Below are positions 1-64,000 of a stretch of DNA of 64,000 nucleotides, one piece after another. The stretch is from Plumapathes pennacea (lineage: Eukaryota; Cnidaria; Anthozoa; Antipatharia; Myriopathidae): positions 26,647,069-26,711,068 of the forward strand of contig OZ038463.1 of the NCBI GenBank assembly GCA_964036295.1. The letters are read 5' to 3'. Under the pieces are notes generated by a model. That model was given only the letters and a program-made list of their open reading frames with translations, was not told the origin of the DNA and made no database searches. The position numbers were made by a program, and so were the translations under genes. The first letter of the stretch is position 1. Each line of letters starts with the position of its first letter.

Positions 1-1
1 A

Positions 2-1660
2 CGACTCACCAGGAAGGACGTTGAGTGGGAGTGGACAGAAGAGCAAGACAAAGCACTCGACCGAATCAAGAAACTGGTTACAGAGGCACCCGTACTGAGA
101 TATTATGACCCCGGACGCGAGCTGGAAATCCAGTGTGACGCAAGCCAGAGAGGCCTGGGAGCAGCCCTACTTCAAGAAGGGAAGCCGATTGCATACACCA
201 GCCGCGCCCTGACTGACACCGAGCAAAGATATGCACAAATAGAGAAGGAAATGTTGGCGATTGTCTTCTCGCTGGAAAAGTTCAATCAATACACCTTTGG
301 ACGACTAGTGCACGTGCAGAGCGACCACAAGCTGCTGGAATCCATCCTTAAAAAGCCCTTATCATCCGCACCAATACGCCTGCAGGGGATGATGATGCGA
401 CTTCAAAAGTACATCATAGAAGTACGATATGAACGTGGAAGCCAGATGCACATCGCTGACATGCTATCCAGAGCATACCTGCCGGACAACGCAAGCCCAG
501 GAGCTCACGACTTCGAGCAAGTCAACATGGCTGGTTGTTTACAGTTGATTGAGACCTGCGAGACATGTGGAAAATTTGGTTCAAGCCAACAGAGGGAACC
601 TCTGATGCCGCATGAAATACCATCCCGCCCATGGGAAAAGGTAGGAGTTGACATTTTCGAGCATGACGGCAAAGAATACCTGGTGACTGTAGACTACTAC
701 AGCAACTTCTGGGAAGTTGACAGAATACCAGATATGAAAGCAAGCATCGTCATATTGAAGCTCAAGAACCACTTCACGAGGCACGGCTGCCCGGACCAAG
801 TAGTCTCCGACAACGGTCCTCAATTCTACAGTGAGAAATTCGAGCAGTTCGCACGAGCGTGGGAATTTGAGCACTACACAAGTAGTCCAGGGAACAGCCA
901 GGCAAACGGAAAAGCTGAATCTGCCGTCAAGACAGCAGAGCAAATCCTGCGCAAAGCAATTGACGCCGGAAACGATCCTTACTTAGCCATTTTGGATTAC
1001 AGGAATACACCCACCCAAGGCATGTACTCAAGTCCAGTGGAACAATTAATGAACAGGAGAACAAAAACACTCCTACCCACCACGAAAGCACTTCTCCAAC
1101 TGAGGGGCACACACCACGAACAGGAGAAGAAGCAGCTCGTTAAGCGACGAGAGAAGCAAGCCCGGTACTACAACCGAGGGGTGAAAGAGTTAAAACCTCT
1201 CAGCCAAGGAGATGCAGTCTGGATGAAACCAGTCAAGCTTGGGGACAAGCGCTGGAAGAAAGCGACAGTCACGGAACGACTGGACGATAGGTCCTACACA
1301 GTGGAAACAGCTGAGGGAGGCGTATACCGGCGCAACAGATACCACCTCAGGAAGAGGAACGAACCTCCACTGGTACATGAACCGCAAGAGTCAGAGCAGC
1401 CTCCAGTGGACCCGCAGCCTCAGGCCATAACCCCAGCCCCACCTCCAGTCAAGCCAGAAACAACCAAAACCCCAACCAACCAGGGACCCGAGACCAGGAC
1501 CACACCAAACAGTGATGTCACCCTGAGGGTACAGCGACCAACACGAACTAGACGACCTCCAACCTACCTAGCAGATTACGAACGTCTTCCTACTAGAAGA
1601 TACGAGGAACGTTACATTAACTGCCACAAGTGCGACAAATATGGCCTGACAATCGTATAA
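2..1660 (+). CDS. Ty3/Gypsy pol fragment: RNase H plus integrase (5' truncated by window)
   Basis: The frame is open from base 2, so the protein continues from outside the window. The first ~150 residues are the Gypsy RNase H domain (QCDASQRGLGAALLQ, SDHKLLESI). The integrase catalytic core follows, with D in VGVDIF, D in VSDNGPQF and E in GKAESAVK, so the DDE triad is present. After the core come a chromatin-binding-like C-terminal part and a Pro/Thr-rich tail ending LPTRRYEERY...LTIV. The H2C2 zinc module that normally sits between RNase H and the core is almost absent: only CETCGKFGSSQQ remains, right after FEQVNMA, which indicates an in-frame internal deletion. The ORF is otherwise uninterrupted. 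It would copy and integrate the element, but without the zinc domain and with upstream RT unseen its activity is doubtful. Frame and family are clear; the exact element family is not. Confidence 0.9.
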   Translation, partial: RLTRKDVEWEWTEEQDKALDRIKKLVTEAPVLRYYDPGRELEIQCDASQRGLGAALLQEGKPIAYTSRALTDTEQRYAQIEKEMLAIVFSLEKFNQYTFGRLVHVQSDHKLLESILKKPLSSAPIRLQGMMMRLQKYIIEVRYERGSQMHIADMLSRAYLPDNASPGAHDFEQVNMAGCLQLIETCETCGKFGSSQQREPLMPHEIPSRPWEKVGVDIFEHDGKEYLVTVDYYSNFWEVDRIPDMKASIVILKLKNHFTRHGCPDQVVSDNGPQFYSEKFEQFARAWEFEHYTSSPGNSQANGKAESAVKTAEQILRKAIDAGNDPYLAILDYRNTPTQGMYSSPVEQLMNRRTKTLLPTTKALLQLRGTHHEQEKKQLVKRREKQARYYNRGVKELKPLSQGDAVWMKPVKLGDKRWKKATVTERLDDRSYTVETAEGGVYRRNRYHLRKRNEPPLVHEPQESEQPPVDPQPQAITPAPPPVKPETTKTPTNQGPETRTTPNSDVTLRVQRPTRTRRPPTYLADYERLPTRRYEERYINCHKCDKYGLTIV

Positions 1661-2180
1661 TCGAACTTTAGGGAATCCGAATCAGAACTTTCGAAAGGCT
1701 ATAGGCAACGAGGTGAGCTTGGCGGCGACATTGCTTAGATATACAGTTTACGCTAACATTGGCCCGACATCAAAGCACTGCTGATTCATCTCATTGATCA
1801 GGGCAAAGGTTACGCCGGAAGATGATATTGTTTACAGTTGCTAACATGTGCCTGCTTTTACTGTGATTAGAGCTCTGGATGAGTGCAGCTACAGCTGTGG
1901 CAATGCTAATCACAGGTTTTGTTGAGGCTCTGTTAAACTTGGCGGCAGCTCATAGCAGAATTTGACAAACATTCAGCCGTCTCACCGCCATGGTGAGACA
2001 CGTACTGACTTAGCAACCGTGCCAAAAAGCTAACACAGCGAGCGAATGAGTGAGTGAGTGAGCGACAGATTGTAGACACCAATGACTCCCAGATATGCTA
2101 TGCATATCCGTGAGTCAAAAACGAAAACAAACAAACTCCGTTTTTAAGGTCGCCGCAGCCACAAGCAAATACACCAAAAT
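1661..2180. other. Noncoding DNA downstream of Gypsy pol
   Basis: No coding frame or family match is visible. A short GAGT/GAGC run lies near 2043-2064. It probably contains the 3' untranslated part of the Gypsy fragment, but no clear LTR boundary could be placed. Confidence 0.4.
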
Positions 2181-2700
2181 AGTCCTGAACTTTGAGTTTG
2201 TTAGTCACAAATGACTGAACACGCTGTGAACAAAACCGCAATATTGTAAACAAGTCTCATGTTACATTCCTCGCTTTCAATTTATATTTGTTACAGAGCG
2301 TGAATACTCGAAAGCCTCATAAAAGAAACGCATGTAGTACAAAAACATAAGTATTGAAGCGAAGCCTAGCTTATCGTGGATCGACTGTGCATGAAAAGAT
2401 AAGTCACACATTACTCTTTTCTTGCTGGCTAACTTTTCACTCCAAAGCCCAAAATGCAGAGTCGCTCAACCTTTAAGAAGCAAGTGTATGAGTGTTGTAA
2501 TGACAATTTATACCAATAGGTTTCATTTGAGCAAGGTGTGAAAAGTCAAGTTATCTATACTGTGTAATATTTTTCTGGTGAGAAACTGAAACTCTCTTTT
2601 GGGAGTTTTGCTCTTGTCCCTACTTTCCAATTTAGTTTCTTCTGGTCTCGACCCCACCCAACGAGCTCAATGGCAATACCAGTCTTGTTATTTCACCATT
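2181..2700. repeat. Dispersed repeat, copy R1 (Gypsy 3'-flank family)
   Basis: This stretch resembles 25290-25440, 25790-25890 and 27640-28009. Shared blocks include the one around 'tttgttacagag' (2292-2304) and the one around 'aagaagcaagtgtatgagtg' (2475-2495). From about 2637 it also matches the sequence at 28173 onward, which is the C-terminal end of Gypsy A pol. R1 is therefore a decayed remnant of the same Gypsy family's 3' end (untranslated region or LTR). It lacks the 156-bp insertion found at 28010-28165. Confidence 0.7.
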
Positions 2701-3471
2701 CAGCTTTTATTTCTAGGGTTACTAAGGCTACATGTCTATTTTTCTTTGCATATAAAAAGCTTCACTACATGTATATTTAACCCATCGTCAAGATTGAGTG
2801 TTTGGGGTAGGTGCCTAGTGAGAAAGTTGCTAAGCACAGTAACTAAGGGCCGAACCCTGCAAAAGTCCACCTCTAGACACCTGTCACACTGATAAATAGT
2901 GTAGATCTCAAGTTAACTAACTTACCACGGGGAAAGGTGGGAGGGGATAAATCGATCCTGCTAAGATTGAGCAAGCAACATTGAACGCAACCATCTGCTG
3001 CAAGAAGTGACTGCTAAGCAAGTGCTAAGCCCGGTGTTAAGTCTCAGAAACCCACGGGGCAGCTCCGGGTGCAGGGAGCAACTGCTGACCAATTGGCTTG
3101 CCCTTTGGGTTGATCAATTTCCCAATTTCCCCCTACTCAATCCCCTTGGTGGGCCAGGGGGTCAGTCCCTTGACAAATGCATAACTTTGCCTAAATTTTA
3201 TTTAGCTGCATCAAATTTTCTCAGAACAAGGGATACTCTTAGCACTGTCAGTGCAAAGAGTGACAAAGTTTTATGCTGCAGGCCTGGACACCATTCAGGT
3301 GAGGAGTGGAGCTCCCAGAATGCGGGTATAGGTTGGTAACCTAGGGGGTGCAGCTAGACTGATACAGTAACCTGAAGGTGTCGAATTTACCAACTAATTG
3401 ATAGGAAATGACTGCTTTCCTTTGCTATTGTACAGCAGTGTTGTATCCAGGATTTCAAAACTGGGGTCCGA
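2701..3471. other. Noncoding, nothing recognised
   Basis: The open frames here (for example 3007-3339) have no domain, no homology I recognise and no splice context. I see only unique-looking noncoding sequence. Confidence 0.4.
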
Positions 3472-3735
3472 AGGATTTTGTGGGGTCCAACTAATTAATA
3501 TTCATTTTTAATATATTCGTGGCGCGTCATTATTCACATTGCTTATTTTTGTACCAAACAAATAACAAGCCGATAGGACATTTTTTATGTAAGGACCAAA
3601 ATTTAGGGGTCCAAGTAGGATTTTGTGGGGTCCAACTAATTAATATTCATTTTTAATATATTCGTGGCGCGTCATTATTCACATTGCTTATTTTTGTACC
3701 AAACAAATAACAAGCCGATAGGACATTTTTTATGT
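3472..3735. repeat. Direct duplication, 2 x 119 bp
   Basis: Bases 3472-3590 and 3617-3735 are near-identical copies beginning 'aggattttgtggggtccaa' and ending 'cattttttatgt', offset by 145 bp. The 26-bp spacer 3591-3616 contains another 'ggggtcca' word. The high identity suggests a recent local duplication. Confidence 0.9.
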
Positions 3736-4499
3736 TCCTGCCACATTTTGTTCTCTTTCGAGGAGGTTTTCAGCTAAAAGTATTTTATTGACGTCCGCCA
3801 TACGCACAAAACATATTTATGCAAATCTGAACTCAATTCTTTGGGTTACCAAATTTCACCACGCTACGCGAAAAATTGACAGCTTGATTTTCAGTCGATG
3901 TGCAAGACTACAGGTCAATGTTTTAAGATTTGTATGCAGACAGATTGTTTGACATATTAAAAGCGGTGTCGTCGTGATCGATAAAAGGTGTGCATGTCGC
4001 GATAAACTGAGCCGCTCAAACAGCCAGTGGTTTACAGTAACATTTGATCGAATATTTGTTCAGTCACACTCGCATTCCAGGATTTAACCCTTAGAAATTG
4101 TACTACTTTTTTCGTGTCGTATGCGACAGAAAACCAAATCACGGAGTGATTTTTTATTCGTGTCGTAAGCGAAAGTTGCAACGCGTAAATCGGGCTTTAC
4201 CGACGCGCTATCAGTGGTGAAGGATCAGCGTCGGCTTTCCGCTTAGTGGGTCGCGTTCCGAAAAGAGTCGCTTGTCAATAAATTGATTTTTCGAGTGCGT
4301 CCAAGCGGACGCACTTGCTGGAATTTTTTGCGTCCAAATTGAGATTTGTGCATCCCAGGACGCAATGACGCGCTCTGGATACGCGCCGCCGTGTAATATC
4401 CTCTATATATTTACCATAGCTGGAAATCACAATACTATAGACACAATGTATTGTACAGTAGGTTAGCTAATTTCCAAATCAATCAATTTAAATAAAAAT

Positions 4500-4906
4500 G
4501 ATATCTTCACAATCGATTCTACATAAAGTAAATAGTTGACTATTAGATTATTTCTGTGTTTCAAGATTGCGCCTACAAGTTATAGAAGTTTATGTTTTGA
4601 ATATGGTAATGTGACGTCAAAGGAGTAATTCAATGTTATTTCTTTCTCTTCGTGATTGGAACTGTTTCCAGATTCATACAAAGTATTTGGTAAAATCATT
4701 TACACCAAATTCAAATATGGATGTTGATAAAATGTCAATTATCTCTGCCAACAAGATTTTGTATAATAAATTGTTCCTTCTTTGACGTCACGTCATTACC
4801 ATATTCAAAATATAAACCTTTATAACTCAAAGGCGTAGCGTTAAAACGCAGACTTATTCTAATAGTCAACATATTTCTGTTATGTAGATTCGATTGTAAA
4901 GATATC
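4500..4906. repeat. MITE-like long inverted repeat
   Basis: The left end, 'gatatcttcacaatcgattc' from 4500, is the imperfect reverse complement of the right end finishing 'gattgtaaagatatc' at 4906. The arms stay complementary inward: 'gttgactatta' against 'taatagtcaac', then the block around 'tgacgtcaaagg' (4610-4622) against 'ctttgacgtcacgtc' (4781-4796). This makes a foldback of about 407 bp. It lies in the intron that follows PIG-M exon 1. No transposase is encoded. Confidence 0.75.
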
Positions 4907-4974
4907 AGTTTTGGGCTTATGTGCACTTTAAGAATGGTGGTTTTACAGTAGGTGAGGGTAAAAATGCCACTTAC

Positions 4975-5663
4975 CAGTAATACATTAGGGCAGTGATGGT
5001 TATGAAGGTAGAAAAAGCAATAAGTCCAAACTTCAACCTCAGCGGGTGGAATGCAAAATGAAGCATTCGACGCGGCAGAAAGTTACTGTAGGTGTCCAGT
5101 TTCTGTGGCATCGGTTCCGGTCCTCCAACGTACAAATACAATGGCAAGCTGTAAATGATTGGGTACAACTTAAAGTGTACTGCAAGCCCGTACAACAGAG
5201 CAGCGACAGTTAATCTTCCACTAGAAATAAGACAAATTGTCACCAGAACAAGCACGGCGACCACTGACTCCGCATTTCCACGCGTGGATACCGTGATGAT
5301 CAGAGGGTTGAAAAGCCAAACACAGGACGCCCAAACTGCTGTGCTGCTGTCAGATCCGAGTCGGCACAGCTCATTGTACATCAACAGACCTGCCACGATG
5401 TCCAAAGTAGCAAAAACAAGCTTACCAAACACATGATGAACTAGAATGTTTGGCGTCAGGGCCAAAGCCAGAAGAGGGGTATATCTGTAGGTTGCTCGTA
5501 AATACGGAGAATTTCCAGCAACAACGTGATCAGATGCGTCCGTAAACACGTTGTAATCTACGTCAGTGTACTTAACGTTCATATTTCTATCTTGCCATTC
5601 TCCGTATACGATGAAAACTAAACGGAGAAGAAAAGCAGCCAGTAGCACCCGCGTGGCGGCCAT
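4975..5663 (-). CDS. PIGM: PIG-M, GPI alpha-1,4-mannosyltransferase I, first coding exon
   Basis: PIG-M adds the first mannose to the GPI anchor precursor from dolichol-phosphate-mannose in the ER lumen. This exon begins at the ATG of MAATRVLLAAFLLRLV (5663-5661). The protein starts with a signal/membrane helix, followed by the luminal loop with the family's DXD motif (KYTDVDYNVFTDA). Further conserved segments are YRYTPLLA, GNAESVV and HFKLYPIIYSLP, with several membrane helices. The exon ends in a perfect splice donor (CTG|GTAAGT on the minus strand) after ALMYY, so about 229 of the roughly 420 residues expected for the family are here. I do not see the remaining exons in 1-4974; they may lie beyond the left edge or have been lost to repeats. 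The frame extends 11 codons upstream of the ATG without another ATG. Confidence 0.92.
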
Positions 5664-5697
5664 TTTGTGCTGAGTAACCAAGCCTGGTTCAGACAAA
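5664..5697. promoter_or_regulatory. 34-bp gap between divergent start codons
   Basis: The PIGM start codon (5663, minus) and the start codon of the plus-strand gene (5698) are separated by 34 bp. Any shared promoter must therefore overlap the two 5' leaders or the first codons. No TATA box is seen. Confidence 0.5.
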
Positions 5698-8600
5698 ATG
5701 GCGCTCTCGTCCCCGAAGGAAACGTGTGGGACGTTTATCGAGCGATTTATTGAGGCGGATATTGAAGCTCTTAGGGAGAAGGTAGTGTAATTTGTTATTC
5801 TTTTTCTAGCTCTTTTGTTTTAGTTTTCGTTCGGTTAAACTTTATCTAAGCTCGAATACCCGATAATTGTACGATCTTGTGTTGTTTGTGTGCAAAGGTT
5901 CTAAAAGTTAACCTTCCGCTTTAAGCATTTTATCTTTTCTTTATCTATTCCGGATCTGTGAAATTAAAATATCTACATTGTTCGAGGCAATCTACAAACG
6001 CATTCAGAGGAATTCACACTGAATTAATTTCGCATCACACTGGTTTTGTGTGATGCAGACTGCCACAATACATTATTTGTATTTGCTGGAAAAAAAAACA
6101 ATATTGTTCCTAGCGTGGATTGGGGAGTTAATAATTCCCCATACAAATTGAGTCAGTATATTTTATCCTTGAACATGTTGATATGCTGATTGCGGTCGTT
6201 TCGCCGACGAGTCGGCTCGCCTACGTCCAGTTCGCTTACGTCTCAGGTCGGTTCGCTAACGTGTCAAAGTCGATTCGCTAATGTGTCAAAGTTGATTCGC
6301 CTAATAATTCGTATCACACAAAAATCGTATTATCATAACTCTGGCGTAGAAGTGGTCGACAAGCGAACAAAACTCGGGTCATATTTCATGTAAATAAATT
6401 CAATTCTATAATTCTAAAATTCTAAAATGCGTTAATCAAGACGACTGTAGCGTGTTAGTTGATGTAAAGGCAAAGCGGCTTGATGTTATGTAAGGCAAAG
6501 CAGTAAAGAATATATTTACATGAAATATGACCCGAGTTTTGTTCGCTTGTCGACCTCACCATTCACTACTTCTTCTACGCAATGTTTCGATGCAATTTTC
6601 GGAATTCACCATTGATTTTGTTTGGAGCAGCTTTACGCGTACGGGAAGGGCTCAGATCAGAGGGTCAACAAAATTCGGGTTCTGAAATAGGGTACATATT
6701 CATTTTATGTTAGGATAGTAGATCTTGGTATTTGGTCTCAAGTTGGTATTTTTAGATAATTGTACTGCCCCATGCAGGTCTAACTTGATATGTTGGCCCA
6801 AAATAGGTAGAAAATTGCATACTGTAATTATACTAGTCTACACTTAAAATAGGGTCGAAAAATCTTGTATTTTGGGCCTGAAATACTGTTTAGGATAAAA
6901 TACTGTTCAGGATGTAAAGGGTTTTCACCTCCCACCCAAAACTAATTACGAGGAGTACCCCTGGGCAACGAAATATTATTGTCTCTGAAACTAAAGGTCT
7001 TTTTCTGCACTCCATAGTACAAACACAGATGTGGTGATACAGAAGAAAGCATTTTGCTCAGCACCTTTGACAGACCAGGTAAAAGTAGAAGTCACAGTAC
7101 AAAAATAAATAGAAGCATAGAATGAAAACCGATACTACAGTGCACATGTAATGCACCAGTCAAAGTAAACCCTGAAACCCCACTCCCCCACACTCTGAGA
7201 TACACAGTAGGTGGGGGTTGGTTTTGAATAGCACATAAAAACTGACAAATGCCCCACCATGTGGGTAAATGTTTTGTGGAAAATACCCAGGTGGAGGGAG
7301 CACTCCCTTAAATTAAGTTTGGGGTGTGCCGCTAAATCCCTGTGACCCTGACCCTTTTTCAGAGTAAAGAAAGGCAATTTTGTGACCCTGTTACAATCAA
7401 AATGGTCAAAATGGATACCCTGTTCCAGACTAGAGGCAACTCCACAAATTGGAAGTGGTGTACTTGAATAAACATGTGGCATTGCATGATTTATAGCAAC
7501 AGTTCAGAGCTGTTTCGCAGCGACAGACTTGACTATAAATCATGAAGGATTCTGGCAGGAGAAATAACGACCTTGTTCCAGAGCTAGACTGAATGAAAAA
7601 TATACCTTGTTCCAGAGAGAAACAGTGATTTGTATACCCTGTTCCAGAGTCGGAGAGGCAAAAAGTATACCCTGTTGAGTGGCACATACCCATATAGCCC
7701 ATATATGGGAGTGACCCCTTCCCTGGGGAATATAGCAGGAAATGCCCCACCCCTTGGGACAACTAAAGGCAGATGTTGCTTATGAATTGGCCTTTGCAAA
7801 ATTTCACACAAAGTAGCAGAATTTACAAAGCAGCAGAATTCATGCTTTGGGCTGCCATCTTGGATTGCATGTCACCCAGCAATCTTTGCAGAGACAGTGG
7901 CACATGGATGGCCCTGGAGACCAGCTTGTGCAGGAAGAATAGTTGTCATGTTGGATTTATGCACATATGATTCAAACTAATCCCTACTGATGCTCCACAT
8001 ACCTGAACATGTGAATCCTTACCTACTTGGGACTCAAAGAGCTACCAATAAACTACCAATTGTGGGGGTGGGGTGTTGTTTACTTTTACTGGTGCATAAG
8101 GTACAGTAGAATCCCCTCTCAGATTTAAATTCTTGTACTTGTTTCAGAGGATGACAACAGTTCAGATGAGATGTGGAGTGTCACTGAGTCTGAATTAGAT
8201 GATGAAAGTGATTGTGAATCAGACTTCTGTGGACCCACCACAGCTGAAGAATTATTTGATGGACAGGTGCAGGGGGAACAGAAACAGACTGCATTTTCTG
8301 CATTAGAAATCACAGTGAAAGCAAGTGCGAACAATCAGGCACAGCCAAATAATAGCACCTCTATACATCTGACAGAACCAGCGCTCTATAGTGAAACGAC
8401 TACCCCTACTGGCGTATGCAATTTGACAGATAGTGTCACATTGCCTGACTCAATGATGCATGATGTGTCCTCTAAATCATGTGACACAGCTCAGGGTTTG
8501 GCTGAAGCTTTCTTGCGAACAAGGGACAGGATTGCTGCAGCACTGATACAAGAAGCAAATGACAACTTGAATGATGGGGAAATCTCCAGAACAACACAAT

Positions 8601-9253
8601 GGACAAGGAAAAAATCAAAGACAAGGTCCAAGAAGTATCAGACTGGTAAGGGCACACTGGTTTCTCACATCAGGGACTTGTGTAAAGAAATTACTGAGGA
8701 AGGTGGACGAACTTGCAAGAATGAGGATAATTTCCAAAGATATCGTTCTACGAGTGGTAACAATGAGTGTGAAACACCGTCCTCGTGCACCGCTTTCCAA
8801 AGAACTAAAGATACCCATGATGAAATGGGGTCTGTGCCTTTTCCAGGCAAGTCTGGGAAGCGTAGTAGAAACAAGAAAAGTGTTCGCCTTGATGTGGCAC
8901 CAAAGAATGCCAGAAACTCTGTCAGGCTATCAGATGCTGTTAACATCAGTGATGAAGAAGTCAAATTACCAGTCAAAAATACCTTGGTGCCACAGCTTTT
9001 TCCTCATGTTGAACGAGAGTTTCAGCAATTACACAGTTCACTCAGTGAAAGTGACAGACACTTCGTGTCACTGCCACCAACACCTTGTTTGCGAACTTCA
9101 CTCGCTGCCTGCTCTTGTAAGAGACCTTTGAGTGTCAACATGACAGCAAACTGCAAGCGCAGAAAGGTCTCGAGAGAAGCTTTATTGTCTTGTCCGGCTG
9201 GAAGCCCTTGTGACAAAGCTTTTTGTTTCCACTGCACCCTCATCTCTCAGTGA
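5698..9253 (+). CDS. Unidentified three-exon gene divergent from PIGM
   Basis: I assemble three exons: 5698-5781 (ends AAG|GTAGTG), 7018-7078 (after a pyrimidine tract and CCATAG; ends CCAG|GTAAAA) and 8148-9253 (after TTGTTTCAG). Splice phases agree at both joins, and the summed length is exactly 1251 nt, giving 416 codons plus TGA. Exon 1 encodes MALSSPKETCGTFIERF, a helical-looking start. Exon 3 begins with a strongly acidic Ser/Glu/Asp stretch (WSVTESELDDESDCESDF). It continues with a basic stretch (RKKSKTRSKKYQ), a second basic patch (GKRSRNKKSVR), NLS-like CKRRKVS and a Cys-rich end (CPAGSPCDKAFCFHC). I recognise no enzyme domain. Low-complexity composition and basic patches suggest a nuclear protein, but function is unknown. 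The middle exon is inferred from splice sites and phase only. Confidence 0.7.
6343..6580. repeat. Inverted repeat, 42-nt perfect arms
   Basis: Arm 6355-6396 (starts 'gtcgacaagcgaac') is the exact reverse complement of 6513-6554. The pairing continues imperfectly outward through 'gcgtagaagtg' and 'cacttcttctacgc', with a loop of about 116 nt. It sits in intron 1 of the plus-strand gene. Upstream (6200-6300) the words 'tcggttcgctaacgtgtcaaag' and relatives recur two to three times. Confidence 0.8.
7420..7690. repeat. Degenerate 'CCCTGTTCCAGA' repeats
   Basis: The word 'accctgttccaga' or a close variant occurs near 7420, 7571, 7605, 7637 and, truncated, 7669, spaced 31 to about 150 bp. It lies in intron 2 of the plus-strand gene and carries no coding frame of note. 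Confidence 0.5.
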
Positions 9254-10835
9254 ACCTGATTTGGACAGAGACTGTCCAGCTTAGAACCATTTCACTCCTG
9301 AGCTTGTGATTAAAATTCTCCCAAGTATTTAAGAAAAAAACTGTATGAGTGATGTAGTGAGAACTGATAGCCCAATCAGATTTAATCGAAGCACACTATC
9401 AAATGGCAAATCCTTCATACTGAATGAACTATCTTTGTGAGAGACTGAAGGAGAAGACTGAAACTGATCACTGAGGAGTGAAAGGGTTAAGCTTTATTTA
9501 GAGCATATTACATACCCACACAGAGATGTGAATTTTAACTTTGAGTGTTGCATGATGATATGTCTCACAAGTGAGCGGAGCAATTTGAGTTATATCAACA
9601 CAAGAAGATAAGATTCATATCTCCAAGAAGCCTTGTAATGTTCTGCTCATTATATAGATTGATAAATTATTCAGAACAAAGACATATCTCACAGCCTTTA
9701 TTTCCTGTCAGAAATTGTTGTCTTAAAAAATTGAGCGCACATAGTTGTAACATTAACAAATTGACGTCAGTTTTTTATGTGTCTGTCCTCTTATTGATCA
9801 TGAAATGCGTCATAACATTTTCAAAAAGTTGTGGATCCACTTGGCGAAGCGCAATTCAGTCAATTTGTTTTTTACAATAACAAAACTCAAGCGACGACGC
9901 GGGGAAAACACGCAAGAAAACTGGATTTTGTTCGATTTGACCGAAATGTTGTCAACAACTTTTCCCGCTTTCTAATTGGTCGAGGTTGAAATTCAAGACA
10001 TTTCATTGGCCAAAAAGTGACAGTTTGACGTGAGCATTTCACACGTGCAAAATAAAATTTTGTCAAAGAAGTTGAAAAGAAATGAAACTAGATGCTTTTC
10101 TGCTGCGGTTTTCTTGACTATTTCAAGACAAAGCTCAAGGAAATTCACCTCTGAACACTCCTGGTTCTCTACTTCAAATGCCGAATGTTGCTTTTGCAAG
10201 AACTGAGGTAAAATTGAAGCTGAATTCACCTTCTTCGTCCAAATCACTGTCGTCAGCACTCGATTTTATGTGTCTGTCCTCTTATTGATAATGAAAATTA
10301 GCCAATCACAAAGCGAGAAACTGATGTGTTATTGTAAAATATCAACTTTATCTTTCAGAATAATGTGAAGACAAAATCCTGATATTTTATTGATGTCTAT
10401 ATTGTATGTATTTTGCTTTTACTCTAGTCAGTTCATTCATCAATGTTCACATTGAAAATTATGATCATCAGGAATACAAGAATGTTACTGGACACATTTA
10501 TCACACTTGACTGTGCGTAACAGTCTTAGAATGTTTTATTGTTTTCTTTCTTATATTTGACTGCCCAAATTGGTATAATTGTGAAAGCCATGTAAAAGTT
10601 TCAACTTATTTTTTGGGTAGTTGTTTAAGAAGCTTAATTATCTGCAGCAATTTGGCAGTCTGTTGGTCTATTCCAGTGCAACATTGTGCTGACCCTGAGA
10701 TTAATAGAAAAATGTAGTATATTTAGGAGTTTTAATGCAGCTGTGGTGTTTGTTATAGGTTGTAGGACAAATGATTTGTAAAGGTAAAATATAAATAGCT
10801 GCTCTTTTTCATATTTTTTACAATATTTTTTAGCA
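9254..10835. other. Noncoding; one 25-bp direct repeat
   Basis: There is no supported gene. The phrase 'tttatgtgtctgtcctcttattgat' occurs near 9775 and again near 10265, about 490 bp apart, which may mark the edges of an old insertion. The rest is AT-rich with no pattern I recognise. Confidence 0.4.
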
Positions 10836-11373
10836 AAATCAGGTGGTCAGTGTAAAATGAAGACTGAGTGTAAAATGCAGACTGAGAACATAGAATGCAA
10901 AACATGTTTTTCGAATAAATCCTGATGATTTTAGAGAAGATGATTGTTGATATGATGCAGACCACGTACAACACTGGAAATTGGATCATTTACAGTGCAC
11001 CAATGGTGAAACAATCAAAGAGAAAGTGGTGCCAGTGTCACAGGGGATTTGGTCCCCCTGGGGGTCCATATCTGCTAGCTGGGTCTGGGGGTTCAAAATC
11101 TGAGGGGGACCAAATCCGCTGGGACACCGGCTGAACAGCAAACAATATTCGTGAATGGCTTCTTCAGCAAAGATATTAACCTATCAGGGGGGAGGGGTGG
11201 GATTAATGTAAAGAGAGGGGAGGGGGGAATGTCATAATTGCTTTGTCTTGCAATAAAAATGAGTCCTATAGGAACTGGGTTTATCGTTAATGAACATTTT
11301 ATGTTTCCAGTCTGCATTTTACACTCAGTCTGCATTTTACACTTGGTCTGCATTTTACACTGACTGCAAAATC
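10836..11373. repeat. Foldback repeat with 'tgcattttacact' ends
   Basis: The left block 10851-10890 has 'gtgtaaaatgcagactgag' words. The right block 11308-11366 carries three tandem inverted versions ('tctgcattttacactcagtc'). Both ends are followed by 'aaaatcaggt'. The segment between them contains the 101-bp palindrome at 11031-11131. Confidence 0.6.
11031..11131. repeat. 101-bp palindromic element
   Basis: Arms 11031-11059 and 11103-11131 are imperfect 29-nt reverse complements with the core 'ggatttggtccccct' against 'agggggaccaaatcc'. The loop is 43 bp. This is a MITE-sized foldback without coding capacity. Confidence 0.75.
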
Positions 11374-11657
11374 AGGTCCCCTCTTCCCCCTGTGTAAAAT
11401 GAGCGATGATCCCAGAGATGAAGGTGCTTGAGGGGCAGCAACCACTGCTAGGAAATATGACTATTCAGTTGCCATTGACAGTTTTTGTAAACATTTCACC
11501 CCACAGCCATCACGGCCAAATCCTATGTTTATCAATAGTTATAATAATAATCTAATGGAAGATCTCGAGACCACATTTAAAATAGGTACCTAAAAACGCA
11601 CATGTGTCCGCCAGGGGTCAATATAGTTCCCTCGCAGCCCTTATTTGGCTCGTCATG

Positions 11658-11974
11658 CCACAGGCTCCCCAATCTTACTGTATGAGTTGAAAAAAAAAAA
11701 AGTTTTCAAATTAAAGAAATACTTCACCTATGTTGTTCCTTTTGTGCCATTCATCTGGTGCTGATTTAGTCTATATAAAATGACATTTTTTTCTGTGTCA
11801 TTATATATACAGACTGAATCAGCACCATATGAAAATCGCTCAAAACGGCTTGAAACTGCCCAGAAATGATACACAAGGAATAAAAGCACACAAGGAACAA
11901 CATAGGTGAAGTATTTCTTTAATTTGAAAACTTTTTTTTTTCCAACTCATACAGTAAGATTGGGGAGCCTGTGG
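11658..11974. repeat. MITE-like palindrome, 317 bp
   Basis: The ends 'ccacaggctccccaatctta' and its reverse complement at 11955-11974 are near-perfect. The complementarity runs inward over 90 nt through 'gttttcaaattaaagaaata', including a poly-A/poly-T pair. A second internal palindrome ('tggtgctgatt' against 'aatcagcacca') lies at 11758-11828. No ORF is present. Confidence 0.85.
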
Positions 11975-12871
11975 TCACGCAAGGAGACAGGTTGATAATT
12001 GCTCACCACAGGAATCACAACCCTGCACTCAATCATGCGTAACATGCATATTTAATTCGGCTGAACAGAGTGAGTCAAACTAATTGCTCTGCAAACTCAA
12101 AGCGGCCGAAATTCCTTTCAAATCAAAGCAAAATTGGCATGATATATTCTACATTGCACAAAACCCTGCCTGTGTTACCCTCCGAAGCGCTAAAACCCCT
12201 TTTGAGCGGCGTATTTTCCGAGCGGTATTCATATTCATTAAACCCGATTAAGATGACGACCAATACAACATGATTTTTCAAGAGTAACGTTTATTTTTAA
12301 CTCGCACGAACATATGCAAACGCGACCCTTCGAGGTTCATAGATTGGTTTCACCATTTACAGTATCAGTCAAACCGATGAAATAAATAAACATTGACTGG
12401 ATGACTGAATACATACGTACAAGCATGTGTTGTTTTCTTGCAGAGTTCCGTCAGGGAAAATCGAGCGAAGTTTTGATAAACTCGCTTTAACCCTCCAAGG
12501 GCATCTTCAAAAGTCGTGGTACTTAATATCCTGGCAACTTGAAGACATGTCGTAAACAAATGCTCACTGAAGTAAACGACCAAATGGCCAATGGGTGTTT
12601 CACATTTTACGATCTGCCAACTGAAATATTAACACAAAATGATAACTAGCTAACTACGCACTGTACCGGTGAAGAAATTCATCGTGAACTTTCACTAACC
12701 TCAACACACGTTTGCCTTTTCAACGATCACAACGCATCGCTTTTGTCGAGTCGATCATCGTTCGGTCGTCGTGCTCCGACGCGAAAGCTCTTTGCTTTCA
12801 TATTTCCGATGGGCCGATGGTGGATCCGATCGAAATATTCCTCCTTTTGATTGGTTCCGATTTATCCATTG
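11975..12871. other. Noncoding, nothing recognised
   Basis: Only short unsupported frames (for example 12070-12273 and 12365-12583) occur, with no domain or splice pattern. Confidence 0.4.
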
Positions 12872-15138
12872 TTATAACATAGTCACGATTCAAGCCGCGC
12901 GCTGATTGGTCGAAAACCGTGGTTTGCCAGAGTATAAACCACACTTACCCGTGGTTTATAAGTTATAAACCACGCTTACGTCATCCTCTGGCAAAAAAAG
13001 AGAAAATAATGCGAGAATGGAGTCACCAATGCCCAACTTCGAGATAAAATTTGGCTTTAAGTGAAGGCACCGGCTAGTACGGTTCACCGTGAATCGGTAA
13101 AGAACGTGACCTCATCAAAAAGCACTTCAACAGTTTGGAGAGGGAAAATCTATGTCGAAGAACGGCAAGTTTCTTGTCAGCGTCGTGGAAAGCGACTCGG
13201 TTTAAGCACTGTCCCTAAGTACAGCATATTTGGGAATCACAATTACATCAATGGGTTGTTTGAATGAAGTTGAATGCTTCAACAAGGAAGGAGAGAGCAA
13301 ATCATTCAGTTGAAGAAGATCAGCCGTGAGCAATCACTGAACATGAACGGCGAAGACAGACGAACAGACGTGTTTGTAGTGATGCAAGAGAAAGAATTTC
13401 CGACGATGTGACTGAAAAAAATGATTGAAGAATTTCGGACGGACTTCAAATGATTGTACTACGAGGTAGAGTCAAGAAATCGGTAAGTTTTCATTCACAC
13501 AATTTTCGAGTCGGCCGTTGGAGCATTTGTTGATTCCCTTCAAATTTGCATTTTATGCACTAGCCGACTGTATGATTTCATGTACTTGTAGTCCAAAGTT
13601 CTACAGGAAATATAGTTCTTTACTGTGAGATGTTGTCTAATTTTATAGAACAAACGGCCTGGTTGAAAAATTGAAGCGAAACTGTACTGACTTGGCAATT
13701 CGGACCGCCGAGCCGTTTAGGAGAATCTATTTTTTCATCGCTGTTAGCATTCCAACATTTTTGATGAATAAAGACAGTTTTATTGTGAAAGTTTTGAAGT
13801 TCTATGTTATAAAACAAATAAACCAGCTTCAAGCGTGCTCCGTTCAGAAATAAAGCACTTAGCAAGTGCCGAGAGCACTCAAGAAGTGGGGAAAAACGCT
13901 CGCCTTCGGCTCGCGTTTCTCCCTACACTTCTTTCGTGCTCTCGTCACTTGCTGCGTGCTTTATTTCTGAACGGAGCACGCTTGAAGCTGGTTTATTTGT
14001 TAATTTATAACATAGTTCACGATACAAGCCGCGCGCTGATTGGTCGAAAACCGTGGTTTGCCAGAGTATAAACCACACTTACCCGTGGTCTATAAGTTAT
14101 AAACCACGCTTACGTCATCCTCTGAAAGAGAAAATAATGCGAGAATGGAGACACCAATGCCCAACTTCGAGATAAAATTTGGTTTTAAGTGAAGGCACCG
14201 GCTAGTACGGTTCACCGTGAATCGGTAAAGAACGTGACCTCATCAAAAAAGCACTTCAACAGTTTGGAGAGGGAAAATCTATGTCGAAGAACGGCAAGTT
14301 TCTTGTCAGCGTCGTGGAAAGCGACTCGGTTTAAGCACTGTCCCTAAGTACAACATATTTGGGAGTCACAATTACATCAGTGGGTTCTTTGAATGAAGTT
14401 GAATGCTTCAACAAGGAAGGAGAGAGCAAATCATTCAGCTGAAGAAGATCAGCCGTGAGCAATCACTGAACATGAACGGCGAAGACAGACGAACAGACGT
14501 GTTTGTAGTGATGCAAGAGAAAGAATTTCCGACGATGTGACTGAAAAAAATGATTGAAGAATTTTCGGACGGACTTCAAATGATTGTACTACGAGGTAGA
14601 GTCAAGAAATCGGTAAGTTTTCATTCACACAATTTTCGAGTCGGCCGTTGGAGTATTTGTTGATTCCCTTCAAATTTGCATTTATGCACTAGCCGACTGT
14701 ATGATTTCATGTACTTGTAGTCCAAAGTTCTACAGGAAAATATATAGTTCTTTACTGTGAGATGTTGTCTAATTTTATAGAACCAGACGACCTGGTTGAA
14801 AAATTGAAGCGAAACTGTACTGACTTGGCAATTCGGACCGCCGAGCCGTTTAGGAGAATCTATTTTTTCATCGCTGTTAGCATTCCGACATTTTTGATGA
14901 ATAAAGACAGTTTTATTGTGAAAGTTTTGAAGTTCTATGTTATAAAACAAATAAACCAGCCTCAAGCGTGCTCCGTTCAGAAATAAAGCACTTAGCAAGT
15001 GCCGAGAGCACTCAAGAAGTGGGGAAAAACGCCTTCGGCTCGCGTTTCTCCCTACACTTAGTTCTTTCGTGCTCTCGTCACTTGCTGCGTGCTTTATTTC
15101 TGAACGGAGCACGCTTGAAGCTGGTTTATTTGTTAATT
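12872..15138. repeat. Tandem duplication of a ~1.13-kb unit containing foldback arms
   Basis: Copy 1 (about 12872-14003) and copy 2 (about 14004-15138) are offset by 1128-1134 bp with few differences. Each starts with 'tataacatag', then 'aagccgcgcgctgattggtc' and the palindromic 'ttataaaccacgc' region. Each ends in a foldback: arms 13813-13857 and 13957-14001 (45 nt, core 'tccgttcagaaataaagca') in copy 1, with the same structure at about 14945-15130 in copy 2. Short frames (such as 13061-13267) repeat between copies but show no domain. This looks like a nonautonomous element that duplicated. Confidence 0.85.
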
Positions 15139-15751
15139 AATTACATTACATTTGTTTACATGAGTCGATGGCATAGTGTCTACTAGCGCAAGCGTTGTAG
15201 ACACAAAACCCTTGGACCACAGTAAGGTTGGCTTTGTTTATCACCTAAAAACCTTTGAAGTACGACGTTTGAAAGGCAGCACAAAACAGGAAACGTGCTC
15301 AACACGACTCGAAGGCCGGACACGTAGTGAGACGAGGTAAATGATTTACCATGAATGAGCTTCTCTTCTTCTTTTCACTATGTCTGTTCATTATTCCAAT
15401 CATTTCACCACATTTTTGTAGGGTATTTGTTTCCTTTGGCGTCGTTTTGTGTGCTGCGTTACGGATGGTATCTGATGTTGGAGATTTGTTGCGTATGTAC
15501 CACAATCTGTGAAGGTAGAGAGGTAAGAATGTTTGCTTAGCAGAACTTGAACGTATTTTACATTATTAACCTTTGACTGGCACTGCGGTCCGCAGTGCCA
15601 AAGTCAATGACTATATAAAGAGTTGAATGTTTACCTGCCCATGTCCAGAATCTTGGCAAGATATTACTAAGGCCCCGGTTCAGACGCCGCTCCTGACATG
15701 CGTCGAACCTAATAGTAATAGATTCGCGCACTCTAAAACTGAGTAAGTTAC
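15139..15751. other. Noncoding with a GC hairpin
   Basis: At 15572-15607 'tttgactggcactgcgg' pairs with 'ccgcagtgccaaagtcaa', making a strong hairpin with a one-base centre. The part from about 15620 is probably the 3' untranslated tail of the neighbouring LINE. Confidence 0.5.
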
Positions 15752-17407
15752 TTATGTCTGGTTACCAAGGAGAAATAACTTATACTGTTTTTTGAAACTA
15801 CTATGAGGCAGACATTTAATTCCAAGAGGTATAGTTTCCCAGATTTTTGATGCCATTACTTTGAACCTTGCAAGGCCGTAATTAGTTCTGGAAGCTGGTC
15901 TATATAGGTTTTTGTTAGTAGCATATCTAGTGCTATAGCTATGAACTTCAGAGGCTGGTAGAACAAAGCTAGCAGGGAATCTTATTTTTGCACAATCTAT
16001 TTTATGTACAAGAGAAGATATTTTAAGATTAAAAACACTCTCAAGCTTTAGGATGTCTAAAATTATATAATAGGGTGTTGCACTTTCTGTTTTATTTACA
16101 AAGAAAATACAGCGAAGGCATTTATTTTGCTTTGTTTTAATTTTATTCAGCCTAGTCTGACATGCAGTGCCCCAGTTCATTATACCATAGTGTAAGTAAG
16201 GATAAATAAGTGTATAGTAGAGCTGCTTCAGTGTATTAATAGAGACAAAATGCCTAAGTTTGTATAAGATTCCTACATTTTTTGTTATTTTGTTATTAAC
16301 ATGTTTGAGCTGGGCGTCCCATTGCAGATGTTCATCAATAAAGACACCTAAATATTTAATTTGTGACTTTTTTTCTATATTACAGGTTGTTATTCTGATA
16401 TTAGTTTTCTTCCTGGGTGAAGTTATTATCATGTAATTGGTTTTCTTAAAATTAATTAATAATTTATTTGCTGCACAGTACTTTAATACATTGCTGAGTT
16501 CTTCATTAATGACTCTTTCTAGCTCTTCAGGATTATTTGATGAATAAAAAATGTTTGTATCATCAGCAAATATTTTAAATATTAGTTTTTTGGAGGAGTT
16601 AGGCAGGTCATTAATATAGAGCAGAAACAATAATGGTCCCAGGATGGAACCTTGTGGTACACCACATGCAATGGTTTTTAGACTAGATTCTGTGTTGCCA
16701 ATTTTAACATATTGTTTACGGTTGGTTATATAACTGGAGAACCGTGCATGTGGTAGTCCCCGAATCCCATACTTATTCATCTTTGATAAAAGAATATTGT
16801 GATTGATTGTATCAAAGGCTTTTGAAAAATCTAAGAATATACCACAAGTTATCTTATTTTCATCTATTGCTGTTTTTAGATTCTCGAGAGTTTCTAGAAT
16901 GGCATATTCAGTTGAATGTCCTTTTCGGAATCCAAACTGGTAATCGTAAAGTAGACTATATTTTTTAAGAAAAAATATAAGTTGATCATAGATCAGTCTT
17001 TCCATTACTTTACTAAAGGGAGAGATAATAGCTATTGGCCTATAGTTCCCTAACTCAGTTACAGTGCCACTCTTATATACAGGGGTTATTCTTGATATTT
17101 TGAATATGGCAGGAACTACTCCTGATAAGATTGATTCATTGTATATTTTGGTGAATGGTATGGAGTGTGGTCCACTTGCAAGTTTAATAAGCTTATTTGG
17201 AACATTAATGTATGCCTTATTTTCATTTAGACCAGCAAATAATGCAGTTACTTGTGCTTCAGTTACCAGATCTAGGCAGAAGCTGTTGGGTGGCGATGAG
17301 CTTATGCATTGAGTAGGGTTGATGTTATCTGTTTTGATTTTCTTTGCTAGGTTTGGGCCAACATTAACAAAGAAATTGTTGAATAATTCAGCAATATCAG
17401 CCTGCAT
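15752..17407 (-). CDS. LINE A reverse transcriptase (551 codons)
   Basis: This is the RT part of a non-LTR retrotransposon. Motifs in order: FGFRKGHSTEYAILETL, FLDFSKAFDTINHNIL (RT block A, catalytic D), CGVPQGSILGPLLFLLYINDL (block B) and IFADDTNIFY (block C with ADD). The thumb/C-terminal domain has IKYLGVFIDEHLQWD and YLHYGIMNWG. This organisation fits the CR1/Jockey/L2 superfamily. The open frame is intact across 551 codons, but the endonuclease upstream (18051-18818) is in other frames, so the second ORF is broken. It would perform target-primed reverse transcription. Confidence 0.9.
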   Translation of the reverse strand: MQADIAELFNNFFVNVGPNLAKKIKTDNINPTQCISSSPPNSFCLDLVTEAQVTALFAGLNENKAYINVPNKLIKLASGPHSIPFTKIYNESILSGVVPAIFKISRITPVYKSGTVTELGNYRPIAIISPFSKVMERLIYDQLIFFLKKYSLLYDYQFGFRKGHSTEYAILETLENLKTAIDENKITCGIFLDFSKAFDTINHNILLSKMNKYGIRGLPHARFSSYITNRKQYVKIGNTESSLKTIACGVPQGSILGPLLFLLYINDLPNSSKKLIFKIFADDTNIFYSSNNPEELERVINEELSNVLKYCAANKLLINFKKTNYMIITSPRKKTNIRITTCNIEKKSQIKYLGVFIDEHLQWDAQLKHVNNKITKNVGILYKLRHFVSINTLKQLYYTLIYPYLHYGIMNWGTACQTRLNKIKTKQNKCLRCIFFVNKTESATPYYIILDILKLESVFNLKISSLVHKIDCAKIRFPASFVLPASEVHSYSTRYATNKNLYRPASRTNYGLARFKVMASKIWETIPLGIKCLPHSSFKKQYKLFLLGNQT

Positions 17408-18818
17408 GTGTAAATGTCTTATTGTTATGAACTATTCTTGTTGGGTAAGACTGACTCTTGGTCTTACGTTTTACGAGGGCACCAACAAGTTTCCAAGTTT
17501 GCTTAAGGTTTCCTGTATATTTTAAAAATTGTGTACTATAGTAGTTTGTTTTACTTTTATCTTTTAGAAGTGTTAGCATGTTAGCATATTGCTTATATTC
17601 TTTAATCTTCTTTATGTCCTTACTTTAAAAATGTGTACGGTACATTTTTGTTTCTTTTTTATTGATTTGAGGATTCCTGCTGTAAGCCATGGTTTATTTA
17701 GTTGTTTTTGTTTAGTTTGGGTAGTTTGTTTCATAGGGGCATGTCTATCAACAATTTTGTTTAGGGCACTAATTGCATCTTGTGTCTTTTCATGCAGACT
17801 CTTGTCTGGTTTGAGAATGTCCCCCCAATTAACCAAATTTACATCATTTAAGAATAACTCATTAAATTTAGAGTAGTCTCTATAGAGGTTTTTACTGTTA
17901 TTTTGAGAGAGTTAGGATTTGATTATACAGAAAACTGGCAGGTGATCTGATATATCAACTGTAAGAATTCCTGCTGTTATCTGGGATATGGGAGAATTAG
18001 TATAAATATGATCAATGAGTGTTGATGTGTGATCAGTAAGTCTTGTAGGCTTAGTATTGATGGGTAAGAGGTTGTTGGTAAAAAGCATATCTAAGTATTC
18101 TTTGGTTTGGAGGTGTGAATTGCATTTTAAGAAATCTATATTTCATATCACCAAATATGTATATGTCGTGCTTATTAGGACTTAATGTTTTAATCATATC
18201 ACTAAGCTGAGTGTTAAACTTTTCCAGTTCACAGGTAGGGTGTTTGTAAATACAGCCTATAATTATTGCCTTCTTATTTTTACCAGCATCGATTTGTGCC
18301 CACCAGGATTCAACTAGTTCCATATTAAACTTAATATCAGGTCTGGGTATGGCTTTAAGATTATTGTTTATATATAGAGCTGCTCCACCAGCGTTTGTTG
18401 AAGAGTCAGTGTGGAAGAAGTTGTAGTCTTTAATATCAGTGTTAATAGTGGATTGCTCGTTCAGTTTTGTTTCTGTGATTCCAAGTATGTCTAGTTTAGA
18501 GTCTAGAGAGCATAACACTTCTTCTAACAGATTCAGATTTTTGGATAAACTCCTAATATTGCAGTGTAAGATCGAAAGAGATGGGCTGGAGTTGTTTAGC
18601 ACCTTGTTAAGGTCATAAACTGAATGGTAATCAGAGCAGGGATTAGAAAGCATCAGGTCAGAGTCACACTCATCGAATTTATCCGGATTAGAGAAAAGAT
18701 CAAAGAGGTCAAAGTTGTTATTCCTCCTATCAGACCAGCTGCCAGACATTGCACTAAATTCTCTATCAGGTAAATTAGAAAAAGGTAAATTACTTACGAT
18801 TTTTTGGTAACTAGCCAT
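17408..18818 (-). pseudogene. LINE A apurinic-like endonuclease and linker, frameshifted
   Basis: The stretch 18818-18051 encodes the APE-type endonuclease start: LSILHCNIRSLSKN, LGITETKLN, GGAALYIN and IFGD. The frame shifts at about 18135, just after FGDM, and the rest of the endonuclease and linker (including 17836-17612 and 17579-17397) is scattered over other frames. The EN and RT therefore cannot be made as one protein from this copy. It belongs to the same LINE as the RT. Confidence 0.8.
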
Positions 18819-18869
18819 GTTTTGGGCTGCTTTGTGGTCTAGTCAGATTGTTACATGTTAACACTGAGC

Positions 18870-19280
18870 CTATCGATCAAGGAACTCATCAAATTGCTTA
18901 TGAGATACAAAACACAGTATTGGTGAGCTGTCCGATTCTCTGAGCATTAGCTTGCCGTTAGTGGTCCAGATGTACTTGTAGTTGTGACTGCGTTTGTACT
19001 CCAACAGTCGGCTAAACAGTCGCTTTCTGTATGGCGTTAAGCTTTCATTACTGTGGATTTCGGCTTTATAGCTGATCACAGGAGACTCTGGCTGTCTGGC
19101 GACGGATGGTAGGTCCTTGGTCCGCTTGGAGTTTAGGTTTCTTCTCTTATACACCTCGTCTCTCTTCTCTCTTCGAGTAAACTTCACTATCAGTCGATCT
19201 TTCACTCTCTTTGTTGGTGGCAGCCGATGAGCTACTGAGATATCATTCTTGTCAAGTTGTACTCCGATTACCTCCGACAT
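18870..19280 (-). CDS. LINE A ORF1-like protein, C-terminal half
   Basis: A 136-codon frame with ISVAHRLPPTKRVKDRLIVKF, the typical nucleic-acid-binding core of LINE ORF1 or esterase-less ORF1 proteins, followed by a basic segment and LTPYRKRLFSRLLEYKR. It sits directly upstream of the endonuclease on the same strand. The N-terminal coiled coil is encoded in another frame at 19544-19732, so ORF1 is split. Confidence 0.7.
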   Translation of the reverse strand: MSEVIGVQLDKNDISVAHRLPPTKRVKDRLIVKFTRREKRDEVYKRRNLNSKRTKDLPSVARQPESPVISYKAEIHSNESLTPYRKRLFSRLLEYKRSHNYKYIWTTNGKLMLRESDSSPILCFVSHKQFDEFLDR

Positions 19281-19543
19281 CTCTTGAACAAATTACGATG
19301 GATTGTCATCAGGCACAATCGGGATGCCAGTTATTTCAAGGCAATCGTGCCGCACGTACTGTTCGAGTTCATCTAGTTTAGCTCCCATATTGTAGCTATC
19401 CTTACTCAAACCACTCATATTCTTCTCGGTCTGCTATATCCAGTTTTCTATGCCCTGGTTTTGCTTCTTCCTGAACGGTTGACACCGCAGCATCGTATTG
19501 GCTTGAAATAAACTTTTGTGAAGTCTCAATCTGTTCGAACTTC

Positions 19544-19850
19544 TTAGTTAGGTTGCCTCACTTTCAGAGGATCAATGTCGTGGCGAATTTCTTGTCTGAT
19601 GTTATCAATCTTGGTGTTGAGCTTGGTTATGCTAGCTTCCATTGGGTCCATTACTTTGCAGATTTCATCGCGCATACTGGGCAGAAATTTGCTTTTCCAA
19701 ACCTCCCTCAAACTCTCCAAGGTTAAACTCATGATTTAGGTTTAGTATAGATGAGTATAAATGGAGACTGGTCACTTTTGAGCTCTCAAAATCGTAATTT
19801 CCTCGGGGTGATTTTAAACATGGCCGACCGGCAGGATCGGTCAGCGGACT
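19544..19850 (-). pseudogene. LINE A ORF1 N-terminus and 5' end
   Basis: The frame starting at 19732 (MSLTLESLREVWKSKF) has heptad spacing (IRQEIRHDIDPL), as in ORF1 coiled coils, and stops at 19544. The 5' leader reaches about 19850, where it meets the truncated Gypsy RT. Confidence 0.6.
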
Positions 19851-21150
19851 CTCCACTCTTGGCATCAAGTGTAGAGAAGTACTGACCATTCCTGAAGCTG
19901 TGTTGAGCATCCTCCCAAGATGCGGTGTAGTACACGTGGATTAGATACTTGTTCAAATTTCTTGGATCAAGGCACAGACGTAGAGTTCCATTCTTCTTGA
20001 CGACAGTTACCAGATTGTGTACCCACTCAGTTGTTTCTGGACAGGCTCGGATGATTCCTTCCTGTTCCATCTTGTCTAGCTCCTTCTTTAGCTGTGGCAT
20101 GATGCTTTGCGGTACAGCACGGGGTGGTAGCTGAACTGGTTTCACGTCTGGTGAGACCTTGAGGCTGACCTCACCTACAAAGAGACCGACTTGTCCATCG
20201 AAAGTCTCGGGGAAGATCTGCTTCAGAGGGTCGCCTGTTTTCCTCCCAAGTGGAAGATGCTCCTTCCGCTTCTTCTGAAGTTTGTGATAGTCAGCTTCCG
20301 ATTCATCAGTGATGTGCACAGCCTCTACATGGTTGGGTTCCTTGGATATGCTTTGCTGTATGCACACAGGTGCAATGGTCACAAGCTTGACATCTTTACA
20401 GAATCCAAGACCGAGAATGAAAGCACACTCGCGTTTGGTGACATAGAACCTTGCTTTGGCAGTGATACCATTGCAGGTGACGTTGACAGCTGCTGTTCCA
20501 CAGTTCTGAAGATCTGCTCCAGACATACCACGGATGATGGCGTCACTTGGCTTCAGGTCATTCTTGGAGAGCCCTATCTGTCGGAGCATGGAGGTAGGCA
20601 TGCAGGACACCATGGCACCGGTGTCAACCTTGCCTGTGATCTTGAGGGACGAACTGCCATCGCCTTTTGGGTGAAACACTACTGGAGCAAACGCCTCACG
20701 TGGTTTGCAGTTGCCTACAGCATAAATTGATACAGCGTCCATGTCGAAATCATCATCATAGTCACTGCTGTCCCGGTCGTACAGCATGTTGGTGCTTGGA
20801 TTTCTGGTCTTTGTCTTGCTCCTTTTTCTTGAGACAGGCTCGCTCAAAGTGTCCTTGCCTGCCACAGAATCTGCATGTTGCATCTTTGGCTGGATCTTTG
20901 GCTGGGCACTTGTCGCGAGGATGGATATCTTGCACCAGATACAGGATTTCTTCTGATCTGACCTCTTGCTGTCTAGATGTGATTTATATTTGAACTGTGT
21001 TTTCTTGAACCCTTTCCTTTGGGACTCCTTGGTTGGGTCACGCGTGTATGAGGCATCAACGTGTGCATCATCACAGTTTTCTAGTTTTTTCATGGTGACT
21101 TCCACAGCTTCAAATCTTTGCATGAGTTCTAAACAATCTTTAAGAGACAT
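19851..21150 (-). CDS. Gypsy B gag/protease/RT fragment, 3' truncated
   Basis: This frame has a gag tail with a damaged zinc knuckle (CIWCK, no following H/C), an acidic linker (DSSDYDDDFDMD), then the retropepsin KVDTGAMVSCMP and its flap region, and the RT N-terminus (LRLCLDPRNLNKYLI, YFSTLDAKSG). The RT stops right after the block-A Asp, where LINE A sequence begins. The rest of pol is missing to the left of the LINE, so the LINE abuts rather than splits it. The polyprotein would have supplied capsid maturation and replication. Confidence 0.85.
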
Positions 21151-21649
21151 CTTTCCCTTTCGCCATCAGTTTGCGTTTGGACTGTTTGTTAACACAGCCA
21201 TGGATGAGCTTATCCACAATGAGAAAATGAGTGTTGTCTGGAAATTCAGCTTGACGATATAAGTCCATGATCCGGGAGAAGTAGGTGGTAGTATTTTCGC
21301 CAGCTTTCTGTCGAACATTGTAGAATTCCTCTCGTTGTTCCCTGAAGAAAGTGGAGTGGGTGAGGCACGCAGCTAGTTGATCTAGAAGAGCTGCTGGTAT
21401 TGTGATCCTCAGCTCTGGGTCCTCGCTGACCCTTGCTTCAATGAGAGATTCGGCGTGAGCACCGGCCCAGATGTAAACATGATTAAGCTTTACTTTGTCT
21501 GACCTGGATGCTAGAGGTCCGCCTAAGATTCTCTCCACCTCTCCTCCACGATTTGAATTGCGAGGAAGCATTGCTGGAGGTCCAGTCGACCTTTGTTTGC
21601 GGGACGTAATGGCCTTCAGCCATGTTGTAAAGTTACGTGACACTGACAC
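21140..21649 (-). CDS. Gypsy B gag, capsid region
   Basis: A 169-codon frame with the retrotransposon Gag pattern (LNHVYIWAG, QREEFYNVRQKAGENTTTYFSRI, IVDKLIHGCVN). It overlaps the downstream pol frame by 11 bp at 21140-21150, which is consistent with a broken or frameshifted gag-pol join. Upstream, 21616-21891 is a further open frame, and a likely primer-binding region lies near 21870-21900. Confidence 0.75.
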   Translation of the reverse strand: MSVSRNFTTWLKAITSRKQRSTGPPAMLPRNSNRGGEVERILGGPLASRSDKVKLNHVYIWAGAHAESLIEARVSEDPELRITIPAALLDQLAACLTHSTFFREQREEFYNVRQKAGENTTTYFSRIMDLYRQAEFPDNTHFLIVDKLIHGCVNKQSKRKLMAKGKDVS

Positions 21650-21904
21650 ACGTATTTGTTTGGCAATTGAGATTCAAAGATGTGTTTGAGTCTACACAAA
21701 AAGTCACAACTTGGCAAATTTGTCGATGACCACTTACCTGAAGTGTCGGAAGAGTCTTGCAGAGTCTCTCCAGCGGAATGCTGTGTTAGGTGATGTGTTT
21801 GAAGGAACGGTGCTGATATCCTTTCCTCCGAGCCGTGTAGCGTTGACTGCCCTCGGAAGTTTCGTTCACATGTCGGGGTCACCATGTTCAACTTATGCCA
21901 ATCG

Positions 21905-22083
21905 AAGTTAGGAAACTCGTTGTCTATTTATTAGGACCAAATCCGAACTCACGGCTTCGAACTCTAACACAACATTACGTAGCTCACTGCCACGAGGTTT
22001 CGGAATCCCGTAGTCCTGGCAACAACTAAAAAGTACCTCGTGTACGAGTAACACAGTGTCCGCTCTGAGCCTCAAATACAACA
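21905..22083 (-). repeat. Possible 5' LTR of Gypsy B
   Basis: The stretch right of gag ends in 'caaatacaaca', which on the minus strand is a TG-type LTR start. The inner boundary near 21905 is a guess. No partner LTR is present because the element's other end is missing. Confidence 0.35.
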
Positions 22084-22199
22084 CTCATAAAATATTGTGA
22101 AGAACTTCTATCCAACTGCTTCAGACCTGAAAATAACATGTTGCAACACTTGCTCTACTAAACAGATTCGAAAAATATGAACACGAGCTTCTCCTTAAT

Positions 22200-22890
22200 C
22201 ATCACACTTGAAGTTGAAAGCAAAATAGATAGCCAGGAGCATTAATTAGCAATTATGTTTGTGAATAGTCCAACTTGCCTGCACCCAATGACTCTGCAAA
22301 AATGGCTTTGTCTACTGCAACAGACTGCTGCTATCAAATTCATGTAATGTTCAGTAATAATTATAACTCGACAGTACAGTCAGTAACTCTTAAAATCATC
22401 TTGTGGTCAGTCGCACCAATGTCTCTCAGACTGCTTCAGAACTTTGAAAACAACTTGTTGCAAAATTTGTTCTACTCAAAGGCATCCTCACACTGAAACA
22501 GTGTGTGCTCTTAAATGCTCCCATTGTTTATAAGTGGAGTTCAATTCTGACTGCTTTAGGACTGTGCAACTATATTATTGCAATACTTTCTGTACTTGAG
22601 GGATTTGTGAATTCAATCCCAGAACATGCTCTTCAAGAAACATAAACATGAGCCTCTGCTTATCACAATATTTTAAGTTGAAAGCAAAATAGATAGCCAG
22701 GAGGATTATTAATGCTCGTGAATAGTCCACCTTGCCTGCACCCTGTCCCAACTCTGTAGAACATGGCTTTGTCTACTGCAACAAATAGCTGCCCATCTGA
22801 TCCATCGTCTGCTGATTCATCATGGAATGCCACAAGCTGTGGGGCTGTTGTTTTCAATGTTTTCTTGATGTACTCATCAACATCATCTTG
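22200..22890 (-). pseudogene. Duplicated exon of an unknown gene family
   Basis: On the minus strand, 22890-22735 reads as an exon following an AAAAG acceptor. It contains TAPQLVAFHDESADDGSDG and LFVAVDKAMFYRVGTGCRQ. A diverged copy of its second half, with the same downstream sequence, lies at 22205-22330. The copies share 'ggctttgtctactgcaac' and 'gttgaaagcaaaatagatag'. The family is not one I can name. Confidence 0.5.
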
Positions 22891-23240
22891 TGCCTTTTAA
22901 ATGAAAACACAACAAAACAGTAGAAGGAATAAAATTTTACTTTCAGTGTCAAGGCCAGCTATCCAAACGAACATAACATCACCCAACATTGTTGCAGGTC
23001 TAACATGTTGTACATATGTTGGATGAGGTGTCCAAATGAACCCAAAATGACTTGTGCAACAGTTCATCCAACACGAGAACAAAAGAAATGTTGGATGATG
23101 CTATAGCTCAAAGTTTGACCAAAATGAAACTTAATCCAACATCATCCCATAGGGTGTCAAAACGAGCATAACATGTTGAACCAATCATGTTTCTTCATCT
23201 AGACAGGCCATTAAAGTGCATTATATCAACTATACACAAA

Positions 23241-23650
23241 GATATCTCACCTCAACTAATGTTATAATTTCAGGACAGTCAAAGTTCTTGTGCAGCTACT
23301 GTAAAGCAACAGCTGGTACATCTTCTGATTAATGAAAAAAATAGTGCATTTAAGTATACATCAAAATGGAACAAACTTTAAATAAGTACACTATGTGAAA
23401 TGAAAGGGTAGCATGTGAACATGCAATGGTCACTTTTAAAAACATCTGATATGACAGTCCTTTTACTTTGTATGTACAGTAGAAACGTTACTACGACATT
23501 TTTTTTGAACTGCTACACTTAACTTCAGATGACTCGGCATCTCCACATAAATAGGGGGCCACATTAAAAAAGTTGGTGGTGAATCTTGCCACAGTTGCTT
23601 CATCACAGTCCTGCAGGACTTGTTTGACATGCAATTCCAGCTCTTAAATT
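23241..23650 (-). pseudogene. Degraded exons of the same unknown family
   Basis: Minus-strand 23325-23241 reads EDVPAVALQ, then an in-frame TAG, then LHKNFDCPEIITLVE before a GTGAGA donor. Minus-strand 23650-23510 reads ELELHVKQVLQDC and ATVARFTTNFFNVAPYL, with an in-frame TAA just upstream. Two premature stops and good splice sites indicate an old gene or gene-like repeat in decay. Confidence 0.5.
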
Positions 23651-24129
23651 AACTGAAAGGCAATAAGCGAAGTATTTTAGTCTTTCCACACAGTACATTA
23701 ATGCTAACAGTATACGCAGCTGCTTGAATGCATGTACATATTTATAAGGACAAGGATCCTATTCGAGTTGTTTATGATCTCATGTATTGGAGCCTGGACA
23801 TTTTCAAGGTAATCTTGGCAACTGTGCTAAAGTAAATCTTGCTTCATAACTAACAACCACCACTTTCACCGTTTTATCTGTAATAAAAAATGATGTTATC
23901 AAGTTTTTGTAGGATGGTACATCCAGGCACAATTTTAAGACCTGAAGACTAAGCTAGCCAGAGGAAATTTGAAGCACTGCACCTACATGTATTTGTGAGA
24001 ACAATCCCCTTTGGAACAGGGAAAAAATCTGTAGGTGGGGTGTTATGCCTGAATATCCCAGATTATAGAAGAACATATCATAGTCTATACATGAAGCTAA
24101 TTGGCTACAAACATCACCTGGTTCTCTCT

Positions 24130-24413
24130 TTACAGGAAAGGATATTTTTTCAGAACTTCTTTCACGACATCTACCCCTCTACAGTTCTCCCATATGTAAT
24201 CAGTATGAGATTTGAAGGTCAAAGCTTGGAGCGTCTTTACAGCTTCCTCATTCACAGTTCTCCATCTGAGCTCAATCAGAATTTCCTTGTGGTTTCTCTC
24301 GATGTCTCTCGTCTTAGCTTCTGCAGTGATGGTCTCAAGCTTCCTCTTTTTGAAGGGTTTGATTTGCTCTTCAGATTGGAATGTCTCCCTCTTAACATGT
24401 ATTGAACCATTCC
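24130..24413 (-). CDS. Terminal exon of an unknown gene
   Basis: After the acceptor TTTCAG (minus strand, exon from 24413) a frame of about 93 codons runs to TAA at 24130-24132. It is rich in Glu, Lys and Thr, with KPFKKRKLETITAEAK, ILIELRWRTVNEEAVK, LQALTFKSHTDYIWENC and VVKEVLKKYPFL. The reading is uninterrupted and ends naturally, so this is probably a real final exon. It lies upstream (in transcription order) of the exons at 22735-23650, so it must belong to a different copy of the family. Function unknown. Confidence 0.5.
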
Positions 24414-24829
24414 CTGAAATTGATTAACGTACTGAATTGTTTACTGAATACACATCGGATCATATGGTTATGTATCAACCTGGAGGAGGAGGAGGAGAGA
24501 GAGCTCAATATAGTCAATACCAGAAAGGTTGTCATATACAAAATATCTCTATCATGTACCATACGAGTATCGTATTTCGGAAAATGCTTCTGATTTTCTC
24601 TGTTCACGGTAGTGACAACTGTAAAAATGTATAAAATGCTGATTGCTCATGGGGCCTGGGGCCCAAGCGAGCTTAAAAACGCAAATTTTTATTTTTATTT
24701 ATTTTTTCCTTTTTGTCGGTTGAGAATGGGCACATGGTGATTGGTTCATATTATCACGTGCTAGGCGATGACGTAATTGACTTCGCTAAACAACTCGAGA
24801 TGTGGCCAGTGAATTGCTCGTTACTTGTG

Positions 24830-25890
24830 TGTAAAAGTTAACTGCATCCTATCCAAACTCAACACCATTTGGCTCTGTGGAATATGCACGGATAAACTGG
24901 ATTTTCGGGAATTATTTTGGCTCGCGTTCACCGCGGAAGCTTTGAGAATAGCTGTAAACAAATATTTGATGGATACTGCTGGGGGATTGCTAATATCTCT
25001 GTCGCCGATAAATATTTAGTCCCGACGAAACTTTCTGTGGCGACACGAAATACTTTTGGGGAGATAACAGGGCGAAAACAGAAAGCAAAGCTACGGTGAG
25101 CTTTAGCCGTAAAACAATGATGCTTTATGCTTTATTCTGTACATGACATCTGTTGCCTCATAAAATTCTTCTGTGTATCGTACATTGCCTGTTGAAGTGT
25201 TTCTTTCATTCGATCATGTAGCCTTTGTTTTGCAATGGTCATTGAATACCAGAAATGAAAAATACACCGAAATAATTCTGAGGATTAAGTTTGCAGTCAC
25301 AAATGGACTCAACACACTGTGAACAAAACCGCAATAATATTGTAAACATTTCTCGTGTGACATTCCTCGCTTTCAATTTTATATTTGTTACAGAGCACGA
25401 ATACTCGAAAAAGAAAACACATCAGTAGTGAAGCGAAAAAGTTAACTGCTTTGAGAATAGCCGTAAACAAATATTTGATGGATACTGCTGGGGGATTGCT
25501 AATATCTCTGTCGCTGATAAATATTTAGTCCCGACGAAACTTTCTGTGGCGACACGAAATACTTTTGGGAAGATAACAGGGCGAAAACAGAAACCAAAGC
25601 TACGGTGAGCTTTAGCCGTAAAACGATGACGCTTTATGCTTTACTCTGTACATGACATCTGTTGCCTCATAAAATTCTTCTGCGTATCGTACATTGCCTG
25701 TTGAAGTGTTTCTTTCATTTGACCATGTAGCCTTTGTTTCGCAATGTTCATTAAATACCAGAAATAAAAAATACACCGAAATAATTCTGAGGATTGAGTT
25801 TGCAGTCACAAATGGACTCAACACATTGTGAACAAAACCGCAATAATATTGTAAACATCTCTTGTGTGACATTCCTCGCTTTCAATTTTA
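24830..25890. repeat. ~509-bp tandem duplication (copies R2 and R3a)
   Basis: Copy 24941-25439 and copy 25450-25890 start 'tttgagaatag' and are offset by 509 bp. The junction word 'aaaagttaactgc' occurs before both copies (24833 and about 25438), which points to recombination between short repeats. The content belongs to the Gypsy 3'-flank family also seen at 2181-2700. Confidence 0.85.
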
Positions 25891-27635
25891 TCCCCGAACG
25901 AAGTGAGGGAAATATTCACGACGCTAATGCAGTAGTATTATCGCCTTATCGGAGACTCCAAGCGTGTCGCCATCTCGAAATCTAATGTTCGTGTGTTTGT
26001 CTGTTTGTGCCATACGACCTCGTCCCAAGGCCCTCCGCGTCGAGCGACCACAGCAGGCGAGGTTACATCGGCAGCTTAACTGTAAACCGCCATTTTCTTG
26101 GAGACATGCGATAGAGTACGAACTGAAGTGATTTTGTACAACAATGTGCAGATACAAGGCCAAGCAGTTCGACGGACGGCTGTAAATTGCCCGGATATTT
26201 TGCCAGTGCATGGGAGGCAAGCTTTACTAGACGTAAAACGGATTCTTTAAGGCCCAACTGGTTGACCTGAACACTAATCCCAGACGCCAGTATTGTGTTA
26301 AAACGCAGACACTTCTTCAGAAAGGAATAGCAAAATACAGTCGGTGGAAATCGAACAATCACTGTTGCAAATTTCGCCTTTCGCAATAACAGGAATGCAG
26401 TTTTCAGAATCCAAGTTTGACAAGATGACAACACAATACAATGGAAAGTGGAATTTTCGTACTGTATGAGGACTGCTCTATACAGTGTATTTTGAAATCA
26501 TTGAAGACGTAAACAATAGTGTTTTGGGTTTTGTTTCCTTTGCTGGAAAAGAGCTAAAGCTATGGCTTTCAGGAACCGGTGAGTTTTGAAAATTTGCATC
26601 AATTAACCGCGTTAAATACACTTTTGTTAAACGACGGTCGTGTTATCATTGGTATTTCAACAATTGCCGTATATTTTGTCGTTTGATGCCCCGGGAACTG
26701 TGATGAAGGCCAAGTAGGATTATACTGTGATCTTTTCGCTGGTTTTCAAAGCTATTTTTAAAATGCCTTCGTGCAAGATTGTGTCATCCGATTCCTGACA
26801 TGTTTGCATAATTTCATTGACAGTCTGACACATGCTGTGAAGTTTTGTCGCCGTGTTTGTTGGCACACTGTATTCAAGGATAAAATGTAACCGGGTTAAA
26901 ATGCTTTTTCTTTTTGAAGGCTATTAAAGTAGAAAATATCCGGCCACTGCTTTCCAAATTAAACAATATGTCTACTAGCGGGACCCCCGTAAGATACTCG
27001 CTCAACACAATCGGACTTTGTATTATTTAGTGACTGGGTTTGCTCGCTCAATAAAATCGGACCTTGTATTATTTAGTGACTTGATTTCTTTTTTCTGTCA
27101 AAGATTTTAAAATCGTCAAACGCAGTTTGAAAAGTTGTTGTGTTCAAAATTGAATCCCTGCCAAAATTCACACGATTCCGAGACTTCGAAAGCGTGTAAA
27201 CAAGCGACTCGCTTTGACGGTTCTAAATTTGGCACACACACAAAAAAACAAACATACACGTATGTGGTTAGGATAAAGCATTGGCTGGAGAAATCGCGGC
27301 TTTTCTTGAAATTTATAAAAACTTCGGTGTCCAAGATCGACTTTGCTTGGCTTTCAAGCCTCGGGAGTATTCTGTAGTTGCGTGTAAATGTTTTCTCAGC
27401 GAATTTTGAAGTTCAGCTAGTGTCTACGAAAATTGAAGACTGTGCACGTTGTCTGAACTAAACCAGACTGCCGTGTGACAAAGATTTTTTTAGCGGCCGA
27501 CTGGTGACGTCGCTACACAGCCGTGGTTTGCTGAAAAAAAAATTAAATAATGTCCGAACGGAAAATAAACAAGAATCCCGCTTTCCGAAAACCCACTACT
27601 GAGCGAGGGGATATCTGCGATTATCGTATTTCTAG
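25891..27635. mobile_element. ~1.75-kb insertion of unknown type in the R3 repeat
   Basis: In R1 and R2 'ttcaattt(t)atatttgttacagagc' is continuous, but here the repeat breaks at 25890 and resumes at about 27636. The inserted DNA has no coding frame I can support and no clear inverted ends. Inside it, 'gctcaa.a.aatcggac.ttgtattatttagtgact' occurs twice in tandem (about 27000-27036 and 27048-27084). Confidence 0.55.
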
Positions 27636-27998
27636 TATTTGTTACAGAGCACGAATACTCGAAAGCCTGATAGAAGAAATGTATTGAGTTAACAAAAGAA
27701 AACACAGAAGTAGTGAAGCGAAGGCTGGATTAATTGTGGCCTCTGATTTGATATAAGAGTCAAGGTCAAACTGTCATAATCGATTGTGCATAAAAAGATA
27801 TGTCACACATTCTCAAGATGCAGGGTTGCTCAAACTTTAAGAAGCAAGTGTATGAGTGTTGTAATAATAATTTTTAGTGTAATCAAGTTGTCAAAAGGGC
27901 AACGTGTGAAAAGCCAAGTTCTCTATACTGTGATATTTTTATGGTGAGAAATTGGAAGTCTCTCTTGGGAGTTCCGCTCTTGTCCCCTACTTTCCATT
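27636..27998. repeat. Gypsy A 3' flank (R3b)
   Basis: This continues the interrupted repeat and parallels 2292-2635. A purine-rich stretch on the minus strand at 27975-27998 (AAAGTAGGGGACAAGAGC) resembles a polypurine tract next to pol. It is therefore probably the 3' untranslated region or LTR, but a matching 5' LTR was not found. Confidence 0.55.
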
Positions 27999-29510
27999 TT
28001 ATATTCTGGTGGCAAATGGTTTGAACCCAGGAGTGTGAACAGTAGGTTGGTGATGATCGTCCGGGTTAGAGTAGTCTCCAGAAAGACTGTTGTTGGTGAC
28101 TGACGTTTTGACTACCTGAGTGGAAGTCATCTTCAGAGTCAAGTGAAAAGTATTCATCAGATATATTATATTCTGGTCTCGACCCAACTCACGCTGCGAG
28201 CTCACTGGCAAGGCCAGTCTAGTTCTGAGGTATTTCTGCAGTAATGGTGGCTGCCCTGGTTCCTGACTTGTCAGTCCCTCGGGTTGTATGAATTTCTTCA
28301 TGTGACCGGCATTGCGCATCTTGGTTTGTCCATCAGCATTCTCTATGATGGCAGCATTTCCACTCTTTTCAATGACTGTGTATGGCTCCGGCTCATACGT
28401 TGGTGATAATTTGTTTTGTCTGGCTTGTCTGAGGAGTACTTGGTCACCTTTCTCTATGTCGCTATGTTTGGCTGATCTTCCATCAGCATATTCTTTCTGT
28501 CGTAGTTTCGCACGAGCATCTCTTTCCCTAAGGAGTTGTTGCCACTGTGCCTCTGTGGCTCGGTCACTTGGCACTTTGAGTTTAGGGAGCTTGTCACGAA
28601 ACTTCCTACCCATCAGTAGCTCGGCTGGTGATAGCCCCGTCACGGTGTGAGGTGTCGTCCTATACTGGAACAGGAAGTTGTGAAGAGCTTCTTTCCAATC
28701 CTTCCCTTCGAGGTTAGCTATTCTGATGATCTTGAGAAGGGTCTCGTTGCAGCGTTCGACTTCCCCTTTGCTTTGGGGCCAGTATGGCACACCTTTCTTG
28801 TGGTCAATTCCAAGGTAATTGAGGAAGCCTTCAAATTCCTTGGAAGCGAAGGATGGTCCATTGTCGCTGCGCAGTGTTTCTGGTAGTCTGTGTGTCCTGA
28901 ACATGACTTCCATGCTCTTCACATGGCTTGTATCTGTCTTCTTTAGAAGTACCACTTCTGGCCAGCGCGAGTAGTAGTCTACAACTACCAGGAGGTGGTC
29001 TCCAGGTATTTCGACTAAGTCTACTGCAGGGTCTGTCCACGGACCCTCTGGTAAAGTTGACGATCTGACTGGTTCAGGCTTGCTCCTGGGTCCCACAAGT
29101 TGGCATGGATAGCAGGCTTGTACTGTTTGTTCAACTTGCTTGTTCATCTGAGGCCACGAGACCTTTTCTCGCAGTCTAGCCTTGGTACAGACCATCCCTT
29201 GATGTCCCTCGTGTGCTAGTGCGATGGTTTGATTCCACAGACTCTCAGGCATGACAATGCGGTTCCCTCTCATTACTAACTGTCCTACTACCCAAAGTTC
29301 CTCTCTGATAGTTTTGTAAGGAGTGGCTTGTAGTTGGTTCCAGTTGTTTGTCTTCACTGCTTCTCGAAGTAACTGCAGTGTTGGGTCCTGTCTCGAGGCT
29401 TCTTCTACTTGTCGGGGCACCAGTGCAGCTGGCATGGCGTCGCTGACAGCATGTTCCGTCCAGGTATGTGTCTTATATTGTACTTGAATTGCTGTAGGTA
29501 TAGCAACCAC
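27999..29510 (-). CDS. Gypsy A integrase
   Basis: A 503-codon frame with a complete integrase: the zinc module HEGHQGMVCTKARL...ACYPCQ (H-H-C-C), then D in PAVDLVEI, D in LRSDNGPSF and E in GEVERCNETLL, followed by an SH3-like end (DQVLLRQARQNKLSP). It joins the reverse transcriptase frame through a shift at about 29475-29510. The last 60 residues derive from a 156-bp insertion (28010-28165) and are not original. It would insert the cDNA into the genome. Confidence 0.9.
   Translation of the reverse strand: MVAIPTAIQVQYKTHTWTEHAVSDAMPAALVPRQVEEASRQDPTLQLLREAVKTNNWNQLQATPYKTIREELWVVGQLVMRGNRIVMPESLWNQTIALAHEGHQGMVCTKARLREKVSWPQMNKQVEQTVQACYPCQLVGPRSKPEPVRSSTLPEGPWTDPAVDLVEIPGDHLLVVVDYYSRWPEVVLLKKTDTSHVKSMEVMFRTHRLPETLRSDNGPSFASKEFEGFLNYLGIDHKKGVPYWPQSKGEVERCNETLLKIIRIANLEGKDWKEALHNFLFQYRTTPHTVTGLSPAELLMGRKFRDKLPKLKVPSDRATEAQWQQLLRERDARAKLRQKEYADGRSAKHSDIEKGDQVLLRQARQNKLSPTYEPEPYTVIEKSGNAAIIENADGQTKMRNAGHMKKFIQPEGLTSQEPGQPPLLQKYLRTRLALPVSSQRELGRDQNIIYLMNTFHLTLKMTSTQVVKTSVTNNSLSGDYSNPDDHHQPTVHTPGFKPFATRI
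28010..28165 (+). mobile_element. 156-bp SINE-like insertion with 11-bp target duplication
   Basis: The direct repeats 'ttatattctgg' at 27999-28009 and 28166-28176 flank this segment. The related R1 copy near 2626-2640 has the site without an insert. The insert starts 'tggcaaatggtttgaaccc', which resembles a tRNA B box (GGTTNGANNCC). A SINE or other short retroposon is likely; no A tail is evident. Confidence 0.65.
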
Positions 29511-30201
29511 TCTCTATCCTGGCAGAGGGTGGTTTTGACTTTGGTCCTAGTACGGTGAGCAGAGGCTTATGGTCTGTGCAGACTTTGAAGTCAATCCCAT
29601 AGAGGTATAGGTAGAACTTCTGACAGGTCCATTTGACCCCCAAAGCCTCTCTTTCAAACTGGGAGTATCTCTTCTTAACATTATTGAGCTTGCGACTGGC
29701 ATAGTAGATTGATCTGTAGAGTCCATCCTCTTGCTGCTGCTCAAGGGTTGCTCCGAGACCAATAGGTGATGCATCTGTTGTGATCCTGGTTTTGGCCTCC
29801 TGCTTGTAGTAGGCCATCACAGGTGTCTGGGTGAGCTTGGTTTTCACTTCTTGAAATGCCTTTTCCTCTCTCTCACTCCACTTCCACTGTGCACCTTTGC
29901 ATGTCAGGTCCCATAGCGGACTCGAGATGGTGGCGAATCCTCGGATGAACTTGGCACAAAATTGGACTGAGCTGAGGAAGCTCATCTCTGACTGGTTCTG
30001 GGATCGTGGACCACGAATGATTGCTTTCACTCGCTCACTTGACACTTTCAGTCCTTCACCACTCAGCACATCTCCCATGTAGGTCATGCTTTGGACTCCT
30101 ATCTCGCACTTCTCGTAGTTGAGTGTCAATCCGTTTTGTTTGATTTTGTCCATGACTCTCTTCAGGTTTTTATCATGCTCTTTCTCATCCGCACCAACCA
30201 C
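29473..30201 (-). CDS. Gypsy A RT thumb/connection and RNase H
   Basis: This frame follows directly after the RT active site and runs YEKCEIGVQSMTYMGDVLSGEG, WKWSEREEKAFQEVKTKL, RITTDASPIGLGATLEQ (RNase H catalytic Asp), ASRKLNN, FEREALGVKWTCQKF (catalytic Glu) and CTDHKPLLTVLG. A TGA at about 30199-30201 separates it in frame from the active-site frame. It degrades the RNA strand during replication. Confidence 0.88.
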   Translation of the reverse strand: MVGADEKEHDKNLKRVMDKIKQNGLTLNYEKCEIGVQSMTYMGDVLSGEGLKVSSERVKAIIRGPRSQNQSEMSFLSSVQFCAKFIRGFATISSPLWDLTCKGAQWKWSEREEKAFQEVKTKLTQTPVMAYYKQEAKTRITTDASPIGLGATLEQQQEDGLYRSIYYASRKLNNVKKRYSQFEREALGVKWTCQKFYLYLYGIDFKVCTDHKPLLTVLGPKSKPPSARIESGCYTYSNSSTI

Positions 30202-31033
30202 TCACAGGTCATCATGAATGTTGTGTGCACCTGGACCGTCCTTGATGACTTGCCACACAATTTGCTGGAATTTCTCTGTTGCCATATTCACACCAAACAG
30301 AAGTCGCTTGTATCTGTATAGGCCGTTTGGTGCCGCAAAGGTAGTAATGTCCCTGGAGTCAGGGTGGAGCTCGATTTGGTGGAATGCCATATTCAGATCT
30401 AGCTTGGAGAACACTTTGGCGTATGAAACCTTCTGCAGTGTTTCTTCCACTGTAGGGATGGGGTGTTTCTCCCTTACTATTGCTTGCTTGGTTGGCTTGC
30501 CTCATGTCTAGGCATATTCTGACATCACTGTTGAGCTTCTCAACAGCTACCAGGGGGTTGACCCAGCTGGTAGGGCCATCCACTTTTTCGATGACATCAA
30601 GCTCTTCAAGTTGTTCCAACTTTTCCATAACCTTCTTCCTTCTGCTGAAAGGGATTCTTCGCACAGGTTGGGCCACTGGGTGTACACTCTCATCAATATG
30701 GAGCTTTAACTGATAGTTTCTTAGCTTACCCAGGCCCTGAAACACTTTGGGATATTTTGCCTTAAGGGCAGCTTTCTTATCTGTGTACTGCCTCTCGTTA
30801 TTGCTTGTGTTGCTTAGCTTGATACTGCAATTATTGACAGACACCCCGATCCTTAAGATGTTTTGCAACTGGGATGTTTCACGACCCAGTTGTGTTGCTG
30901 TTTTACCAGGTACAATGAAAAATTGTGTGAGCCTTGACATTTTTGTTTGGGGTACACATACTTTCCCCCCATCACATGTTCAAACACCTCTTCTGACATT
31001 AGATTGCAACTAGCACCAGAATCTATTATTACA
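30202..31033 (-). pseudogene. Gypsy A protease C-part and reverse transcriptase, frameshifted
   Basis: From 31033 leftwards the minus strand encodes the retropepsin active site (DSGASCNLMS), then 30940-30359 gives the RT start (LRNYQLKLHIDESVHPVAQP, LEELDVIEKVDGPTSWVNP, DVRICLDMRQAN). The frame shifts at about 30470 and continues at 30450-30202 (VFSKLDLNMAFHQIEL, FGVNMATEKFQQ). The catalytic YxDD box reads NIHDDL, followed by a stop. Pro/RT is therefore inactive in this copy. Confidence 0.85.
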
Positions 31034-31639
31034 GGCTATGTGCACAGTGTCGGTTTACAAAGTACGAACCATGAATTTAATAAAAAATTATGGCTCTAAA
31101 TGTTTGCATTTCAACAAGAAAGCCATTAAGTATGCTTTCTGTAGAGTTGATCTTTGTGCTTGATACCTAAATCGTGTTCAATGTTTATGTAATCTTCAAA
31201 ATTTTCTCTCTAAAAGCATAATATTTGCGCATTTTGATGTGTCATGTGTAACAACCACGAGTCAAAGAGGCAAATAACATTGCTTAAATATGAGCTGAAT
31301 GAAAACATCCACCCACAACATTATTGACATCACATACTGTTTCCAATGAAATCTAATTTTCTTTCAAGAACAACTGTTAATTCGTGATTTTTCCATCCGA
31401 CTGTAGTTGTAATGTATTTGGGGATTTTGAGAAGCCAAATATATATTGAAATTAAATACAGAAGCGATCGCTGAATCCAGAAATCCTACCTGTCCTAGTC
31501 AACGACATAATTATTTCTTCTGTTCTACCGCAAGTCTGTGTCATATGCGCCAACCAACAGCGAGAAAAAGGAGGGATATTTACTGAAATGCGTTTTGGTG
31601 TCCGCCATTTTGAGAGTCGAAAGGTGACACGTCAGAGCG

Positions 31640-31875
31640 GGTCCTGGTTGCTGGCTTGCCCCGCTGTGGCCCCGCTATAATCCCACTCTGCCCCGCTCTA
31701 CCCGCTCTCAGCGTGCCTGCCTGACACGCTATAAAAAGATACATCATTTTATTGAGCATAGTTAAGCATTTAGGCAAGTTTGTGCTCTGCCCCACTCAAC
31801 CCACTCTCAGCGTGCCTGGCGGGCCCGCCTGACACGCTATAAACACATCATTTTATTGAGCATAGTTAAACATTG
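31640..31875. repeat. Left subterminal repeats of the transposon
   Basis: About 31684-31772 and 31785-31874 are direct copies sharing 'tgccccgctc', 'ctctcagcgtgcctg', 'cctgacacgctataaa' and 'cattttattgagcatagtta'. The 'CCCGCT' words here mirror 'AGCGGG' words near the right end. Confidence 0.75.
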
Positions 31876-31918
31876 GCCTTGTGCGTTGGACGAGCGAAAA
31901 TTTTTCGTACAAATAACC

Positions 31919-32855
31919 ATGGAAAAATTAACTGACGCTGAAAGACTAAGAATATCTTGGATTAGAAAACGAGAACAGAAGTGGGAATATTTCCAACAGT
32001 ATTACCAGAAGAGGAAAGCAGAAATAAGTGAGAAGGAAAAGGAAAGACGAAAGCAAATGAGGGCGCTGAAAGAACAAAGTCTTGCCAAAAAAACAGAGAA
32101 AGAGGAGGCTTGAATATAACAAAGCGAAGGCAAAGAAACTTCAGAAAGAACGAGAAGCAGCTTTGGAAGAAGAGAGAAAACACACACAGTTAGAAAACAC
32201 ACACAGTTAGATGAAGAGCAAGGTGGCAAAGAAGTTGAATGTGAACAGAAAGCGTGTCAGACAAGCATCTACCCTCCGCAATCGATCTTCAAAAAGTCCT
32301 GCTGGACATATACAGAGCAAAAAACGAGATCTGATGCTATTTCTACTGAACACTGGAAACTCGCACATGCCTTCTGGTCAAGCCCTGAAATTTCAAGAAC
32401 AATACCTGCCAAGAAACATTTTGTGAAGAAGCGCCTGGCTCCTAAAACATGGGTGACCCATCAACGACACATCCTTGAGAAAACACAAACAGAGGCCTTC
32501 TTAGAATTCAAAAAGAAGTTTCCAAATGTCAAGATGGGGCAACGAGATTTTGAACACTGCAAACCTTTTTGTTTCAGCACCCAAAAGCCAAGACAGAGTG
32601 ACCTGCTGCTGCCGTTCACACGTGGAAACCCGGATGGTGTTTCAATCCTGTATGGAGTACAGGAGAAAGGTTTCTGCTACTCTTTGTCAGCAAGCTGTCA
32701 GAGTTTATGAGCATTTGACTGACATTGTGGAAGACACCTTGTGCCCCAAAGAAGAAGACAGGGAGTACCACGCAAGAACATGCCTACTTAGAGAGTGCCA
32801 GGCATGCGGAGTCCAAAAGCTCAACTTGTTGCTTGTGACGACACAAGCTTTAAGA
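31919..32855 (+). pseudogene. Transposase-like protein fragment, frameshifted
   Basis: From MEKLTDAERLRISWIRKREQ (31919) a charged coiled-coil N-terminus continues in a second frame from 32104. A 17-bp tandem duplication, 'aaaacacacacagttag' (about 32177-32210), brings in a stop. The core includes STEHWKLAHAFWSSPEISR, GQRDFEHCKPFCF, TCCCRSHVETRM, VEDTLCPKEED, YHARTCLLREC and ACGVQKL. The Cys/His spacing looks like a transposon-encoded zinc-binding protein that recurs in cnidarian genomes, but I cannot name the superfamily. The frame ends where AT-rich repeat DNA begins at about 32855, so the catalytic half is missing. Being inside the TIRs, it is the best candidate for the element's own transposase. 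Confidence 0.55.
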
Positions 32856-33029
32856 TGGAGCGATTTTTTTTATTTTTTTATTTTTCTGGGTTACAAATCT
32901 GCATGCGGTGTTTGGTTCATATTATCATGTGATTTGTGATGACGTTGTGGTCAAGTGACTTGGCGGGCGAGCAGTTTCGCCATTTTGAAGACAGCAAGTT
33001 GCTTGCCTTAGTTGGCTCTGTGGATTATT
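32856..33029. other. AT-rich insert-like DNA
   Basis: The segment 'tttggttcatattatcatgtg' (32911 on) resembles 24740-24770 ('ttggttcatattatcacgtg'). This suggests a dispersed repeat truncating the transposase-like gene. Confidence 0.4.
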
Positions 33030-35360
33030 TTATGGACCGCTCATCTTACTTGCAAACGCATACGCCGGCTGCAGTAGACCCACACTAAATTTCATTGAGT
33101 GGTTTTGGCTTGGGTCGGTCCGTTCAGCCTCAAAAGCCATATTGAAAGCCATGAAAGCCAATGCAATGAACTGCATAACTGCACAACTGTACAGAAATGT
33201 ATGAAGAATCTGATATCCAGAACCTTGAGAACTTGAAGGAACAAGCTGAAGGAAGGCGCTCGAGATACAAAGACGAGAACCTGTGTAAAGACGGCGAAGC
33301 AACTTCGATTCTTGACAAGCGCTTGATAGCAGATTATATGGAAATTTTTCAAATTGCGCTTGCTGTCTTATATAGTTCACGTATTCCTTTTCTTGACATT
33401 TATAGTAACCAATTTCTTCCTTTCGACCCATTCGCACCAAGTGCTGTTCGACTTTTTCTCTCCTCTGTCGTCATAGCTTTAAGGAGCATAACAGCAAAGT
33501 GCTCGTCCTTAAACCGATCTGTTTTAGTACTGAGCAAGTCTTGAACTTGTTCTGTGCTCCGTCTTTGCACTTCTCGTACATTGATCTCTCCCATTTGCAG
33601 AGGGGCCTGGAACTGGGACAGGTTCTGAGCTGGAAGTTGCCCACTAGAGTTAGAGTTATTTGTTAGAAACTGCAAGTGGTGAAGGATGTGTTTGGTTATT
33701 ATGGTGCAAATGTTTTTATTTATGTTACCTATTTCTGATCGAATGTCAAAGGCAGTGGATGCGTGATCCTGATTTGACACTGACGGACTTTTAGCAGTGT
33801 TAGTCGAAGGAACTGCAAGTAAATGTGAAGGGTCGCCTGGGAGGTTACTGCCAGGAAAAAAGCCCAAATCAAGACCATCAATCAGCGAGCCAGAGTGTCT
33901 GCTTGTGGTTGAATCAACTATTGCAGGGACACATACACTCCCAGCAAGGCCAATATTTAGACTACCCAAGGCCCCCTCGTTAGTTTTCGATTGAAACAAA
34001 GGAGCACCCCCACCAAGACCAGAAACACCTGGCACTTCCCCAAAAGCTGTAGCTCCTCCTGTTCCCCCGGCAGCCGAACTGATAGAAATACCCCCACTGA
34101 GACCGAAAAGATCTGGTGTTCCCCCATCGGCCGAATACATTGAAGGAACAATTCCACCAAGACCTACAACACTTGGTATACCCCCAGGAGCCGAATGCAC
34201 TGAAGGAACACTTCCACCAAGACCAACAACACTCTATGTTCCCCCAGCAGCCGAACTGATAGAGGAAATACTCCCACTAAGACCGAACATATCTGGTGTT
34301 TCCCCAGCAGCCGAAAAAATTGAAGGAACGCTTCCACCGAAGCCAACAATACCTGGTATATCTGTGGTAGCTGCAGACAGGGAAGTAACAGCTTCACAAA
34401 GACTCGATGTACCAGGCACTTCCCCGATAGCCTAAGATGTAGAAGAAATACTCCCACCAAGACCAAGAGTACCTGATGTTCCCCCATTAGCTGTTAAATG
34501 TCGATTTAGAGTAGGGTTAGGTGTTTGAAAAACATCATTATTAATGTTTAGTTTACTGTAAGTAGGCAGCTGAGTGGTTGGCTCTGGAAAGACAGGAGAA
34601 TCTGGATTTGACGAGGGTTCCACGTCTGATCGTCCAATGGATGATTGTGTGGAAGGGTCTTCTTTTCTGGTTGTCTTCTTTTTTAGTAGGGCCCTTTGTT
34701 GACCTGCCAGTTCTTTACTGACCTCTCTGCTTCCAAGAGTCCACATAGTTGGTTTCTTTGTCACTGAGCTTCAGAGGGCCATGTGTTAAGACATTGTTGC
34801 ACAACTCTTCCAACTCTTCCCTAGAATCTGCGATAAGTAAGAATTATATTTCGTTTTGTTTGCTGCTGAAACTTTCGAGGTGTTTCATTACGAATCAATG
34901 TGGAACACTGGATATGAAGTGTAAATTGCTTGCATAATGAAAACACTAGAAAATTGAGCTAAAGTTGAGAGAGACACCGAATTATTTTTATTAATCTCTA
35001 TTTATCTCTAATGTACCGTTTACTCGGCACCGACACTTGAGCCAGTAAGTGGTGTGACCGGCAAGTCAATAATTGCTTTAAAATAAGTTTGTAATACAAA
35101 TGACAACGATGTAGTTAAAAGGTGAACACAATGAACAAACGGGATTACACACCTGACAAGCCAATAACTTTCGCTGGCAAGCAGTTATTTCCTTTACCCC
35201 ATCGAACTTCAACCATGTCTCCATCACGTACTGGCTCGTCTTTATGGTGAACAATGTTTTTCGTTAGGACTGGTTCCAGTGAATTGTCCACAGGGAAGAA
35301 AAACAATCCAAATGTAGGAAGGGTATTTGCTGACGCCAACAGTTGCCGAAGAGTAGCCAT
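33030..35360 (-). pseudogene. BEN-like gene with Tudor/PWWP-like start and 20-residue repeats, decayed
   Basis: Exon 1 (35360-35151) encodes MATLRQLLASANTLPTFGLF and a VRWGKGNNCLPAKVIGLS motif reminiscent of small beta-barrel chromatin readers. It ends TCAG|GTGTGT in phase 1. The next exon starts at 34824-34825 (ATCGCAG acceptor) and joins in phase, but shifts frame at about 34750. It continues with 34764-34432, the 60-bp repeats, and 34200-33400. The C-terminal part (STKTDRFKDEHFAVMLLKAM, TALGANGSKGR) resembles a BEN domain, with another shift at about 33410. BEN proteins bind DNA and act in chromatin; that role is inferred. Several shifts and one repeat-unit stop (34431-34433) make this copy nonfunctional. 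Confidence 0.55.
34005..34495 (-). repeat. Coding minisatellite, exact 60-bp period (about 8 units)
   Basis: The word 'cccccaNNNgccgaa' or a variant starts at 34061 (approx.), 34121, 34181, 34241, 34301, 34361, 34421 and 34481, exactly 60 bp apart. On the minus strand each unit encodes 20 residues of the type SAAGGTPDMFGLSGSISSIS. Units vary in sequence but not in length, as expected for selected protein repeats. Confidence 0.9.
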
Positions 35361-36111
35361 AATTAGTCACACCTAGGACTGGAATTTGCTTTGATTGACC
35401 TGAGCACTGGCGTGTTGAAACTCAACTGTAGCTGGCGTGCACCGCACGTGTGTTTTATATAAATTTAGGCACAATGCACAATGTTGACAAGTGAAAATGC
35501 CGGTGTGAGACGTCCGGGCTAGCCAACACTGGAGCACTAATTGTTTAATACTACAAGTGAAAATGTCGGTGTCTGAGCCCTTCTAAGCCAATCACACATG
35601 CTTTTATAAAGGAATTTTAGTGAGCAGCACGTGGAGGACACTTGACTGCAAAACATCGTTACGTTTTTATTATTTTTATTATTATTATAAATAATTAAAA
35701 TAGAAATTTCCCCAATTGCTTTAGCAAAAGCTTTGTACTTGTTGAGTCACTCTCTTATCGCCATACGTTGTGTAACAATACTCGTCGGGGTCGACGGAAA
35801 TCAAATAAAAAGTATAAAATTTTACTCAGGTTTTATCGATATGCTGCGTTTATGCTGCATGAGAACATATGTCAGAAATGCACACATTTTATGCTCCCCC
35901 TAGGAAATGGAAATTACATACTGAGAAATTAAGGTTTATTGTGTAGTCGCTTCACGTTAATAATTCATGCGACACTTCCTAATTTGTTTATAGTTTGCCC
36001 ATAGCTAAGTTTCTAAGCAGGCTTTGATCAGGTTTAATTGTAATTCGTGTGTAACAATATAAAAATATAGAAACGTACGATTATATATTTGTACGTGACT
36101 GGGCGCGTCAG
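35361..36111. other. Noncoding between transposon cargo genes
   Basis: AT-rich DNA; 'gacaagtgaaaatgccggtgt' and 'acaagtgaaaatgtcggtgt' (near 35488 and 35553) form a short direct repeat upstream of the BEN-like gene. Nothing else is recognised. Confidence 0.4.
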
Positions 36112-36930
36112 CTACGGCAAGTTATTTTCCAGGTGATCCATGTCGCTCCATGTGACCACAAGGCCGTCTGTTTGGCAATACACGCATTTTCTGTCTCCAT
36201 GCAATCCACATATCAGGTAAATGCCAAGGAGAAGGTTTTCAGAATAATGTGCCTGAAGATCATTTATATCCTTGGAGGAGAGCTGAATATGTCTGATACA
36301 TAATGCCGCACATGGCCAGTTATCAATAACGTGAATAATTGAACAAAGGGAGAGTTGACATTGAGAAATATTAAGGAAAAGCAGGCTGTCGTACTGTTTC
36401 ACAGTTTGGATGCCCGTATTCGTAATCTTCTGGCAGGAGGCGATGTTAAGAATTTCCAGACTGCTACAAACTTCAGAAATTCGAACCAACTGTTTGTTGT
36501 TTACGTCCGTCTGGTGCAAGTTTAGTTCGACCAAATTATGAAGGCAGGGGAGCGCGATTTCAGTCACAGAAAAAGTGAAATTTGCGATGTTAAGCACTTT
36601 CAGCTGTTTCATTGGCTAAAGGAAGGCTGCCAATCTGCACCAGGTCCACTGACAAAAAGGGAGCGAAAACACCATGATGTCTTTTGCATGGATGCGAATC
36701 ACGTTCGTAAACAACTCTTCCAGTTGGTCACCACTTAAAATCGTTGGCACACGAATTTCTTGAAAATACTTCCTCGGAGCCATTCTTGTGAGACTTGTAT
36801 CCTCAGAAATTCTCCACTTTTTGCAGACCAGGGAGAGGGTTTTTCGAATGAATCCAAATGACAAGAAACTCATTATGTGGTCAATACGGCGTCAGGCAAA
36901 CTTTGGATTGACATTGCGGTTTCGAGCTGC
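36112..36930 (-). pseudogene. F-box/leucine-rich-repeat protein, disrupted
   Basis: On the minus strand, MSIQSLPDAVLTT begins near 36919, then a one-base shift leads into the frame at 36873 (MSFLSFGFIRKTLSLVCKKW). Together they form a recognisable F-box. After a linker, one in-frame TAG at 36616-36618 interrupts, and the same frame resumes with MKQLKVLNIANFTFS. Leucine-rich repeats follow: LVELNLHQTDVNNKQLVRIS, SLEILNIASCQKITNTGIQ and SLLFLNISQCQLS. F-box/LRR proteins select substrates for SCF ubiquitin ligases. Its position inside the transposon and the intronless frame suggest captured cargo. Two lesions make it inactive here. Confidence 0.75.
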
Positions 36931-36984
36931 GGATTGAGACTTAAGATCTAATTGAAATTTGTTGCATGTGTCAAAAACACAATG

Positions 36985-37279
36985 TTTTCTAATGAATAAC
37001 AACAGCGTGTCGAGAGGTGGTCGAGCGGGTGGGTTTTAAACAGCAAGTTGAGAGCAGGTCGAGAGCGTGCCGAGAGCTGGTGAAGCGGGTGGGTTAAACA
37101 GCGGGTCGAGAGCGTGTCGCATGACGGATGAGCGGGTGGGAGCATGTCAGGCGGGTTGCAACAGCGGGTCAACAGCGGGGCAAAAAACCGCAAGAACAAT
37201 TGGTGACATGCTCGACCCGCTTCAGCAGGTCTGTCAAGCGCTTGTTACGGGATTGGGTATCAACACCGAGCACATAGCC
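36985..37279. repeat. Right subterminal repeats of the transposon
   Basis: Many 'gagcgggtggg', 'cagcgggtc' and 'gtcgagagcgtg' words lie within 37000-37190, in the opposite orientation to the CCCGCT words of the left end. Then comes the terminal 'cgagcacatagcc'. Confidence 0.7.
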
Positions 37280-37283
37280 TACA

Positions 37284-38303
37284 CTAATGGGTTTATCTTC
37301 TATATAGAGTTCCAGATTGCTTGAATCCTCAGTGGGCGTGGTGTTGAACACGTAGAAGTCCTCACTCGATGCTGAACTCTCAGCGCTTGTGTCTTCAGTG
37401 ACTGCCTGGACCTTGTGCGGTCTTCACGAACGTCCTTTTCCTCGCTCATGGGTTTTTTCTCGTCCACGCTCACGGCCATGGTATGAGCTGTGACTCTGGC
37501 TAGGAGTCGGGGTTTTCTGGCTGTGGCAGCATGCTTTGAAGTGACCTTTGGTACCACATCTCTCACATTTGTGGTTGTGGGAAATCCTGCAGTCTTTGCT
37601 TTGGTGACCTATTTTGTCACACTTCCAGCATCATCCTTTGAATTCGCCGAATCGTCACCTTTGTAATCAGCGTTGATTTTGTTTACGTGGCTTTCTGGTG
37701 AGAGTATGAGCGCTTCCTTGTCATGGTACAGGCTGTTGATTTCTAGCAGTTTGCTCAATGTCAGTGTCTCTTCGCGATACAGTTTTGCCTTTAGATTGCG
37801 ATTCTTGATAAACGAAATCACATGGTCTCTCACCTGGTTGTCTTCCTCCTGTTCGTAGTTGCAGTGTCCCACCAGGGTTTTGAGACGCGACGCGACATTG
37901 TTTATGGTTTCTCCAGGATTGGGTTTAGTCGATAAAGAATGTCTGTCTCGCCATTGGGGCGTTCTTTTCCACCTTGAAGTAATTTGACAAGCTTTCCATG
38001 GCTTTGTCGTAATCTTTGGCGCCTCCTTTTGTCATCGGTGATGTTCTTGAAAATGTCTCTCACGGCTGGGCCGTTGAGATGCAGGAGAAGGGCTCGTTTC
38101 TGCATAGGATCTGCAATTCCCGATGCAACTATACGTACAGTTCAAACTCCACCTTCCATGTTTGCCATCGCCTACAGCGTCGAATGCTGGCAGTCCCAGT
38201 AGTCCACTCAAACACCGCCATTCGCCTTGAATTGTTTCCGGTGTTTCTTGGACGTTTGTGCTGTCTTCTTGACTGGATTTACTTTTTTATCCTCATCGCC
38301 AAA
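37284..38303 (-). pseudogene. Gypsy A gag with two zinc knuckles, frameshifted
   Basis: Capsid fragments lie at 38105-37902 (ALLLHLNGPAVRDIFKNI) and 37872-37609 (HCNYEQEEDNQVRDHVISFI, LTLSKLLEINSLY). They are followed by two zinc knuckles in another frame at about 37612-37540 (CWKCDKIGHQSKDC and CERCGTKGHFKACC). The acidic C-terminal part (37400-37300) leads to the TACA site at 37280-37283, beyond which gag/protease resumes at 31033. Frame changes at about 37890, 37610 and 37500 disable it. Gag would build the particle. Confidence 0.8.
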
Positions 38304-38440
38304 TGTGGTGGCGCGGCGCGAGTAATGAGGACTGAGTTTCTGTCAACAACAACTCAGCAGCTCTTTTATTTGCACTCCTTGTGTTAATCCTTACTATCCC
38401 ATAATAGGTAACTACTGGTATCACGTGATACACCACACTT
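38304..38440 (-). repeat. Possible 5' LTR end of Gypsy A
   Basis: Immediately right of gag, 'tgtggtggcgcgg' on the plus strand would be the ...CCACCACA end of a minus-strand LTR. The following TTTGGCGATGAGG could be the primer-binding region. The outer border is uncertain and no matching 3' LTR was found. Confidence 0.3.
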
Positions 38441-39262
38441 ATAAGATCCCATAACTTCTTTCTTTCCAGGAAAATTTTTTTGGAAATAAGTCTTGTAGGT
38501 CAGATCTTGTCATCCTAATTAGAACATTTCCTCCAATGTTTTCTCTAAAACAAAATTCAAAGCATTTTAATATTGGCCCTCTCCATGGTATGACCTCAGG
38601 CCACTTACTTGCACACATGGGCCATTACATTGAGCATACGTTCACGCCCTTTTTTTGATTGAAAATTTCACAAGTGGAATTTACATGAACAACAAATTAC
38701 AGCCATCAAATCAAATCTTAAATGTCGTTTTACAACATGTTCAGGATTTTCCAGCTCAAAATTCCAGAAATTGGACTTTTCTAATATATAGCCTCGCACG
38801 CTTTTTTTGCTGGCTTGTTAATTTCGTTGATATTTGGCATTTAGTGGTCACACAAGGGCCACACAGGCGAATACAAGCATTTGTATCTGAATTTATTACG
38901 TTCACGATAGCATTTTGAGCGGGAATCACTACGTATGTACTATGTAGCACAAAGTCGCCTTTCCTTACCTTTGAAGACCCTCAGTGTGTTGCCTCCTACT
39001 CCCCGCTTGGCAAGAAAGTGTGTTAATTCTTCTGGTGTGTTTGGAATTTGTATCTTCCCACAATGATTTTGTACTTTATTCGCGACATCCACAACCTCAC
39101 CTTGCGTCGACACCATTTCCAGCAAAATGACAACAGCTACATTCTGAAGGTCTTTATTTGGCTCATTGCCACCCATGTGGGTTTTTGCTCCGCAGTTTTC
39201 ATTGGTCAATGCAAGGAGATCATGCATTCATCACATCAGTGACAGGTGCAATTGGGTGCACC
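38441..39262. other. Noncoding, nothing firm
   Basis: Short frames on both strands (for example minus 39227-38940) have no recognisable domain. Confidence 0.35.
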
Positions 39263-41158
39263 ATGGCTTGGAAGTGCTTTCTTTGTGTTTTTACTGCCGT
39301 GGGTTTTGATAATTTGCCGAGCCATTACAATACCAAGCATTTCAATGATCCACAGTTTCGAGTCAATTGTGGTATTGATGCTTGTCAAAACACGTACTTG
39401 AAAGCAAATTCATTTGCCGTCCACGTGCGCCGAAGGCACATCAAGTACTTGTACTGTACTTCAGAAGACGTTCCTGGAGGACCTTCTCTCATATCATCAG
39501 GTATGTTAGTTAAATCGTGGGTGCAATCTATTGGGACTATTCCAGAAAAACCCGACCGCATGCGCATGAGCCACAATTTTCCCGCACATCGAATTCACAG
39601 GCGCACTTTTCCAAAAGAAGACGTTCATGTATTCCGAACAAGCCTCTGTAATCCCTCTAATGCTGCTAATGGGATCAGAATTGACGGAACGCGCACTATT
39701 CCGTGCATTCGGGAATCGGAGGTCCACGAATTCGCGTCGTCTCTCGAGTCCCAATTTTTAAGAACTGATAACCTTTATATACGATAATAGCTTATCTGAC
39801 AAAACGTGAGTTCCATGCTTGTTTTGGGAAAAGTCAGCTTTAGGTTTAAATTGTAGCTTACCAATCAACCCTCACCCCCATCACCTCCCAACATGGTTTC
39901 TATTATATATGCCATCTATAATTAATCTGAGGGTAGGGATCATTCGTAAGAGTTTATCACTCTCAAATATCCATGTATGTGAACAATGCAGTGCTATTTG
40001 GCAGTTGATTTTGCATAAAAAGGTACCAAACATGATTAGTCTATAATTCATTTCCACGTTAAAGGAAAAAGTTGGGTGATTTTGTTTTCAGCTCTGTGCA
40101 TTCGTATACATATGTACATGTACTTTTTTTAATAGTTGGACTGTGTGAAAATCCAGTATGCTCTCCTGCTGTCCTGAGCAAGATGGTGACACTTATCAGC
40201 CAGACCATGACATTGATTTGGACACTGATTTGGACTTTGCATCGGATGATCCACTATCCCACAATAGGGAACAGAGGAGTTGCAAGATATTGCTGCCAAA
40301 TTTCTTATGAAGATCAAACATGAAAATATTCTTAGCCAGAAGACAGTAAGGAATATCGCCCAAAGCACTTCTGCACTAATTTCTGCAACAGTGGCACATC
40401 TCAAGAGGGGTATAGAAGACTGCTTAACAGAAGCAGATGTACACGCAGATGAACTACCTGGGTTAAATGGTGTATTTGCTGAAACTGAAGATCCTTGCAA
40501 AGCCACCAGAAGAACAGCAACAGTAAGATTTGAAAAGCTGTTGAAAAAATGCTGATATTCCTTATGTGGTAAGACAATTAAAAGCAACCTGCTTTAAATA
40601 TTGTTTGTATTATACAACAAAACACACACACTTATACATTTAATCATCATACACACATGCATATTTCAAATTACATGTGGTTATGATTTAGGCATCCATG
40701 CATCCTTCTGTATCCGTCTATCAAATATTCATGTAATACTTACTATTTATTAACTAATTCATTGCACATTGACCTTTTGTTTGAGTGAAATTTCAAACAT
40801 TTTAACAAGTAGGATCTTTCTTATTCTATCTTAGGAACCTATAAAGTGTGTTATGGGAAAGTACAGGGCAATACGTAAAAGTTCTAACAAAAAGGTCATC
40901 GAGGTAGAGGATTCCTTTTATTACATACCTATTCTTCAAAGCCTGCAGCAACAACTGTCATCACCAGTGGTACTACAAATGATTATGGATGCAGAGACAC
41001 AATCTCTATGTGGTGATGTTGCAACCTTGACTGACTTCTGCAGTGGATCATTTTTTAAACAGCATCCACTGTTTTCTAATGATGAGAGGGCTTTACAGAT
41101 ATTGCTATACTATGATGTTAACATCTGTAACCCTGTATCCAATAAGCCTTATGCCTGA
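39263..41158 (+). pseudogene. C2H2 zinc-finger gene of a multicopy family, interrupted
   Basis: Exon 1 starts at the ATG in 'caccATGG' (39263): MAWKCFLCVF, then two C2H2 fingers (C-x2-C...H..H; CGIDACQNTYLKANSFAVHVRRRH). It ends TCAG|GTATGT at 39500. Around 40170-40555 lies an acidic stretch (DIDLDTDLDFASDD), then after a one-base shift QDIAAKFLMKIKHENIL, IAQSTSALISATVAHL. The exon from 40835 (CTTAG acceptor) encodes YYIPILQSLQQQL, ATLTDFCSGSFFKQHPLF and ALQILLYYDVNICNP, then stops at 41156-41158. I know this layout as a high-copy C2H2 family of unknown function in cnidarians and fish. BEL/Pao element 2 begins 24 bp after the stop, so the 3' part is displaced or lost. Confidence 0.65.
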
Positions 41159-41182
41159 GGAATTACCGGCCTCAAGGATCTC

Positions 41183-41761
41183 CTGATAATAATCTTTATT
41201 GAAAAGATGTGATTCTGAAACAAGAAACAACACTCCAGTCGTATTCGGGCTTGATACAATCTTTGAACGACAACGAAACTAAGAAACCAAGTACTAAGCG
41301 AGAAGTGAACCGAACACAATCGTGAAACAAACGAATATACATCATTGTTACCTGAAGGGTGAATCCTTGCACGGTAAAATCCTTAATTTGCTTGAAAAGA
41401 ATTAAATCCTGAACAGTAAAACTCTCACAAAGTAAAACACTACTTTCTCGGCAAAAAGTGTAAACATAGGTGATGACGAACAACAACGTCAACTCACGTC
41501 ATCGTGTGAGCCCGCGCGTGGGCAGCGGTGACAACGAAGAAAGACATGGCGCTGAGACGAATGCAACAAGCGTTCCGAAATATCTAGCAATGATGAGCTT
41601 AGTTGATCTGACCGATAGCTATACTGAACTGCAATAGACGAAGGAACCAATCTGAATTATCATGGACAAAGGTAATTAATTGTTTAATATTCGATCGTTC
41701 GGAAACGTCAAAACTTGATCGTTCGGAAGCGTCAAAATGCAATGTCAAACTGTTCACAACA
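41183..41761 (-). repeat. 3' LTR of BEL/Pao element 2
   Basis: The right end 'ctgttcacaaca' (to 41761) reads TGTTGTGAACAG on the minus strand, directly after a polypurine tract (GGCCCCGGAGGA). The left border, near 'tgataataatctttattg' at 41183, is less sure. The partner 5' LTR is not in the window. Confidence 0.6.
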
Positions 41762-41794
41762 AATCCTCCGGGGCCAAAGTTCAACTGCAGGACA

Positions 41795-41855
41795 TTACTT
41801 GGCCTCATGGATGACGCAGCACTTCTGTATGGACCGTTTGTACTCGCCGTTCTTG
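41795..41855 (-). CDS. C-terminal end of BEL/Pao element 2 pol
   Basis: The minus strand reads NGEYKRSIQKCCVIHEAK then TAA (41795-41797). It is the end of the DUF5641-type domain that starts at 55310-54901. Element 1 (41856-54900) separates the two parts, and the shared CTTG (41852-41855 and 54901-54904) is its target duplication. Joining across one CTTG keeps the frame. Confidence 0.85.
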
Positions 41856-41969
41856 TGTCGGAAATATAGCTTGTTCCAACACACAGTTCACAATCAAAAC
41901 ATATTTAATCAAAACTCACTTCTTATTTTCACACGAGGTACGCAATTCTTGCTCGAGCGACAAGACAAA
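41856..41969 (-). repeat. 3' LTR of BEL/Pao 1, distal half
   Basis: This matches 54645-54775 of the 5' LTR from 'tgtcggaaatatagc' to 'agacaaa', where the Harbinger element begins. Confidence 0.88.
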
Positions 41970-43297
41970 GGGTGCTTACCATTTGTCGGGAAAAAACCGG
42001 CTGGTGTGACCGCTGCATATGGTAAGCGATTTTCCAAATCGGTCGACCAACCGGAAGAGGCGGTGCTTACCATCCACAATTGCAATTCCGGATTGGCATT
42101 CAAAATGGCGGACCCACGTTTAATGTTTGTGGTCAATGAGTTGTCTGAGGAGTTTGAGGTCGAGTACGGACTTTTCGATGAAGACGATGGTGTTATGGTA
42201 TTTAGTGCCGTACGCTCTTTCATGCGGAGAAATTTGAATAGAATTCAAGGCTTTTACAATACTACAATTCCGTCGTACGATCTAAGTGAGTTCCGAAGTC
42301 ATTTTCGAATGACCCGAAGCACTTTTGAGGTCCTGTGCAAGGAAATCTCAAATACACGATGAATTCCTATTGGAAATACAAGAGGAAGGCAACCTATTCC
42401 TCTGGAGAAACAAGTGCTGGTTTTTCTGTGGGCCATGGCCAATCAAGAGCCTTCCAGACTAGTTGCTGACAGATTTAATATCACAATGAGCAGTGTCGAT
42501 AGAGTGCTGCACAGGGGAAGTCAAGCACTGGTCGATCTCAGTCCTGAGTACATAAAATGGCCAAATGGTAAGTGTTTGTTATTGTACATATGTTTTTTTT
42601 TACTGAGTGTAGAGTTACCGGAACATACATAAGTTGCATTAAATGCTTGTTTTGCAGAGCAGAGGATGCATGCGATCAGTGCTACGTTTGAGCAAGGGGG
42701 ATTCCCTGGTGTGGTTGGTCTCATTGACGGCACTCACATCAGCATTCGTGCACCCACAGAAGAGCCAGATGCATACATTAATCGAAAGAAATTTCATTCA
42801 TTAAATGTGCAAGTAAGTCTGTTGGATGATTGTCGGAGCCTCTGACAATGGGCTGACAATGGGAAGTGACAAACTTTGGAAAGAGTGCCTGTGGAGCCAT
42901 GAAGATAAAAATGTTTTGAAAATCTATGTGAAAAGTTGGACTATAAAAATATATAGTAAGCAGCATGGTTAAATCCAGTTCATGCGGCCGTTCCCATAAA
43001 GTTTTCATAGTCTATTCATAGTAAACTTGCAAAGATGACTTCACTTCACTAACATTTCTAGTAGCCCAAAATTTTAGCAGAAAATAAAAGAAATACCCCA
43101 CGGTTTCCGATACTATTTTTCTAACAAAATTGTTATACACATTGAGAATATTAATATATATTACTGGTATACTTCTTTTTTCAGGTTATTTGTGATGACA
43201 ACATGGTTTTCCTTGATTGCTTAGCTGGATGGCCTGGGTCTGTGCACGATTTGAGGGTCTTGCACAACTCGGCAGTTTACAACACGGCTGCAAACAA

Positions 43298-46200
43298 GTT
43301 ACATACATACATACATACATACATACTTTTATTGAAGCTCCCTTATCCAGGGCTGTTCCGCTACAATGTATTAAATAACTATATATATATATATTACAAA
43401 AATTATAAGTTACAACTGATTAATACATAAGATAGATAAAAATAAACGAAAAGTGAAAACATTATAAAATATTTCAACATATCAACTATCATCAAATATA
43501 TCTAAAAATATATTAATATTGAAAATTTTGTGCAAGACAATATTGAAAATAATTGTAGAATTGCATAGATAGCTATAATCGCTCTGCCATGAGTAGGTTA
43601 CATACCCTCCTCCTGAAAACCTTAGTATCTGCTACTTTCTTTACATCATTTGGAAGACTATTAAATAACTTAGCCCCCCTAAACGCAAAAGACCTTTGAC
43701 CAGTGGTTAGTCTGAACTTTGGTAAGTTTAGGTCACCGTTATTCCGGGTTATTCTATTGTGAATACTTGACCGCCGTACAAACTTGTCAGAGAGGTATCC
43801 TGGTGCTTGACTGTGTAAGCATTTATGCGTCATTACCAGGTCTTTTAAGAGAAGTTTGTCATTGACACTTAACCATTTCAGCGATTTGCGTCCCTCGGAA
43901 ATGTGGTCATACTTGTTCAGACCTAAAACAATTCTGCAGGCGTAATTTTGAACTAGCGGTAGCTTATCAATATTGTGCTTCGTGGTGTTACTCCAGACGG
44001 TTGAACAATAGAATAGCTTGCTAAAAACAAATGCATTAATTAGCAAAATGAGTGTCTTCTCATCTAACAAGTGCTTAATTCGATTAATTCTAGATAACTT
44101 AAACATGCAGTTAGCGACAGTTTTTGCAATGTGTTCGTTGTAATTAAGGTGGGAGTCAATCATGAGACCCAAGTCCTTGGCAACATTCACAGGCTTGACT
44201 TCCTCCCCGAGTAGCTTGACAGGTGGCAAGGGTTGTAGGGTGCGCATCAGCTGCGGCACACCAACGACTAAGAACTTGGTCTTACCAGGATTAAGCAGTA
44301 GTGAATTATCACAACACCACCTTGAAATTTCTATGAGGTCCTGGTTCAAAGCAGCTACTGCGTTAGAGATCTCACACGGGGGGAGAGCGAGGAGGAGCTT
44401 GGTGTCGTCCACATAGCCCATTGCCTTACTGTATTTAGGCAATGACAGAAGGTCATTTACGTATAAAGTGAAGAGGACAGGACCAAGGATGGACCCCTGC
44501 GGGACGCCCACCGTTAGAGGAAGGGGCCGGGAGAGAATATCCTGAATCTTGACAACCTGACTACGGTGAGACAGGTAGCTTGCAAACCAGGCTCTCGCAG
44601 ACTCAGCCACGCCCACATTGCCCAGCTTGGACAGTAACAGGTCGTGACGAATACTGTCAAAGGCCTTTGACATGTCCAGGAGCACAATCAGGGATATCTT
44701 TGAGGCATCCATGTTCTTTAGAATTTCATCAGTGAAGTAGAGGAGGGCAGTCTCAGTCGAATGAAATTTCCGATTACCACTTTGCAATTGAGTAATGATG
44801 CCATTAGAGTCCAGATAGTCAACAAACTGTGAAAGTGCTGACCTTTCACTGACTTTTGACATGATGGGTAAGAGTGATATTGGACGTGTATTAGATGGCT
44901 CATCAGAATCTCCAGATTTCAGGATAGGGATGACTTCGGCCATCTTCCACGCTTGTGCGAACGTATTTGAAGAAAAGGAATTATTTATGAGATTCGTAAT
45001 TACTGAGATAGTTACTGGTAAACTGTCCTTTAGAATCCTGGCAGTGATTTTGTCGCATCCGGGGGCCTTGTTAGATGGCAGATTTTTGATGATCTTAACG
45101 ACATCTTCTTCACTTACAAGGTGGAACTCAAATTGAGCAGCCTTGTCATCATTAACGTTGTTGTTTACACAGGCGGGAATCGAGTGATCTTGAGTTGCAA
45201 GGCCATGTTTCTCGGCGAGATCCTTAGCTTTAGCAGCAGTGTTAACCCCAACTGACGTATAAAACTCATTGAATTTGTTAGCTTGAACTTGTGGATCTTC
45301 AGTAGTGGTGAATGGTGGTTCTTTTCTCGGGAGGCAGTGACTGATAATTTTCCAGATAGAATTGGTATTGCCATTACTATTGTGAAGTTCGCTGCGAACA
45401 TGCTGTTTTTCAGCGATTCGAATTTCGCGCTTGACCTCCTGTCTAAAGAAGCGATAAGCATTCCAATGCAACTTTTCCTTTGTTCTGATTGCACTCTTAT
45501 GCCATTTGTCTCGCGTTCGCATGAGTTGTCGAATCTCAGGGGTGATGAAAGGATTCGGTCTTGATTTGATCTTTGTCCGCTTAATTGGAGCATGTTCATT
45601 CAGCACGTCGAGGAATAGACAATTAAATGCATGGACTTGATCGTCGAAGTCGTCGAATAAATTAACTATGTGGAATGGAGCGTTGCCCAATTCTTCAAGA
45701 AATTTGTTGTTATCATAGTTCTTGTAGCTTCTGGTGGTGATATGTGTACAGCGTGGTCTTGGAGCTTTCAATTTAAGTGTTAGACAAACCATACTGTGAT
45801 CGCTGATTGTTGTAGATTTAACCTCGCATGTATTGATAATATTGACATTCGTAGTCAAGGCTACATCGATGAGAGTCTGTGAAGTCTGAGTTACTCTGGT
45901 AGGTTCTTGAACTAACTGAACCAAGTTGAAGGTGGAACAAAACTCGGTTAACGAACGACCATCAGCGCAGTTTCCAATGAGGTTACAGTTTAGGTCCCCA
46001 AGTATAATTACTTCCAAACCTGGTAGGAGCGAATCCACAAGAGCTATGCTCAGATCCTCGAGGAAGCTTATGGGCGTATCGGGAGGTCTGTAGACGGTGC
46101 ATAGTAGAAACGATTTCAACTTTTTGCACTGCACTTTGAGCCAGAGTTGCTGGAAATTTCTCACGGATACTGATGACAGTTGTTCAACGACAGAGGCTTT

Positions 46201-46969
46201 GTAAGTGTCTTTAACGTAAACTGCGATTCCACCTCCCTTCTTATGCGTTCCTCGGTCTTGCCTGAATAATAAATATCCAGGAATACAAATGTCCATGTCG
46301 CTTGTCGATGGATCTAACCATGTCTCCGAGATTGTGAATATATCGTAAACTTTGGAGGAGACCATTTGGCTTACGAGGATGAAATTCTCGCGGGATCCTA
46401 TCGAGCGAACATTCAGATGAGCAATTTTCACCGAATTCTTTGTAGTTTGTCTTGTAGATAGTTTGGTAGGTCGAGTATCTGCTCTCTCCACTGTTTTTGC
46501 TTTCTTTCCACTGCATGGACCCGGTTGGGGGTGGATATCGCCACATATCAAGAGCACATCTGTTCCAGCAATGAGTTGGTTCTCAGGTAGAATGATCGCC
46601 GTTCGGCCACGCTTTGACCACTCGACGATTGGGAATATTATTCGGTGGTGGCGGGGCAGAAAGCGCCTGGCAACCCTACAGGTCGGCAATACCGCCAAGT
46701 GAAGAGATTTTGAAGCCTTTGAAGCTTTATGGTCGCAGTTAGTGGCTCTGGTATACAGAAAGAAGGCCGCAAGGGCGATTTGAGTGAGGAGCCAGATGGA
46801 GACGCGTCCTTTCGCCATGTTATGCAAATCTGAAACGTAAAAGTATGGAAAGTTCCCAGGCAATACCCATTTACTGGGTGATGGAGGATATCCTCTGCAG
46901 AGGTAATAACACTTACTATTCCTTTTCTTAAGCAACACATCAAGGTTTTCAGAATTACTGAACATTCTT
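43298..46969 (-). mobile_element. LINE C (CR1/L2-like) inserted in the Harbinger transposase exon
   Basis: The 3' end at 43298 carries a (TACA)n tail ('catacatacatacatacata', 43301-43326), and the 5' end lies just right of the ORF start at 46965. The transposase exon stops at AACAAG (43297) and seems to resume around 46970. No clear target duplication was seen. The single long ORF is intact. Confidence 0.82.
43573..46965 (-). CDS. LINE C ORF2: endonuclease plus reverse transcriptase, 1130 codons, intact
   Basis: APE endonuclease motifs: IAHLNVRSIGSRENF, TISETWLD, GGGIAVYVKD, ILGDLNCNL and TTISDHSMV. RT motifs: LPSNKAPGCDKITARIL, LLDMSKAFDSIRHDLL, VGVPQGSILGPVLF and MGYVDDTKLLL (catalytic DD). 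A C-terminal part has KDLGLMIDSHLNYNEHI and SEGRKSLKWLSVNDKL. The first ~190 residues include a hydrophobic stretch (VSIWLLTQIALAAFFLY) and may start later than the first ATG, for example at MAKGRV. The complete frame suggests recent insertion. The CR1/L2 assignment rests on motif style and the microsatellite tail. Confidence 0.9.
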   Translation of the reverse strand: MFSNSENLDVLLKKRNSKCYYLCRGYPPSPSKWVLPGNFPYFYVSDLHNMAKGRVSIWLLTQIALAAFFLYTRATNCDHKASKASKSLHLAVLPTCRVARRFLPRHHRIIFPIVEWSKRGRTAIILPENQLIAGTDVLLICGDIHPQPGPCSGKKAKTVERADTRPTKLSTRQTTKNSVKIAHLNVRSIGSRENFILVSQMVSSKVYDIFTISETWLDPSTSDMDICIPGYLLFRQDRGTHKKGGGIAVYVKDTYKASVVEQLSSVSVRNFQQLWLKVQCKKLKSFLLCTVYRPPDTPISFLEDLSIALVDSLLPGLEVIILGDLNCNLIGNCADGRSLTEFCSTFNLVQLVQEPTRVTQTSQTLIDVALTTNVNIINTCEVKSTTISDHSMVCLTLKLKAPRPRCTHITTRSYKNYDNNKFLEELGNAPFHIVNLFDDFDDQVHAFNCLFLDVLNEHAPIKRTKIKSRPNPFITPEIRQLMRTRDKWHKSAIRTKEKLHWNAYRFFRQEVKREIRIAEKQHVRSELHNSNGNTNSIWKIISHCLPRKEPPFTTTEDPQVQANKFNEFYTSVGVNTAAKAKDLAEKHGLATQDHSIPACVNNNVNDDKAAQFEFHLVSEEDVVKIIKNLPSNKAPGCDKITARILKDSLPVTISVITNLINNSFSSNTFAQAWKMAEVIPILKSGDSDEPSNTRPISLLPIMSKVSERSALSQFVDYLDSNGIITQLQSGNRKFHSTETALLYFTDEILKNMDASKISLIVLLDMSKAFDSIRHDLLLSKLGNVGVAESARAWFASYLSHRSQVVKIQDILSRPLPLTVGVPQGSILGPVLFTLYVNDLLSLPKYSKAMGYVDDTKLLLALPPCEISNAVAALNQDLIEISRWCCDNSLLLNPGKTKFLVVGVPQLMRTLQPLPPVKLLGEEVKPVNVAKDLGLMIDSHLNYNEHIAKTVANCMFKLSRINRIKHLLDEKTLILLINAFVFSKLFYCSTVWSNTTKHNIDKLPLVQNYACRIVLGLNKYDHISEGRKSLKWLSVNDKLLLKDLVMTHKCLHSQAPGYLSDKFVRRSSIHNRITRNNGDLNLPKFRLTTGQRSFAFRGAKLFNSLPNDVKKVADTKVFRRRVCNLLMAERL

Positions 46970-47334
46970 TGATTCAGATCTTTTCCTCCTCTCCAGCGAG
47001 ACAGTATACACTTCCTGCTGATTGCATACTACAGTACCAACAATCATTTTCATAAATTATGTATAGAAATTAATTCTTTTACTTTTTTTTTCTAGATGGC
47101 TCATGACACCATTTAGAGACAATGGCCATCTGACAGTAGAAGAGACTTGCCTCAATGTTGTTTTCTCATCTCTAAGGCAGACAGTTGAAAGATCCATCAG
47201 ACTTCTCAAGGGAAGATGGAGGAAGTTACAGCATATTGACCATCTCAATTTAAACCTGATAGTCCACTTAATCATTGATGCATGTGTTCTTCATAATGTC
47301 TGCCTTCGCGATGATTTTGATGCAGGTTATATGC

Positions 47335-47337
<3 letters not shown>

Positions 47338-47407
<70 letters not shown>

Positions 47408-47408
47408 C
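47338..47408 (+). repeat. (GAT)n microsatellite in the transposase C-terminus
   Basis: 'gatgatgat' repeats with two GGT interruptions followed by (GGT)n. It encodes poly-Asp then poly-Gly in the transposase frame. Confidence 0.9.
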
Positions 47409-47927
47409 AATGATAATTATGGTCCTGATGCAGGAAATCACAGATTGGTACAGCAGAAGAGAAACCATCTGAAGACCATTGTTTCTGCAAATTGCATTTA
47501 GATTTAATGGAATATCAAAAGTAAATATAAAATACAACTGTTTTGTGATGTACATCATCTTGACAAAATATAATCTGCCTGAAACTTGCCTTGCAGCATG
47601 GGTAATGTCAACTATCTACACTTTTGCCTACTACATGATGACTTTGATGAAGGGTACATGCTTTAGGATAATAAAGCTGTGTTAAAACAAAATGCCCAAT
47701 GCCCACCTTATTTATTTTCTTGGAATATCTATGATGTGCTTTTCTTTGACTATAACAAAACTTCTAACTGTATTCCTTGGTTATCTATAACTGGAACCAA
47801 ACTTTGTAAACATTGCGATATTAGAGCTGAGTAAAACAAATGCCCAATGCCCACCTATCTTTACTCTTTCTGTGGCAGTAACAATTTAGAATTCAGTTGC
47901 TGTTTTACTCATTCACCATATTTCTTG

Positions 47928-48045
<118 letters not shown>

Positions 48046-48141
48046 TCTTTAATTTTCAAAACACAACTATAACCAAACTCCTAACTGTATTCATTGGTTA
48101 TCTATAACTGAAACCAGCCTTAGTAATGCTGTTAATGTCAA

Positions 48142-49083
48142 TTAGTTTTGTGTTTTTAGAACTTCCAAAAACTGGGTAAAAAATTCTTTTTTCTCCTCCT
48201 TCATGGATTTCAAGAGCTGTAGCTTTTCTGCCTCCTCTTTCTCTCTTCTCTCACCATATGACTGCAGAAAGTCTAACATTTCTGCTGCAGAGGAGTTGCT
48301 CTTTCTTTTCCTTTTAGGTCGTTTGGTCTTCTTAGCTTTCCCACCAGTTGCCTTACCAGAGGATTCAGTGTCGGTTCCATCATCACCATCAGCAAGGCAA
48401 GAGGAGCTGCTGCTTAAGCCACCACTGCTTCCAGAAGATGTGCCAAGAGTACAAACAGGGTTTATCTTGGGGCTTGACTCCACACATGCCAACATTTCAT
48501 CTAAAAATCTCCAGGACTTTCTGTCCCTGCCAGTTTGTCTATCATGATCCTCTACCTCTTTCAGTTTTACCTCAAGCTTTGTCCATTTGCGAGAACATTG
48601 CTCTGCCGTTACTACTTTGTTTGATTTGGCGTTGAATGACTCAGCTATTTTGGAAAATATATCTTTCTTCGTGCTCTTTGCCTTACCAAACATGTGCTTG
48701 TGATCTGCATAACAGGTTATAAGTAGTCGAACGTCACAATCTTGCCAGCGCTCAAGAACAGGTGGCTGAGCAGTTTTGTCAGACTGTTGCCCAAAAACAT
48801 CTTGCCCTGGCTGGTACTGCAGTGGTTGAAAGTCTACGGTCATAATAAAACGTGAAATCATCGATTACGATCGAACTTTATATTGGGAAGTTTGAAGAGA
48901 GCGTTTTGTTTACTTTCACTTAAGATTGATTCGGACAATTTAACCACCAAATAAACTCCAGGATAGATCAACAACGTATTTCAACTTACCAGAGGCAGAT
49001 CGGCAATTATGCCCCACCAATTCCTCCAAAGTAGGCGTAATGAATTGACATTCACTGCACTGGTAAACTTGCGACGCCGCCAT
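48142..49083 (-). CDS. Harbinger accessory Myb/SANT-like protein with N-terminal zinc finger, two exons
   Basis: Exon 1 (49083-48990) encodes MAASQVYQCSECQFITPTL, a C-x2-C...H...C finger, and ends TCTG|GTAAGT (phase 1). Exon 2 (48833-48142) starts after a CCGTAG acceptor and joins in phase. It carries a Myb/trihelix domain (LERWQDCDVRLLITCYADHK, FSKIAESFNAKS, QCSRKWTKLEVKLKEVEDHD), a Ser-rich linker, a basic patch (KAKKTKRPKRKRKS) and a Glu/Lys coiled coil. In Harbinger elements this partner helps nuclear import and binding of the transposase to the ends. It is uninterrupted here, unlike the transposase. Confidence 0.85.
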
Positions 49084-49309
49084 ATTGAATCCAACTGAAA
49101 AGCGCGAAAATTTTCTTTCGGCAGTAGACTAGGACCGAGCGAAAAAGACAAATGGTAAGGAATTTTTCGATCGGCTCGTTCCAACCGGAATCACAGGACT
49201 ACCTCAGAAGGTAGTCCGCAATTTTCGAATGGGATTTCTGAAAAATGGCTGTTCCATTTGTTTCTTGACTGGATTTACCGGAAATTTTGGCTAAATGGTA
49301 AGCACCCAT

Positions 49310-49442
49310 AAACCATGCTATGTTGCAACAGTAATGACAGGCTCTAATCTGATTGGCTTACACGCTGAACCAGACAACAATGAATCAATCAGAAGTATGG
49401 ATAATTTGGCATTTCATGTTACTACCGCTAACATTTCTCACA
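49310..49442 (-). repeat. 3' LTR of BEL/Pao 1, proximal half
   Basis: Matches 54771-54900 of the 5' LTR ('aaaccatgctatgttgcaac' to 'acatttctcaca'). Confidence 0.9.
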
Positions 49443-51360
49443 CACTCCCCTGTTTGAATACGGAGTAGGCAAACATAAACAGAAACTACAGTTCATTAAC
49501 GGATAGTTCGGCAATTCGCCGTGCTGCGTTGATCGCAGCGTTCCTCTTGGGCCTCGCCTCTGGATTCTGGGGTGGTGGTTCAGGTGCTGCGGGAGCTTCT
49601 CTACCGCATGTAAGCTCGAGGGGGTGGAGGTGCTAAACAGCTTGTTCAATGAACGACTTTCCAGCGCGCCTTTCCATCTCGCGGCCCGTACTACTCCGTC
49701 TGTGCCCACTATGAGCTCTGTCACTATCCCCAGACGCCATTTGCCCCGGTTTCTTTCCTCTGACTTGATGATCACAACATCTCCAACATGCGGCACAATA
49801 CATTTATCTCTCCTTTTGCTCATGTGTCTTTCCCGGAGTAAGCGCAGGTATTCTCGGGTCCACCTTGACCACATGGCGTCTTTGCATCGCCCCAAGTACT
49901 TGTAACGCTTGTGTAAATCGGTGTTCTGAACCAGATGGGGTTGTGGCTGCAGTAGGTGGCTGGGTTGCATGAAGAGCAATGAATTTGGGGTACTGCACGT
50001 CATCTTCCACGTACCCAAGGGGTCGGTCGTTGAGGGTAATCTCGACGTTCAGGAGAACCCTTTCCAGCTCCTTCCAGCTCAGAAATCCGTTGCCAATGAC
50101 CTTGTAAAGAGCTGCTTTCATCAGGCCCACCATTCGTTCAAATTGGCCTCCCCACCACGGGGCCCAGCTCAAATTGAACTGCTACCTTATGCCGTTCTTG
50201 GCCAGGTAACCCTGTAGTCGCTCGTCACGCATCACCGCTTTCACCCACTTCGCTGCTCTGATGAACGTCGCCCCGTTATCCGAGTATATTCGCTCAGGCT
50301 GGCCACGGCGGGCAATGAACCGTTCCAGGCTGTCCAGACATTCTGTCATCTCCAGGTTGGGCAGTAGGTCGAGGACATTCCCCTGGTGAAGCTGCATGCA
50401 TATAGTAGCACATATGCCTTGCGTTCTCGACCCTTGGAAATGTGGTAGCGCAGTGGCCCAGCGTAATCTATCCCGATGACTTGAAACGCGGTAGTTCCTT
50501 CTGTGCGATTGGTTGGCAGGTTACCGGGTGGTGGCGCTGCGTATGCTATGGCTTGGAACCTCTTACATCCGTGACACTGCTTGATTCCTCGCTTCACGAG
50601 TCGCCTTAGTCGTGGAATCCAGTGTCATTCTCTGACCTTGGCCATGGTAAGACCTACACCGCCATGGAGCGTGGCCTTGTGCACGTGTTGAACAAACTTC
50701 TCTGCCAAAGTTGAGGAGTCGGGAATATAGATTGGGTAGTGCCCTTGCACTCTACCTCTGCACTCGAGTACTCCCTCATCATTTCCATGTAGATTCAACT
50801 GGAGGCGATCCTCTTCCAGCTTCTCTGCGCCTCGGTGTTGGGCTCGTAGTACCCAGAACCGCTCCTGTTGCTCAATCTCTTCAGTAGTGAGTGGTCCTCT
50901 GGTTTTGGCTTTTGGACTTCTGGCGTTGCAGGCACATCTGAAGATCCACGTGCTAACCTGTAAGGTTCGCCAGTAGGTGGTCTTGGAAAGGAGGTTGTCT
51001 AACTCGTTGTTTGCTGCTACTGCTAAGCAAATAGTCGCCTTCGCCTCCGCAGTCGATTCTGCACTGGCTTGGGTCACGATGTCTGGTGGCCACTGTGCAC
51101 GATTGCTCAGACACTCTGGTCCGTTCCACCACAGGCGGGTTTCGGCGTTCACAGGCCTGCCTCTGCTGGCAGGGTCAGTGGGGTTGTCTTGGGTAGGCAC
51201 ATGTCTCCAGTTGACATCATTGTGTTTCCGAATCTTGCGAACTTGGTTTCCAACAAACTGCTTGTAGTCTCCTGTACCGCCCACCCAATTTAGGGCAACA
51301 CTGCTGTCAAGCCAACAGTGAAGAGACGTTATGGGAAACCCTTGTATTGTATCCCGGACG
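49443..51360 (-). pseudogene. BEL/Pao 1 RNase H end, integrase and C-terminal domain
   Basis: The frame 51524-50625 gives the RNase H tail and the integrase zinc region start (VGGTGDYKQFVGNQVRKIRK, HVHKATLHGGVGLTMAKV). The frame 50597-50346 has KQCHGCKRFQ and TAFQVIGIDYAGP (first Asp). The frame 50397-50182 has ERIYSDNGATFIRAA (second Asp). The frame 50172-49804 has WGGQFERMVGLMK (Glu), and 50018-49428 has the DUF5641-like end (CIVPHVGDVVIIKSEERNRG). All catalytic residues survive but in four frames, so no integrase is made. Confidence 0.85.
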
Positions 51361-52651
51361 TTACTCAGCAGATTCACGGCCATATGACCAGACACTAACT
51401 CCCGGCGAGAAATTAAAGAGTCCTTGCTTCGTGGGGACAAGACCTTGGTTGACTCCGGTCGGTTGCGTGATAACAGCATATACAGCGGCGCCAACGCCCT
51501 TGCTGCTAGCGTCTCCAAAGGCATGAAGGGCGATCTCCTCTATAGGCTCTCGGTAAGTTGCCAGCGATCTTGGAGTGTTCACTTGCTGGGGAAGACTGCT
51601 CTCCCATTTCTGCCATTTGTGTACCAGCCCTGCGGACAATGGTGCATCCCAACCGCACTTCTCGTCACAGCTCTCGCGATATAGTAGTTTCCCTTGTAGA
51701 ATGGTTGGCGCCACAAGGCCCAGGGGGTCGTAGATCTTGGCCACTTTGCCTAAGATGCCTCTCTTCGTCGGTTGAGCGGCACTTGTTGGGAAGACAACTC
51801 CGATTTCGTCAGTGTGCTTATCCCACTTTAATCCGAGGACGCCACACTCTCTAGGCTGTACACCCCACTGCTGCTTGGCGTAACTCAGGTCCTCCTCGCT
51901 CTGATTCACTTCTGTCAGTTCTAGCTCTTTCGTGTTAGAGCTCCACTTGTGCAATTGTAAGGTTGCCTTGCTGAATATCTTGGTCGTGATTTCCTTCTTG
52001 TGCGCTTGTTCCACAGTTGGTCCACCGGTCAGCAGGTCATCAACATACAATTCCCGCTCAATTTCTCCCACGTACTTGGGATGGTCGGTTCGGCAAACGT
52101 TCAGATGATGTTGAAGTACACCACTTAGTAGGAATGGCGATGGCCCCAAGCCAAAGAGTGCCCTGGTAAACCGTAACGTGCACACACGTTGGGGGTCCTT
52201 GGCGTCAAGCCAGTGGAACCTCAGTGCGTCTCTGTGCTTGGCTCGGATTCGCATTTGAAGAAATGCCTTGTGGATGTCACCGGCGAGGGCTACTGTATGG
52301 AACGTCCCCCTGACAAGGACCTTCCAAAGTTTGTTTTGCAGCGGTGGTCCGATATCGAGGCAATCGTTCAGGGAAGGCGCAGAGTCGTATGCTTTGGCAG
52401 ATGCATCATGAACGATCCTCATCTTAGTAGTAGTTTCCGCGTTCTCTCTTACGACCACCTTGTGGGGTATATAGAACTCTCCCTATGGGCGGCATCTCTG
52501 CTTTCTCCACGATTCCTTCCTTCAGCTGGTCCTGGGTAATGGCATCGTATTCGTCTAGTCTCCCGGTCTTCTTCAGACGCTGCACCAAGTTCCCCAGCCT
52601 CTTCAAGCTCCCTGCTTTGTTTGATGGCAAGGGGGGTGGTCTCCCTTCCAC
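51361..52651 (-). CDS. BEL/Pao 1 reverse transcriptase / RNase H start
   Basis: The frame 52458-51361 has MRIVHDASAKAYDSAPSLND, VALAGDIHKAFLQMRI, LFGLGPSPFLLSGVLQHHL, ELYVDDLLTGGP (YVDD), IYDPLGLVAPTILQGKLL and LHAFGDASSKGVGAAVY (RNase H). A shift near 52440 separates it from the frame 52651-52424 that encodes the RT N-terminal linker. It copies the genomic RNA. Confidence 0.88.
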
Positions 52652-53229
52652 GGGAGTCCGGTCTCATACCAGCCTTCCGGGTCACAATGGAGCTGTTCCA
52701 GGAACTCTGTGTGCACAACGCTCTGATCTCCGCTAGGTTTGTCTTCGAGACCAAGGACATCCATCCGACAAAGTTCCTCATAGTTGGTCCTGGCAGTCTG
52801 CGTCAGGAACATGTTGTCCAGGTTTGCCTCTCCCGATGACATTATGGTCCAGCCAAAGTGTGTATGTTCAGCGACGGGTTGACCCATGACTCCGGTTCGC
52901 TGGGGTTTTCGCGTCTTGATCTTAGTGTACTCACTCGCCCCCAGGATAATGTGCACAGGAAGCTGGCTCTTGGTGTCCGTATCCTCCACATATACTCCTT
53001 TTAAGTGAGGATAGCTGCTGATTAACTCTTCATACTTTGGATTGTCCACAGGCAACAGTTCTCCGCGGTCCACTCTCGTAGCACACACGGGAATGACGTA
53101 CTTTCCTTTCGTATCGCTCACTTGGAGATCGTATGTCTTGACGCGCTTCGTAATCATGCCAACAATGGTCTGAATCCGACGCGTGAGCGTGTGCGAAGGC
53201 ACGAGTTTCAGGTGATCCAATATGTAACC
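52603..53229 (-). CDS. BEL/Pao 1 protease-associated region (DUF1758-like)
   Basis: Continues in the same frame as gag after a TAA at 53230-53232, which follows the retropepsin site directly. It contains TYDLQVSDTKGKYVIPVCA, VHIILGASEY and HTHFGWTIMS, typical of the BEL/Pao peptidase region. The frame is left at about 52603. Confidence 0.8.
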   Translation of the reverse strand, partial: GYILDHLKLVPSHTLTRRIQTIVGMITKRVKTYDLQVSDTKGKYVIPVCATRVDRGELLPVDNPKYEELISSYPHLKGVYVEDTDTKSQLPVHIILGASEYTKIKTRKPQRTGVMGQPVAEHTHFGWTIMSSGEANLDNMFLTQTARTNYEELCRMDVLGLEDKPSGDQSVVHTEFLEQLHCDPEGWYETGLPWKGDHPPCHQTKQGA

Positions 53230-54583
53230 TTAAGCATAGGATACGGTCGCGCCTGTGTCCAACAATGCCCGACAGGTAACACCATTCACCTTCACGACAA
53301 CAATTGGGTGGCACACCTCCCCCTCGTGTGCGGCTGTCATACCTTCCCCTCCGTTGACCACTGGTTCACTTGCTCTTTCACAGATGGACGAGTGGTGTTT
53401 CCCCTTGCAATGATAACAGGAACTGCGGCTGCGACACTGGGCTGCGTGGTGTTTGCTTCCAGTGCAATTAAAGCACAGCTTCTTCATTTGTAATTTCCTC
53501 CTTCGCTCAGCGGGTAACGTGACCTCTTGACACTCGGATGATTTGTGCGTCACGTCTTCACAGTAAACACAACATCCCCGCATTGGCGGAATTTGTTCCC
53601 TGGCATAAAGACTTCTCTGGCGAGGCGGCGCTGGTTTCTCGTTGCTTCTGCTTGATATCTCTACTAGGTGTATCGCCTTCCAGTCTTCGAGGGCTTGCAA
53701 TAGCTGCGTAAAGCCCCAATCCTGCCAGCCCACCTTATTGTTGACCAGCTCGGCTTTTATTCCTGGCAGCTTGTCGATAACCCCACGAACCATAGACCTG
53801 CAATCTAATAATCTCCCTAAGGTTTCCAAGTACTGAACATTGTAATTCAGTGTCTGGCAAAACATGTGTATTTTGCTTGGTTGGGTTCCGGTTACAACTG
53901 GCAAGGCCTGGATGTTCTGCACATACGCTTTAACTATCTCGCTCACCTTCCCGTAATTGGTTTTCAAAATGTTCTTGGCCCGTTCATATCCCTCTGTCGT
54001 GAAAGGAAGACTGTCGATTCCTTGATAAACATTGGGTTCAAGCAGCTCCTTTAAATGCGGAAACTTGGTCACTGCTGCTAGGTCCGTGGAATCGATCTCT
54101 GCTTCGAACTTATTCCAGAAGGACAGCCACTTCTCATACGTTCCGTCGTATTTAGTGATCACCAATTTCGGCAATTTAGCCTGGCTGCTTTTCGCTGGTT
54201 TTGCGGCAGCTTGCTCTGCCAACTGCATCTTCGCTTTCTGCTCTAGCTTTTCTTTCTCAAACTTGAGCTCCTCTTCACGTTGTCGAGCGGGTAGAATGTT
54301 CTCTTTCTTGCGTTTCTCGTGTTATATCGTCGTCTGCTTCGTCGAGTCTCTGTTCGATCTCCGCCCCCCATTTCTCCACATCTTCGATGCTTTCTCCCGC
54401 CGTGAGTTTGGCTTTCTCTGCCTGCAGTTTAAGCTCTTCCAGCGAAGTCACAACTTTGCCCAGAGCTTCTTTGTGTCGTAGTATCTTCTCTAGGTTTCCC
54501 TTCTCCACATACGGTTTAGTTTTACTCCTGGTGAGTTGTAATAGCTGGGATTCCGTTTTAAGCTTTGCGCTGATCTCCTCCAT
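53230..54583 (-). pseudogene. BEL/Pao 1 gag with zinc knuckles and protease start
   Basis: 54583-54275 encodes a coiled-coil start (MEEISAKLKTESQLLQLTRS). After a shift at about 54280, the frame 54228-53230 has the DUF1759-type capsid (LPKLVITKYDGTYEKWLSFW, KFPHLKELLEP), Cys-rich knuckles (CVYCEDVTHKSSEC, CFNCTGSKHHAAQC, CYHCKGKHHSSIC) and the retropepsin ALLDTGATVSYA, then TAA. Gag assembles the particle. One frameshift and one stop lie inside the polyprotein. Confidence 0.85.
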
Positions 54584-54644
54584 CTCAAGTTACTGGTTTT
54601 CTGGATCCTTCTCCTTTAGTTGTCCCAAGTCGGAGGTGCCACAA

Positions 54645-54900
54645 TGTCGGAAATATAGCTCGTTCCAACACACAGTTCACAATCAAAACATATTTAACCA
54701 AAACTCACTTCTTATTTTCACACGAGGTACACAATTCTTGCTGGAGCGAGATGAAAAAAAAAAGACAAACCATGCTATGTTGCAACAGCAATGACAGGCT
54801 CTAATCTGATTGGCTTACACAACGCTGAACCAGACAACAATGAATCAATCAGAACTATGGATAATTTGGCTTCATGTTACTACCGCTAACATTTCTCACA
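54645..54900 (-). repeat. 5' LTR of BEL/Pao 1
   Basis: 256 bp, 'tgtcggaaatatagc' to 'atttctcaca' (TG...CA on the minus strand), followed by CTTG. Confidence 0.9.
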
Positions 54901-54904
54901 CTTG

Positions 54905-56068
54905 GTCTTCACCTGGACATTTCTGACAACACCATCTGAACCTGGGAAAACTTCCTGCATTTGCCACGGGGTGCATTGTAATCCACTAACAGCACGATGT
55001 CACCAACACTCATCTGTCGTCCTGTGGACTGCCACTTTGCCCTTCTCATCAACGTCGGTACATACTCTCTGATAAATCTTCTCCAGAAGTGTTGTGCAAG
55101 GCTCTGCACAAACTGGAAACGTCTTCTGGGGTTCCTGGACTCTTCAAAGGGGCCTTGCGGGACCAACGATGATGCGCAACCAAGAATAAAATGATTTGGA
55201 GTGAGCGGTTGCGGGTCATTTGGATCATTGGAGGGGTAACCCAAAGGTCTGCTATTGACAAGGGTCCTCACCTCAGCAAACACTGTCGCCATCTCGTTCC
55301 AGGGCAGCACTTGGGTTCCTACTGCAACACGAAGAGCTCGTTTCGTTTGCTTGATTAGGCTCTCGTAGATGCCTCCTTGATGAGGGCTGAGGAGGGTGGT
55401 GAAGATCTATCGTATCTTATGGAGGACAGCGAAATCTTCAAGTTGCTTTCTGCCTTCCACGGCCAACTTCCTGAGCTCCTAAGCTCCGACAAATGACTTT
55501 CTGTGGTCTGAGATGATCGTCGTCGGCCATCCATGGTACGACGCAAAACGTCTAAGGGCTTGGAGGAAGGCTTCGCTGGATGGGTTTTCCACTATCTTGA
55601 GGTGGATCGCGCGTACAGTTGCGCGTGTGAACAATGCTCCCCAGGCTTTAGCAGACTTGTTCCTGCCAACCTTTAAGTTGAATGGGCCAAACAGATCAAC
55701 TCCTGTGACTGTGAACGGAGGGAGAACGGCTTGACCCTCTCTGGGGGCAGATCGGCCATCAAAGTCGCGTGAGGTGGCTGGCGTAGCTTGCAGCAGACTG
55801 TACAATTCCTGGCAATGTACTTTGTAAGGTTTTGTCCACGCACGATCCAGTACTGTCGGCGACTTTCACTCTCTCTGCCAGTCTCCAAGATCTGTCTGTG
55901 CCTCTACAACCCAGTAGTGCTCAGCAGATGTGATCTCCTCGGGCTGCAACGGTCCACTCCGGTGTTCTGTTGGGTCATCACGGCTTGCTTTCATGTTGTT
56001 CAGGAAGCGCAGAGTGTAAGCAGTGACTCGCATCAGCTTGGTCCAACTTGAGTAGGCTTGCGGGTCAA
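54905..56068 (-). pseudogene. BEL/Pao 2 integrase, frameshifted
   Basis: The frames 56072-55866 and 55888-55673 carry the zinc region (YIARNCTVCCKL). The frame 55805-55479 has PPFTVTGVDLFGPFNLKVGR (first Asp) and IISDHRKSFVGA (second Asp; the usual N-G after D is changed to H-R). The frame 55310-54909 has the end of the core and the C-terminal domain (AEVRTLVNSRPLGYP, MSVGDIVLLVDYN). Its last residues are at 41795-41855, beyond nested element 1. Multiple shifts disable it. Confidence 0.85.
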
Positions 56069-56962
56069 TCACTGGTGTCGTACGACTGACAGCACCAATG
56101 GCCTTTGTCTTCTTTCTGGGTCGTCTTTCACTGGCTCGTTATCTCCCACTGGCCATTCATCTTTGCTTTTCTTCAGGAAGGATGGTCCGTTTTTCCATCG
56201 GCCGCCGTTCATTTCCTCAACAAGGATCCCGCGACTCAGATCGTCAGCTGGGTTGAGATCGGTGGATATGTACTTCCAGGAACTTGGGTCCCAGGTTGAT
56301 TGGATCTCTGTAACGCATACTCCGACAAAAGCCTTCAGTGTGGCAGATTCGGTCCTCAGCCAGTGGAGAACAATCTTGGAATCTGACCACAGTGTGATGG
56401 AGGATGGTTTGGTCTTGAACTCGTCATGGATCACTTTTGCCAGTCATGAGGCAACCAATGCAGCCATGAGCTCAAGCCGAGGAATTGTAGTCTGACGAAG
56501 TGGAGCTACTCTTGCCTTGGCTGAGACTAGCTGGACTTCTGGGCCATTCGGGGTGGGCCACAGGAGGTAGGCTACTGCTCCATATGCAGCTCTGCTTGCT
56601 TCAGCGAAGACATGCAGCTCAGATGGGCCAGACACTGTCTCAGGCTGTAGGCATCTGGGGAATCTGACGCTCTTCAGCTTCTCGACTTCTCTGAACAAGT
56701 TGCTCCAGCGCTCACTCATTTCATCAGGGAGGGGGTCGTCCCAGTCGTACTGCTTTGCCCGCCAAATATCCTGGAACACGATTTTGGTCTTGATTGTGAC
56801 TGCAGATGCCAATCCCAGGGGATCATACAGCTTGGAAATGCTTGACAGAACTGTTCTCTTGGTGAGCCTCTCGACCTTGATCTCCTTCACAGCAAAGTTT
56901 AACTTGTCGTTGTGTGGGTTCCAGCCAACTCCTAAGGTCTTGATACCTTTCTCTCCATCCAA
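56069..56962 (-). pseudogene. BEL/Pao 2 RNase H region
   Basis: The frame 56962-56444 has TKRTVLSSISKLYDPLGLAS and ELHVFAEASRAAYGAVAYLL (RNase H, with AEAS where DAS is usual) and ends at a stop after LELMAALVAS. The frame 56434-56069 continues with ITLWSDSKIVLHWL and WKYISTDLNPADDLSRG. One stop and a shift lie between them. Confidence 0.82.
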
Positions 56963-57016
56963 GTTGATGCTGGTTAGTGCGTCTTGTTCTGACTTCGCTC
57001 CAACCCCACTCTGTAC

Positions 57017-58417
57017 TTAGTAAGGGCTGATATTGGACTTTGCGATGGGCTTTGTGGCTTCAGGCTCCGTAACATTGGTTTCTGTGACGTCAGGTTCTCT
57101 TGCCAGCTCATGTCGGACCACTTGTGAGGAGCATAGCCATTCCTTGATCTTGAAGCTGCCTGTAGCTAGCACTCTGTCCAGCTGTTTGGTACGCTGGATG
57201 GCTTCTTCTGGTGTTTGGCAGGAGTGTATCAGGTCATCCATGTACCGGTCTCGCCTCAGTACAACTGCGGCGTCTGGTTTGTCGGCCTCATTATCTTTGG
57301 CAATCTTGAGCATAAGGAAGCTCGTCATATCGGGTGACGGCTTGTTGCCAAAGGTAACCCTCTGTAAGACTTTGGGGTACCTAGTCTGATCCAGATTTCT
57401 CCAGAGGAATCGGTGGACTGAAGTGTCTTCTTCTGGAAGGCAAATCTGCAGGAACATCTTAGAGATGTCTCCAACGAAACCAACGGGCTCTTCTCGAAAA
57501 GGAAGAAGGACTCCCAGGAGATTTCCAATCAAGCCTGGGCCTTTGTGCAGGAAAGAGTTCAAGGAAACACCTTGATACTGGCATGCTGGATCAAATACGA
57601 TTCTTAGGGGCGTGCTCTCCTTCTCTGGTCGATATATCCCATGATGAGGCAGATAGTAGACTGGCTTGGTGTCCGCTTCTAACTCTTCCTTGCTCAGAGG
57701 TCGGGCCCAGCCATTCTTCTTGTAGTCCATCAACATGTCTTCGTACATCTTGGCCTTTGTATTGTTCTTCAGGAGGCTCTTTTCCTGCGACAGCAGTCTC
57801 CTTTCGGCCAGAGCGTAGTTGTTTGGCAGGAGACATTTATCCTTCTTCCAGGGGAGGCCAATCGTGTATCGAGTGCCCTGGTGTTCACAAGACGCCTCCA
57901 TCAGCTCCATTGCTTTCCTGTCGTCGGGTGACATGGCCGGTTTCGGGTAGGAGCAATCTGGGGCTTGTATCCCAAATGTCTCAAGATCGTAGAATTTCTC
58001 CAAGTTCAGCGGCTGTACGAAACTTATGGAACATATGGTGGGTATTCTCCTCTGGTCGTCCGATCCGATGACAAACCATCCCAACTTGGTCTTCTTGCCA
58101 ACGGGTTCAAATGGCTGACCTCGACACGTCTCGTCTTCTGCGTGCAGGTGACTGTACTGCACTCCCAGTATGAGGTCAACCGGACCAGCCTTGTGGGGGA
58201 ATTCCACATCTCTTAAGTGGGAAAACGATTTCAGCCACTGGAGGTTTAGGGCAGGTACGCTGAGAATTGTCTTCTCTATCTTGTGCGCTTCTATCTTAAA
58301 TTCTTCACTGCGATCCAAAGCAGATATACAGTAGCTGACTCTTCTGCTCTTCGGCTGCTCCACTCTCTCCTCCAACAACTGCCAGGTCGATTCGTTCTCT
58401 TTTGCCTTGCAATCCAA
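57017..58417 (-). CDS. BEL/Pao 2 protease region and reverse transcriptase
   Basis: A 466-codon frame: the peptidase-associated part (VDLILGVQYSHLHAED, KTKLGWFVIGSD), linker, then RT motifs YYLPHHGIYRPEKESTPLRI, FDPACQYQGVSLNSFLHKGP, VGFVGDISKMFLQICLP, VTFGNKPSPDM and DRYMDDLIHSC (YMDD). It is uninterrupted. It would act as the element's polymerase, but flanking frames are broken. Confidence 0.9.
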   Translation of the reverse strand: MDCKAKENESTWQLLEERVEQPKSRRVSYCISALDRSEEFKIEAHKIEKTILSVPALNLQWLKSFSHLRDVEFPHKAGPVDLILGVQYSHLHAEDETCRGQPFEPVGKKTKLGWFVIGSDDQRRIPTICSISFVQPLNLEKFYDLETFGIQAPDCSYPKPAMSPDDRKAMELMEASCEHQGTRYTIGLPWKKDKCLLPNNYALAERRLLSQEKSLLKNNTKAKMYEDMLMDYKKNGWARPLSKEELEADTKPVYYLPHHGIYRPEKESTPLRIVFDPACQYQGVSLNSFLHKGPGLIGNLLGVLLPFREEPVGFVGDISKMFLQICLPEEDTSVHRFLWRNLDQTRYPKVLQRVTFGNKPSPDMTSFLMLKIAKDNEADKPDAAVVLRRDRYMDDLIHSCQTPEEAIQRTKQLDRVLATGSFKIKEWLCSSQVVRHELAREPDVTETNVTEPEATKPIAKSNISPY

Positions 58418-59450
58418 GGGCTTTAGCGAAGTCTCGTTGGATTACTGTGGTTCCTGCTCCGCTGTCGATTAGGGCGTTTCCCTCGCGAACTCTACCATTT
58501 TCTGCTCTGAAGCGAGCTCTCACCACTGGCATGATTCTGTTGCGGTCCAAAACCGATGCGACTCCGCTCGACGTGGGTGGGTCAGTATGCAGGAGGGGAT
58601 GGTGAAAGCGATTGCATCCATTCTTCTCGCATCTCTTCCTTGATCTGCAATCTCTTGTCATGTGGCCTTTGATCAGACGCGAGAAGCATAGCCCGGCATT
58701 CCTTACAGCATCGAAGCGTTCGCTCACTGTGGAGTTGGCCAGTGTGGAGCAATCTGGGACCTTGTGCTCTCCCTCACACACGTAGCATTTTTTCCTGCTC
58801 ACATTCCTTTGTGTAGTGTGAATTCCTCGTCGACTTTCGCGGACGATTCCACTGCCTGAATCGGTCTTGTTATGGCTCCTTATTTCTTTCTCCACGTCTC
58901 CGAAATCTGGATCGAACTCGGCCTTGACGCGTTTCCGGACGAAGTCGCTGATGTGCTGCAAGGTTGGAATCTGGCCTTTCTCTCGAATATCAGCAACGAC
59001 AGATTTCCATTTTTGGACCAAGTGATCAGGAAAGCGCATGACAACTTTTCTAAGGTTGTCATTTTGCGTTGAGAGCTGCGTCATACTTGATTTGCTGGAT
59101 AGTTGCCAAGCAATTAATGATGTCGAGTGAAAACTCTCGCAAGGCTTGTCAGTTGTTCTTGTGGATTCTCTCTCCCTTCGTTAGCTTGTTTATCACTGAC
59201 CTAGCTATCTGACTTGGCTGTCCAAATTGTTCCTTTAGAGTCTTCAGCGCTGTGGCATACATGACGCCTTTCGACCCAAAACCAGAAATAGCTCTTTCGG
59301 CCTCGCCAACCACGTGCATTCTGAGCTGAATCATCCTCATGTCGTCAGTAGATAAGAAACGGGGATCCTGGAACATTTTCAAAAATAGGGCTATAAAACG
59401 CTGATCCTTACAAATTTTCCAAAAAAATGAGGAATTTATGGAATGTTAGG
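58305..59450 (-). pseudogene. BEL/Pao 2 gag and protease active site
   Basis: Gag capsid (DUF1759-type) begins upstream of 59382 (frame readable to about 59450: FFWKICKDQRFIALFLKM), continues MFQDPRFLSTDDMRMIQLRM and VMYATALKTLKEQFG, and shifts at about 59150. The frame 59084-58305 has MTQLSTQNDNLRKVVMRFPD, Cys/His knuckles (CYVCEGEHKVPDC, CFSRLIKGHMTRDC) and the retropepsin NALIDSGAGTTVIQ. The 5' LTR expected to the right is not seen; the virus-like segment begins instead. Confidence 0.8.
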
Positions 59451-59506
59451 AATGCAAACGGAAAAAATTGAATTTTGGCTTAAGAGCATGGAATTCTTAA
59501 TCAAGT

Positions 59507-59845
59507 ATGGAGAATAGAAATATTGCCAATATTATGAATGAACCTGTTGATGATGAGAACGTTATTTTATTTAAGGTAAGGGAAAGGGCATATAAAAAGA
59601 ATAAAGATTATTATTGTAAACATAAAAAGTTTAAGTATACTTGTAAGCTTTGCAAGGGGTTGCAGATTTGTGAACATAATAGACACAAGCAATCGTGCAG
59701 GGAATGTGGCGGCGATTTGTTTTGTGTACATGGTAAGAGGAAATATTATTGCCGAGATTGTGGAGGGAAAGGTTTTTGTGAACATGATTATCACAAACAC
59801 AGTTGTAAAGTTTGTAGACAAAAAGGCTTGTATCCAAGGAAGTAA
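59507..59845 (+). CDS. Cys/His zinc-ribbon repeat protein
   Basis: 112 codons from MENRNIANIMNEPVDD. After residue ~35 four units of C-x-H-x6-C-x2-C occur: CKHKKFKYTCKLCKG, CEHNRHKQSCRECGG, CVHGKRKYYCRDCGG and CEHDYHKHSCKVC, spaced 16-18 residues. Similar CEH...C..CGG arrays are known from giant-virus and protist genomes, where their function is not established; zinc binding is likely. Highly basic, with no membrane segment. It is convergent with the large minus-strand gene, with a hairpin 6 bp after its stop. Confidence 0.8.
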   Translation: MENRNIANIMNEPVDDENVILFKVRERAYKKNKDYYCKHKKFKYTCKLCKGLQICEHNRHKQSCRECGGDLFCVHGKRKYYCRDCGGKGFCEHDYHKHSCKVCRQKGLYPRK

Positions 59846-59850
59846 ATTTT

Positions 59851-59880
59851 TAATTCTTAACGTTTTTTTTCGTTAAGAAT
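59851..59880. terminator. Hairpin with T8 loop between convergent genes
   Basis: 'aattcttaacg' (59851-59861) pairs perfectly with 'cgttaagaatt' (59870-59880); the loop is eight T. It lies just after the plus-strand stop and before the minus-strand gene's 3' end. It could end transcription in both directions; that role is inferred. Confidence 0.6.
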
Positions 59881-59887
59881 TATAGAA

Positions 59888-59983
59888 AAAGATTTATTAA
59901 AATAAAAACCTAACGTGTTAGAAACCTACACTTCTAAGATTTTTCCCCAAAAGATTTATTCAAATTAAAAACCTAACGCGTTA
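59888..59983. repeat. Direct repeat, 2 x ~33 bp
   Basis: 59888-59920 and 59950-59983 share 'aaagatttatt.aaa.taaaaacctaacg.gtta' with few changes, 62 bp apart, in the gap between the convergent genes. Confidence 0.75.
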
Positions 59984-60084
59984 TTGATCGTTATGAAAAT
60001 TACTTTGGTTAGCGTTTTAATTAGACAGTGTGATTTTCTATTTCAACTTGTAAATAGAAAATATGAAACGGTGTTAATAATAGG

Positions 60085-61823
60085 CTATCTAAATAACCAC
60101 CAAGAAATTCCGCCAACTGCTATCGCTATTGCTGCTAATCTATCTTCATGAACTTTAGAGCTTACTGAAGAGTTAGTTTTCTCATCAGGTGATACTTTTT
60201 TGTCGCTGTTAACTTTGGGTCGTTCATCAACGTCTTTTGTTAGTTCTTTGTCATTGTCTGTGTCTTTATTTTTTTCATCATCTTTATCATTTTCATTAAC
60301 TGAACTATTAGACCCAAATTTCATAACGTTTGTAGTTTTTTGTAACTTATTATTATATCCTTCAACTCTTTCAGTGTTAATAACCAATTCAGAAGGGAGT
60401 AACCACGTTCCTGGTGTTATGGCAAAGTCTAATCTTACTTTCGCGTTTTGAACAGCCAGTTGATATCTTGAAATACTTTCGGCAATGTCTTCTTCGATCA
60501 CGGCGCTTTCGAATAAGATGAGCATCTCTTGTTGTGCTTCTTGGGCCCCTCCTCCATCTCCAACGATGGGGTTTCTAACATTTGCTTGGGCTCCCAAAAC
60601 GCAATAAACGAAGGCTTCGATACTCCTATTAAGTCTGCCAAGTACTGCTTTGGTGATACCATTGCCGTTCATTAAGGCAAACCATTGATGTTGTTTTCCA
60701 CCATGAGTGTCGTTTCTTATGAAGGATATTATTGGCATTTTACCTTTTGACTCAACTTTTTTGTCGTCAAACCATTCGTCTTTGAAATGGTACTTCTTAT
60801 CACCTTCAGAATAAAATTTAAGGTAATCGCTTGGCCAGTTGTTATACCTTGAGTCGCAAATTATTTGCTTGTCTCGCGATTCGTTCCAGATGTAAAGATT
60901 TCCTAGGCCTCCATTTCTTCCATGTTTCCAACGGAAGTCTTCGTTTACGCTAATTCCAAACTCCTTACACAAGGCTTGGTACTTGCCTTTGTTTATGGGA
61001 TTATTTTTTTTATCAAAAGCGTTTGTGTTTGGAAGGGCTACTTCAAGCTCGTATAATACCCTTCTGATAGTAAAGTAAACGTGAAACTCGATCAAACTTT
61101 GAACCACAAGGTCATAATCTTCATCAAGTCCAATACCGCAACCACAAGTAGCACACCAAACGGCAAAACTGAGTTGTTGTGGCCAAAAAGTTATGTCAGG
61201 CCCTTTTTGCCATCTGTTTGCGTCTTTCGAATTTGAAAGCCTCACTTGTGAAAATGTCTTTCATGTTAGCTATGAAGAAGGAAGATTCTGAAACGTAAAT
61301 CTTGAGGTTTGTTGGTATTGGTTTCGTCGGTTTGTTAAAACTAGTTGGTCTAATTGCGTATTTTTCATCCGTCAAAAACAAAGTTATTGGAAATGTGTTT
61401 TCTTGTCCAAGATCTTCTATTAACTCATCTGAAAAACTATCTCTATCAACGAGGAAATTTCCATCTTTCCAAATGACTCTCGTTGCTCCAGGTCCATTTT
61501 TCAAGTCTATCCACTCAATGGAGTATTTTTCGTCTCCATCACCTTCGTCAACGGCGATGAATTTATTTTCTTTAGCGTTTGGAAATTGTTTCTTAAAGTT
61601 TTTCATTGCTGTTTTTCCCATTTTGATACGTTCTTCTCGTTCCTCTAGTTCCTCATGAGTTGGTACCTTTATGGGTCCATCACCGGCTGCGTTATGACTA
61701 AAATCACTAAAAGAGTTATTTTTTTTTGTTATTCATGCCAGTATATCCCCCGCGATTTAAGCCATCATAACCCCATCCGTATGTGTTTAGATTATTCCTT
61801 TGATCAAAGAATAGCTTTTTCAT
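60085..61823 (-). CDS. Large uncharacterised virus-like protein, ~570 aa, two frameshifts
   Basis: It starts MKKLFFDQRNNLNTYGWGYD at 61823. A T9 run (61719-61727) shifts the frame, and the next frame continues with SFSDFSHNAAGDGPIKVP and 61621-61196 (IEWIDLKNGPGATRVIWKDG). A second shift at T5 (61204-61208) leads to 61245-60085: ITFWPQQLSFAVWCATCGCG, FHVYFTIRRVLYELE, IEAFVYCVLGAQANVRNPIV, RYQLAVQNAKVRLDFAI, TPGTWLLPSELVINTE. An Asp/Lys/Glu linker and a C-terminal membrane segment (LAAIAIAVGGISWWLF) follow. I recall similar proteins in cnidarian genomes without a function. A structural (capsid- or envelope-associated) role is a guess from size, context and the C-terminal anchor. Confidence 0.65.
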
Positions 61824-61856
61824 ATTCTATATTTTGAAGTATAGAATATTTAACTT

Positions 61857-62619
61857 TTAAGCCTCGTACGCCGGCGGTGCAGTTGGCGGCAACCTTGTGT
61901 CGCGGGGAGTGATTCTAATGTTTATGTCAACATCGAATCCTTTTAGGATTTCTTCAATAGTTGAATGGCTTCTACTAGCTCTCCAGTCAACCTTCCCAAG
62001 CTCGAATTTCTTTCTAAATTTACTCCCTTTTTTTGACTTCTAATATTTTTCTTATTTGCGCCTCGTAATTGTGTCTTTCTTCTTCAATTTTTTTGAACTC
62101 CTCTTCTGAGATAGTTTCGTCTGATAGGGCTTTATTAACCATATTTCTAATGCTGCTAATTTTTGCTTGACTTAGTGATATTAACTTTTCATCGATAATC
62201 AATTTTTTGACACACTCATTGTTAAGGTGAATTGTCACAAAAGATGTGATTCCTAACAATGCTCCAACCCCGATGAGTGGAACGCCTACGACTAATCCAA
62301 ATCCACTTCCAGAAAATCCAGCACCAGTTATTGATAAGGTCGCTGCACCCGCAGATGAGAATGTATTTACGTTTCTTAACCTAGTGTGCTTTTTAAAGCA
62401 CTTGGATTGTTTTTTGATGTTATCTTCTAAGTTTTTGTTTTCATAGTTTCAATTATTCTTGAGCATACAGATAACCTATAATAATTAGAATCCTTTGGCA
62501 CTTCAGGATAAATTCCATCTTTTTTAATATATTCGCCCGTAGATTTTTTATCATCACCTCTTAAGTTAAATTTTAAGGTTCTGTGTGATGAATTATTATG
62601 TGAATTGAAGAGTGTACCA
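61857..62619 (-). CDS. Membrane/coiled-coil protein with PTAP/PPxY late-domain end, two frameshifts
   Basis: Three overlapping minus-strand frames follow each other. 62619-62427 includes GEYIKKDGIYPEVPKDSNYY and YRLSVCSRIIETM. 62446-62020 has two hydrophobic Gly-rich segments (AGAATLSITGAGFSGSGFG, GLVVGVPLIGVGALLGITSF), then a coiled coil (SQAKISSIRNMVNKALSDE). About 62035-61857 includes WRASRSHSTIEEIL and ends RLPPTAPPAYEA. The frame changes sit at A/T runs (62432-62441 and 62028-62034). PTAP recruits TSG101 and PPxY recruits NEDD4-type ligases in budding viruses. No ATG opens the first frame, which overlaps the end of the upstream gene, so the start is unsolved. Confidence 0.6.
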
Positions 62620-63004
62620 CTTCATGGGGCGTGAATGATAATTCCTTATTTACTAAAGCTAGTTCTATTTCCATATTATCGATTACCGAAATACTTTCGT
62701 TTATGGGCATCTTAATTCTCCTAAAGTTGTCTCTTACAATTAAGAAAGACTTTGACTTCAATACTTTTTTATAAATGTTTCTTTTATTGTCGGTGTTAAT
62801 ATATACTTTACTATCATCGATGAAGTTGCAAGTTGCTATTGTGGAGAGGTCTCTAGTTCTTGAAACTGAAGCGTTAACTATCTCTAAGTATTTCGCGCCA
62901 ACTATTCTTTCACCTAATGTAAACTTAGATTTTAGGCTCTTAATCCCGCCACCCGATCCACGTTCACCAACATTTAGTTTAATAAATAGGTTGGTTTCGT
63001 ACAT
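62573..63004 (-). CDS. Tandem paralogue A, 143 aa
   Basis: Starts MYETNLFIKLNVGERGSGGG; then GERIVGAKYLEIVNASVSR, STIATCNFIDDSKVY, SFLIVRDNFRRIKMP and ends IHIIIHHTEP. The predicted pattern is mostly beta strands with a conserved [RK]I.GAKY.E core. Intact. It shares start, core and end with the two genes upstream. No known domain. A small structural protein is plausible given copy number and packing. Confidence 0.75.
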   Translation of the reverse strand: MYETNLFIKLNVGERGSGGGIKSLKSKFTLGERIVGAKYLEIVNASVSRTRDLSTIATCNFIDDSKVYINTDNKRNIYKKVLKSKSFLIVRDNFRRIKMPINESISVIDNMEIELALVNKELSFTPHEVVHSSIHIIIHHTEP

Positions 63005-63048
63005 TTTTATTGATTTGTTTCTTTTGTTTTTAAATTCTTAATACGATA

Positions 63049-63493
63049 TTAAGGTTGAGTGTGATAAATAACTAATTGTAAGAAACTATGACGAACGTCC
63101 GCTTTAGAAAATCTACCAAGGTCTAGCGGTATTAGAGTAACTTCAAATTCGTTAACTACATCTGTGTTAGTTGGCACCTTTATCATGGGTAAGTCGTTTT
63201 TAAAGTAAAGAAATTTTTCATCCCTAAAGACTTTTGTGTATTATAAAGTCCTTTATGTCATCATCGAAATGAATTTTAAAGTTTGTGTATTGCCTGGTGT
63301 CATCAGTCAAGCTACAAGAGACCACCATATTAAGTTTATACAATCTAGATTCTGAGGCGCTTTGAACCTCAAAGTACTTAGCACCAATTATTCTTTTTCT
63401 CAACTTAACCTTAGCCCTAAGATAGAGCGCGCCAATATTACCATTCCATGTTTTTTCACCGCTTAGTTTTAATAAGAAGTGAGTTTTATACAT
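63049..63493 (-). CDS. Tandem paralogue B, one frameshift
   Basis: The frame 63493-63224 runs MYKTHFLLKLSGEKTWNGN, KRIIGAKYFEVQSASESR and MVVSCSLTDDTRQY. At T4 (63232-63235) the frame shifts, and the other frame continues RDEKFLYFKNDLPMIKVP to VIYHTQP and TAA at 63049-63051. The total would equal its paralogues in length. 45 bp separate it from A. Confidence 0.7.
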
Positions 63494-63552
63494 TTTTTTC
63501 TAGACTACGCGATAGCCCTTAGATTGATGATTAGATAGATTACGAGTAAAAG

Positions 63553-63981
63553 TCATGGTTCTGTATGGTATATTACTAAGTGAACGATTCCAGCTTTTAC
63601 TTCACCATCAGTGAAACGGTCACCTTTATTGATAATAGTCACTTCAATGAAAAAATTATCAATTGTCTCTTTCTCTCTTTTTATCAATTTTTTATTATCT
63701 GGAATAAGTGTTTTTATCATTAGGCAAGAGTTGCTTCTGAAAGCTTCTTCTGAAACGTTTCCATCTTCATCCACATTAGTGTACAAATTACTATTGTCCA
63801 TTAAATCGCAAGATATAGATGTTCCGTTGTTAGCAGTTACTGAATCCATCGAATTTAGTGTTTCCATATACTTAGCACCATATATCCTCTTATCCGGCTC
63901 AACTTCTGCTATCATACTAATTGTTCTTCCATTTAAAACTCTACCCTTTTTTATTTTTAGTAAGAAATGTGTTTCATACAT
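63553..63981 (-). CDS. Tandem paralogue C, 142 aa
   Basis: Starts MYETHFLLKIKKGRVLNGRT; then DKRIYGAKYMETLNSMDS, GTSISCDLMDNSNLY, SCLMIKTLIPDNKKL and ends VHLVIYHTEP. Intact, 60 bp from B. A run 'AAAGAAACAAAAGA' on the minus strand precedes its start, and 'AAAAGAAACAAA' precedes A, a possible shared promoter element. Confidence 0.75.
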   Translation of the reverse strand: MYETHFLLKIKKGRVLNGRTISMIAEVEPDKRIYGAKYMETLNSMDSVTANNGTSISCDLMDNSNLYTNVDEDGNVSEEAFRSNSCLMIKTLIPDNKKLIKREKETIDNFFIEVTIINKGDRFTDGEVKAGIVHLVIYHTEP

Positions 63982-64000
63982 AATTATCTTTTGTTTCTTT

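Follow-up and report, generated by a model that had tools for sequence, protein, structure and literature searches.

A Polinton/Maverick-type element inserted in a BEL/Pao gag of Plumapathes pennacea, with a proposed -1 frameshift to a late-domain-like tail

Insertion site and gene block

The stretch of Plumapathes pennacea DNA analyzed here (64,000 nucleotides, referred to as the window) ends in the left third of an element of 14,441 bp, which runs from position 59347 to C2:26720855. As the initial annotation had described, its window part consists of compact intronless ORFs on the minus strand, except for one convergent plus-strand ORF. Between positions 59385 and 64000 we found five stop-to-stop ORFs of at least 140 aa, whereas 200 dinucleotide shuffles yielded 0.045 such ORFs on average and never more than 1. 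The features are collected in Table 1.

Table 1 Features of the element and its insertion site within the window.
Feature	Position	Strand	Remarks
Interrupted BEL/Pao gag hosting the element	59152..59346	-	open frame of 314 aa at the empty site
5-bp target-site duplication TCGTC	59342..59346		partner copy C2:26720856-26720860
In-window part of the Polinton/Maverick-type element	59347..64000		remainder runs to C2:26720855
Left terminal inverted repeat (TIR)	59347..59551		starts AGTAGATAAG; partner C2:26720652-26720855
Convergent small protein, repeated Cys/His motifs	59507..59845	+	ORF; zinc binding guessed from sequence only
Main protein, C-terminal piece	60085..61245	-	hydrophobic tail; frame broken in window copy
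Main protein, N-terminal piece	61196..61621	-	other frame than C-terminal piece
Second frame of overlapping pair, without ATG	61857..62039	-	ends in late-domain-like PTAPPAY; 5 residues from PTAP to stop
Glycine-rich hydrophobic protein, first frame of overlapping pair	62020..62448	-
A-run (T-run on + strand)	62028..62034	-	at aligned column of the slippery heptamer
Paralogue 3 of jelly-roll-like trio	62573..63004	-
Paralogue 2 (middle)	63049..63493	-	split in window copy: 63224-63493 + 63049-63240
Paralogue 1	63553..63981	-	142 aa, predicted all-beta, 8 main strands

The element is bounded by TIRs of about 205 bp, with 179 of 214 columns identical and 9% gaps in an alignment of both ends. These ends, the 5-bp duplication, and a gag frame that is open across the empty site show that the element was inserted into a BEL/Pao gag, whose DUF1759 match (21.6 bits) is under the cut-off of 25.4. 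The integrated virus-like element that had been suggested in place of the 5′ part of the BEL/Pao copy is thus borne out. The junction is real and biological, but it lies at 59347, where the TIR and the duplication meet, rather than at 59450. A check of copy number and target duplications, also proposed at the outset, gave 117 main-protein matches in a genome search (290 Mb, 24 contigs), indicating many relatives, and seven TIR-bounded end pairs, the window element included. The target duplication was 5 bp in all seven elements and 6 bp in none. Because each of the six other TIR-bounded elements has a 5-bp duplication of its own, an assembly chimera at the junction was rejected. Seven ORFs of the element lie in the window, and none has a Pfam match that exceeds its cut-off, which would fit host genes or a chimera in place of a mobile element, but the empty site and the target duplications contradict such a reading, and given also the TIRs, the many copies, and the hallmark genes described below, it is extremely improbable.

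The compositional arguments for a foreign insert were only partly upheld. At 34.5%, the GC content is low, the lowest among 13 sampled tiles of 4.6 kb (none of which covers 55201-59400), but the shift to AT-rich sequence comes largely from comparison with the BEL stretch, which is rich in GC (45-54% in each kb between 50001 and 59000), and five other 1-kb windows are at 31-34% GC. The loss of repeats is not distinctive, because two other tiles likewise have 0% coverage. Of the six genes initially counted, the compact ORFs stand, but not all as separate genes, since some are pieces of the split frames of the main gene and the middle paralogue; the reported spacing of 34-60 bp holds among the three paralogues alone (59 and 44 bp), other gaps being at least 120 bp. 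The window copy is damaged, and the frameshift and motif pattern was derived from 27 of the 30 genome copies with the best scores.

The conserved form of the main protein has about 540 aa and a hydrophobic tail, and its structural model is weak (pLDDT 58) and mostly helical. The three small tandem paralogues look jelly-roll-like and, together with the hydrophobic membrane-type protein and the main protein, presumably form a structural block. For the convergent small protein, no Pfam family was found up to an E value of 1.

Replication and packaging genes and class assignment

To the right of the window, a Pox_A32 match (52.5 bits, E 6e-14; cut-off 22.8) points to a packaging ATPase of the A32/FtsK type. 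A DNA_pol_B_2 match (38.4 bits, 9.5e-10; cut-off 25.8) was obtained at L031:7321-8202 only, a frame that also matches Endonuclease_7 above cut-off (6.3e-6) and whose neighboring frames gave no PolB match in the profile search. The rve integrase match covers profile positions 3-101 of 102 (E 1e-5), and its 26.1 bits lie below the curated cut-off of 32.6. Three of the markers that the initial annotation proposed to seek beyond position 64000 are therefore present: PolB, the A32 ATPase, and, below its curated cut-off, the rve integrase. An ATPase match on the same strand lies 3.9-9.0 kb upstream in at least 21 of the 30 best main-gene copies, among the matches listed. Judged by these profile matches, PolB, the A32-type ATPase, and the rve integrase constitute the Polinton/Maverick gene set, and the label “unclassified” gives way to a Polinton/Maverick-like gene set and ends. 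We infer that the element's own integrase was the agent of insertion.

Neither a major capsid protein nor a protease was identified in the element. Viral protease families gave no match up to an E value of 0.5 in 20 ORFs, of which 14 are among the 17 ORFs listed for L031 and 6 among the 10 for L032; a 196-aa family of five members, considered as an adenain-like protease, has no invariant Cys; and L031:53-1045, which with 1011-1445 codes the protein beside the paralogues and was considered as a double jelly-roll major capsid, gave no match in a sequence-only search.

As far as described in the excerpted text of PMC8097293, vertebrate Mavericks share with this element PolB, ATPase, and integrase genes, TIRs ending in AGT, and compact intronless genes. 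They differ in having 6-bp duplications and two modules on different strands, whereas here the genes of the window and L031 are almost all on one strand, with three tandem jelly-roll-like paralogues and a late-motif tail, and with no capsid or protease identified. Given the 5-bp duplication in 7/7 elements, we do not class the element as a standard member but as a variant that has the Polinton/Maverick gene set and works in the same way. Duplications of 5 bp and a Gypsy-like integrase are also found in TDD-4/TDD-5 of the Ginger2 group, which the excerpts of PMC2836005 describe as DNA transposons with no mention of PolB or ATPase. Adintoviruses resemble the element in combining PolB with an rve integrase (PMC11071296, in part).

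Overlapping frames and the late motif

The late motif was surveyed in the 30 best-scoring copies only, of the 117 main-protein matches. PTAP or PSAP occurs close to the stop in 27 of these copies, and the exact P[TS]APPxY ends the second frame in 26; the motif, which was picked after being seen, was absent from all 300 shuffled versions of the window region. The second frame is without ATG in 21 of 27 copies. Where the two frames overlap, their relation is -1 in 19 of 22 copies and in each of six clusters formed at 85%. It is +1 in three, including the window copy at its A-run, whereas the near relatives L002-L004 show -1.

In 24 of 27 copies, the heptamer AAAAAAC or AAAAAAG (A-AAA-AA(C/G)) occupies the same aligned column, from which it is absent in L004, L021, and L023; among 233 windows of six columns, the one formed by its six A positions is the most conserved. 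It is in exact -1 register in 22 of 27 copies (that of L021 lies off the aligned column). Retroviral -1 sites of the A-AAA-AAC kind combine such a heptamer with a long -1 overlap and a second frame that lacks a start codon, as is the case here; they differ in that no stimulatory RNA structure was found here and in that the product would be a short tail rather than an enzyme. In eukaryotes, AAAAAAG supports slippage less well than AAAAAAC. Further X-XXY-YYZ strings are present in these overlaps, and the sequence is rich in A. Downstream of the heptamer, no excess of RNA structure was seen in any of the nine copies folded (z -0.98 to 1.59; pseudoknots are outside the tool's scope), and the programmed -1 frameshift was therefore filed as a candidate only.

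Slippage of the RNA polymerase on the A-run, rather than of the ribosome, could join the frames of such an element. Most copies have A-runs of 6 to 9, which, like the lack of a detected downstream structure and the occurrence of both -1 and +1 relations, would fit this explanation, but many copies have A6 only, 13 of 27 runs end in C, and the exact register of the heptamer and the predominance of -1 overlaps make it quite unlikely.

Alternatively, the split might reflect shared decay, or a repeated homopolymer assembly error, in a once-continuous gene, the late motif itself being real. The main gene and paralogue 2 are likewise split in the window copy, and L014 (248 aa) and L021 (226 aa) have one continuous frame. 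Yet the -1 split is present in L005, L007, L013, L015, L016, and L019 despite a main gene uninterrupted by stops for 559-599 aa, it recurs across all clusters, and in the two reference copies that were measured the first frame remains open for 34 and 35 codons beyond the slip site; we consider this account unlikely. Across 13 copies, codon-position variability has a first-frame pattern upstream and a -1 pattern after the first stop, with a flatter profile in the overlap. In this set the overlap varies more than the upstream part, and in a closer set of five copies it shows first-frame constraint alone.

Proposed mechanism and its implications

Taken on sequence evidence, the locus is probably an integrated 14.4-kb Polinton/Maverick-type element in a BEL/Pao gag with a proposed -1 frameshift to an ESCRT-recruiting tail. 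PolB, the ATPase, and the integrase would form its replication and packaging side, opposite the presumed structural block. On the mRNA of the membrane protein, most ribosomes would terminate in the first frame, while some would slip by -1 at A-AAA-AA(C/G) and produce an isoform that has P(T/S)APPxY at its C-terminal end. This tail may recruit Tsg101 (ESCRT-I) and Nedd4-type ligases, and we therefore propose that particles would bud through membranes or be sorted to vesicles.

A preprint on adintoviruses uses KnotInFrame to suggest a possible -1 shift in some Penton genes, leading to an alternate C-terminus (PMC11071296, in part). There the shifted gene is Penton and some alternate ends are Cys-rich, whereas here the gene encodes a hydrophobic protein that ends in P(T/S)APPxY. 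In the main text of that preprint, a word search returned 0 hits for “late domain” and 0 for “PPXY.” Ebola VP40, with PTAPPEY, similarly overlaps PTAP and PPxY in one short stretch, but in the excerpts of PMC6357148 it belongs to an RNA virus and carries the motif in its N-terminal domain, whereas the present motif is C-terminal, in a second frame of a DNA element. Apart from the -1 suggestion in PMC11071296, we did not find frameshift and late domain combined for Polintons, Mavericks, or adintoviruses in the open-licence literature, and within that literature the combination appears unreported.

The 5-bp duplication sets this lineage apart from described vertebrate Mavericks. It is possible, though we hold this tentatively, that a Polinton/Maverick-type lineage meters the late-domain share of a membrane protein by a retrovirus-like -1 frameshift, using an overlapping late domain like those of filoviruses and retroviruses, so that its particles exit cells or enter vesicles via ESCRT. 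According to the excerpted PMC8097293, no viral particles of Mavericks have been observed. A late domain that is conserved in a second frame would count, at the sequence level, as evidence of budding particles from such elements, and it names testable host partners, Tsg101 and the Nedd4 family. If true, DNA elements and RNA viruses would have converged in pairing a frameshift with a late domain.

Gene content and boundaries of the element

Minus-strand ORFs are crowded into the AT-rich terminal stretch of the window: 59385-64000 holds five stop-to-stop ORFs of at least 140 aa, against a mean of 0.045 and a maximum of 1 in 200 shuffles. This far exceeds the shuffles and confirms the compact minus-strand packing from which the initial annotation had proposed an integrated virus or virus-like element; GC and repeat content, also invoked there, proved poorer evidence than supposed. 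The genome searched comprises 290 Mb in 24 contigs, the window being C2:26647069-26711068. Right of position 64000, where the annotation had suggested looking for viral hallmark genes, the sequence between the terminal inverted repeats (TIRs) contains an A32-type ATPase, an rve integrase match on the opposite strand (under cut-off) and a frame matching family-B polymerase. From their packing, we infer that the frames adjoining the polymerase match belong to the same polymerase. The scan covered 14 of 17 ORFs in the first stretch right of the window (L031; all but three overlapping plus-strand ORFs) and 6 of 10 in the second (L032; all but four). Judged by these matches, the genes are the Polinton/Maverick set, and the element is almost certainly of that type.

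Both element ends start with AGTAGATAAG, TCGTC flanks the element at each side, and the alignment of another main-gene locus (L003) to the window also stops at 59347. The 14,441-bp element is inserted within a BEL gag gene, because once the element and one TCGTC are removed the BEL/Pao gag frame stays open over the join for 314 residues, 249 before and 65 after. The gag piece, picked before the element boundary was known, scored 21.6 bits against DUF1759, under the curated cut-off of 25.4. Two BEL/Pao copies stand here in tandem, the gag of the second being cut by the element.

Between the convergent genes lie a hairpin, TTCTTAACG/CGTTAAGAA, enclosing a T-run, and two direct repeats of 35 bases (77% alike) that contain TAACG(C/T)GTTA; both strands also carry AATAAA-type signals. 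Directly right of the element, ORFs match DUF3504 (over cut-off) and Phage_integrase (just under), as Crypton-type tyrosine recombinases do. Elsewhere in the window, an ORF matching PIG-M/PIG-U mannosyltransferase families is likely, from these matches, a host gene or exon.

Features in and around the element (plain coordinates, window; C2 and C9, contigs)
Feature	Coordinates	Match or identity
Mannosyltransferase-like ORF	4974-5819	PIG-M/PIG-U
Tandem BEL/Pao copies	51364-59346	
BEL/Pao domains	51364-54321	DUF1759, Pao peptidase
BEL/Pao RT	57020-58441	weak match
TIR pair	59347-59551; C2:26720652-26720855	179/214 columns identical
Hairpin and direct repeats	59855-59990	
Frames adjoining polymerase match	C2:26716821-26720071	
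ORFs right of element	L032:1853-2967 (C2:26722852-26723966)	DUF3504, Phage_integrase
61.6-kb TIR pair	C2:27503590-27565172	
Main-gene locus L012	C2:25152555-25156667	
Tandem array	C9:9090029-9484646	ATPase, 196-aa gene

Copies, relatives and target duplications

Searching the genome with the element's first 124 bases gave 23 matches, from which seven elements, the window's included, were paired by position (spans of 9.3, 11.7, 14.4, 14.7, 16.8, 22.7 and 61.6 kb). All six others match at least two of the element's gene families, and the target duplication is exactly 5 bp in 7/7 and 6 bp in none, whereas intact vertebrate Mavericks have 6-bp duplications (PMC8097293). TDD-4 and TDD-5, DNA transposons with a Gypsy-like integrase, resemble the element in their 5-bp duplications (PMC2836005). 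The TIRs 61.6 kb apart are both flanked by TCACG; that element was probably enlarged by later insertions.

As lower bounds, with fragments counted singly and only the best candidates scored, the genome holds at least 117 matches to the C part of the main protein, 94 to paralogue 1 of the jelly-roll-like trio, 133 to the 330-aa frame adjoining the paralogues, 151 to the ATPase and 150 to the 196-aa protein, many of the last two within one C9 array. In that array, which lies outside the window, matches to the ATPase and 196-aa genes recur by the dozen with a period of ~4.1 kb, many sharing a stop count; the stretch is a ~390-kb tandem array derived from a piece of such an element. Among the ATPase matches listed, which are nearly all of the 151, one lies 3.9-9.0 kb upstream on the same strand at 21 of the 30 top-scoring main-gene loci; the distance to the closest listed one is 10-15 kb for L015, L018, L020 and L029 and 35 kb for L013, and none was seen at L003, L014, L024 or L030. 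The main protein has 414 relatives in the protein collection at E 0.001 or better, the best 120 all from a single source; in a tree of these 120 plus the window's protein, the latter clusters with P0001, P0002 and P0003 at support 1.0, separate from the remaining 117.

Late motif and candidate frameshift site

Downstream of the paralogues sits a protein that contains a hydrophobic, glycine-rich stretch, followed in the window, in a different frame, by an ORF ending LPPTAPPAYEA. PTAP or PSAP lies close to the end of such an ORF in 27 of the 30 best main-gene copies (absent in L018, L024 and L026), with an overlapping PPxY in 26. In L012, which also has a PPEY, the terminal PSAP is degenerate (PSAPPAH) and another lies 14 residues before, as if one had replaced the other. 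The same PTAP/PPxY overlap occurs in Ebola VP40, as PTAPPEY (PMC6357148). A functional late domain is rather likely.

The second frame lacks an ATG in 21/27 motif-bearing copies. A long upstream frame overlaps it in 22/27, in the -1 relation in 19 (overlaps of 97-142 nt) and +1 in three (the window's copy, L010 and L029); L006, L014, L021, L028 and L030 have no such overlap, L014 and L021 being one continuous frame. The main gene likewise contains open -1 runs of such length (300 runs; median 36 codons, maximum 61), so overlap length by itself is no proof. One aligned column holds AAAAAAC in 13 and AAAAAAG in 11 copies (24/27; L004, L021 and L023 deviate), and a register scan found either heptamer placed for a -1 shift in 22/27, that of L021 at another position; other slippery-type strings are likewise present in these A-rich overlaps. 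Clustering the 27 copies at 85% identity gives six groups; median pairwise identity is 0.68. Among 233 six-column windows, conservation is highest at the heptamer's six A columns; this site was chosen because A-runs align at it. Across 13 copies, codon-position variability was 0.14/0.09/0.26 before the site, a first-frame pattern; the overlap itself gave 0.24/0.22/0.31, and the part past the first stop 0.18/0.37/0.24, a -1-frame pattern; in a closer five-copy set the overlap was constrained in the first frame only. RNA downstream of the heptamer showed no outstanding structure in the nine copies folded. On balance, a programmed -1 shift is slightly more likely than not. The nearest published hint we found is that -1 shifts were suggested as possible for adintovirus Penton genes (PMC11071296).

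The sequence shows the insertion, its ends and duplication, the gene set, the many copies, and a motif, heptamer and frame relation that are conserved; in the proposed reading, ribosomes would slip at the heptamer, the second-frame tail would bind relatives of Tsg101 or Nedd4, and particles would form and bud.
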